Below, piece by piece: positions 1-32,720 of a stretch of DNA of 32,720 nt. The stretch is from the NCBI GenBank assembly GCA_031263445.1, contig JAISFV010000031.1, positions 1 through 32,720 of the forward strand, written 5' to 3'. The notes below the pieces were generated by a model. The model was not told the DNA's origin, did no database searches, and saw only the letters and a list, made by a program, of their open reading frames with translations. A program made the position numbers and the translations under genes. Each line of letters begins with the position of its first letter. Positions within the stretch are counted from its first letter, which is position 1. This DNA comes from Synergistaceae bacterium (lineage in GTDB: Bacteria; Synergistota; Synergistia; Synergistales; Synergistaceae).

Positions 1-315
1 TTCAACACGCCAGGCACGAAGTTTGAGCTATATCCTTTAAAGCTGCTTGCGGAAGACATCAGCACAGAAAGCCCGCCCGAAATAGGCCATGGGTTCGGCG
101 GCGTCACGTTGGCATACAACGTCGGGCGCAAGGAAGAAGTCGGGGAAGTCATTGCGCTGGCACGGAGCGCAGGTGCGAGGATCGTCAAAGAGCCACAGGA
201 CGTTTTCTGGGGCGGCTATCACGCATATTTTGCCGACCCTGACGGCTATTATTGGGAAGTCGCCTGGGGGCCGGCGTTCAGGTTCGACGACAAAGGGATG
301 CTGGATTTCAGATGA
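1..315 (+). CDS. VOC (glyoxalase/bleomycin-resistance) family protein, 5' partial
   Basis: The reading frame is open from the first base and ends at TGA 313-315, so the N-terminal part lies outside the window. The visible 104 residues end in the typical VOC second half-fold: a G-H-G-F-G-G-V-T-L-A strand, a helix (EEVGEVIALARSAGARI), then a strand pair with HAYFADPDGYYWEV. In this family the Glu of that last motif is normally a metal ligand. The substrate cannot be told from sequence. The stop overlaps the ATG of the next small ORF (ATGA), which suggests the two were once co-translated. Family confidence is high; function is open (glyoxalase, dioxygenase-like or resistance-type). Confidence 0.8.
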   Translation, partial: FNTPGTKFELYPLKLLAEDISTESPPEIGHGFGGVTLAYNVGRKEEVGEVIALARSAGARIVKEPQDVFWGGYHAYFADPDGYYWEVAWGPAFRFDDKGMLDFR

Positions 316-464
316 AGGCTTACAATGAACTCCTGAACGCCGAGCTTACCGCTCGCGGGGCAGCGATTGTCGGCTTCGGCGGTGACGGAACCATCTGCGG
401 CAAATGCATCGAGATATGCCCGTACACGCGGAGATATTTGGAAAACAGCGAAAGCACTGACTAA
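312..464 (+). pseudogene. Remnant of an epoxyqueuosine-reductase-like 4Fe-4S protein with internal deletion
   Basis: This is a 50-codon ORF starting at an ATG that overlaps the stop of the VOC gene. The first ~24 residues (MKAYNELLNAELTARGAAIVGFG) resemble the N-terminus of QueG-like/4Fe-4S proteins. The last ~20 (CGKCIEICPYTRRYL) resemble their C-terminal cysteine motif. The normal 200 or so residues in between are missing, and the junction falls around 384-393. One cysteine group (C-x2-C-x3-C-P) remains, too little for a normal cluster domain. I infer an in-frame internal deletion; a genuine tiny ferredoxin-like peptide is less likely. Confidence 0.5.
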
Positions 465-530
465 GGATACGCCCGAAGTCCTGCCGCGCGTTCCTGAACC
501 GTCATGCATTAGCCCCCGGTTATTCAGAGA

Positions 531-731
531 TTACGCTGTTTTTCTGCGCTTCTCCCATTCGGCGCGGTACTGGTTGAGTGACATACCGCCGTTCGGGCCG
601 TCTTCTTCGTCAGGGTGTTTAATCTGGTACTCTTCATCTTCCCAATGACAAACAGGGCAAATATCGTATGAATTTGCGTATTCAAACGCATACTCGCCGC
701 ATATAGGGCAAGCATGTTTAGCAGTAGTCAT
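531..731 (-). CDS. Small CPCC-family cysteine-rich protein, candidate immunity protein
   Basis: A 66-residue protein with two cysteine pairs, CPIC (C8, C11) and CPVC (C25, C28), followed by HWEDEEYQ, a D/E/G-N-G stretch and a final SLNQYRAEWEK helix. This is the layout of the cysteine-rich CPCC family, probably a zinc ribbon, although the first motif is CPIC rather than CPCC. The ATG at 731 is preferred; a TTG at 737 is also possible. A strong AAGGAGG lies just upstream on the minus strand (about 744-750). The gene overlaps the 3' end of the toxin-like gene by 14 bases, so translation is probably coupled. The position directly behind a toxin-like domain suggests immunity, which is inference. 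Confidence 0.7.
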   Translation of the reverse strand: MTTAKHACPICGEYAFEYANSYDICPVCHWEDEEYQIKHPDEEDGPNGGMSLNQYRAEWEKRRKTA

Positions 732-1194
732 CTCCAAATGCCTCCTCCTTTAAGAGCCTTTCGTACTTCGCTTCCTTGACTTTGTGCATCGTGGCAATCC
801 CTATGGCATTTTCGCCATTGGGTTGATTATTCCCGATAACTAAATCACCCGTTATCCTATTGTATCTGACAATTTGACCGTTTTCGCGCACATAACCGCG
901 AATATCTCCTTCAGCCTTGCTTTGTATCAACAGTAATGCCTCATCCCCATATTGTTGTTTTGATATACCCGCATAATCTTTCTTGTGTTTAGAAAAATGA
1001 GCGTCGAGGTTCGGCTTAGTGAAGCCTGTCTGGAAAGTATTCGCTCCTGTCACTGATATCATCTTTGGGGAATTTTCTCCGCCACTTCCCTTCGGATATA
1101 GCCCGCTTCCGGGGACGCCGTCTGACGTTGTTTCATCACTGTTCATTCTATCTGTTTTGACTTGTGCTGCCAAGGTTTTTTGACTATTTTGCAT
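718..1194 (-). CDS. Putative BECR-fold (barnase/RelE-like) nuclease toxin domain, orphan C-terminal fragment
   Basis: A 158-residue ORF from the ATG at 1194; an in-frame TTG lies at 1215, and neither has a clear ribosome site. The first ~55 residues are polar and low in structure (linker-like, Ser/Gly/Asn/Thr rich). The remainder carries AHFSKHKKDYAG, then an A-L-L-L helix, then the strand series GDIRGYV / GQIVRYN / GDLVIGN. That pattern resembles C-terminal RNase domains of polymorphic and phage-linked toxins of the barnase-EndoU-colicin-RelE group. No secretion signal, delivery domain or full-length toxin precedes it. It is followed by an overlapping CPCC gene, as expected for toxin then immunity. 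It may be a displaced toxin tip or a degraded remnant. Family call moderate, activity unknown. Confidence 0.5.
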   Translation of the reverse strand: MQNSQKTLAAQVKTDRMNSDETTSDGVPGSGLYPKGSGGENSPKMISVTGANTFQTGFTKPNLDAHFSKHKKDYAGISKQQYGDEALLLIQSKAEGDIRGYVRENGQIVRYNRITGDLVIGNNQPNGENAIGIATMHKVKEAKYERLLKEEAFGDDYC

Positions 1195-1215
1195 ATTATT
1201 TTTTATGGCTATCAA

Positions 1216-1427
1216 ATTTACTCAAGACGCGAAGGTTTTTCGAGCGAACACAGGGAACCGGCATCCGACAAGAAGTCGGACGAGCAGCACAAGTAAGCGT
1301 AAAGACGCCGTCTCGGGGCGGCGCGGTGGACGTACTTTTGCCGAGGTACGGTTCGCGTAGTGAGCTGAAAAGCCTTCGCGTATTCTTGAAACAACTTGAC
1401 AGCCATATTATTTTTTTGCCGTATCCC
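1216..1427. other. Gap between toxin-like gene and hydrogenase-MCP gene, with 13-base direct repeat
   Basis: This gap holds no gene I can support. An open frame exists on the minus strand (1218-1406) but its Arg-rich, unmatched translation and the absence of a ribosome site make it doubtful. The sequence CATATTATTTTTT occurs at 1192-1204 and again at 1404-1416, bracketing a 212-base unit. This could mark an old insertion, deletion or duplication next to the truncated toxin. Confidence 0.35.
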
Positions 1428-3155
1428 TCACGGGTACTCGATGGCGCTCTCTTCGAGCGAAGTAGTCTTCCGCGCGATCACTTCCACCAAATCCATGACC
1501 GTGGTCATCGACGCGCCGATGTCGCTGACGGCTTCCGTCATCGCTGATGTCGCGCGCGCCGACTCAGCCGACGTATCCTGAGCTGCCTTCACGGTCTCTT
1601 TGCATTGACGCGCCAGGTTTTCTATTTCATCTGCGACCACCGCGAAACTTTTCCCCGCGTTTCCGGCGCGTGCCGCCTCTATCTTGGCGTTCAGGGCGAT
1701 GATGGTGATGTAGTTCGCTATGAGGTCGATTGAGTGTGCCATCGTGCCGTATTGCCTGACAGCCTGGTTTACAGAGTCGAACTGTTGCGATATGCGCCCG
1801 ACGCAGTTCTGAAACGTGGCGAAATGATCCACGATCTGTTTCGTGTTTTCCGACACGTCGTCGTGGATCTGCTTGGCCGACAAAAATTCGTCGTGCAGGT
1901 TGCTGCGCATCTGCTGAACGCAGTTCGACGGGAGGTTGACGCCAAGAGCGATTTTACGGGCCATATCGAGGCAACTGTTGGAGCCGCACGCGCCGCAGTC
2001 GTAATTCCGTTCCCAGTCTTCCTCCTTGCGCATCTTAGCGAACGCGTTTTCGATTTCAAGTTCACTTATGTCGCGGATCGACACTCGCTCAGGGGAGTAG
2101 TTGCGCTGGAAGTCGCTCAGTTTGAGCGTTTTATCGAAGCTATCGTAGAGTTCCGTTATATAAGCGCGGTCACGCCCGCCAGGGGATTCAAGCCTTTGGG
2201 CTTCCATGACGGCGTTGATTTCAAAGGCGTTGCGCTTATGGTCGCAGCCAGTGCCGAGGTTGCAGCCTTCCTGGCAGTTCAGCACGTCGAACAGCTCTGG
2301 CAGGTTTCTCTCCTGCTGTTTGCCGAATTCGTCAAGATCTGCGTACACGCGGCTTTGCCCTTCGGATTTGTCGATGCGCATCGTTTTGCCGAGATAGAAT
2401 TCCACGTTTTCCCTCAGCCCGCCCGGCATCGGGAAGATGCGCCCCAGCGCGCTTTGCTGATGCTCGAAGGTGACGGTTTCGTCAGGCAATTTCAATTTAT
2501 GCGATTCGATATAGTCCCAAAGCTTCTTAAATGTCACGTTATATGAAATGAGTCCGGTAGCCTCGAATTCGTTCGCCTTGGCTATGCAGGGCGACAGCGC
2601 GGCGATTGGTTCCCTCACACCGTCATACTTTCGCATATATACAGCCAGGCACAGCATCGGGCTATGCACGGGCGACAGGTATTTCAGCAAGTCGTTGTCA
2701 TACTTCAGTACATAGTTGACGATTGCGGGGCATGGCTGCGTTATAATCGGGCCCGGGTGATTCTTTTCAATGTAGCGGATATACCCCCACGTGCAGATAT
2801 CCGCGCCGAGCGAGACGTCGTAGAGCTTTGCCACGCCTAGCCCTTTGAGAAGCGCGTAAAGGCGTCCTGATTCAGGATTGTTCGTCCTGCTGGCTGGCGC
2901 TACTATAAGCGCCATGCGGACGCCTTTCGACAGATCGGCGAAGAACTTATCAGTATCATCCTCGTAGTAGCGCGCGCTGTGGCGGCATGCGTCGATACAC
3001 GCGCCGCACGCGATGCATTTGTCGGGATCCGTGCGCACCTTGATGTCCCCATTTCCATCTGAATACGCTATGTTGGCCACCTCGACAGGGCAAACGCCAG
3101 TACAGCGGTTACAGCCGACGCATTTTTCCACATCGGAATGTACCAAATTTCTCAC
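1428..3155 (-). CDS. Sensory [FeFe]-hydrogenase-like protein fused to methyl-accepting chemotaxis output domain
   Basis: A 575-residue soluble fusion. Residues 1-60 hold two 4Fe-4S motifs (C12/C15/C18/C22 and C47/C50/C53/C57). Residues ~75-320 are an [FeFe] hydrogenase large-subunit domain with degenerate H-cluster motifs: TQPCPAI (C142), SPCIAK (C190) and NCQEGC (C294, C298). Residues ~385-412 form a further CGACGSNSC Fe-S motif with C412. Residues ~430-570 are a coiled MCP signalling domain whose tip is IIALNAKIEAARAG and FAVVADEI. No membrane segment is present. The cysteine that normally relays protons in motif L1 is Pro141, as expected for a sensor rather than a catalytic enzyme. The start is GTG 3155, nine bases after AGGAGG; an in-frame ATG at 3239 has no good site. 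It probably senses H2 or redox state and signals to CheA/CheW or a regulator. Confidence 0.85.
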   Translation of the reverse strand: MRNLVHSDVEKCVGCNRCTGVCPVEVANIAYSDGNGDIKVRTDPDKCIACGACIDACRHSARYYEDDTDKFFADLSKGVRMALIVAPASRTNNPESGRLYALLKGLGVAKLYDVSLGADICTWGYIRYIEKNHPGPIITQPCPAIVNYVLKYDNDLLKYLSPVHSPMLCLAVYMRKYDGVREPIAALSPCIAKANEFEATGLISYNVTFKKLWDYIESHKLKLPDETVTFEHQQSALGRIFPMPGGLRENVEFYLGKTMRIDKSEGQSRVYADLDEFGKQQERNLPELFDVLNCQEGCNLGTGCDHKRNAFEINAVMEAQRLESPGGRDRAYITELYDSFDKTLKLSDFQRNYSPERVSIRDISELEIENAFAKMRKEEDWERNYDCGACGSNSCLDMARKIALGVNLPSNCVQQMRSNLHDEFLSAKQIHDDVSENTKQIVDHFATFQNCVGRISQQFDSVNQAVRQYGTMAHSIDLIANYITIIALNAKIEAARAGNAGKSFAVVADEIENLARQCKETVKAAQDTSAESARATSAMTEAVSDIGASMTTVMDLVEVIARKTTSLEESAIEYP

Positions 3156-3421
3156 TGGAAAACACCTCCTAATTCTAATAAAGGTACCTCCATACACATT
3201 TAAGAACATCGACGCTGTTGTGCCGCAAGCGATATCCATGCTACAAATTCCAGTTTAAGTTAATTTACAGTTTATCATCTTTTTTTAGTATAATGCAAGA
3301 GAATGCATTATGGTGGTCGTCATTGTCAAGACCGGTGAGCGGCAGGATTAAGAAAAACAGCCACCTTGGCGATATGCTCCCCTTAAAGCAGGGCGGCGTA
3401 TGCCTGGTAGCGTGTCTCACC
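3156..3421. promoter_or_regulatory. Intergenic region upstream of hydrogenase-MCP gene with 8-base inverted repeat
   Basis: An AT-rich gap between the AbrB-family gene and the fusion gene, both on the minus strand. It contains a perfect inverted repeat, ATAATGCA (3290-3297) and TGCATTAT (3304-3311), six bases apart. Read on the minus strand, the repeat overlaps a TATACT-like -10 box (about 3287-3292), which would fit an operator over a promoter. No U tract follows on either strand, so a terminator is unlikely. The resulting 5' leader would be about 125 bases. Confidence 0.4.
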
Positions 3422-4465
3422 TCAGAACAGCATGGTCACCAGCGGGTAGAAGGTGACTATGCTGATTATACGGGCCGTGTGGAATACCGAAGCGGTAAAG
3501 GTGTCGGCGCCGATCTCTTCGGCATATACCGATATCTGGCTTATGCCGGCCGGGGCGGCGCACAACAGGCAGGTCACGAGATCCAGGCCGGTGTACTTGT
3601 ACAGCAAAAACGCGAACAGCGCGCTCCCTGCGATCATTACGCCAGTCACTGCGAGGGCGGGCATGAGCAGATTGCCCAGCGCGGACACGGCTTCGGGCGT
3701 CAGGCGTTCCCCGGTCACCATGCCGAGCGTTATCTGGGCGAAACAGCGTATGCGCGTGTCGTACCGATAACTTTTCCCGATGGCTGTGGCGTAAGCGCCG
3801 CTCGCGGCCATCGCGCCGATCAGGGCGCCGGTGGGGATGTCGAGCATCTTGCCTGCCACCGCCCCGACGAGCGACACGAAAACGAGCGCGGCATAGTTGC
3901 CCCGCTCAAAGAGGGGAAGACCGCTTTTCCCGCTGGACACAGGTCTGGCATGATCCTTCCTGTCACCGATTTTTCCCGCTATCTTCGCGAAGCAGGGAAT
4001 CAGCATGAGGAAGGTCACGACCCTGAAGGTCTGCATGAACGCGATGACGGACGCGTCGGCGTCCACGGATATGCCGTAGATGATCATCTCCGCGATGCCG
4101 CCCGCAGCGCCGCTGATGAGCGACGTATGGATGTCCAGGTCTGACAGGCCGTACAGCGCGAATCCCGAGGCCAGGGACAGGGCGATCATGCCTGCTGACA
4201 GTGACAGCACCGGGCGCGAGAGCCCGAGGATCTGCCTGAACACGTCCCTGCTGATCAGCCGGCCCAGCATTATCCCGATCAGCGCGTTGGAAGTGAACGA
4301 GACTGCCCACACAGGAAATTCCGGATAGTGTCCCGTGATGTTGATCAGGCCGCAGGCGAACATCGAGCCGAGGAGGGCAGGGGTGGGGATTTTGAGCCTG
4401 TCGAATAGCAGGTAGCCGGCGCTGCCGACGAGGTACGAAAAGAAAAAACCGCCCAACTGATGCAT
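3422..4465 (-). CDS. AbrB-family integral membrane protein (putative transporter)
   Basis: A 347-residue, very hydrophobic protein with two homologous halves, each holding a G-A/S-M/x-A-x-G-x-x-N-type segment: LLGSMFACGLIN near residue 31-42 and LIGAMAASGAY near residue 215-225. This duplicated layout matches the AbrB family (once labelled ammonia monooxygenase, PF05145), thought to be membrane transporters or regulators with unknown substrate. It should not be confused with the AbrB DNA-binding regulator. The start at ATG 4465 follows AAGGGAGA at a good distance. Its last ~20 residues run directly into a polar end. The neighbour downstream on the same strand is the hydrogenase-MCP fusion, 266 bases away, so co-transcription is uncertain. 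Confidence 0.8.
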   Translation of the reverse strand: MHQLGGFFFSYLVGSAGYLLFDRLKIPTPALLGSMFACGLINITGHYPEFPVWAVSFTSNALIGIMLGRLISRDVFRQILGLSRPVLSLSAGMIALSLASGFALYGLSDLDIHTSLISGAAGGIAEMIIYGISVDADASVIAFMQTFRVVTFLMLIPCFAKIAGKIGDRKDHARPVSSGKSGLPLFERGNYAALVFVSLVGAVAGKMLDIPTGALIGAMAASGAYATAIGKSYRYDTRIRCFAQITLGMVTGERLTPEAVSALGNLLMPALAVTGVMIAGSALFAFLLYKYTGLDLVTCLLCAAPAGISQISVYAEEIGADTFTASVFHTARIISIVTFYPLVTMLF

Positions 4466-4666
4466 TGAATAATCTCCCTTTAAGTAAATACCGGCGCAAG
4501 GGTTTAAATCTTCACCCTTCGGGCTTCTGACAATAAATCAGCCCTCCTCGGCATAAAGAAATATTAACACTTTTTAGGCGTTGCGTATGCGCTGTTTTGG
4601 TGATATTTTCTCGCAAGAGGTATCCATCGCTCGAAATACGAGGAATCGGGGACGGAGGCTGGGAGG
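4466..4666. promoter_or_regulatory. Divergent intergenic region between AbrB-family gene and flavodoxin-ferredoxin gene
   Basis: A region of about 200 bases that must hold the divergent promoters. I see an inverted repeat AAGGGT (4498-4503) / ACCCTT (4514-4519) close to the AbrB-family start, and AT-rich stretches at 4540-4570. No promoter pair is convincing enough to place. Confidence 0.3.
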
Positions 4667-5491
4667 ATGAGGAGCCGGAAGGTTGTAACGGCGGTCTTCA
4701 CGGGGACGGGCAACACCTTGCTCATGGCGGAGGCGCTGGCTGGCGAGCTGAAGGGCCTGGGGAAGGAAGTAGCGCTCGCGCCGATGGAGCGGCGGGGCAT
4801 TTTTGAGTCCTGCTTGAAGGAATACGGGGACGACGCTGCGCTGGGGCTCGCGGTCCCTGTCGCGTGTTTTTCCACGTACCCGACGGCGTGGCGGTTTATC
4901 GACTCGCTCCCGGAGGCGTGCGGGCGCGAAATCTTCCTCCTGGCCACGATGGGCGGCATGGGTGGAGGGATGGAGGGACCGGTCCGCCGCGCAGTGGCGC
5001 GCAAGGGATACGCACCGGTCGGCGCGCTCTTGGTCAGGATGCCTGGAAATTATGGGAATAAAAGTATCGATGCCGAAAAAAACAAAGGGATAGAATCTGC
5101 CGCGAAGGGGAAAATAAAAACCTTCGCGCGGTGCCTGGCCGACGGAAAGGCGGTCTGGGGCCAGGGCGTCCCGCTCGTTTCGGGTCTCACAGCGTCGCTC
5201 GCCCACGGGCGCAAGCCGTGGAATCTCTTCCACTCGATGTTCCCGATCGAGGCGTCGGCAGAAAAGTGCGTCGGGTGCGGGCAATGCCGGAGGCTCTGCC
5301 CTGAGGGTAACATTACGATGAAGGAGGGGCACGCGTTTATCGGGCCTGACTGTGAATCCTGTCAGCGCTGCGTGGCATTTTGCCCGGCCAGGGCGATCGG
5401 CGTCCCTGCGAAGCCTGCCGCCCAGTACGCCGGCGCGCCGCTCGGCGCCATCCTGTCGCTGATCGGGGAGACGGGCGCGGATTGCCGATAG
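4667..5491 (+). CDS. EFR1-type flavodoxin-ferredoxin fusion protein
   Basis: A 274-residue fusion of a flavodoxin-like domain and a bacterial two-cluster ferredoxin. The FMN phosphate loop is FTGTGNT (residues 11-17); the MGGMGGGMEGP loop near residue 105 fits the second flavin-binding stretch. The C-terminal part has CVGCGQCRRLCP (about 201-212) and CESCQRCVAFCP (about 229-240), the ligands of two 4Fe-4S clusters. It would carry electrons inside the cell between low-potential donors and a flavin. The partner enzyme cannot be told. The ATG at 4667 has GGAGG eight bases upstream. No operon partner is visible; the next gene is 240 bases away behind its own promoter. Confidence 0.88.
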   Translation: MRSRKVVTAVFTGTGNTLLMAEALAGELKGLGKEVALAPMERRGIFESCLKEYGDDAALGLAVPVACFSTYPTAWRFIDSLPEACGREIFLLATMGGMGGGMEGPVRRAVARKGYAPVGALLVRMPGNYGNKSIDAEKNKGIESAAKGKIKTFARCLADGKAVWGQGVPLVSGLTASLAHGRKPWNLFHSMFPIEASAEKCVGCGQCRRLCPEGNITMKEGHAFIGPDCESCQRCVAFCPARAIGVPAKPAAQYAGAPLGAILSLIGETGADCR

Positions 5492-5549
5492 CCCGTGAGG
5501 AGCATCCCTGCCCGGCCTGTGGCGCGGCGTCATCTCAGCGGTGCCGCAA

Positions 5550-5621
5550 GGTTTTGTACCTTTGTCCTTCATGATGCTTAGGTCTGAGGGTTTGTATCTT
5601 TGCCCTTCATGCTCCTAAAGG
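5550..5621 (+). repeat. Imperfect direct repeat, two copies of about 33 bases
   Basis: Copy 1 starts at 5550 (GGTTTTGTACCTTTGTCCTT...) and copy 2 at 5588 (GGGTTTGTATCTTTGCCCTT...), both continuing with CATG and a CTxA end. By eye about 80 percent of positions match, with a 38-base period. They lie just upstream of the tgt promoter. They could be regulator sites or a genome-wide intergenic repeat. On the minus strand each copy reads ATGAAGGxCAAAGxTACAAA. Confidence 0.55.
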
Positions 5622-5638
5622 CCTGACTCGTCAGCGGG

Positions 5639-5647
5639 TGATATAAT
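5639..5647 (+). promoter_or_regulatory. Extended -10 promoter for tgt operon
   Basis: TGATATAAT is a full extended -10 element (TGn plus TATAAT at 5642-5647) about 90 bases before the tgt start. No good -35 sits 17 bases upstream, which extended -10 promoters can tolerate. It would drive tgt and the tightly linked genes after it. Confidence 0.55.
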
Positions 5648-5734
5648 ATTGCATTATTTTTGCCGCGAGAGGTAGCGTAATGTCAATGAAATTCAGCGCC
5701 AGAAAAGGGCCGCGCGTTTTTGGGGACAGCGGCG

Positions 5735-6850
5735 ATGTTTGAGTTCAATATAATAGCGGAGTGTCCGGTTACAGGGGCCAGGGCCGGGGAACTGTCCACG
5801 CCGCGCGGCGTCATCGAGACGCCGCTCTTCATGCCGGTAGGGACGCAGGCGACGGTCAAGGCCATGTCGCCGCTGGAGCTGAAAGAGCTTGGCGCGCAGA
5901 TCATACTCGGGAACACGTATCACCTCTATCTGCGGCCCGGGGCGGACGTGATAGCGGAGTCGGGCGGTCTTCACAGGTTCATGGGCTGGCCCGAGGGCAT
6001 ACTGACGGACAGCGGGGGGTTTCAGGTCTTTTCGCTCTCGCAGCTCCGAAAGATAACGGACGACGGGGTCGAGTTCCGATCCCACATCGACGGGAGCGCT
6101 CACTTCATGACGCCCGAACTCTCCATAGGCGTCCAGGAACGCCTCGGCAGCGACATCGTCATGTGCTTCGACGAGTGCGTGAAGCTCCCCGCGACGGAGG
6201 ATGCCTCGCGCAAGGCGGTCGAACGTACGCTCAAGTGGGCGCGGAGGTGCAAAGAATCCCACGCGCGGGAGGATCAGGCACTCTTCGGGATCGTGCAGGG
6301 GGCGCTCTTCAGCGACCAGCGCGCCGAATGCGCCGAAAGGCTCATTGAGATGGGATTCCCCGGCTACGCTATAGGCGGCCTCTCGGTTGGCGAGCCGAAG
6401 GAGGAGATGTACAGGATCCTGGACATCCTCGCCCCCGTCCTCCCGCGCGTGAGGCCAAGGTACCTCATGGGGGTCGGGATGCCTGACAACTTGGTCGAAT
6501 CAGTCGCCCGCGGGGTCGATATGTTCGACTGCGTCCTCCCTACGCGCAACGGGCGCAACGGGAACCTGCTCACGCGGGCTGGCAGGATGAACATCAAGAA
6601 CGCCGCCTACGAACGCGATTTCAGGCCCGTCGACGAGCGATGCGGGTGTTATGCGTGCAGGAACTTCACGAGGGCATACCTGCGCCACCTCTACAAGTGC
6701 GGTGAGATACTCGCGGCGCGCATGTGCAGCCTGCACAATCTTTATTTTTTGACAGACTTGATGAAGAGGGCGAGAAGCGCGATAATAGGCGGCAGTTTTC
6801 CCGATTTTCATAAAAAATTCGTCAGTTCGTGGCAAGCGGAGGATATATAG
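5735..6850 (+). CDS. tgt: Queuine/preQ1 tRNA-ribosyltransferase
   Basis: A 371-residue TIM-barrel enzyme that swaps guanine-34 in GUN-anticodon tRNAs for preQ1, the first tRNA step of queuosine formation. Key motifs: TDSGGFQVFSL with catalytic-site D92; GGLSVGEPKEEMY; MGVGMPDNLVE; the nucleophile region FDCVLPTRNGRNG near residue 263. A C-terminal zinc site CGCYACRNF...C...H spans about 302-335. The length is normal for bacterial Tgt. The start is ATG 5735 (MFEFNII); an in-frame TTG at 5720 would add five residues not typical of the family. The next gene starts one base after its stop, so the two are co-transcribed. Confidence 0.97.
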   Translation: MFEFNIIAECPVTGARAGELSTPRGVIETPLFMPVGTQATVKAMSPLELKELGAQIILGNTYHLYLRPGADVIAESGGLHRFMGWPEGILTDSGGFQVFSLSQLRKITDDGVEFRSHIDGSAHFMTPELSIGVQERLGSDIVMCFDECVKLPATEDASRKAVERTLKWARRCKESHAREDQALFGIVQGALFSDQRAECAERLIEMGFPGYAIGGLSVGEPKEEMYRILDILAPVLPRVRPRYLMGVGMPDNLVESVARGVDMFDCVLPTRNGRNGNLLTRAGRMNIKNAAYERDFRPVDERCGCYACRNFTRAYLRHLYKCGEILAARMCSLHNLYFLTDLMKRARSAIIGGSFPDFHKKFVSSWQAEDI

Positions 6851-6851
6851 C

Positions 6852-7820
6852 ATGACGGCAAAGGGCAGGATCGTCCCGGCGACAGAGGAGTACCTCATGG
6901 AGGCTTCGCTCATCATACGGCGCGGGGGATTGGTTGCGTTCCCGACGGAGACGGTTTATGGGCTCGGGGCGAACGCTTTGGACAGCGGCGCGGTCAAGGG
7001 GATATTCGCCGCGAAGGGCCGCCCGCAGGACAACCCCCTCATCGTGCACGTGTCCGGCGCGCGGCAGGCAGCGGAGTACGCTGAGGTCGGCGAGTGCGCT
7101 CTGAAGCTGATGGACAGTTTCTGGCCTGGCCCGCTCTCGATAGTGCTGTATTCCACAGGAGGCGTCCCCGACGTGACGAGAGCCGGTCTCGACACGGTAG
7201 CGCTCCGCGTCCCTCGGCACCCCGTCGCGCTTTCGCTGATAGAGAAATCCGGCGTCCCGATAGCCGCCCCGTCAGCGAACAGGAGCGGGAGGCCCAGCCC
7301 GACGTCGGCCGGCGCCGTAGCCGATGACCTGGGCAGCGCGGTCGATCTCATCATTGACGGCGGGCCTACGTTCGTTGGGCTCGAATCGACCGTAGTGGAC
7401 GCCACTCGCGGCAGTGCGGCCATCCTCCGCCCCGGGTGCGTGACCAGGGAGATGCTGGCCAGGGTAGTCGGCCTGTCCGGGGGGGGCTGCGGCGAGATCG
7501 CGCATAGGTCGCCAGGGACGCGGCACAGGCATTACGCGCCTGACATCCCGCTGTTCTTGTGGGACGGGACGGATCGCGCCCCGTTCCGTGAGGCGTCCGG
7601 GTTGAAGTGGTGTTATATGGGTACGCGGACACCGCCGAGGGACATAGGCACGCCGCACAGGGAGATAATTTTCAGCTCGCTGGGCGAATATGCCAGGGGT
7701 CTCTTCGCGCGGCTCAGGGAATTCGAGGCGAGCGGCGCGGAGATGATCATCGCTCAGATTCCGGAGGAAGGCGGTATCGGCTCGGCGATACGCAACCGTC
7801 TAGGGAGGGCGGCAGAATGA
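6852..7820 (+). CDS. Threonylcarbamoyl-AMP synthase, Sua5 type
   Basis: A 322-residue Sua5/YrdC/YwlC enzyme making threonylcarbamoyl-AMP from threonine, bicarbonate and ATP for t6A-37 of ANN-reading tRNAs. The N-terminal YrdC domain shows FPTETVYGLGA (30-40), KGRPQDNPLIVH (about 55-66) and SANRSGRPSPT. The RHRHYAP segment (about 225) is the Sua5 linker, followed by a shorter C-terminal Sua5 domain. It is a little shorter than most Sua5 proteins (about 340-350). The ATG at 6852 has GGAGG nine bases before it. It pairs with tgt as a second tRNA modification gene in the same operon, and its stop overlaps the next start. Confidence 0.95.
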   Translation: MTAKGRIVPATEEYLMEASLIIRRGGLVAFPTETVYGLGANALDSGAVKGIFAAKGRPQDNPLIVHVSGARQAAEYAEVGECALKLMDSFWPGPLSIVLYSTGGVPDVTRAGLDTVALRVPRHPVALSLIEKSGVPIAAPSANRSGRPSPTSAGAVADDLGSAVDLIIDGGPTFVGLESTVVDATRGSAAILRPGCVTREMLARVVGLSGGGCGEIAHRSPGTRHRHYAPDIPLFLWDGTDRAPFREASGLKWCYMGTRTPPRDIGTPHREIIFSSLGEYARGLFARLREFEASGAEMIIAQIPEEGGIGSAIRNRLGRAAE

Positions 7821-8842
7821 AGAAAATGATGCTTGGCAAGACTGGTCTTTTGGTGTCCTGGAGCGGCTTCGGCGCGCTTCCGATCCAAAGGGTCGGCATG
7901 GCGGAGGCGGTGCCGCTCCTGCGGGCCGCCCTGGACGGCGGCATAGATTTTTATGACACGGCGCGTTCTTACACGGACAGCGAGTCCAAAGTCGGCGCAG
8001 CGTTCGGACAGATCAGGGACAGGGTGGTGATCGCGACGAAATCCCACTCCCTAAACGGGGAGTCCCTCATGAAAGACCTGCACACGAGCCTCAAGGAGCT
8101 GAGGACCGACCACGTGGACGTCTACCAGTTCCACATCGCGAAAAAAATACACGCGCCCGGTGACCCCGACGGGCTTTACGACGCGGCGTCGAGGGCAAAG
8201 GCCGACGGCAAGATCGGACATATCGGCCTGACGACGCATCTGCTGAGTGTGGCGCTCGAGGCGGCGGTGTGCGGGCTGTACGAGACATTGCAATTTCCGC
8301 TGAGCTACCTCTCGTCCGAGAAAGATCTCGATGTCGTCCGCCTGTGCCGCGAGAACGGCGTGGGCTTCATCGCCATGAAGGCGCTCTCGGGAGGGCTGAT
8401 AACGGACGCCCGCGCCGCCTTTTTCTGGATGAGGCAGCAGGAAGGCGTGGTTCCCATATGGGGGATTCAGAGCATGGGCGAGCTGGAAGAGTTTTTGGCA
8501 CTGGAGGAAAACCCGCCTGACGGAGGCGAAGCCGCCAGCCAGATAGAGCGCGACAGGCGCGACCTGTCAGGGAGTTTCTGCCGGGGCTGCGGCTACTGCC
8601 TGCCGTGTCCTGCCGGCATTGAGATCAACTGGGTGGCGAGGATGCCGCAGGCGCTGCGCAGGATGAAGGCGATGGATTTCGTCACGCCGGAGTGGCGGGA
8701 GAAGATGGAGAGATCGCTCGAATGCATCCGCTGCGGCGATTGCGCTCGGCGCTGCCCATATGAGCTGGACGCGCCCTCGCTGATCGAGGCGTCATATGCG
8801 GATTACAAGCTGTTCACTGCTGAATGGGACAAAAATACATAG
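7817..8842 (+). CDS. Aldo/keto reductase with C-terminal 4Fe-4S dicluster domain
   Basis: A 341-residue protein. The N-terminal barrel keeps the aldo/keto reductase tetrad: D47 and Y52 (DFYDTARSY), K75 (ATKSH) and H106 (QFHIA). The C-terminus adds ferredoxin motifs CRGCGYCLPCP (about residue 253-263) and CIRCGDCARRCP (about 302-313). This class is common in anaerobes and may take electrons from ferredoxin rather than only NAD(P)H; the substrate is unknown. The ATG at 7817 overlaps the stop of the Sua5 gene (ATGA). A longer in-frame start at 7607 lies inside the Sua5 gene and is not credible. Confidence 0.9.
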   Translation: MKKMMLGKTGLLVSWSGFGALPIQRVGMAEAVPLLRAALDGGIDFYDTARSYTDSESKVGAAFGQIRDRVVIATKSHSLNGESLMKDLHTSLKELRTDHVDVYQFHIAKKIHAPGDPDGLYDAASRAKADGKIGHIGLTTHLLSVALEAAVCGLYETLQFPLSYLSSEKDLDVVRLCRENGVGFIAMKALSGGLITDARAAFFWMRQQEGVVPIWGIQSMGELEEFLALEENPPDGGEAASQIERDRRDLSGSFCRGCGYCLPCPAGIEINWVARMPQALRRMKAMDFVTPEWREKMERSLECIRCGDCARRCPYELDAPSLIEASYADYKLFTAEWDKNT

Positions 8843-8862
8843 GACGGGATGAGGTGCGCAGC

Positions 8863-9693
8863 GTGAAAATATTCATCAGTGCCGACATGGAGGGCGCGAC
8901 GGGCGTCGTGCGGGGAGTCCAGACCGATCACAGGGAGAAGGAGTACGAGTTCGGCTGCAGGATGATGCTGCACGACGTGAAGGCCGTCATCCGAGGCGCG
9001 CTGGACGCCGGCGCAGAGCGTGTGCTGGTGAACGACTCGCACTGGAGGATGATCAACCTCGACATCGCCGCGTTCGGCTTCGGGGAGAGGGTGAGCCTCA
9101 TCAGCGGCTCGCCGAAGGCCCTTTGCATGGTGGAGGGCTTCGATACGGCGGACGCCGCCTTCTTCGTCGGATACCACGCCAAGGCCGGCACCGCCAACGC
9201 GACCATAGATCACACCATCAGCGGATCCGTGGTCTACTCCATAACGCTCAACGGGAAAGAGCTGGGCGAGACGGGGCTTAACGCCGCCGTGTGCGCCCAG
9301 CGGGGTGTCCCGCTCGCCCTGGTGACAGGAGACGCGGCGGTCTGCGCCGAAGCGTCAGCGCTCTTGGGCGACGGCCTTGTCACGGCCTGCGTCAAGACCG
9401 CGCGCGGGAGGGAATCTGCGGAGTGCCTCCTCCCCGAGACGAGCGACCAGGTTCTGGACGAAGCGGCTAAGGAGGCGGTCCGCCGCGCGCGCGCCAGGAA
9501 GTCGCCTGTAATGGACATCGGCAGCGGCGCGTTCGACCTGCGCATAGCGTTTCACAATTCGAAGCAATGCGACGAGGCCGCCATCCTGCCTGGCATCGAA
9601 AGGCTCGACGGGCGCACCGTCCGCGCCACTGGCCGCGATATGGAGACGATGATGCGGATGGCCCTGTCCCTGATCTCCCTTGCCGGGAGCTGA
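8863..9693 (+). CDS. M55-family D-aminopeptidase, DppA type (copy 1)
   Basis: A 276-residue zinc peptidase of the DppA family, cleaving D-Ala-D-Ala or similar D-amino-acid peptides in the cytoplasm. All DppA positions are present: D8 and E10 (SADMEG), H60 (NDSH), H105 (GYHAKAG), the catalytic-type H117 (TIDHT) and E136 (LGETGLN). GTG 8863 is chosen because GATGAGG lies eight bases upstream and the family begins right at the KIFIS strand; an ATG at 8824 would overlap the previous gene. The B. subtilis relative works on D-Ala peptides for recycling. The second copy follows 69 bases on. Confidence 0.92.
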   Translation: MKIFISADMEGATGVVRGVQTDHREKEYEFGCRMMLHDVKAVIRGALDAGAERVLVNDSHWRMINLDIAAFGFGERVSLISGSPKALCMVEGFDTADAAFFVGYHAKAGTANATIDHTISGSVVYSITLNGKELGETGLNAAVCAQRGVPLALVTGDAAVCAEASALLGDGLVTACVKTARGRESAECLLPETSDQVLDEAAKEAVRRARARKSPVMDIGSGAFDLRIAFHNSKQCDEAAILPGIERLDGRTVRATGRDMETMMRMALSLISLAGS

Positions 9694-9762
9694 ACTGCGG
9701 AGGGAAGCCGGGCAGGCGCCGTCGGGCTTGCCATAGATAGACAGAATGGGGGGGGAGTGACG

Positions 9763-10590
9763 ATGCGCGTATACATGTCGGTTGACGCCGAGGGGTGTTC
9801 CGGGATATTCAAGCTGGCACAGGTAACGCCTGGGAACCCGGAATATGATTTTTGCAGGAGGATGATGGAGGGGGACGCCAATGCTGCGATTGCGGGCGCG
9901 TTCAGAGGAGGGGCCACGGAAGTGGTCGTGAACGACGCCCACGAGAGAGGGGACAACATCCGCATCGAGAAGCTCGACGGGCGCGCGCGGCTGATCAGCG
10001 GCAGCGACAGGTCTTTCTCGATGATGGAGGGCATATCGCCCGAGTTCGACGCGGCGATGCTCATCGGATACCACAACCGCAAGGGCGGCGGCGGGGTCAT
10101 ATCGCACACGTACTACTACAGCGAGATGCAGGAGGTGCGCCTGAACGGCGAGCCCGTAGGGGAAGCAGAGATCAACGGGCTGCTGGCCGGTAGCTTCGGC
10201 GTCCCGCTCGTGTTCCTCTCGGGCGACCAATACGTGACAGAGAGCATCAGGGCGAAGGTTCCTGGCATACGGACGGCCGCCACCAAGAAGGCGATCGGGA
10301 ACGCGGCCGCCGAGTGCGTGAATCCCGAGCTTGTATGGAAATCGATAGAGGAAGAGGCTTACGCCGCCGTGTCGGGTCTCGGTAGCGCCTCTGTGATACC
10401 GATGGACGACGCGCCATACTCGCTTGAAATCCGGTTCTCCACGCCCGGGCACGCCAACCGCGCGTCCCTGCTGCCCGGGTCGCTGCGCATGTCACCGACG
10501 GCGGTCGGGTTCGAGGCGGCTGACTACGGCAGCGTGTTCAGGGCCTTCCTCTGCCTCATAACGCTCGCCTCTACGTTCAACGAGTTCTAG
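9763..10590 (+). CDS. M55-family D-aminopeptidase, DppA type (copy 2)
   Basis: A 275-residue paralogue of the preceding gene, clearly diverged but with all metal and catalytic positions kept: D8 and E10 (SVDAEG), H60 (NDAH), H104 (GYHNRKG), H115 (VISHT) and E134 (VGEAEIN). In aligned length and ISGSDRSFSMMEG it is closer to the B. subtilis DppA than copy 1. The usual Met of SVDMEG is Ala here, which is not a ligand. The ATG at 9763 follows a run of G ending in GGAG at five bases; a GTG two codons earlier is possible. The two copies may differ in substrate or form a hetero-oligomer; both are inference. Confidence 0.92.
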   Translation: MRVYMSVDAEGCSGIFKLAQVTPGNPEYDFCRRMMEGDANAAIAGAFRGGATEVVVNDAHERGDNIRIEKLDGRARLISGSDRSFSMMEGISPEFDAAMLIGYHNRKGGGGVISHTYYYSEMQEVRLNGEPVGEAEINGLLAGSFGVPLVFLSGDQYVTESIRAKVPGIRTAATKKAIGNAAAECVNPELVWKSIEEEAYAAVSGLGSASVIPMDDAPYSLEIRFSTPGHANRASLLPGSLRMSPTAVGFEAADYGSVFRAFLCLITLASTFNEF

Positions 10591-10592
10591 CG

Positions 10593-12707
10593 ATGGAGTT
10601 CAAGTATTACGAGCACGGGGTGTGCCGCGGAGACGTCAGGTTCGACGGGACGGGCGTCCATGCCCGCTTTCGGGACGGCCCGCGCGGCGCATGGAGAGAA
10701 GAGAGGGAAACAGCGCCAAGCGCTTCCCCTGGCTCGTTCCCGTTCGGTGAAGCAGTCCCGCTCTTTGACGCGTTTCGTTCATGCCGGCGCGAAGCTCATG
10801 ACGGCAAGGCCGTCCTGCCCGACGGCAGGGTCTATGAGGCTCAAAGGAACGTGCGCGCCGGCGGCAAATCGGCCACGGTCTGGGCGGTCACCTCAGACGG
10901 CCCGGTGCTAGACCTCGCGGTCGACGACTGCGGCGGCGAGATAAGGGCCGTTTTCTGGACGTCCAAGAAGGGGACGGCGGTGCTGGCCGAGGACGGATGG
11001 GAATGCGTTACGCCGGCCGCCCTATGGGATGACGGGCTGCTGCCGGAGGCAGGGCCGGTCTCTCATCGTGGCACCGAATTAGTGCCGATGCGCGACGGGG
11101 TGCGTCTGGCCACCGAGATATGGCTGCCAGGGGACGGGGCGGGGAAATACCCTGCCGTCCTGATGCGGACCCCATACAATCGCATGGATGGCGCAGAGCG
11201 CGCGATATATCTAGCGGAGCGCGGCTACGCCTTGGTCTCCCAGGACGTGAGAGGCCGCGAGGACTCGGAGGGCGAGTTCATGCCGGCTGTGTACGAGGCG
11301 CTCGACGGGGAGGACACGCTGGACTGGCTGGCTTCTCAGCCCTGGTGCGACGGCAGCGTCGGGATGATCGGCGGCTCGTACCTAGGGAGAGTGCAGTGGC
11401 AGGCGGCCTCGACAGGACACCCCGCGCTCAAGGCGCTCGTGAGCCAGGTGACGGCTGGCGGCCCGTTCGTGGACAGCCCGAGGCCGGGCGGCACGTTCAG
11501 CACCGGGTTCCTCGCGTGGATGTTCATGATGTCCGAGCGGAGGACGGCCAAGGAGAAGATGTCGCGGAGCGACTGGCCTGACCTGTTGGCGTCCCGCCCG
11601 CTCCGCGATATACCGGAGAGGGCGCTGGGGCAAAAGATCCCGTTCTGGGAGGAGTGGGTCAAGCACCCCGACTACGACGGATTTTGGGAGGGCAGCGACT
11701 GGGCCGCCTGCGGGGACAAAATAGACGTCCCGGCGCTCCTTATCTCAGGCTGGTACGACGACGACGGCATGGGGACGCTCCAGGCGTGGGAGATGAACGC
11801 GTCCAGGGGGCGGAAGAATCAGCGGATGGTGCTTGGCCCCTGGATTCACAGCTACAACACGGCGCGCTGCGTCCACGGCGTGAGTTTTGGCCCTGACGCG
11901 CTCCGGTACGACCTCGACCTGCTGGCGCTCCGCTGGTTCGAGCGATTTCTGAAGGGTGTACGAAACGGCGTCGAGTCCCCTGCGGTCGAATATTACGCCG
12001 TGGGCGAAAACAGTTGGAAGGAGTCGCCGGCCTGGCCGCCGGATGACGCGCGGCCAACGCCGCTCTACCTCCACAGCGGCGGGCGGGCTAACGGCTCTTC
12101 AGGGGACGGAGCGCTGTCGTTCGACGCCCCCGGGCCGGAGCCGGACGACACGTACCTTTACGACCCGGACGACCCGGCGCCGCAGCTCATCGACATGGCA
12201 GAAAACGAGATGGCCGTGCCGGAGGATTACAGGGAGGCCGAGAGGCGTGACGACGTACTGGTCTATACGACCGCGCCGCTCTCGTCGCCGCTCCCCATAG
12301 CCGGCAACGTGACGGCGGTCCTCTACGCGGCGAGCGACGCCCCCGACACGGACTGGCTCGTCCGCCTCACGGACGTGGACGCAAACGGCAGATCCATCCG
12401 GCTCGTCGACGCGATCATCCAGGCGCGCTACCGCGAATCGTGGAGCGAGCCGAAGCTCCTCGTCCCTGGGGAAACGGTCCGTTACGAAATACGTCTGCCG
12501 CACATAGCCAACACCTTTTTGGAGGGGCACAGGATAAGGGTTCACGTCACGTCTAGCGCTGCGAACCTTACTTTCCCGAACCCGAACACGGGGAGGGACG
12601 TCTTTACGGAGACGGAGGCCAGGACGGCCCGCCAGCGCGTCTCGCACCGAGCTGGCGCCGCGAGCTGCGTGATCCTGCCGGTGTGCGGCGGCGCCAAAGG
12701 CCGCTGA
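10593..12707 (+). CDS. CocE/NonD-family serine hydrolase (X-Pro dipeptidyl-peptidase S15-like)
   Basis: A 704-residue protein. Residues ~165-450 form an alpha/beta hydrolase: VPMRDGVRLATEIWLP, then DVRGREDSEGEF, then the nucleophile elbow GGSYLG (Ser near 261), Asp in GWYDDDG (near 388) and His in LGPWIHS (near 419). Residues ~470-700 match the PepX/CocE C-terminal jelly roll. The first ~150 residues are a polar, strand-rich extension that I do not recognise. Members hydrolyse X-Pro peptides, acyl esters or amides. It starts two bases after the DppA copy 2 stop, so an operon with the two D-aminopeptidases is likely and a peptide-type substrate is plausible. No signal peptide, hence cytoplasmic. 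Confidence 0.88.
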   Translation: MEFKYYEHGVCRGDVRFDGTGVHARFRDGPRGAWREERETAPSASPGSFPFGEAVPLFDAFRSCRREAHDGKAVLPDGRVYEAQRNVRAGGKSATVWAVTSDGPVLDLAVDDCGGEIRAVFWTSKKGTAVLAEDGWECVTPAALWDDGLLPEAGPVSHRGTELVPMRDGVRLATEIWLPGDGAGKYPAVLMRTPYNRMDGAERAIYLAERGYALVSQDVRGREDSEGEFMPAVYEALDGEDTLDWLASQPWCDGSVGMIGGSYLGRVQWQAASTGHPALKALVSQVTAGGPFVDSPRPGGTFSTGFLAWMFMMSERRTAKEKMSRSDWPDLLASRPLRDIPERALGQKIPFWEEWVKHPDYDGFWEGSDWAACGDKIDVPALLISGWYDDDGMGTLQAWEMNASRGRKNQRMVLGPWIHSYNTARCVHGVSFGPDALRYDLDLLALRWFERFLKGVRNGVESPAVEYYAVGENSWKESPAWPPDDARPTPLYLHSGGRANGSSGDGALSFDAPGPEPDDTYLYDPDDPAPQLIDMAENEMAVPEDYREAERRDDVLVYTTAPLSSPLPIAGNVTAVLYAASDAPDTDWLVRLTDVDANGRSIRLVDAIIQARYRESWSEPKLLVPGETVRYEIRLPHIANTFLEGHRIRVHVTSSAANLTFPNPNTGRDVFTETEARTARQRVSHRAGAASCVILPVCGGAKGR

Positions 12708-12720
12708 CTGCCAGTCGGCG
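12702..12720. terminator. GC hairpin between convergent hydrolase and alr genes
   Basis: CGCTGACT and AGTCGGCG form an eight-pair stem (one G-U) with the loop GCC, placed across the stop codon region of both converging genes. No U tract follows on either strand, so it is a terminator-like or end-protecting hairpin rather than a textbook intrinsic terminator. Confidence 0.45.
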
Positions 12721-12722
12721 CG

Positions 12723-13838
12723 TCACACGTAGACGCGGGGCATCCTGGCGGTGAAGGAGACGGGGATCGTCCCTGTGACGGTCGATAGCTTTTCCGCGAC
12801 CTCGGCGACAGTGATCTCCAGGTCGCCCTGGCGGCCGATGAGGACGGCCTCGTCTCCTGTTTTGGGGTTCTCCAGGTGCGAGACGCCGACGACGAACTGA
12901 TCCATGCAGATGCGGCCGCGAATGGGGCATCGCTTGCCCTGAATCAGGACGCTGCCGATGTTTGACAGCCCCCTGTCGAAACCGTCGCCGTAGCCGGCCG
13001 GGATGACGGCCACCAGTTCCGTGCCGCTCGTCCTATAAGTCGAGCCGTAGCTTATGCCCCTGTCGGCGGGCAGCTCGCGCACGAGCCCTACTGCGGCCTT
13101 GATCTCGAAGCAGGGCTTTATCGGGATGGCGTCCCCGCACTCCGGGGCCGGTATGAGCCCGTGCAGTATGTGTCCCGGCCTCACCGCGTCCATGTACATC
13201 TCAGACAGGTTGGCCAGCATTGCGCCGGAGTTGCAGCAGTGCGACATCCTGACCTGGATCCCTGCCCTTCTGATCTCTTTTACGATGGAATCGAAGATGC
13301 CGAACTGCCGCTGCGTCGCGGCGGCGTCCTCCTCGTCCGCTCTCGCGAAGTGTGTCAGGATGCCCTCGAAATCTATCCCGGGGAGCGAGTGCAGCCGCTC
13401 CGCCGCGCGCAGCGCCTCCTCGCGCAGGAAGCCTACCCTGCCCATCCCGGTGTCCACTTTCAAGTGCGCCCTCGCCATGCGGCCCGTTTTTTGCGCCGCC
13501 CTGGAGAGCGCCTCCGCCATTTTCATATCGGTGACTACGGCGCTTATGCCGTGCGTGACGTATATCTCAGCCGTGTCATAGGGCGACGTGCCAAGCACCA
13601 GGATGCTGTCCTGGATACCCGCCTCGCGGAGTTCGAGGGCCTCGTCCGGCGTGGCCACGGCGAAGAAATCCGCACCCACGCCCTTGAGCGTCCACGCGAC
13701 GGGGAGAACGCCCATGCCATAGGCGTTAGATTTGATTACCGCGATTACTTTTGCGTTTCGGGCGTTCTCGCTGATAGCGCGGAAATTATGCCTGTAATTT
13801 TCGAGAGAGACTTCCATCCTGGTCTGGCGCAGATTCAT
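12723..13838 (-). CDS. alr: Alanine racemase
   Basis: A 371-residue PLP enzyme that interconverts L- and D-alanine for peptidoglycan. The cofactor lysine is K36 in AVIKSNAYGMG. The second catalytic base is the Tyr in GISYGSTYRT (near 263), followed by VAVIPAGYGDGFDRGLSN and GRICMDQFVVGV. The start ATG 13838 has GGGGGT upstream; a GTG three codons earlier (13847) overlaps that site. It is transcribed alone from the AT-rich region and converges on the DppA/hydrolase operon, which would consume D-Ala peptides. Confidence 0.96.
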   Translation of the reverse strand: MNLRQTRMEVSLENYRHNFRAISENARNAKVIAVIKSNAYGMGVLPVAWTLKGVGADFFAVATPDEALELREAGIQDSILVLGTSPYDTAEIYVTHGISAVVTDMKMAEALSRAAQKTGRMARAHLKVDTGMGRVGFLREEALRAAERLHSLPGIDFEGILTHFARADEEDAAATQRQFGIFDSIVKEIRRAGIQVRMSHCCNSGAMLANLSEMYMDAVRPGHILHGLIPAPECGDAIPIKPCFEIKAAVGLVRELPADRGISYGSTYRTSGTELVAVIPAGYGDGFDRGLSNIGSVLIQGKRCPIRGRICMDQFVVGVSHLENPKTGDEAVLIGRQGDLEITVAEVAEKLSTVTGTIPVSFTARMPRVYV

Positions 13839-13895
13839 CGTTGACACCCCCGGAGCGGAAATGCCGTATGTCGTTCGTGGCGACGGCTCCCCGCA

Positions 13896-13904
13896 ATTTT
13901 AGCA
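13896..13904 (-). promoter_or_regulatory. Extended -10 promoter for alr
   Basis: On the minus strand TGCTAAAAT forms an extended -10 element (TGn plus TAAAAT) about 60 bases before the alr start codon. The -35 region is weak, which is acceptable for this promoter class. Confidence 0.4.
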
Positions 13905-13969
13905 CAATCAGTGAAATTACGCAGATGGATGCATAACATACATAAAAAAATACTGTGTAAATTACTAAC

Positions 13970-13998
13970 TTGACAGAAATGATACATGCAGATAATAT
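13970..13998 (+). promoter_or_regulatory. Near-consensus sigma70 promoter facing citX
   Basis: TTGACA (13970-13975), a 17-base spacer, then TATAAT-like TAATAT (13993-13998). This is the best promoter match in the window. Transcription would begin near 14005, about 250 bases before the citX start, leaving a long untranslated leader. Confidence 0.65.
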
Positions 13999-14004
13999 TT
14001 GAAC

Positions 14005-14181
14005 AGATAACATATATTTAACGTTATAAAAAAGCGTTGAGTATTATAGATTAGTTTAATTTTGCCACAGGCAGGTCTTTAGAAAAAACCTGGCTTCCCA
14101 TTCATACATCCACACAAATATCCACGCACCAAGCTCCTTTCACGGGGGGTAGGCTAAGCCGGAGCCCCTCGTTATTTTTTT
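14005..14181 (+). ncRNA. Candidate leader RNA or small RNA ending in a terminator, upstream of citX
   Basis: Between the strong promoter and citX lies about 175 bases without a credible ORF. It shows several local stems (AACG...CGTT at 14020-14038; CAGGT...ACCTG near 14071-14092) and ends in the GC hairpin plus U run at 14144-14181. This may be an attenuator or riboswitch for citX, or a free small RNA. I recognise no known riboswitch class, and the first half is strongly AT-rich. Confidence 0.35.
14144..14181 (+). terminator. Rho-independent terminator-like hairpin upstream of citX
   Basis: GGGG (14146-14149) can pair with CCCC (14165-14168), with GGC/GCC pairing inside (14152-14160), or in an alternative register GGCT (14152-14155) with AGCC (14163-14166). 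A run of seven T follows (14175-14181). It stands after a strong promoter and before citX, the arrangement expected of an attenuator. Confidence 0.55.
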
Positions 14182-14256
14182 GTCCGGCTGTAGCTGGCCG
14201 CGCCTTTCAATGTGGTAAAATCCCTTCGAGTCGGTTTCGGGGCGGAGGTGGTTCCC

Positions 14257-14853
14257 ATGTCCGGCTTTGCGAGAGGCGAACCTGCCCGGGAGCGCGGGCC
14301 GTCTGCGGACTGCTCGCCGGTTGAGGGCGGTCTGCGCGCTCTCCTCGCGGCGAGGGAAGAGCGGGCGTGGCTGCAAAAATACCTCTTGGGTGCCTTTTCA
14401 GGACTAGGTTCGCATTGCGTCGCCCAGATCTCGCTCAACATACCGGGCTGGCCCAAGAGGCTCAGCGGAGACGAGCGCGCGCTGCGCGCCGGCGGCAGTC
14501 TTTTTTTGCGGGAGACAGCGGACAGTGCGCGGCCTAAAGCCGGTTTTTTTCTCCTGAACGCCGCCGGGGCTGCTATTATCTGGGTGCTGGCGGACGCCGG
14601 GGACACGGTTCTCGTCAAGGAGAGGGCTGTCAGGATCGAGGAAGGGCCTGAGTGGGGCAGGGTGCTCGACATAGACGTAATCACGCCTGTCGGCCCGCTT
14701 TCGCGGCCTGCCGCCGGGATCGCCGCGCGGAGGTGCTTCTTATGCGGACGGGAGGCCAAAGTATGCGCCAGGACTCAAGCTCACCCTGTCAGAGAACTGA
14801 GGGGCGAGGCCCGGCGGCTCATACGTCTGGCATCTTTTGAGGGCGGCGGCTGA
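14257..14853 (+). CDS. citX: CitX-like apo-citrate lyase phosphoribosyl-dephospho-CoA transferase
   Basis: A 198-residue CitX-family protein. CitX loads the prosthetic group 2'-(5''-triphosphoribosyl)-3'-dephospho-CoA onto the acyl carrier subunit of citrate lyase. Family signatures: LLAAREERAWLQ (29-40), ISLNIPGWPK (58-67), the presumed metal site GRVLDIDVI (D138, D140), GPLSR (146-150) and the cysteine-rich end CFLCGREAKVCAR (C160, C163, C170) with H176. The start ATG 14257 follows GGAGG at eight bases; an earlier in-frame GTG (14212) has no site. No citrate lyase genes (citDEF) or citG are visible, so the partner is elsewhere or the role differs. Its leader carries a promoter and a terminator-like hairpin. 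Confidence 0.85.
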   Translation: MSGFARGEPARERGPSADCSPVEGGLRALLAAREERAWLQKYLLGAFSGLGSHCVAQISLNIPGWPKRLSGDERALRAGGSLFLRETADSARPKAGFFLLNAAGAAIIWVLADAGDTVLVKERAVRIEEGPEWGRVLDIDVITPVGPLSRPAAGIAARRCFLCGREAKVCARTQAHPVRELRGEARRLIRLASFEGGG

Positions 14854-15035
14854 CGTCAATTTGAAATTAGAGGGGCTTATCAAGGCAGTGCTTTTGCGAG
14901 GCGGGATGTACTGCCAACGCCTGATCGGAATCAAACTGGCATGGGGTCTGCGCCGGCCCGCATCGCGAAATTATCGCGCGCAAAGCGTGAGAATTATATG
15001 GGAGTCCAGGAACCACACTGAAAGGGGTTTTTAGA
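14854..15035. other. Intergenic gap with short inverted repeat before the aminotransferase gene
   Basis: No supported gene. CGCGA (14964-14968) and TCGCG (14974-14978) form a short inverted repeat separated by AATTA, followed by a TTATAT box near 14992-14998. This could be an operator and -10 for the aminotransferase gene, but no -35 is convincing. Confidence 0.25.
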
Positions 15036-16163
15036 GTGACGATACCTTCATTTGACCTCAAGCGCAATTATGCGCGGGTGGAGAGCGAAATCAAGGAAGC
15101 CATAGACCGCGTGCTGTCCTCGCAGCACTTCATACTGGGGCCGGACGTCGCGGCATTCGAGGCGGAGGCCGCCGCGTACCTGGAGACGCCCTATGCGGTG
15201 GGGTGCGCGTCCGGGTCGGACGCTCTGATATTGGCTCTCATGGCGGCGGGCGTAGGCCCGGGCGACGAGGTCATAACGAGCCCGTTCAGCTTCTTCGCGA
15301 CGGCTAGCTGCATAACCCGTCTCGGCGCGAAGCCAGTATTTGCGGACGTCGAGCCGGACTCTTACAATATTTCTATGGAGGGCGTCGCTGGCGCGGTCAC
15401 GCCCAGGACGAAAGCCTTCATACCCGTACACCTCTTCGGGCAACTGTGCAAGATGGAGGACACGCCGGACGCGCTGAAAGAGAAAAACGCCGCGCTGGTC
15501 GAGGATTGCGCCCAGGCGTTCGGGGCGCACAGGGCGCACGGCGGCAGGATACTCCGGGGCGGTGCCTGGGGCGGGTTCGGCTGTTTCTCGTTCTTCCCCA
15601 CGAAGAATCTCGGGGCCTACGGCGACGCGGGAATGGCCACGTGCTTTGCGGAGTCAGACGCTAAGGAGCTGTCGAGGCTCCGCGTTCACGGAGCGACCGA
15701 GACCTACCTCCATGAGGAGGTAGGTCTGAACAGCAGGATGGATTCCATCCAGGCGGCTATCCTGCGCGTCCGTCTGCGGATGATCGAGACGTGGACGGAG
15801 GAGCGCCGCGATGCCGCCCGCCGTTACGGGCTGCTCTTCGCCGAAAACGGGCTGGACGGCGAGATAACGCAGCCGGCCGAGACACCGGGCAACAGACACA
15901 CGTACCACCAGTACGTCGTGAAGGCGGTCCGCAGGGACAGCCTTCACGAGTTCCTGGCCGGGCGGGGCATAGTGACGCGCGTCTACTATCCGCTGCCGCT
16001 GCATCTTCAGCCCTGCTTTGCGTCAGCCGGGTACAAAAAGGGGTCGCTGCCCGTCTCGGAGGCATTGTGCGGCGAGGTGCTGGCGCTGCCTATGTTCCCC
16101 GAGTTGCTGCCGGAGGAGCAGGAAGCCGTGGTATCCGCGATAGCCGAGTTTTACAAGGGATAA
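15036..16163 (+). CDS. DegT/DnrJ/EryC1/StrS-family PLP aminotransferase
   Basis: A 375-residue sugar-nucleotide aminotransferase-like protein, fold-type I. Typical blocks are PSFDLKRNY at the N-terminus, GCASGSDALILAL, DEVITSPFSFFATAS, FIPVHLFGQ, VEDCAQAFGA and the cofactor lysine in FFPTKNLGAYGDAGM (near residue 190). The end block is TRVYYPLPLHLQP. These enzymes add an amino group to keto-sugars for surface glycans or antibiotics. No other sugar-nucleotide genes are nearby, so the product is unknown. The start is GTG 15036 with AAAGGGG upstream. It converges on ferritin across a strong hairpin. Confidence 0.93.
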   Translation: MTIPSFDLKRNYARVESEIKEAIDRVLSSQHFILGPDVAAFEAEAAAYLETPYAVGCASGSDALILALMAAGVGPGDEVITSPFSFFATASCITRLGAKPVFADVEPDSYNISMEGVAGAVTPRTKAFIPVHLFGQLCKMEDTPDALKEKNAALVEDCAQAFGAHRAHGGRILRGGAWGGFGCFSFFPTKNLGAYGDAGMATCFAESDAKELSRLRVHGATETYLHEEVGLNSRMDSIQAAILRVRLRMIETWTEERRDAARRYGLLFAENGLDGEITQPAETPGNRHTYHQYVVKAVRRDSLHEFLAGRGIVTRVYYPLPLHLQPCFASAGYKKGSLPVSEALCGEVLALPMFPELLPEEQEAVVSAIAEFYKG

Positions 16164-16164
16164 G

Positions 16165-16196
16165 CTGACGCGGTTGCGCGGAAAACCTGGCGTCAG
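16165..16196. terminator. Long GC hairpin between convergent aminotransferase and ferritin genes
   Basis: CTGACGC (16165-16171) pairs with GCGTCAG (16190-16196), and GGTT (16172-16175) with AACC (16184-16187); a TG bulge and an eight-base loop complete it. It begins two bases after the aminotransferase stop and overlaps the ferritin stop. No U tract is present. Confidence 0.5.
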
Positions 16197-16714
16197 TCAT
16201 CCCCGGACGGAGGGAACGGATCCCTGAACGTCCTCGCGGCGAGCGCCGCGTCGAGGCTAAAGAGCAGGGCAGGGTCATCCCCGGCGTGGCGCGCCTTCGA
16301 GACTAGCTCCTCCGCGCTCGCCTCCTCCTCCACCTGCTCAGAGACGAACCACGCTATGAAATTGTATGTCGCGTGGTCGCGCTCCTCAAGCGCTATGGAC
16401 GCGATGCCGTCTATGAGGCCGGAGACGTGCCGCTCGTGCGCCAGCACCTTCTCGAAAACTTCCCTTATGCCGCCGTACTCCGCCCTAGACGCCGTTATGT
16501 CGTCGAAGGAGGGGGTGCCGCCGCGCTCTAGTATGTGCCTGTAGATGTGGATGGCGTGGGCCATCTCCTCTCGCGACTGAACGTGAAGCCAGTTCGCGAT
16601 GCCCTTGAAGCCAGCGCGGTCCGCATAAGCCGACATGCCCAGATACAGGTAGGCGGAGTAAAATTCCGCGTTCACCTGGTCGCTCAGTGCCTTTGACAAA
16701 CGCTCTTTAAGCAT
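16193..16714 (-). CDS. Bacterial non-heme ferritin
   Basis: A 173-residue FtnA-type ferritin that oxidises Fe2+ and stores the iron in a 24-mer shell in the cytoplasm. The ferroxidase ligands are all there with E. coli FtnA numbering: E17, E50, H53, E94, E126, Q127 and E130. The C-terminal tail after residue ~150 is slightly long and ends in Pro-Pro-Ser-Gly-Asp-Asp. The start ATG 16714 follows GGGGGG. A single gene with its own promoter, consistent with regulation by iron or oxidative stress (inference). Confidence 0.95.
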   Translation of the reverse strand: MLKERLSKALSDQVNAEFYSAYLYLGMSAYADRAGFKGIANWLHVQSREEMAHAIHIYRHILERGGTPSFDDITASRAEYGGIREVFEKVLAHERHVSGLIDGIASIALEERDHATYNFIAWFVSEQVEEEASAEELVSKARHAGDDPALLFSLDAALAARTFRDPFPPSGDD

Positions 16715-16781
16715 TGCAATCCCCCCGTTTGATAAAGTACGTAAAGGAAGCGCTGACTAAACCGGCCTTCCTGACGCGTTC

Positions 16782-16787
16782 ATTATA
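16782..16787 (-). promoter_or_regulatory. Ferritin promoter -10 with surrounding ACGCGT dyad
   Basis: TATAAT on the minus strand lies about 68 bases before the ferritin start. It is flanked on both sides by ACGCGT (16774-16779 and 16792-16797), giving an approximate dyad over the -10. This is a plausible operator position. The -35 is poor, so activation or another sigma factor is possible. Confidence 0.4.
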
Positions 16788-16850
16788 TTACACGCGTTTC
16801 ACCGGGTTCACGGCAATTTACGAAGCTATGGCCCGCCTGTGCGCGTTCCG

Positions 16851-17603
16851 CTAAGTCCGCACCGGGACGCCGTTTTGGACAAGGTACTCTTTCAGGTCAC
16901 GGATGCGGAGCTCCCCGAAGTGCAGGAGCGAGGCCAAGAGCGCTGCGTCCGCGCCGGCTTCGAATGCTTCCAGCGCGTGGCGCGCTTCCCCCGCGCCTCC
17001 GGACGCTATTATGGGGATTTTCACGCGGTCTGAGACGAGCCTCAAGAACTCCACGTCGTAGCCCTCTTTAGTGCCGTCCCTGTCCATCGACGTGACAAGC
17101 AGCTCGCCCGCGCCGAGCGACTCCGCTTCGAGGCACCACTCGAACCCGTTCAGGCTTGTGGGCGTCCTGCCGCCCTCTATGAATACGCTCCATCCGTCCC
17201 CTTCACGCTTCACGTCGACGGCGACCACGACCGCCTGGCTGCCGAGGGCTTCGGCACACTCAGTTATCAGGCGTCCCCTGCGGACGGCGGCTGTGTTGAG
17301 CGATATCTTGTCCGCGCCGAGCGCGACGAGGCTTACGGCATCCTCTGCGCTTGAGATGCCTCCGCCGACGGTGAACGGTATGGAGATAGCGTCGGCCACG
17401 ACCCTCACCCATTCGAGCATCGTGGCGCGCCGCTCGTTCGACGCCGTGATGTCGAGGAACGTGAGCTCGTCTGCCCCCTCGTCCATGTATGTCCCCGCGA
17501 GCGCTGCGGGGTCGCCCGCGTCTCTCAGGTTGACGAAGTTGACCCCCTTCACGACCCTTCCGTTTTTAACGTCGAGGCACGGTATGATCCTTTTCTTCAG
17601 CAT
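16851..17603 (-). CDS. hisF: Imidazole glycerol phosphate synthase, cyclase subunit
   Basis: A 250-residue (beta-alpha)8 barrel that uses ammonia from HisH to turn PRFAR into IGP and AICAR in histidine synthesis. Catalytic D11 ([12 protein letters not shown]) and D130 (VVAVDVK) are at the standard positions; [18 protein letters not shown] and PIIASGGAG are phosphate-binding motifs. The start is ATG 17603 ([12 protein letters not shown]), not the upstream extension inside hisH. It overlaps hisH by seven bases, so the pair is coupled. The sequence looks canonical rather than like the surface-sugar HisF paralogues. Confidence 0.97.
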
Positions 17604-18268
17604 CTGCCCGACCTGCCCGCCGGATATTCCTCTGCCATGTATGAAATCGCCTGGCCAAGGAACGAGACGCCTTCTGGCCCGCTCCGTTCTGGGTGGAACT
17701 GGAAGCCGGCTACGTTCCCGCACCGCAGCGCCGAGTCGAACCAGACGCCGTCGACCTCAGTTTTGGCGGCGCAATGCGGCGAGCCGGATACGGCGAAGCT
17801 GTGTACGAAGTAAAAATTCTGCCCGCTGCTGGCGAGGCAGTTTCCAGGGAATCCGCCGCCGCTCGGTTCCACGCTGTTCCAGCCCATGTGGGGGACTTTC
17901 TTGACTCCTGATAGCTTTATTACGTCGCCTCCGATCAGGCCAAGCCCTTTTGTAGAGCCGTCCTCGGAGCTGCTCGCGCACAAAAGCTGCATCCCCAGGC
18001 AAATACCGAGGAGCGGCCTGCCGCTCCCTGCCCAGCCGGCTAGGGCGTCCTTCCAGCCGGAGGAGGCTAGCCTCTCCATGGCGGGCGGGAAAGCGCCTAC
18101 CCCCGGCAGGAGCAAAAGCGACGGATTTAGCCTCCCTATGCCATCCGGGGACTTTAGCGTCTCGTGGACGATCCCCAGCTTCGCGAGCGCGCGCCGCACG
18201 TTGCCGATGTTCCCGACGCTAAAATCCACAATGCCCACTGTCGCTCTTTTGCCGCTGCTCACAGTCAA
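17597..18268 (-). CDS. hisH: Imidazole glycerol phosphate synthase, glutaminase subunit
   Basis: A 223-residue class I glutamine amidotransferase that supplies ammonia to HisF. The catalytic triad is C90 (GICLGMQLL), H192 and E194 (FQFHPER). The VPHMGWN block near 125-131 is typical of HisH. The start is TTG 18268, six bases after GGGGGT; a GTG two codons later is the alternative. The other his genes are not in the window, so histidine genes are dispersed. It is transcribed away from the tmk operon. Confidence 0.96.
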
Positions 18269-18321
18269 GAGGATACCCCCAGGCGCGCGATTTTTTGAGA
18301 CAAGGAAAAAACACGCGAGGA

Positions 18322-18350
18322 TTGTAGCACAAATGATGAACAGTTATAAT
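18322..18350 (+). promoter_or_regulatory. Sigma70 promoter of the tmk-ftsY operon
   Basis: TTGTAG (18322-18327), a 17-base spacer and a perfect TATAAT (18345-18350) lie 32 bases before the tmk ATG. It is the probable promoter of the long overlapping operon that follows. Confidence 0.65.
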
Positions 18351-18382
18351 ATGAGCATAAGTTCTGACGGGGGCTGTTGAGG

Positions 18383-19015
18383 ATGTTTTTTGTGCTTGAG
18401 GGTATAGACGGAAGCGGCAAGACCACGCAGGCTGACCGGCTCGCTGAGATGCTGGCCAGAAGGCTCGGGCCTGATAATCTGATCCGCACCCGTGAGCCCG
18501 GCGGCTGGGAAGGCAGTGCCGCGGCGCGGGAATTTGTCCTGGGCGGCGGGCTTGCGAGCCTGTGGGGGGAGTTCTTTTTCTTCATGCTCGACAGGTGCGA
18601 GCACGTAGAGCGCGTGATAAAGCCGGCGCTCTCCCAAGGCAAGACAGTCCTCTCCGACCGCTACGCCCCTTCGACCTTAGCCTATCAAATTTTCAGCGAC
18701 ACGTCCATAGACAGCGCAGCGGCGGAATACGCGGCGCGCCTTGGGGAGGTAATCGGCCTGCCCACGCCTGACGCCGTTTTTTTCCTGGACGTGGATCCGG
18801 GTACGGCGGCAAGCCGCCTCGCGTCACGAGGCGTGACGGACAGTTTCGACGGGCGCGGACGGGAGTTTTGCGAAAGCGTCCGGACAGGGTATGAAAAGAC
18901 AAAGGCCGCGTGGTCTGGCAGGTGGGTGGACATCGACGCGTCCCGAGACGAGGAAGCGGTAGCGCGAGACATAGAAGCCGAGGTCTCGTCGATGCTCACT
19001 GCGGCGCAGCGATGA
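18383..19015 (+). CDS. tmk: Thymidylate kinase
   Basis: A 210-residue kinase converting dTMP to dTDP. The P-loop is EGIDGSGKTT (6-15), the DR motif is SDRYAPSTLAYQ (about 92-103), and there is a short LID-like region after FLDVDPGTAASRL. The start is ATG 18383 (MFFVLEGIDG); a TTG two codons upstream is less fitting. It overlaps yaaR by ATGA. The tmk-yaaR-holB-ricT order mirrors that of Bacillus and many Firmicutes. Confidence 0.96.
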   Translation: MFFVLEGIDGSGKTTQADRLAEMLARRLGPDNLIRTREPGGWEGSAAAREFVLGGGLASLWGEFFFFMLDRCEHVERVIKPALSQGKTVLSDRYAPSTLAYQIFSDTSIDSAAAEYAARLGEVIGLPTPDAVFFLDVDPGTAASRLASRGVTDSFDGRGREFCESVRTGYEKTKAAWSGRWVDIDASRDEEAVARDIEAEVSSMLTAAQR

Positions 19016-19455
19016 AAACGTCGGGGATCCCTAAGGCCAAGACGGGCGAAACGGCCCTGCTCTCCGCAGGCGGCAAGGGCGGAACCGGCAGGGCCATAGG
19101 CGCGGTCTCCCAGGCACAGGAGACGTTTGCCGAGGTCGCGGAGGGTATGGAGGCGCGCATGTTGATCGACGAGCTGGAGTCGATAGGGCTCCAGCTCTCG
19201 CGATTCCCCACCTCGGCGCTGCTCGCGCGGTACCGGGAGCTGGTGCGCATGGCGCTGGAAAAGGTGCGCAACGGGACGCGCATAAAGCGCGACTTCAAGT
19301 GGAGGCGCACGGAGCGCTCGATGTTCGTCGTGATAGAACGGACAGAGGAGGCGCTGGACGAGATGGACGAGGCCCTGCTGCGCGAGGCTGACAGGACGCG
19401 GCTGCTCTCCCTGATGGAGGAGATCAAGGGATGCCTGATATCTCTCCTCTTTTGA
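19012..19455 (+). CDS. YaaR-family protein (DUF327)
   Basis: A 147-residue protein with a flexible polar first 35 residues and then a mostly helical body. The KRDFKWRRTERSMFVVIERTEEALDEMDEALL stretch is typical of YaaR/DUF327 and sits at the expected place between tmk and holB. The molecular role is unknown in the family. The start overlaps the tmk stop (ATGA) and the 3' end overlaps the next gene by 25 bases. Confidence 0.88.
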   Translation: MKTSGIPKAKTGETALLSAGGKGGTGRAIGAVSQAQETFAEVAEGMEARMLIDELESIGLQLSRFPTSALLARYRELVRMALEKVRNGTRIKRDFKWRRTERSMFVVIERTEEALDEMDEALLREADRTRLLSLMEEIKGCLISLLF

Positions 19456-20222
19456 GCGGGTGGACGAAAAGCCAGGAGTGGCTGAACCTCTCGGGCGCTA
19501 TATCGAGCGGCGGCGCTCCGCAGTCGCTCGCTGCGGTAGTACCGGCGGAGACAGCGGACGATTTTCGCTTCCGCTTCGCGCGCCTGGCGCTCTGTTTTTC
19601 CGGGACTGGCGACGACTGCTGCGGCTCGTGCTCGTGCTGGACATCTGACGGCCACCCAGATATGATAACGGCAGGAAAGCCAGGCGAGCCGCCAGGGATC
19701 GCCGACTGCCTCGACTTCCAGTGGCGCATGTCGCTTAAGCCGGTTTCCGCCCCCGGGCGGCTCGGGGTGATCATGTCCGCCGACAGCCTCTCCCTGCCGG
19801 CCGCGAACTCGCTCCTCAAGATCGCGGAGGAGCCGCCCGCGAAGGGCAGGATTTTATTTATGGCGGAGCGTGACGAGCTCATCCCGACGATCCGCAGCCG
19901 TGTGTGGATGGTCAGGATCGGCCTGCGCCCAGGCGAGCATGCGCTTGAGCCGAAAACGCCTCCCGGCGCCGGCGCGGAGTGGGCGGAGTGGCTTTCAGAC
20001 ACCAAGAAACGTTCGCTGGACGATATTGCGTCCGAGGCCGGCGCCTGGGTGCTTCATCTTTGCGCCAGAGGCGAATGGAGGCTCGCGGCATCTATAGAAA
20101 ACGCCGTATTCCTGGCGAAAAAGAGGCACTTTTCGGTATCGATGGCTCAGGACGCGCTCTTTGCGTTGCTGATGGAAGGAGCAAGCGATGGAAAATTATT
20201 TGGCGACCTACGGGAAGCCTAG
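19431..20222 (+). CDS. holB: DNA polymerase III delta' subunit-like protein (HolB)
   Basis: A 263-residue clamp-loader-like ATPase relative. The Walker A lysine motif is absent, as is usual for delta'. A cysteine-rich knot (C-C-x2-C-x-C, about residues 62-68) and the HPD motif that follows match the zinc module. Further on come SAPGRLGVIMSADSLSLPAANSLLKIAEEPP and RSRVWMVR, hallmark stretches of the subunit. It is shorter than a typical ~330-residue delta', so the collar domain seems reduced. It overlaps yaaR by 25 and ricT by 35 bases. Confidence 0.85.
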   Translation: MPDISPLLSGWTKSQEWLNLSGAISSGGAPQSLAAVVPAETADDFRFRFARLALCFSGTGDDCCGSCSCWTSDGHPDMITAGKPGEPPGIADCLDFQWRMSLKPVSAPGRLGVIMSADSLSLPAANSLLKIAEEPPAKGRILFMAERDELIPTIRSRVWMVRIGLRPGEHALEPKTPPGAGAEWAEWLSDTKKRSLDDIASEAGAWVLHLCARGEWRLAASIENAVFLAKKRHFSVSMAQDALFALLMEGASDGKLFGDLREA

Positions 20223-21555
20223 GTTCCTTGGAATAATCAAGCTGGGCGACGAGGACGGCGAGTTCACGAAGAGGGACGGCCTGATCGTCGTCTCCTCCCA
20301 CAGGGGCGAGGAGCTGGCGGAACTCGTTGGCCCGATAAACAGTGAACAGGAGAGCGAGTACCGGAGCCTCCGCACCATATCGGAACACGGGGAGGGGCAG
20401 GTGCGCGGCGGCGACCCTGTGGTGACGGATCTGGATTTCGTCCGCAAACCGTCCGATGGTGACTTGGCCAGGCACGAATCCCACAGCGACAGGGAGGGCG
20501 AAAACCTGCGCATCGCCCAGGAACTCGTGGAGTGGCACAAGCTCTCCATAAAGCTCATAGACGACGAGATGCTGCTCGACGGGAAAAAGCTGTTTTTTTA
20601 CTTCACCGCGGAGCAGCGGGTGGACTTCCGCACTCTGGTGAGGGATCTGGCGAGGCGTTTCCGCACCCGCATCGAGCTCCGCCAGATGGGCGTGCGCGAC
20701 GAGGCCCGCATAATACAGGGGATATCGTTTTGCGGGCTGCCCTGCTGCTGCAGCTACTGGCTCAACCAGTTCGCCCCCATCGGGATCAAAATGGTGAAGG
20801 AGCAGAACATCGCGCTCAACCCGTCCAAAATTTCCGGGATATGCGGGCGGCTCATGTGCTGCATGTCGTTCGAGCACAAGGTCTACCGGGAGATGTGGAC
20901 GGGGCTGCCTGGCCCCGGCAGCAAGATAAAGACCCCGAACGGCAACTACGTCGTCCTGTCCCTGGACATAGCGAAGAACGCCGTCCGCTGCCACAAGCCG
21001 TCAGGGGGTGACATATCCGTCCCGAAGGATCTCTTTGGCGAGTTCAGGCAAGCGGTGACGGACGGCGGCGAGTGGACGCCCCCCGTGCCTGAGGAACCGG
21101 CGCCGCTCGGCAAAAACTGCGGCATCTGCGGCTCAAGGCATGGCGCCTGCGGGGCGGGCGGCGCGCCGTGCTTTCAGCATGAGACGGCCGCTGAGGCCGT
21201 GCAGGAACGGGCCTACGTGCCTAGGTCGAAAAAAACCGGCGACGAGGAGAGCCATGTCCCGAAAGAGGCCGGGAAGAGGCCCGGCCGCAGGAGGAACCGC
21301 CGGGGCAAGGGACTGCCTCAGGATGGCGCGGCCCTCCGGCCGCAGCGCCAGGAGGGGCGGAAATTCATCGAACAGCCATCCGACACGGGGCACGATCGCG
21401 TGAAGTCCAGGCCGGAGAGCGCAGGGCGCGCCTTGCCCGATCGCGGCGAAGGCGCGGAAAAGCCGGCACAGGGCGCAGGCCTGGCGGGCGATACCCCAAA
21501 ACACTCGAAGCGCAGACGTCCGAGACGCCCTGCGACAAAAGAAAGAGACGCATGA
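20188..21555 (+). CDS. ricT: PSP1-domain protein, RicT/YaaT family
   Basis: A 455-residue protein. The PSP1 domain covers about 60-195, with the cysteine cluster C182, C186-C188, C219 and C224-C225 (FCGLPCCCSYWL and CGRLMCC). These are the Fe-S ligands known in the RicA-F-T complex, which modulates RNase Y and cell-fate responses in Bacillus. The C-terminal tail from ~330 on is basic, Arg/Lys/Pro/Gly rich and probably disordered, and makes the protein longer than Bacillus YaaT (about 275). A second cysteine group (CGICG, ACGAGGAPC) near 311-328 precedes the tail. RicA and RicF are not seen here. Confidence 0.93.
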   Translation: MENYLATYGKPRFLGIIKLGDEDGEFTKRDGLIVVSSHRGEELAELVGPINSEQESEYRSLRTISEHGEGQVRGGDPVVTDLDFVRKPSDGDLARHESHSDREGENLRIAQELVEWHKLSIKLIDDEMLLDGKKLFFYFTAEQRVDFRTLVRDLARRFRTRIELRQMGVRDEARIIQGISFCGLPCCCSYWLNQFAPIGIKMVKEQNIALNPSKISGICGRLMCCMSFEHKVYREMWTGLPGPGSKIKTPNGNYVVLSLDIAKNAVRCHKPSGGDISVPKDLFGEFRQAVTDGGEWTPPVPEEPAPLGKNCGICGSRHGACGAGGAPCFQHETAAEAVQERAYVPRSKKTGDEESHVPKEAGKRPGRRRNRRGKGLPQDGAALRPQRQEGRKFIEQPSDTGHDRVKSRPESAGRALPDRGEGAEKPAQGAGLAGDTPKHSKRRRPRRPATKERDA

Positions 21556-22493
21556 TGGGTATTTTCGACGGCTTTATCTCCAAGATTAAAAATGTGACGA
21601 ATAAGTGGTCGCAAGGCGTATCCAACCTCTTTTCCGACAACCCGGTCACCGACGCGTTCTGGGAAGAGCTGGAGGAACGGCTCGTCACGGGGGATGTCGG
21701 GGTCGATACGGCGGAGTCGCTGATCGCCGACCTCACGCAGACCTCCATCGACATGCGCATAGCCAACACCGGCGAGCTGAAGTCGGCTTTCGCAGACCTG
21801 CTCGTCCGGACGCTGGAGGAAGTCCCCGGGATGGGATCTCCGCTTGACCTGCCCCGTTCGCCCTCAGCGGTCCTGCTGGTCGGAGTGAACGGCAGCGGGA
21901 AGACGACCACGGCAGGAAAACTCGCATCCCTTTTTCTGAGGGAGGGCCGTTCCGTCATTCTGGCTGCGGCGGACACGTACAGGGCGGCCGCCATTGAGCA
22001 GCTCAAGGCATGGGGCGAGAGGGCGGGCGTCCGTGTGATCGCGTCCAGCCACGGCAGCGACGCGGCGGCCGTCGTGTTCGACGCGGTACAGGCGGCGAAA
22101 GCGTCCGGCACAGACGTCGTGATAGCGGACACGGCCGGCAGGCTTCATACGAAATCCAACCTCATGGAAGAGCTGGCGAAGGTCCGCAGGGTTGCGGGCA
22201 AAGAACTCCCGGACGGCCCTGTGGAGTCGCTGCTCGTGCTCGACTCCGTGACAGGGCAGAACGGGTTCGCGCAGGCCGAGGCATTTGACAGGGCCGTCGG
22301 GCTGACCGGGGTTATACTGACTAAGTTCGAAAACACCGCGAAGGGCGGCATAGTGATCAGCATCGCCAGAAAGCTCCGCCTTCCGATAAGGTACGTCGGC
22401 CTGGGCGAGGGCGTAGGTGACCTCGAACCGTTTTCTCCGAGGGTTTTCGTGAGCACTCTGCTCGATATGGAGATGCCGGACGATGTTCGTTAA
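21552..22493 (+). CDS. ftsY: Signal recognition particle receptor FtsY
   Basis: A 313-residue NG-domain GTPase, the membrane-side receptor for SRP-bound ribosomes. The motifs are GVNGSGKTTTAGKLA (P-loop), DTYRAAAIEQL, DTAGRLHTKSNLMEEL, DSVTGQNGFAQAEAF and GLGEGVGDLEPF. The G4 stretch is TKFENTAKGG where TKLDGTAKGG is usual. There is almost no acidic A domain before the N domain. The start is the first of two ATGs (21552/21555) overlapping the ricT stop. It overlaps the next gene by 11 bases. Confidence 0.95.
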   Translation: MMGIFDGFISKIKNVTNKWSQGVSNLFSDNPVTDAFWEELEERLVTGDVGVDTAESLIADLTQTSIDMRIANTGELKSAFADLLVRTLEEVPGMGSPLDLPRSPSAVLLVGVNGSGKTTTAGKLASLFLREGRSVILAAADTYRAAAIEQLKAWGERAGVRVIASSHGSDAAAVVFDAVQAAKASGTDVVIADTAGRLHTKSNLMEELAKVRRVAGKELPDGPVESLLVLDSVTGQNGFAQAEAFDRAVGLTGVILTKFENTAKGGIVISIARKLRLPIRYVGLGEGVGDLEPFSPRVFVSTLLDMEMPDDVR

Positions 22494-23409
22494 CGCGGAA
22501 GTCAGGAAGGACATGCTGCAGCTAAGTTCGACTGTTCAGCAGATATTGCGCGCGCTATACTTTTACGGGTCGGATTACATCATGGTCGAGATAGGGAAGA
22601 ACGAGCGTCTGCTCCACAAGGATCAGCTCATAGCGCTCCTGGAGCAGGGCAGGGAAAGCGCCACGCTGGAGGATATGGTGAGCCTCGCCCTGGCCGCGCC
22701 GATTTCCGCCAAGGCGGGCATGGAGGACGTGCCGCCTGATTCACCGCTGATCGTCTTCGCGGACGGAGAACTGTCCGGGACGACTTTTGAGAAATACCGG
22801 GAGATGAAGATACAGGAAGCGATGATACAGCTCCCCGACTGGTGGGGGGTCCCTCTGCCGATACTCCATATGAGGGACGAGCGGATGAGCCTCAATGAAG
22901 CGGCGCTCCGTCTCATACCGGGCGGCGTCAAGGCAATCGCCGGGCAGTACGATAAGATCCGTGCCGACAAGCTGATCGTCATAAATGAGAAGAAGCCGGA
23001 CAAGCCCGAAAAAACGGGAAAAACTTTTTCGCTCACGCCCCTCGACGACGAGACTTTTCTGATAGAGGACGTGTCCGGGGACTTCGAGATGGTGGAGGAT
23101 CTGGTCTGGTGGGCGGCGATCGGCAGCGCGTTCGTCCGCAGGATGGAGGGGAACGGGCTTCATGTCAGCCGCGTCTCGCCTCACGCGGAACCGCCGAAGG
23201 ACGCTGCGGAGGTTATCCCGTGTTCCTGGGAGGGGGAACTCATCGGTCGGCTAGCCATACTGCTGCCCGAGGGGAGCGGGACGGAGGGCGGAGACCCGCA
23301 GACAGGGCCCGCGCAAGACGTCCCCGCGCTTGAAGAGGGCGCGCCGCAGGAAACGGGACAGCCGGAAGGCGCAAAAAAACCACGGGGCAAAACCAAGTCA
23401 GCGAGGTGA
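22483..23409 (+). CDS. Unrecognised protein, possible PAS-like sensor domain, between ftsY and hemerythrin
   Basis: 308 residues. Not recognised with certainty. Residues 1-95 contain short hydrophobic strands and helices. The segment LPDWWGVPLPILHMRDERMSLNEAALRLI (about 116-144) reads like the start of a PAS fold, and a beta-rich core runs to ~265 (FLIEDVSGDF, WEGELIGRLAILLP). The last ~45 residues are Pro/Gly/Glu rich and end in Lys/Arg, so disordered. No membrane segment. The ATG at 22483 overlaps ftsY; another ATG at 22513 has a better AGGAAGG site. Its position next to a hemerythrin suggests a signalling or cofactor role, which is inference. Confidence 0.7.
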   Translation: MFVNAEVRKDMLQLSSTVQQILRALYFYGSDYIMVEIGKNERLLHKDQLIALLEQGRESATLEDMVSLALAAPISAKAGMEDVPPDSPLIVFADGELSGTTFEKYREMKIQEAMIQLPDWWGVPLPILHMRDERMSLNEAALRLIPGGVKAIAGQYDKIRADKLIVINEKKPDKPEKTGKTFSLTPLDDETFLIEDVSGDFEMVEDLVWWAAIGSAFVRRMEGNGLHVSRVSPHAEPPKDAAEVIPCSWEGELIGRLAILLPEGSGTEGGDPQTGPAQDVPALEEGAPQETGQPEGAKKPRGKTKSAR

Positions 23410-23832
23410 AAAGAGACGGCATACGAATGGGACAGCAGCCTTGAGACAGGACACAGCAAGGTCGATTCCCAGCACAAGCAACTGATCGCGGCCGTAAACA
23501 GGCTCTTGGACTCGTTCGGCAGCGGCAGCGCGGATGAATTGGCCAATACTCTGGAATTTTTGAACAGCTACATCATCAAGCACTTTTCCGACGAGGAAAA
23601 GCTGATGCGGTTTTACAAGTACTCAGATTTCGAGCGCCACAGACAGTATCACGAGGAATTTAAAAAAGACGTCCGGGAGCTGACGGACAGGTTTATCGCG
23701 GAAGGGCCGACTGACGCGCTCAGGGGCATGGTGACTACGACTATAGTTGACTGGCTCCTCAACCATATAAAGGGGGACGATTTCAAGTTCGCGTCCTCCG
23801 TCGCTCACCTGGCAGCCCGTGATGGCAGGTGA
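23406..23832 (+). CDS. Bacteriohemerythrin, start region frameshifted
   Basis: The protein frame (from 23410) reads YEWDSSLETGHSKVDSQHKQL, then HFSDEEKLM, HRQYHEEF and HIKGDDF, all ligand motifs of a di-iron, O2-binding bacteriohemerythrin (about 140 residues). However, no ATG, GTG or TTG precedes the first ligands in this frame. A GTG at 23406, overlapping the previous TGA (GTGA), is one base out of frame; removing one A from the AAAA run at 23409-23412 would join it to the domain. So there is a single-base insertion, a sequencing error, or slippage. An internal TTG (23506) would lose essential ligands. O2 or NO sensing or storage is the likely role if it is made. Confidence 0.8.
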
Positions 23833-24382
23833 CGCCGCTGGCGGGCGGCACGCTGCGCCGCTCGTCAAGCCGGTCTGCGGGCTGCTATACCCGAAAGGCG
23901 AGCCCGAATGGAGGGATCTCGCGCGGGAGGGGCTTGTCCGGATCTTTGGCGCAGTCGAGCGCGAGAGCGGTTCGTTTGCCTTTTGCTACACGGATTATTA
24001 CAGTGATATATCGCCGGAGCTTTCAAGGTGTTTTTTCTCGTTCGCCGGGCTTTTCCGCCCGAGGCTGGTCCGGTGGAAGAGGGCCGCTATAGCGCTCGAG
24101 TCCGGAAGCGGGGAGGGCCGCCCTGGCGGGACGCGGCGGATCAACGTGGATCCTGGCTACCTGGACGGGGCGAGGCTTGTGCTGGCGTCCACGAAGGACA
24201 ACGCGCAGAGGATCTATCTGGCCTGCGGCATATTCGCGGAAGTGACCCTGTGCCGGAGGAAATCGGGCTGGGAGGGCTTCCCGCACACGTTCCCTGATTT
24301 CGCGAGCGGGATTTACGACGCGTTCCTGGAAACGGCCAGGCAGGACTGGCGGAGGGATATCAGGGCGGCGAAGTGTATTTAG
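23822..24382 (+). CDS. DUF4416 family protein
   Basis: A 186-residue protein of unknown function. Family features are the GLLYPKGEPEW opening, FAFCYTDYYSDI, RRINVDPGYLDGARLVLASTKD, IYLACGIFAEVTL and HTFPDF. It has no membrane segment. The ATG at 23822 overlaps the hemerythrin end; a GTG is directly in front. The family is found mainly in anaerobes. Its role is unknown. Confidence 0.85.
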   Translation: MAGDAAGGRHAAPLVKPVCGLLYPKGEPEWRDLAREGLVRIFGAVERESGSFAFCYTDYYSDISPELSRCFFSFAGLFRPRLVRWKRAAIALESGSGEGRPGGTRRINVDPGYLDGARLVLASTKDNAQRIYLACGIFAEVTLCRRKSGWEGFPHTFPDFASGIYDAFLETARQDWRRDIRAAKCI

Positions 24383-24437
24383 CCAGTGTTTCCTTAAAAA
24401 ATATTATATTTTATATTCGCCCGGGGAGTTTTGACAT
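24383..24437 (+). promoter_or_regulatory. AT-rich upstream region of purB with weak promoter
   Basis: TTTCCT, then a 17-base spacer and TATATT, forms a weak -35/-10 pair in a very AT-rich stretch. GGGGAG at 24423-24428 is the ribosome site of purB. The region may add a second start of transcription inside the operon. Confidence 0.35.
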
Positions 24438-25766
24438 ATGATCGAAAGATACTGCACGGAAGAGATGAAAAGGATCTGGTCGGACGAGAACAGGTTCGCG
24501 AGGTGGCTTGACGTCGAGCTTGCCGTCTGCCGCGCGTGGGCTGCGGACGGGACGATCCCGGCCCCGGATCTGGAGCAGATAGAGGAGAGGGCCGGATTCG
24601 ATGTCGGAAGGATAGCGGAGATAGAGGCTGTGACTCAGCACGACATGATCGCGTTCGTCAGCTCCGTTGCCGAACGGATCGGGCCGTCCGGGAGGTACGT
24701 CCACCTGGGCCTCACCAGCAGCGATGTCATAGATACGGCGGCGTCGCTGCTCCTTGCGGAGGCGCTTGAAGTCTTAATCAGCGCGGCTGAGGCCCTTCGC
24801 GGGTCTATAGCCGAAAAAGCGTGGAAATACCGCCTCACGCCCACGGTCGGCCGCTCTCACGGGATACACGCGGAGCCGACGACGTTCGGGCTGAAATTGC
24901 TCGGCTTCGTCTCCGAGATAGATCGCGACATGGCGCGTCTCAGGCAGGCCCAGGACGAGATAAGGGTATGCAAGCTCTCCGGTGCCGTCGGCACTTACGC
25001 TAACTGCCCTCCGCGCATAGAAGCGGCAGTGGCCAGGCAACTGGGGCTCAAGCCCGATCCAGTGTCATCTCAGGTCGTGCAGAGGGACAGACACGCGCGC
25101 GCCATAGTGGCGCTCGCGCTCTACGGGAGCGGGCTGGAACGCCTCGCGGTCGAGATACGCCACCTTCAGCGGACAGAGGTCATGGAGGCGCTGGAGCCGT
25201 TCGGCAAGGGGCAGAAGGGCTCCAGCGCCATGCCGCACAAGAAGAACCCCATACTCTCGGAGCGCGTGAGCGGGATGGCGCGGCTGCTGCGCGGGTATGC
25301 GTCTGCTGCCTTGGAGGACGTGGCGCTCTGGCACGAGAGGGACATCAGCCATTCGTCCGTCGAGCGCGTCGTCTGGCCGGACGCGTTCCACATCGCGCAC
25401 TATATGACGGACATAGCGAAAAAGGTGGTCGACGGGCTGGTCGTCGACGAGGCGCGGATGAAGAAGAACCTCGAAATGACGCGCGGGCTGCTCTTCAGCG
25501 GACGGGTGCTGTTAGCCTTGGTCGAGTCCGGTTTTTCCAGGGAGGACGCCTACGCCGTCGTGCAGGAGTGCGCCATGCGCTGCTGGGAGGGCGTCACAAG
25601 CGGGGGTGCCTGCCCGTCGCTCCGCGATATCCTGTCTGACCACCCGCGCCTGGCTCAGTTCAAGGGAGACGGCGGCGCGAGGCTCGACGGGCTTTTTGAC
25701 ATAAACTTTTATTTCAGGTATGTTGACGATATCTTCTCACGGTTTGAAATACTGACTAACGACTGA
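24438..25766 (+). CDS. purB: Adenylosuccinate lyase
   Basis: A 442-residue fumarase/aspartase-superfamily enzyme acting at two steps of purine synthesis (SAICAR to AICAR, adenylosuccinate to AMP). The GLTSSDVIDTA region (about 92-102), the histidine-bearing VGRSHGIHAEPTTFG, and the signature SSAMPHKKNPILSE (near 262-275) with the catalytic Ser loop are all present. The length is standard for the bacterial type. The start is ATG 24438. It is followed by glpX after 13 bases. Confidence 0.97.
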   Translation: MIERYCTEEMKRIWSDENRFARWLDVELAVCRAWAADGTIPAPDLEQIEERAGFDVGRIAEIEAVTQHDMIAFVSSVAERIGPSGRYVHLGLTSSDVIDTAASLLLAEALEVLISAAEALRGSIAEKAWKYRLTPTVGRSHGIHAEPTTFGLKLLGFVSEIDRDMARLRQAQDEIRVCKLSGAVGTYANCPPRIEAAVARQLGLKPDPVSSQVVQRDRHARAIVALALYGSGLERLAVEIRHLQRTEVMEALEPFGKGQKGSSAMPHKKNPILSERVSGMARLLRGYASAALEDVALWHERDISHSSVERVVWPDAFHIAHYMTDIAKKVVDGLVVDEARMKKNLEMTRGLLFSGRVLLALVESGFSREDAYAVVQECAMRCWEGVTSGGACPSLRDILSDHPRLAQFKGDGGARLDGLFDINFYFRYVDDIFSRFEILTND

Positions 25767-25779
25767 GGGGGGTTTTTGA

Positions 25780-26760
25780 GTGGACAGTCCTGACAGAAAT
25801 ATCGCTCTCGAGATGGTACGCGCAACGGAGGCCGCAGCAATGTCCGCCAGCAGGCTGATGGGGCGGGGCGACAAGAACGGCGTGGACGGGGCGGCGGTCA
25901 ACGCTATGAGAACCGTGCTGAACACGGTCCGTATGGAAGGCGTAGTCGTGATAGGAGAGGGGGAGAAGGACGAGGCGCCGATGCTCTACAACGGCGAAAA
26001 ACTCGGCCGCGGCGGCGATCCCAGGGTAGACATAGCGGTGGACCCGATAGACGGGACACGGCTCACCGCGCTGGGGCTTCCGAACGCCGTGAGCGTGGTA
26101 GCCTTCGCTGAGCGCGGCACGATGTTCGACCCGAGGCACATTTTCTACATGGACAAGATCGCCACAGGGCCGATGGCTGCGGACGCCATAGACATCAACG
26201 CCCCGATAGGCGACAACATACGCACAGTAGCTCGCGCACTCGGGAAGCGCGTCGAAGACGTCACGGTAATTGTCCTGGACAGGCCGAGGCATGAAAAATT
26301 GATCAGGGAGATCAGGGAGGTCAGCGCGCGCATCAGGCTCATCATGGACGGCGACGTGGCAGGGGCGCTCGCGACGTGCAAGGCCGGGTCGGGGATCGAC
26401 ATCCTGGCAGGGGTAGGCGGCTCGCCTGAGGCCGTCATCACAGCATGTGCGATCAAGTGCGTCGGCGGTAACATGCAGTGCAAGCTCTGGCCTAGGAACG
26501 AGGATGAGGCGAATCGCTGCAAGGACGAGGGCATAGACCTCGACAGGGTTCTCTTGCTTAACGACCTGGTGTCGAGCGACAACGTCTACTTCGCGGCGAC
26601 GGGGGTGACGGAGGGCGACTGGCTGGGCGGTGTCAAGTACGTCGGTGACACGATAAAGACATCGTCGCTCGTGATGCGCTCCCAAAGCGGCACCATACGC
26701 TATATCAACGCCGAGCACAAGTACAAGAAGCTCGACATGCTGGGTGACGTGAACTACTGA
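25780..26760 (+). CDS. glpX: Fructose-1,6-bisphosphatase class II
   Basis: A 326-residue lithium-sensitive, metal-dependent phosphatase that makes fructose 6-phosphate in gluconeogenesis. The metal and substrate motifs are GEGEKDEAPMLYNGE (about 59-73) and DIAVDPIDGTRL (about 85-96), then MDGDVAGAL and the C-terminal YVGDTIKTSSLVMRSQSGTIRYI. The GTG at 25780 has GAGGGGGG upstream. Close linkage to purB and (3 kb on) pgi fits central carbon flow. Confidence 0.96.
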   Translation: MDSPDRNIALEMVRATEAAAMSASRLMGRGDKNGVDGAAVNAMRTVLNTVRMEGVVVIGEGEKDEAPMLYNGEKLGRGGDPRVDIAVDPIDGTRLTALGLPNAVSVVAFAERGTMFDPRHIFYMDKIATGPMAADAIDINAPIGDNIRTVARALGKRVEDVTVIVLDRPRHEKLIREIREVSARIRLIMDGDVAGALATCKAGSGIDILAGVGGSPEAVITACAIKCVGGNMQCKLWPRNEDEANRCKDEGIDLDRVLLLNDLVSSDNVYFAATGVTEGDWLGGVKYVGDTIKTSSLVMRSQSGTIRYINAEHKYKKLDMLGDVNY

Positions 26761-26853
26761 GGGAAGGCCGGTCAATTGTCAGATGCCTGAAGGGCAGGGA
26801 TTGAAACCCCCACCGCCCCGCGTGCCGCAGCCGGGCATTGGGCAAATGGCTTA

Positions 26854-26882
26854 TTGACGGCTGGCTTTTCAGTGCGTAAGAT
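26854..26882 (+). promoter_or_regulatory. Sigma70 promoter of the glutaredoxin-folB-pgi unit
   Basis: TTGACG (26854-26859), a 17-base spacer and TAAGAT (26877-26882) lie about 38 bases before the glutaredoxin start. The spacing is ideal. Confidence 0.6.
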
Positions 26883-26919
26883 AGATAGAATGAGTAAATT
26901 TTGTTAAGGAGTGATTGCT

Positions 26920-27165
26920 GTGAGCGTTATCGTTTATTCGACTAAGAGCTGTCCCTGGTGCGTAAAGGCCAAGCAGTACCTCGACACGCTGAAGGTCGGC
27001 TACGAGTCGATCGACGTAGGCACCGACAAGGAGGCCGCTAAGGAGATCGTGGAGAAGACAAAACAGCGCGGCGTCCCGGTGGTAAAAGTCGGCGGCAGGT
27101 ACATCGTGGGCTTCGACCAGGGCGCGATACAGTCTGCGCTGAAGGAAGAGGGGCTCTTACAATAG
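26920..27165 (+). CDS. Glutaredoxin-like thioredoxin-fold protein
   Basis: An 81-residue single-domain glutaredoxin with the active site CPWC (C11, C14), the cis-Pro loop RGVPVV (near 51-56) and GFDQ at the end, where the GG motif is changed to GF. It reduces disulfides in the cytoplasm. The start is GTG 26920, eight bases after AAGGAG; an in-frame GTG at 26911 overlaps that site. It shares a transcript with the next two genes. Confidence 0.9.
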   Translation: MSVIVYSTKSCPWCVKAKQYLDTLKVGYESIDVGTDKEAAKEIVEKTKQRGVPVVKVGGRYIVGFDQGAIQSALKEEGLLQ

Positions 27166-27176
27166 GAGCGAGGTGA

Positions 27177-27566
27177 ATGTTAATGAAGGGAAAGTGTGTC
27201 GTAAGGGGAATGAATTTTCACGCTTTTCACGGCGCGATGGAGGTCGAAAGGGAGCTTGGGCAGATGTTTTCCGTGGATGCCGCCCTCTCTATGGAGATGA
27301 CTCTGGCGGATGCCTCGCCCTCCGTGAACACGGACGTCAGGGGTTCCGAGATCTACGAGGTCACGAAGAACGTAATGATGGGGACGAAGTTCAACTCCCA
27401 CACCAGCCTGGCCTTGGCTATCGCGAAAGATTTGTTCGCCCGCTTCAAACACGTGACCGACGCAGAGGTCTCGATTGGGCGCAGACAGCTTTTTATCGCC
27501 GGGGACGTGAGGGAGATACTGGCCATCGTCTCCTGCGTCCGCTCCGACTTCGAGAAGAAGGGCTAG
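27177..27566 (+). CDS. FolB-like (dihydroneopterin aldolase superfamily) protein, catalytic residues altered
   Basis: A 129-residue tunnelling-fold protein. The FolB signature is clear at the N-terminus: GMNFHAFHGAMEVERELGQMFSVD. But where FolB has L-I-E-T-L-A (pterin-anchoring Glu) this protein has SHTSLALAI, and where FolB has the catalytic Lys-Pro it has IGRRQLFIAGD. It is therefore probably a relative with another role or a very altered aldolase, not a standard one. ATG 27177 or 27183 may start it; GCGAGG lies upstream. No other folate genes are near. Fold confidence good, activity unclear. Confidence 0.7.
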   Translation: MLMKGKCVVRGMNFHAFHGAMEVERELGQMFSVDAALSMEMTLADASPSVNTDVRGSEIYEVTKNVMMGTKFNSHTSLALAIAKDLFARFKHVTDAEVSIGRRQLFIAGDVREILAIVSCVRSDFEKKG

Positions 27567-27570
27567 CCCG

Positions 27571-28938
27571 GTGTCCGGCGGGTTGGGCGTTTCGTTTTAT
27601 TTCGGCGCGTCCGGGGGCGGAGACGTCAGCCTGGCCCGTTTCGTCTCCGATTCTAGCGCGCCGCTCCTGGAGGCCGCCGACTGGATAGCGGCTGGGGCAG
27701 AGGCGGGAGAGGCCGGCTTCGGATGGTACGGCCTGCCGGATCAGGACATAGATTCGGTTCTCATGACGGCGGAATGGCTCAAGGGCTACGACGCGATAAT
27801 ACACGTCGGGATCGGCGGCTCGTCCCTGGGCAACCTCATGCTGCACCAAGCCCTCCTCCCGATGTACTTCAACGAGGCGTCCGGCGCCGGAGTCCCGAGG
27901 TTTTACCTGGCCGACAACCCGGATCCTGAAAAGGCCTCCGCCATTTGGGAGCGCGTCAAGGGGAGTCGCGTCGCGCTGGTCGGGGTGAGCAAATCCGGGG
28001 CCACGGCAGAGACGATGTCGCAGTTCCTCTGGTTCCGCTCGAAGATGGCGGAGGGCGGCGCCTCGCCGGACGAGAACGTCCTCGTCATCACGGATCCGGA
28101 GGGAGGCGTGTTCCGCGCCTTCGCCCGCGAGGCGCGGTGCAGGTCGCTTGAGATACCGCCCTCAGTGGGCGGCAGGTATTCCGGCCTCTCGCCGTCTGGC
28201 CTTGTGACCGCATCCGCGCTCGGGGGCGACGTCAGAAAGCTGCTGGCGGGCGCAAAGGCCATGCGCGGCCTCATAGCCGCGAACAGGGACGTCATGACGA
28301 ACCCGGCGCTCATGCTCGCCGCCATCCACAGGTTCCACGAGATCGGGAAGCGGCCGATGGCCGTTTTGATGCCTTACTCTAACAGGCTGGAGACGTTCGC
28401 GGAGTGGTTCGCGCAGCTCTGGGGCGAGAGCGTAGGCAAGGACGGCCTGGGTACGACGCCTGTGAGGGCGCTCGGCGCGATAGACCAGCACTCCCAGGTT
28501 CAGCTCTACACCGCAGGCCCTGACGACAAGCTGTACACGCTCATAAACGTCCGCGACCGCGAGGCGGAGGTGGAGCTGCCGTCGGTGCAGGAAAAGTCGC
28601 TGTCGCCGCTTTCGTACCTGAGCGGCCACCGCCTCGGGGAGATGCTCGGATACGAGGCCATGAGCACGGCAGCGGCCCTCGTGAAGGCCGGGCGTCCCGT
28701 AGTGTGGATCGATCTCCGCCGCCTCGACGCCGAAACCGTCGGCGCGCTGGTGTTCTTCTACGAGTACGTCACGGCGGTCACGGGCCGGCTGATGGGGATA
28801 AACCCCTTTGATCAGCCGGGCGTGGAGCAGGGCAAGCGCTACACCTACGGCATGATGGGCCGCGCCGAGTACAGCCTGGACGCCCGCGAGGCTCTCGCTT
28901 GCTTTGAGGGCATAAAGAAAAAATCGGTCAGTTGCTGA
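27571..28938 (+). CDS. pgi: Glucose-6-phosphate isomerase
   Basis: A 455-residue enzyme linking glucose 6-phosphate and fructose 6-phosphate. The sugar-phosphate site is GIGGSSLGNLM (about 81-91) and GVSKSGATAETMSQ (about 137-150). Catalytic residues lie in WGESVGKDG (Glu), AIDQHSQVQLY (His) and GVEQGK (Lys). It has the shorter ~450-residue form common in Gram-positive and thermophilic bacteria. The GTG start at 27571 follows AAGAAGGG. It converges on the next gene with only 19 bases between stops. Confidence 0.96.
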   Translation: MSGGLGVSFYFGASGGGDVSLARFVSDSSAPLLEAADWIAAGAEAGEAGFGWYGLPDQDIDSVLMTAEWLKGYDAIIHVGIGGSSLGNLMLHQALLPMYFNEASGAGVPRFYLADNPDPEKASAIWERVKGSRVALVGVSKSGATAETMSQFLWFRSKMAEGGASPDENVLVITDPEGGVFRAFAREARCRSLEIPPSVGGRYSGLSPSGLVTASALGGDVRKLLAGAKAMRGLIAANRDVMTNPALMLAAIHRFHEIGKRPMAVLMPYSNRLETFAEWFAQLWGESVGKDGLGTTPVRALGAIDQHSQVQLYTAGPDDKLYTLINVRDREAEVELPSVQEKSLSPLSYLSGHRLGEMLGYEAMSTAAALVKAGRPVVWIDLRRLDAETVGALVFFYEYVTAVTGRLMGINPFDQPGVEQGKRYTYGMMGRAEYSLDAREALACFEGIKKKSVSC

Positions 28939-28957
28939 TCCAGAGCAGCCATATACT

Positions 28958-30691
28958 TTAACGTTCGCAGGCGACCACTCCTATGTTGTGGTCGCCGCTC
29001 ATATATACGCTGAAATCGCCCCTGTAGAGCCTGATGGCCTTGTGTTCGCCGTACTCGAACGGCGTCTCCTCGAACCACCCCTCGTTGTATACGTTGTTGC
29101 CCTCGCCTTGGAACACGGGCATGTACATCACCTCGTCTGTCTCCAGGTCGGAGAAGAAGTGCGTCCCGTAGGAGAGTTCCGGCATCTGGCCCGTCCTCGG
29201 GATCCCCACCTCTATGATGCAGGCCGCCCCGGTGATCTCGTCGTAGCGGACCGGCACCCCTAGCTCCGGGCTGCTCGACCCGACCCGCCCGGGCGCGACC
29301 AGTATGTACCTCTCGGGGAGCAGTTTCTTGTTCATCTCGCCCAGCGACCGCGCAATGCTCTGAAAATCGCTGGACGCGGAGTATACCTTGTGGTCGACCA
29401 GCACGAGGTATTTGATGCCCCTGCGGGTGCCGTCCGTGACCATCCGGTCGGCGCTCAGGATCGTGACGCAGTTCTGCAGGGAGGGGGGGAGGGCTTCACC
29501 CTGTGACTCGTGGATCCAGAGCGGACGGGCCTGTAGGAGTTCGAGCCTGTTTTCGAGCGGCTCGTAGGAGAACTCCACGTCGGCATAGGCCCCCATCTTT
29601 TTTTGCAGGAGCGGCATCAATTTTGACATCGTCTCGAAAAATTTTCTGTGTACCCTGGGGAACGACTCGAACGGCATACAGACTTTGCCCTCTGCCGGCG
29701 AGAATATGGAGGATTTGTCGAGCGGAGTGAAGTACCCCTGGTTTTCGTCGTACACGTACAGGCTCGCGTAGGTCGAAAAATCCGGGTGGTAGCGGAATTT
29801 GTCCCGCCACACCTCTTTTATGTCCACGGTCACGAGCTGGCCGCTATCGCGCTCTATCGCGTGGAAGCGTTCCTGTGAGGTTTTCATCACGTTGTATGCG
29901 TTGGACCCTTCGGGCCGCAGGAAGGGGTTTGTGAGGGAGTACGTCCGCGCGTAGCCGCGTTTCGTGCTCATCGTCCCGAGGCCGAACACCATGCGGATCA
30001 GGCCGTCCTCGCGCTTTATCCTCGTCGTCCATCGCCTCCCGTTATAGGAGAAGGCCACCCCTGCCGTAGTGGGGTAGTAATAGCCTCCCCGCCACCTGCC
30101 CGATATCCGCATGATCAAGATCCCCATCAAGTCCTCCCCGAGCCCGTGCTTCTGCCTGTACGACACGGCGGCGGGGAAGTATATGCGGGAGTAGACGCGC
30201 TTTATCTCCGTTTCGACGGCGCTGACGCGCTCTTGCAGGGAGTCGCCCGCGTTCGGCAGGAACGGCGACATGTACTTGCCGGCGAAGGAGTACTTGAGCG
30301 AGTCCTCCAGGAGCGAGCTGCTCCGGACGATCACTGGATCCCTCATCTCAGCCAGGTAGCTGCTCAGCGATTCCGTCACGTACCCCGGGAGGTTTGCCTT
30401 CAGGAATTCGGACTCCAGCTCATCCGGAGAGGCGTTTTGAATGAGATCTGGAAGCCTCCTGATCCCGGCTGTAAATTCCCTGAAAACGTCCGTCCCTATG
30501 TATCGCGACATCGGGAGGGCAACCGCGCGGAGGTCGTCGTCATCCGAATCCCTGAGCGCGCGTATGGCGAAGAGCAACGAGCGGCCCTTCCCTCCCACCG
30601 GGCCCGCCCCGATGATAAGAGGCTTGAACTCAGGATCCTCCGAAGGATCCCAGGAGAAATAGCCCTTCCTCACGTCCTCTATAGATGCCAT
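28958..30691 (-). CDS. Orphan PEP synthase/PPDK ATP-binding-domain protein
   Basis: 577 residues. Residues ~28-45 give GPVGGKGRSLL, the nucleotide loop of the pyruvate phosphate dikinase/PEP synthase N-terminal domain. Residues ~117-140 give PVIVRSSSLLEDSLKYSFAGKY, and ~400 gives LELLQARPLW, the other ATP-grasp hallmarks. The phospho-His swivel domain and the PEP-binding barrel are missing; a C-terminal ~170 residue domain of unknown kind replaces them. It may be a regulatory or phosphotransfer protein of unknown substrate. The start ATG 30691 follows GAGGAGGAAGG; the longer ORF start adds unlikely residues. It is divergent from the DegS-like kinase. Confidence 0.85.
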   Translation of the reverse strand: MASIEDVRKGYFSWDPSEDPEFKPLIIGAGPVGGKGRSLLFAIRALRDSDDDDLRAVALPMSRYIGTDVFREFTAGIRRLPDLIQNASPDELESEFLKANLPGYVTESLSSYLAEMRDPVIVRSSSLLEDSLKYSFAGKYMSPFLPNAGDSLQERVSAVETEIKRVYSRIYFPAAVSYRQKHGLGEDLMGILIMRISGRWRGGYYYPTTAGVAFSYNGRRWTTRIKREDGLIRMVFGLGTMSTKRGYARTYSLTNPFLRPEGSNAYNVMKTSQERFHAIERDSGQLVTVDIKEVWRDKFRYHPDFSTYASLYVYDENQGYFTPLDKSSIFSPAEGKVCMPFESFPRVHRKFFETMSKLMPLLQKKMGAYADVEFSYEPLENRLELLQARPLWIHESQGEALPPSLQNCVTILSADRMVTDGTRRGIKYLVLVDHKVYSASSDFQSIARSLGEMNKKLLPERYILVAPGRVGSSSPELGVPVRYDEITGAACIIEVGIPRTGQMPELSYGTHFFSDLETDEVMYMPVFQGEGNNVYNEGWFEETPFEYGEHKAIRLYRGDFSVYMSGDHNIGVVACER

Positions 30692-30923
30692 AACCTTCCT
30701 CCTCGCATATGTATGAGGCTGATTTGTCAAATCTTTCCGCAGCCCGCAACGGCAAAACGCGGCCGGGGCAAACGCGCCCTTTCGATATTACCACATAAAC
30801 CCCGGCGCGGCCCATGCCAGCGCCACAATGCCGTCCTGTGGTTTCAGGTAAAACCCGTCCCATTGCCATCACGTTTCTAGTATAATATAATTAATCGGCT
30901 ATGGGGAGGCAGGACTCGGCATA
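30692..30923. promoter_or_regulatory. Divergent promoter region between PEP-synthase-like gene and DegS-like kinase gene
   Basis: On the minus strand TGGTAATAT (30785-30793) is an extended -10 for the PEP-synthase-like gene. A perfect 13-base palindrome GATTTGTCAAATC (30721-30733) sits in its leader and is a good operator candidate. On the plus strand the DegS promoter is at 30863-30891 (separate entry). The two transcripts start about 115 bases apart. Confidence 0.45.
30863..30891 (+). promoter_or_regulatory. Sigma70 promoter of the DegS/DegU-like pair
   Basis: TTGCCA (30863-30868), a 17-base spacer and TATAAT (30886-30891), with a second overlapping TATAAT five bases earlier. It lies 32 bases before the kinase start. 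Confidence 0.65.
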
Positions 30924-32069
30924 ATGGGCGATGAGTCGTTCAGGCAAAAGCTCCAGAGTGTCCTAGACAGGACGAACGAATTTCTCGGCTACAGCATCGA
31001 CAATGTCGGCGGGATCCGGGACGACGTGGTACACGGCCTCCGGGATCTGTACGACGAGCTCAACCAGGTGCGCAAAGAGGTAAGCGAGGTCATGAGCGCA
31101 TACGACTCGGTAACTCAGGCATACAAGGAGGCGCGGAGGTCGCTCGTCAGCGCCGAGATGACGGACGACTACGATTTGCAGGCCAGGATCTATGCCGAGG
31201 CGGAACGATATATGCACCTCCGCGCGACGTTCGAGGAGCGCGAGCGCTATCTACGGAAGCGCAGGGATGACCTGGACCGCGAGAAGATCCGCATGGAGCG
31301 GATAATGGCCCACAGCACGAGTACCATGGGGAAGCTCCGCCTTGCGGTCGAGATACTGCGGAACAGGCTCGACTCCACGATGGCGGCCAGCTCGGCCGGG
31401 AATGCGGCTAACATCGCGAAGGCGCTCCAGTTCGTCGAGCGGGAGAACAAACGGCTGGCGCGCGAGATACACGACGGGCCGATACAGCAGTTCGCGGCCT
31501 CGATACTGTCGCTCGAATACCTGGAGCGGATCGCGGGCAAGGGCGACATGGCGGCCGTGAAGGAAGAGATTCAGAGGGTCAAGGAGCAGCAGCGCGAGGC
31601 CTTGGCCGATTTCAGGGGCTTTTTGATACAGCTCCAGCCCCTTGGCCTGGAAAAGGGCCTCGGGAGCGCCATCAGACGTCTCGCGGACAGCTACAGGGAG
31701 AGACACGGCGTGGATTTCCGCGCCCTGCTCTCGCAGGATGAGGATCAGTTCCCGGCCGTGCTGCGCTCCAACCTGTTCCGTATCATACAGGAGGCGGCTT
31801 CCAACGCCCTCCGGCACGGCGGCGCGAAGACGATAACCGTGAAGTACGAGTACACGAATAAGGAGCTATGCCTTTCCATCCAGGACGACGGGAGCGGTTT
31901 TGACATCGAGGCGGAGCGCGTAGCGGCTGCCGAGAGAGGTTCGTTCGGGCTGTCGAACATTTCCGAGCGGGTGCAGTTCGCGAGGGGTAACCTGAATATC
32001 GAAAGCGGCAAGGGCAAAGGGACGGAAATCACGATCACGGTTCCGATAGGAGGAGATGGCAGTGAATAA
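30924..32069 (+). CDS. DegS-like cytoplasmic sensor histidine kinase
   Basis: A 381-residue soluble kinase without membrane segments. Residues ~10-170 form a long coiled-coil sensor like that of DegS. The HisKA_3 box is REIHDGPIQQF with phospho-acceptor H183; the ATPase has the N box with N294 (EAASNALRHG) and the G box DDGSGFD (321-327), then GTEITITVP. It phosphorylates the following response regulator. The ATG at 30924 has only a distant GGGGAGG (14 bases away). An ATG-to-TAA mini-ORF (30901-30924) ends exactly on the start (TAATG). The 3' end overlaps the regulator gene by eight bases. The signal is unknown. Confidence 0.92.
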   Translation: MGDESFRQKLQSVLDRTNEFLGYSIDNVGGIRDDVVHGLRDLYDELNQVRKEVSEVMSAYDSVTQAYKEARRSLVSAEMTDDYDLQARIYAEAERYMHLRATFEERERYLRKRRDDLDREKIRMERIMAHSTSTMGKLRLAVEILRNRLDSTMAASSAGNAANIAKALQFVERENKRLAREIHDGPIQQFAASILSLEYLERIAGKGDMAAVKEEIQRVKEQQREALADFRGFLIQLQPLGLEKGLGSAIRRLADSYRERHGVDFRALLSQDEDQFPAVLRSNLFRIIQEAASNALRHGGAKTITVKYEYTNKELCLSIQDDGSGFDIEAERVAAAERGSFGLSNISERVQFARGNLNIESGKGKGTEITITVPIGGDGSE

Positions 32070-32720
32070 GATCAGGGTAGCGATAGCCGACGACCACCGC
32101 TTGTTCCGGGAGGGGCTGAGGAGGCTGCTCGAGCTGGAGGGCGACATCAAGGTCGTCGGCGAGGCGAAGGACGGCGCCGAAGCCGTCGACATGGTCCTTT
32201 CCACGATGCCGGACATAGTCCTTCTCGACATCAACATGCCGAAGATGGACGGCGGACAGGTCGTGAAGCACCTGAAGAGCGCCAAGCTCCACACCAAGTT
32301 CGTCGCCATAACGGCATACGATGACGAGGAACACCTGGCGTCCCTCTCCGCCATCGGGATAAACGGATATATCCTCAAGTCCTCCAGCATGCCCGACCTC
32401 ATCGCCGCACTGCACGCGGTTTACGGCGGCGAGTCATACGTGGATCCCAAGGTGGCGGGCAAGCTCCTGTCCAGCTTCCAGAAGCGGAAGGAGGAGCAGG
32501 ACGTGATGTTCCTCCTGACCCAGCGCGAAAAGGAGGTCCTGTTCTGGCTCTCGCAGGGCTTCAACAACGCCGAGATCTCGGCCAAGATGGTGCTCTCGGA
32601 GAAGACGGTAAAAAACCACGTGAGCCACCTGCTGAAAAAACTCGGCCTGAACGACCGCACCCAGGCCGCCGTGCTTGCCTGGCGCATGGGGCTGGTGCAG
32701 AGCTCGTCCGACTCGATGAA
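32062..32720 (+). CDS. DegU-like LuxR/NarL-family response regulator, 3' partial
   Basis: The frame starts at GTG 32062 after AGGAGGAG and is still open at the right edge (219 codons seen). Residues 1-120 are a receiver: acidic D10/D11, phospho-acceptor D56 (VLLDINMP), T84 and K106. From ~150 there is an HTH of the LuxR/NarL type (LTQREKEVLFWLSQG, then NNAEISAKMVLSEKTVKNHVSHLLKKL). It is the partner of the upstream kinase, whose 3' end overlaps it. The targets are unknown. The C-terminus is not seen, though the HTH seems complete, so few residues are missing. Confidence 0.95.
   Translation, partial: MNKIRVAIADDHRLFREGLRRLLELEGDIKVVGEAKDGAEAVDMVLSTMPDIVLLDINMPKMDGGQVVKHLKSAKLHTKFVAITAYDDEEHLASLSAIGINGYILKSSSMPDLIAALHAVYGGESYVDPKVAGKLLSSFQKRKEEQDVMFLLTQREKEVLFWLSQGFNNAEISAKMVLSEKTVKNHVSHLLKKLGLNDRTQAAVLAWRMGLVQSSSDSM

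Follow-up and report, generated by a model that had tools for sequence, protein, structure and literature searches.

Is a [FeFe] hydrogenase that ends in a chemoreceptor hairpin an enzyme of H2 metabolism, or does it serve a swimming cell as a sensor? The gene that raises this question lies on contig 75 of a draft Synergistaceae genome (2.70 Mb, 93.8% complete), and this contig, 32,720 nucleotides long, is the window that we analyzed. An earlier note, made from the sequence alone, had read the product as a gas or redox sensor that feeds chemotaxis rather than an H2 enzyme. The domains of the protein, together with the maturase and chemotaxis genes of its genome, support that reading, and the fusion is probably a sensory-type [FeFe] hydrogenase with a chemotaxis output.

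Architecture of the fusion protein

The gene lies on the minus strand, with an AGGAGGT ribosome-binding site just 5′ of a GTG codon at 3155. The interval 1428–3155 proposed in the earlier note was correct, and its residue numbers agree with this start. The features, listed with their coordinates in the window, are as follows.

1428..3155, minus strand: putative sensory [FeFe]-hydrogenase/MCP fusion gene, 575 amino acids, GTG start at 3155, stop at 1428
2985..3125, minus strand: two N-terminal [4Fe-4S] sites, residues 11–57 (Pfam Fer4_10, 5.3e-10)
2253..2912, minus strand: H-cluster domain, residues 82–301, with L1 TQPCPAI, L2 SPCIAK and L3 NCQEGC
1917..2003, minus strand: C-terminal Fe-S site, residues 385–413, with C387, C390, C395 and C412 (FeS PF04060, 1.3e-05)
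1440..1919, minus strand: chemoreceptor helical hairpin, residues 413–572, with helices 413–496 and 498–572
1659..1730, minus strand: hairpin tip, residues 476–499, IDLIANYITIIALNAKIEAARAGN, QTN triad absent

Because the protein is 78–84% identical across almost its entire length in three other genomes, with a whole-protein dN/dS of 0.11–0.16, the gene is no chance reading frame. The peak Kyte-Doolittle mean over 19 residues is 1.2, which indicates no membrane segment and hence a soluble protein. The order of modules that had been read by eye (two 4Fe-4S motifs, an H-cluster domain, a third Fe-S motif and an MCP tip) was recovered by a scripted motif search and backed by Pfam, with every domain exceeding its cut-off. 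At the N terminus, KCVGCNRC starts at residue 11 and KCIACGAC at residue 46, supplying C12, C15, C18 and C22 to one cluster and C47, C50, C53 and C57 to the other. The H-domain matched Fe_hyd_lg_C (PF02906; 2.5e-24, 86.7 bits against a cut-off of 22.1). Its L1 motif spans residues 139–145 and contains P141 and C142, SPCIAK starts at residue 188 (C190), and NCQEGC starts at 293 (C294 and C298).

To judge conservation we used an alignment of 76 sequences, the window's included; some of those without MCPsignal had been shortened for alignment or carry a kinase. All four H-cluster cysteines are kept, as the earlier note had claimed, and are invariant (76/76), as are the four C-terminal Fe-S cysteines (76/76); the N-terminal [4Fe-4S] cysteines are conserved in 74–76 of the 76. 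The note had also called the H-cluster motifs altered, with Pro141 at the proton-relay position. The residues are indeed there, but they do not set the fusion apart from its own clade, in which they are the norm: Pro occupies position 141 in 66 of the 76 sequences, S188 is found in 73 and N293 in 53. Across the sensory sequences surveyed previously, 17% had Cys at the relay position, ~43% Ala and ~10% Pro (PMC10055695).

The hairpin matched MCPsignal at residues 449–562 (9.7e-16, 58.5 bits against a cut-off of 34.6). Its arms comprise 81 and 82 residues flanking E493, or ~12 heptads each, and the distance from the LNA motif to the C terminus is 88 residues, versus 166–191 in five other MCPs of the same genome. 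Neither the consensus methylation site [ASTG][ASTG]xx[EQ][EQ]xx[ASTG][ASTG] nor a relaxed form of it was found in the hairpin. An AlphaFold2 model built from the 76-sequence alignment (mean pLDDT 89.6, pTM 0.76) terminates in two long helices, at residues 413–496 and 498–572. When the model was searched with Foldseek, the best solved (PDB) matches were [FeFe] hydrogenases, with E values as low as 1.7e-19; the predicted structure thus assigns the H-domain to the hydrogenase family, as had been proposed.

Relatives and class assignment

A quick maximum-likelihood tree placed the fusion among mostly MCP-fused sequences, and the branch separating its clade from other sensory and catalytic [FeFe] types had an SH-aLRT of 100. 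The comparison with other [FeFe] types that the earlier note had called for therefore puts the fusion in a sensory clade dominated by MCP fusions. In this clade Fe-S, H-domain, Fe-S and MCP is the commonest layout, with MCPsignal present in the aligned part of 51 of the 76 sequences. Our genome scan for relatives retained the best 80 loci of a longer list, and hosts among the matches listed were Synergistaceae, Fibrimonadaceae, Desulfovibrionaceae, other Deltaproteobacteria, Spirochaetes, Lachnospiraceae, Ruminococcus, Bacteroidales, Planctomycetes, Acidobacteria, Holophagaceae and Ignavibacteriae. The close relatives among these matches (L058–L060) are Synergistaceae MAGs, whose isolate codes suggest insect guts as their source.

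The nearest match listed outside the genus group, from Fibrimonadaceae (L061), is an MCP fusion at 53% identity. It shares an H-domain branch with the fusion (SH-aLRT 99), as do proteins from Synergistaceae (L090), Desulfovibrionaceae (L062) and Treponema (L063) that have a histidine kinase where the fusion has its MCP; the sensor part of these four is 42–53% identical to that of the fusion. Because three of the four end in a kinase, the output module has been exchanged on this branch. In the same sensor clade, twelve Ruminococcus/Oscillospiraceae loci (L065–L068, L071–L073, L081, L085, L086, L092 and L135) have a tail of ~140–170 residues without a recognizable MCP tip, so that their output may differ from chemotaxis.

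A congener (G003, 93% complete) yielded no close match to the fusion, which therefore seems dispensable. The flanking genes encode an AbrB-like membrane protein, an EFR1 ferredoxin, Tgt and Sua5, with no hydrogenase or chemotaxis gene among them, and the fusion gene stands alone. As candidate operon partners we rejected all four, none of which was seen in the examined flanks of L058–L060. The patchy occurrence of the fusion and flanks not common to its relatives suggest transfer or loss. The EFR1-family ferredoxin near the fusion (4667–5491, plus strand, opposite to the fusion) matched NF038196 at 119.2 bits.

The earlier note had considered an MCP output unusual for a sensory hydrogenase. This view did not hold: HydDB defined [FeFe] group C2 in 2016 as 'chemotactic (putative)', combining a sensory-type H-domain with a methyl-accepting chemotaxis protein output and with H2 sensing as the proposed role (PMC5037454). 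Given this definition and the presence of MCPsignal in 51 of 76 aligned sequences, the MCP output is a hallmark of the class. The MCPsignal match and the position in the tree, among other such fusions, place our protein in C2, an assignment that rests on architecture and phylogeny rather than on C2 reference sequences. The fusion therefore adds a member to a known class, from which it differs in its non-consensus MCP tip; what unusualness is left to it is modest and lies in that tip.

Among characterized proteins, TmHydS and TamHydS resemble the fusion in their N-terminal [4Fe-4S] sites, an H-domain with a relay residue other than Cys (Ala in both, Pro in the fusion) and a C-terminal [4Fe-4S] site. 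Unlike the fusion, both lack an MCP hairpin: the last module is a PAS domain in TmHydS and the Fe-S domain in TamHydS. With Ala at the relay position TmHydS is slow yet active (PMC10055695), and the characterized group C and D sensory enzymes respond to H2 even though they are slow (PMC10055695, PMC10407848, PMC13104023). In the literature that we searched, MCP-fused [FeFe] hydrogenases appear only in class-level mentions, with no experimental study of any C2 protein, and the sensory hydrogenases characterized there either have a PAS domain or lack an output domain.

Host genome and the proposed signal

The same genome encodes HydE (540 bits), HydG (610 bits) and HydF (547 bits), one CheA, one CheW, one CheV-type (CheW-receiver) protein, CheR, FlhA and six further MCPs. 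The search for hydEFG, cheA and cheW that had been suggested thus found every one of them. The earlier note had named three findings that would count against its reading, namely an H-domain outside the hydrogenase family, a genome without maturases and a lack of chemotaxis machinery; none applies, since the [FeFe] fold, the maturases and the chemotaxis genes were all found. Its suggestion that the CheA/CheW partner may be special fared less well: the genome has a single CheA, CheW and CheV-type protein, and a second CheA/CheW set, considered as a dedicated partner, was not found in it.

We consider it likely that the fusion is a cytoplasmic chemoreceptor that uses a slow, C2-type sensory [FeFe] hydrogenase as its sensing end and biases swimming along H2 gradients. 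H2 would alter the state of the H-cluster, and the H-domain and C-terminal Fe-S domain would change shape, passing the signal on mechanically rather than via a product. The signal would then enter the coiled-coil hairpin and alter the packing of its ~12-heptad arms, the tip would modulate the single CheA via CheW or the CheV-type protein, and a swimming bias along H2 gradients would follow. The route from H-domain change through hairpin packing to CheA modulation is proposed by analogy with TmHydS and with a group D sensor, in which H2 induces a secondary-structure change without reduction of the C-terminal cluster (PMC13104023). H2 sensing and taxis are inferred, and with them the loading of the cofactor, H2 as the ligand, the contact with CheA/CheW and the sign of the response. 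H2 sensing via C2 chemotaxis receptors has been proposed since 2016. At 575 amino acids the receptor is compact, and its genome pairs the full set of maturases with only one CheA, one CheW and one CheV-type protein, so that it is a tractable case for testing whether H2 steers swimming and for asking by what means an H-cluster drives the hairpin of a chemoreceptor.

The same fusion might instead respond to a signal other than H2, with its Fe-S clusters and H-cluster reporting ferredoxin redox state, CO or O2 for energy taxis. The three further Fe-S sites, nearly or fully invariant, favor this possibility, as does the finding that in a group D relative under H2 the N-terminal cluster was reduced and the C-terminal one was not, so that several redox inputs are possible (PMC13104023). 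We nonetheless regard a non-H2 signal as unlikely, because the strict conservation of the four H-cluster cysteines (76/76) and the complete set of three maturases point to a functional H2 site, although the maturases serve the genome's other hydrogenases too.

The departure of the hairpin tip from the QTN consensus

The tip of the fusion reads IANYITIIALNAKIEAARAG, and YITIIALNAKIEAARAG starts at residue 482. Among the 51 tip-bearing aligned sequences, positions 482–484 are Q in 39, T in 43 and N in 40, whereas the fusion has Y, I and T; the departure from the usual QTN text described in the earlier note is therefore real. Counting this triad, about eight otherwise well-conserved positions of the tip carry a residue other than the majority one; E512 replaces the R or K of most relatives and S503 their G. 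The MCPsignal hairpin and the conserved tip core (LNA.IEAARAG and F.VVA.E) are retained. The genome's other MCPs whose tips we read (L009 was left out) have the canonical QTN tip, QTNLLALNAAIE(A/S)ARAG. By sequence, the closest solved structure is a soluble chemoreceptor (PDB 3g6b/3g67, 4.2e-12) that shares the LNA.IEAARAG core; its tip reads ARETNILALNATIEAARAG, and that of the fusion, placed after a hydrogenase sensor, reads ANYITIIALNAKIEAARAG. The hairpin is also nearest in sequence to the tip fragments 4jpb_B and 3ur1_C, both from CheA-CheW complexes.

The odd tip is common to the three close relatives, and over residues 470–525 dN/dS is 0.03–0.11, under the whole-protein value and indicative of strong purifying selection; the tip is therefore maintained and not decaying. 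As a source of the odd tip we rejected the small soluble MCPs of related genomes, since those examined carry QTN or QTK tips. In related genomes, soluble proteins of ~290 amino acids (L139–L143) combine an N-terminal domain, Rossmann-like by eye, with a short MCP hairpin and a QTK tip.

It is conceivable, if rather doubtful, that the rebuilt, group-specific tip couples the H2 sensor to CheA/CheW differently. It might, for instance, do so apart from the arrays that the other receptors form, their C-terminal arms being roughly double the length; the rebuilding would then provide a separately wired channel for H2 taxis. We find it improbable that the altered tip, with H2 still sensed, is uncoupled from the standard CheA/CheW array and engages another partner or serves as a scaffold. 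The replaced triad, the atypical E512 and S503, the canonical tips read in the genome's other MCPs and the Ruminococcus branch without a recognizable tip all fit such uncoupling; the low dN/dS of the tip, its retained core and the single CheA and CheW of the genome argue against it.

That the protein is a catalytic hydrogenase with a coiled coil only for dimerization is hardly credible: all H-cluster ligands are present and the H-domain fold is intact, but Pro141 replaces the relay Cys expected of catalytic groups A and B1, NCBIfam scores fall far under the group A/B1 cut-offs (TIGR02512, 85.9 versus 405.95 bits; TIGR04105, 119.1 versus 450), no nearby partner gene is common to the relatives and the hairpin exceeds the MCP cut-off.

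The genome encodes four PF02906 proteins. Its second sensory-type [FeFe] hydrogenase (L012, 2451–3800) has 449 amino acids and a C-terminal Fe-S motif without an MCP, and the ORF that follows it (4149–4907) looks by eye like a PHP-domain protein. In two group A-like hydrogenases of the genome (L001 and L002), L1 reads TSCSPGW versus the canonical TSCCPxW.

Follow-up and report, generated by a model that had tools for sequence, protein, structure and literature searches.

The locus analysed here raises the question whether an RNA predicted to be transcribed just in front of citX, in a genome of the Synergistaceae, is the leader of that gene or the product of a gene of its own. In the stretch of DNA under study (the window; 32,720 nucleotides in all), the divergent neighbour alr, which encodes alanine racemase on the minus strand (12723-13847; Pfam PF01168 and PF00842), and citX on the plus strand (14257-14853; Pfam CitX PF03802, E 9.6e-30) flank a sigma-70-type promoter, TTGACA-17-TAATAT (13970-13998, plus strand), with 10 of 12 matches to the consensus; the -35 element TTGACA is found at 13970-13975, the -10 element TAATAT at 13993-13998, and the spacer measures 17 bp. 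A small RNA of about 176 nt would start 7 nt after the -10 element and extend over 14006-14181 (plus strand), its end being formed by an intrinsic terminator (14142-14181, plus strand) made of a GC hairpin (14142-14172) and a run of seven U (14175-14181). As regards these elements, namely the TTGACA-17-TAATAT promoter, the RNA of about 175 nt and the GC hairpin with U7, a preliminary description of this DNA was right in both coordinates and wording. The gap that contains the RNA gene is rich in AT (GC 30% over 13900-14099 versus about 65% in the flanking genes); the promoter region of alr, on the minus strand, and the RNA promoter share this gap (window 13890-13960). Over a 3.5-kb region, four promoter-like sites were counted versus a shuffle mean of 1.0, two of the four being one site (TTGACA/TAATAT) counted with two spacings.

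The predicted free energy of the terminator hairpin is -19.0 kcal/mol, with a z-score of -2.7 and equally good values in 2 of 200 shuffles; the hairpin is not among the calls of an automated terminator scan, probably because of an internal loop in its stem. No open reading frame of at least 20 aa was found on the RNA strand, for which reason a leader peptide was rejected, and no tRNA or tmRNA is present in the whole window. The comparison with Rfam gave 0 matches for the whole window at the gathering score and 0 matches for 13800-14400 at E<=5, and the earlier statement that no known riboswitch can be recognised here is thereby borne out.

A search of 40 related genomes at the DNA level detected the stretch in three other genomes of the genus, at 70-79% identity, and, in a genome of another genus (G015), gave an 82% match over 92 bases which is confined to the RNA (E 6e-18). 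When five of the six sequences (all but G062) were used to train a covariance model for the 3' part of the RNA, the model recognised the RNA in six of the 52 family genomes and in the same six of the 185 from the phylum; scores in the six carriers, five of which are the training set, range from 92 to 139 bits. The carriers comprise all four genomes of the window's genus (G000, which is the window genome, G001, G002, and G003), the only genome of its genus in the case of G015 (1/1), and one of the four genomes of its genus in the case of G062; in G063, a member of the latter genus, the RNA is absent at the dppF position, and a FecR-like gene follows dppF instead. The covariance model gave no convincing match to any genome of other genera in this set of 185. 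A match in G123 (23.4 bits, E 0.04, in the set of 185 phylum genomes) was dropped as chance-like, the conserved tract described below being absent from it, and a locus in G030 (L007; E 0.02 in the DNA search) was dropped as well, lying inside a flagellar-type reading frame. Fifty sources were also scored (the window, two homologue loci, 45 stretches of a genome collection with the 18-mer, and two viral stretches): of the 45 genome-collection stretches, only the five from Synergistaceae exceed 90 bits, the best of the others reaching 21.5, while the viral stretches, at 17.8 bits or less, were rejected as chance-like. The named counterparts (L038, L043, L058, L066, and L070) are metagenome-assembled genomes of Synergistaceae. 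The RNA gene thus appears, on comparison of sequences, to be lineage-specific and kept in a clade of this family.

The spacing of 17 bp between the -35 and -10 elements is found in all six homologues by sequence comparison, and the predicted RNA, from the -10 element to the end of the U-run, measures 171-176 nt in each of them; it is because these two values are conserved in six of six that the feature stands above chance. Terminal hairpins of -18.4 to -23.4 kcal/mol are predicted in all six carriers, their strength being kept even though the identity of the terminators between genera is only 0.43-0.71; two genera have a shorter U-run, TTTT in G015 and GTTTTT in G062. Directly 5' of the -35 element, the AAATTACT box (13959-13966, plus strand) occurs in 6/6 homologues at a distance of 2-3 bp from that element, and is a possible regulator site or UP-like element. 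When the pattern AAATTACTRACTTGACA was searched with 0-1 mismatches in the six genomes, it was found only at the RNA gene of G000, G001, G002, and G003 (genus g1), the copies of G015 and G062 being missed because their spacing is one base shorter; all matches elsewhere than at the RNA gene carry 2-3 mismatches, and in most of these genomes matches of this grade are more numerous than those obtained with the reversed pattern as control, many of the former resembling ordinary -35 contexts. Letters of the type CATAA-ATAC upstream are kept also where alr is not the neighbour, and may therefore belong to the RNA gene.

Within the RNA, conservation is distributed unevenly. The 5' hairpin (14014-14044, plus strand), which is predicted in the G000 fold and has a similar counterpart in G001, is variable in sequence, and in pairwise comparison of the six homologues the 5' part as a whole is for the most part no more similar than shuffled sequences are. 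The middle segment, composed of a hairpin with a CAGGU/ACCUG stem (14069-14095, plus strand) and of a G-poor tract of 46 nt (14097-14142, plus strand), is 0.64-0.92 identical in every pair of homologues. In the middle hairpin, 83% of the cells are paired over the six sequences, and two pairs show a two-sided change; for two stems taken together the covariation signal is positive but weak, since the four pairs with two-sided change are reached by 11 of 500 shuffles and structures slid by -1 and -3 likewise give four pairs. The tract is nearly invariant and predicted to be mostly unpaired (unpaired fraction 0.66-0.86 in the folds of the six homologues); its pattern, with up to three mismatches, occurs in the same six of 52 family genomes, versus 0 for the reversed control. 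At its 3' end lies CUCCUUUC (14134-14141, plus strand), which could pair with Shine-Dalgarno sequences. The G-poor tract is probably the functional region of the RNA. The preliminary description had named a lack of leader conservation in relatives as grounds for refutation; the comparison speaks instead for a real feature, although conservation is stronger in the unpaired tract than in the structure.

The genes around the RNA differ among the carriers. In G015 and G062 the RNA lies 3' of a dppBCDF-type operon and no cit gene is downstream, the next gene being a convergent M24 peptidase in G015, while unrelated genes follow in G062. G001 has dppDF, alr (minus strand), RNA, and citX in succession, an arrangement which connects those with dpp and those with cit and argues that the RNA was inherited in place; in the window, an X-Pro dipeptidyl-peptidase (S15; 10593-12707) adjoins alr where G001 has dppDF. 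In G003, alr (minus strand) and the RNA are followed by citC (Pfam PF08218, E 4e-56) and then citX. In G002 (L066), the spacer between the RNA terminator and citX (about 5650-5850) includes letters much like the beginning of the G003 citC, and this spacer still carries the cit promoter motif; the apparent remnant in G002, considered with the RNA-citC-citX order of G003, indicates that citC was probably deleted in G002. CitF is encoded elsewhere in seven of seven genomes tested. The citX gene of the window, described earlier as solitary, is confirmed as citX by Pfam, and its solitude is probably that of a leftover from a citC-citX pair after the loss of citC.

One of the two readings proposed in the preliminary description is that of a cis-acting leader (attenuator or riboswitch) of citX, in which the hairpin would stop the polymerase or let it pass in response to a metabolite, for instance citrate or a derivative of CoA. 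The RNA is indeed located just upstream of citX or citC, and in the same direction, in four of four genomes of the window's genus; nevertheless, it is kept without a cit gene in the two other genera (2/6 carriers), and since it is kept whether or not citX adjoins, it is probably no switch for citX. Moreover, the interval from the terminator to the cit gene contains TGNTANNAT, at differing distances, in all four cit-linked genomes, the extended -10 elements at these loci having the forms TGGTAAAAT, TGATAGAAT, TGGTAAAAT, and TGGTAGAAT; in the window the element (TGGTAAAAT; 14213-14221, plus strand) is the likely citX promoter. An antiterminator was sought as a duplex of the 5' arm of the terminator with the upstream RNA, which proved no better than shuffles in six of six sequences, and the Rfam comparisons mentioned above, on the window and on 13800-14400, include no riboswitch. 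On this evidence control of citX by attenuation is improbable, and the simplest reading is that the RNA and the cit gene may be two tandem transcription units. The other half of the earlier proposal, that of a free RNA some 175 nt long, is supported, the unit from promoter to terminator being conserved without a cit gene in G015 and G062.

Two further explanations deny the RNA a new function of its own. That the feature is non-functional, an AT-rich spacer with a promoter and a terminator arisen by chance and preserved only because the genomes are related, would suit the narrow distribution (6/185 phylum genomes) and the whole-RNA fold, whose z-score is only -1.9; it agrees poorly with the identity of 82% over 92 bases which extends to another genus in the RNA only, and with the spacing of 17, the length and the terminator being kept in six of six carriers despite different flanking genes, and we regard it as very unlikely. 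Still less credible is a diverged housekeeping RNA such as 6S RNA, which shares with the present RNA a similar length, the intergenic position and the possession of its own predicted promoter: a match to the 6S model lies at G000:C97:3926-4097 and not at the RNA locus, where no Rfam family is found at E<=5, other places are likewise matched by the model in G001, G003, G015, and G062, and the closed long stem with a central bubble is not seen in the folds. The 6S candidate of G000, on the minus strand, scores 44.5 bits (E 1e-7) versus an Rfam gathering score of 46.4; the matches in G015 and G062 are stronger.

What the RNA might act upon was approached by scanning the translation starts in a portion of each of the genomes G000 and G015 for RNA-RNA duplexes, with gene starts from a simple caller. 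For the first 508 genes of G015, the mean pairing was -16.4 versus -16.9 for shuffled sequences (sd 0.6), and for the first 438 genes of G000 the 5% point was -24.8 versus -25.6. No excess of pairing over shuffles was seen in 75 reciprocal-best ortholog pairs of the two genomes; in 166 such pairs (646 and 812 genes), the best sum was -55.8 versus -57.7 for shuffled sequences, 26 of 40 shuffles being equally good, and one conserved 8-mer seed was found versus 0.4 expected, 9-mers being none. The pairing of CUCCUUUC with Shine-Dalgarno sequences is not distinguishable from the effect of base composition in both genomes sampled. Taken as a whole, the genome of G000 contains 17 SBP_bac_5 and 29 DppF-type ATPase matches, a strong expansion of dipeptide/oligopeptide ABC transporters. 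Seven of the 17 SBP_bac_5 matches were tried as a sample of dppA starts; with one of them lacking a usable start, six were scored, and one of these six fell in the best 5% for pairing with the RNA. Since about 27% of G000 and about 40% of G015 were covered and the gene caller was crude, the power of these tests is low, and targets are not excluded. The Hfq model PF17209 was positive in none of 40 genomes of the order, the window's own genome included (0/1), 32 of these genomes having a completeness of 90% or more and a contamination of 5% or less; the same model was positive in 5 of 14 control genomes.

These results bear on a different function for the same tract, namely that it binds a protein rather than mRNAs, the RNA serving as a decoy or scaffold. 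A long, nearly invariant and mostly unpaired (predicted) tract would be expected of such an RNA, and the lack of a target signal in the sampled genes and of Hfq matches in the 40 genomes agrees with it; on the other side, there is no repeated motif of the kind found in CsrB-type sponges, the only GGA motif of the window RNA that was found by eye being located in the terminator, and the missing target signal comes from parts of two genomes only. We consider protein binding a possibility of minor weight.

The reading which we prefer, and hold to be reasonably probable, is that 13959-14181 is a self-contained small RNA gene, separate from citX, a point which the sequence comparison supports, and that its product would act in trans through the G-poor tract; promoter, non-coding RNA of about 175 nt and intrinsic terminator would together constitute one gene unit. 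According to this proposal, the RNA would be transcribed from its own TTGACA-17-TAATAT promoter, possibly regulated via the conserved AAATTACT box, and its transcript would end at 14181; the 46-nt tract would bind mRNAs or, less likely, a protein, its C/U-rich end (CUCCUUUC) perhaps covering Shine-Dalgarno sequences, and this would occur without a recognisable Hfq. The citX gene, in turn, would have a promoter of its own, the extended -10 element, and be transcribed independently of the terminator of the small RNA. The locus is accordingly to be read anew, as the terminator would be that of the RNA gene, with citX merely adjoining it. More tentatively, the RNA might be the founding member of a clade-specific class of regulatory RNAs in an order without recognisable Hfq, the tract being kept, amid drift in the remainder of the RNA, because it docks a dedicated protein or a fixed set of mRNAs independently of Hfq, with a possible link to peptide uptake via the probable ancestral site at dppBCDF; this wider proposal is doubtful, and is offered as a possibility.

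In the literature searched, including passages of PMC9029176, PMC6429828, and PMC8632094, no regulatory small RNA of Synergistota was found described; the Synergistetes are represented in PMC6429828 by one genome, that of Thermovirga lienii. Among the matches listed for citX, citC or citrate lyase together with small RNAs, an RNA of this kind is absent. A conserved small RNA gene would offer a concrete handle on the use of regulatory RNAs without Hfq in such bacteria.

By its predicted features, the small RNA upstream of citX represents a new family within a known kind of RNA, that of intergenic small RNAs, and it may be set beside the systems which it resembles in part. With 6S RNA (RF00013) it has in common the length range and the status of an independent gene, whereas its fold and sequence differ and a 6S candidate is found elsewhere in the same genome. 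Attenuators and riboswitches share with the present locus a promoter, an RNA of leader length, a terminator and a gene in the same direction; unlike in those systems, the cit gene is here missing in two genera, a separate cit promoter motif is present, and an alternative structure of the RNA was not found. The sponges of the CsrB type differ in having many GGA motifs in loops, as compared to the single one of the RNA described here. GcvB is a small RNA repressor of peptide transporters which works via a G/U-rich tract with Hfq; the likeness is one of position only, the RNA having dpp genes nearby in G015, G062, and G001, while the dppA starts show no special pairing to it (1/6 in the best 5%). 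The closest comparison is offered by the trans-acting, intrinsically terminated intergenic small RNAs, a general class known from Enterobacteria and Firmicutes: the RNA described here departs from them in its null target search, in the Hfq model count of 0/40 and in having no Rfam family, and resembles them in its own predicted promoter, in its length of 170-180 nt, in an end formed by a hairpin and a U-run, and in a conserved C/U/A-rich tract that is predicted to be single-stranded.
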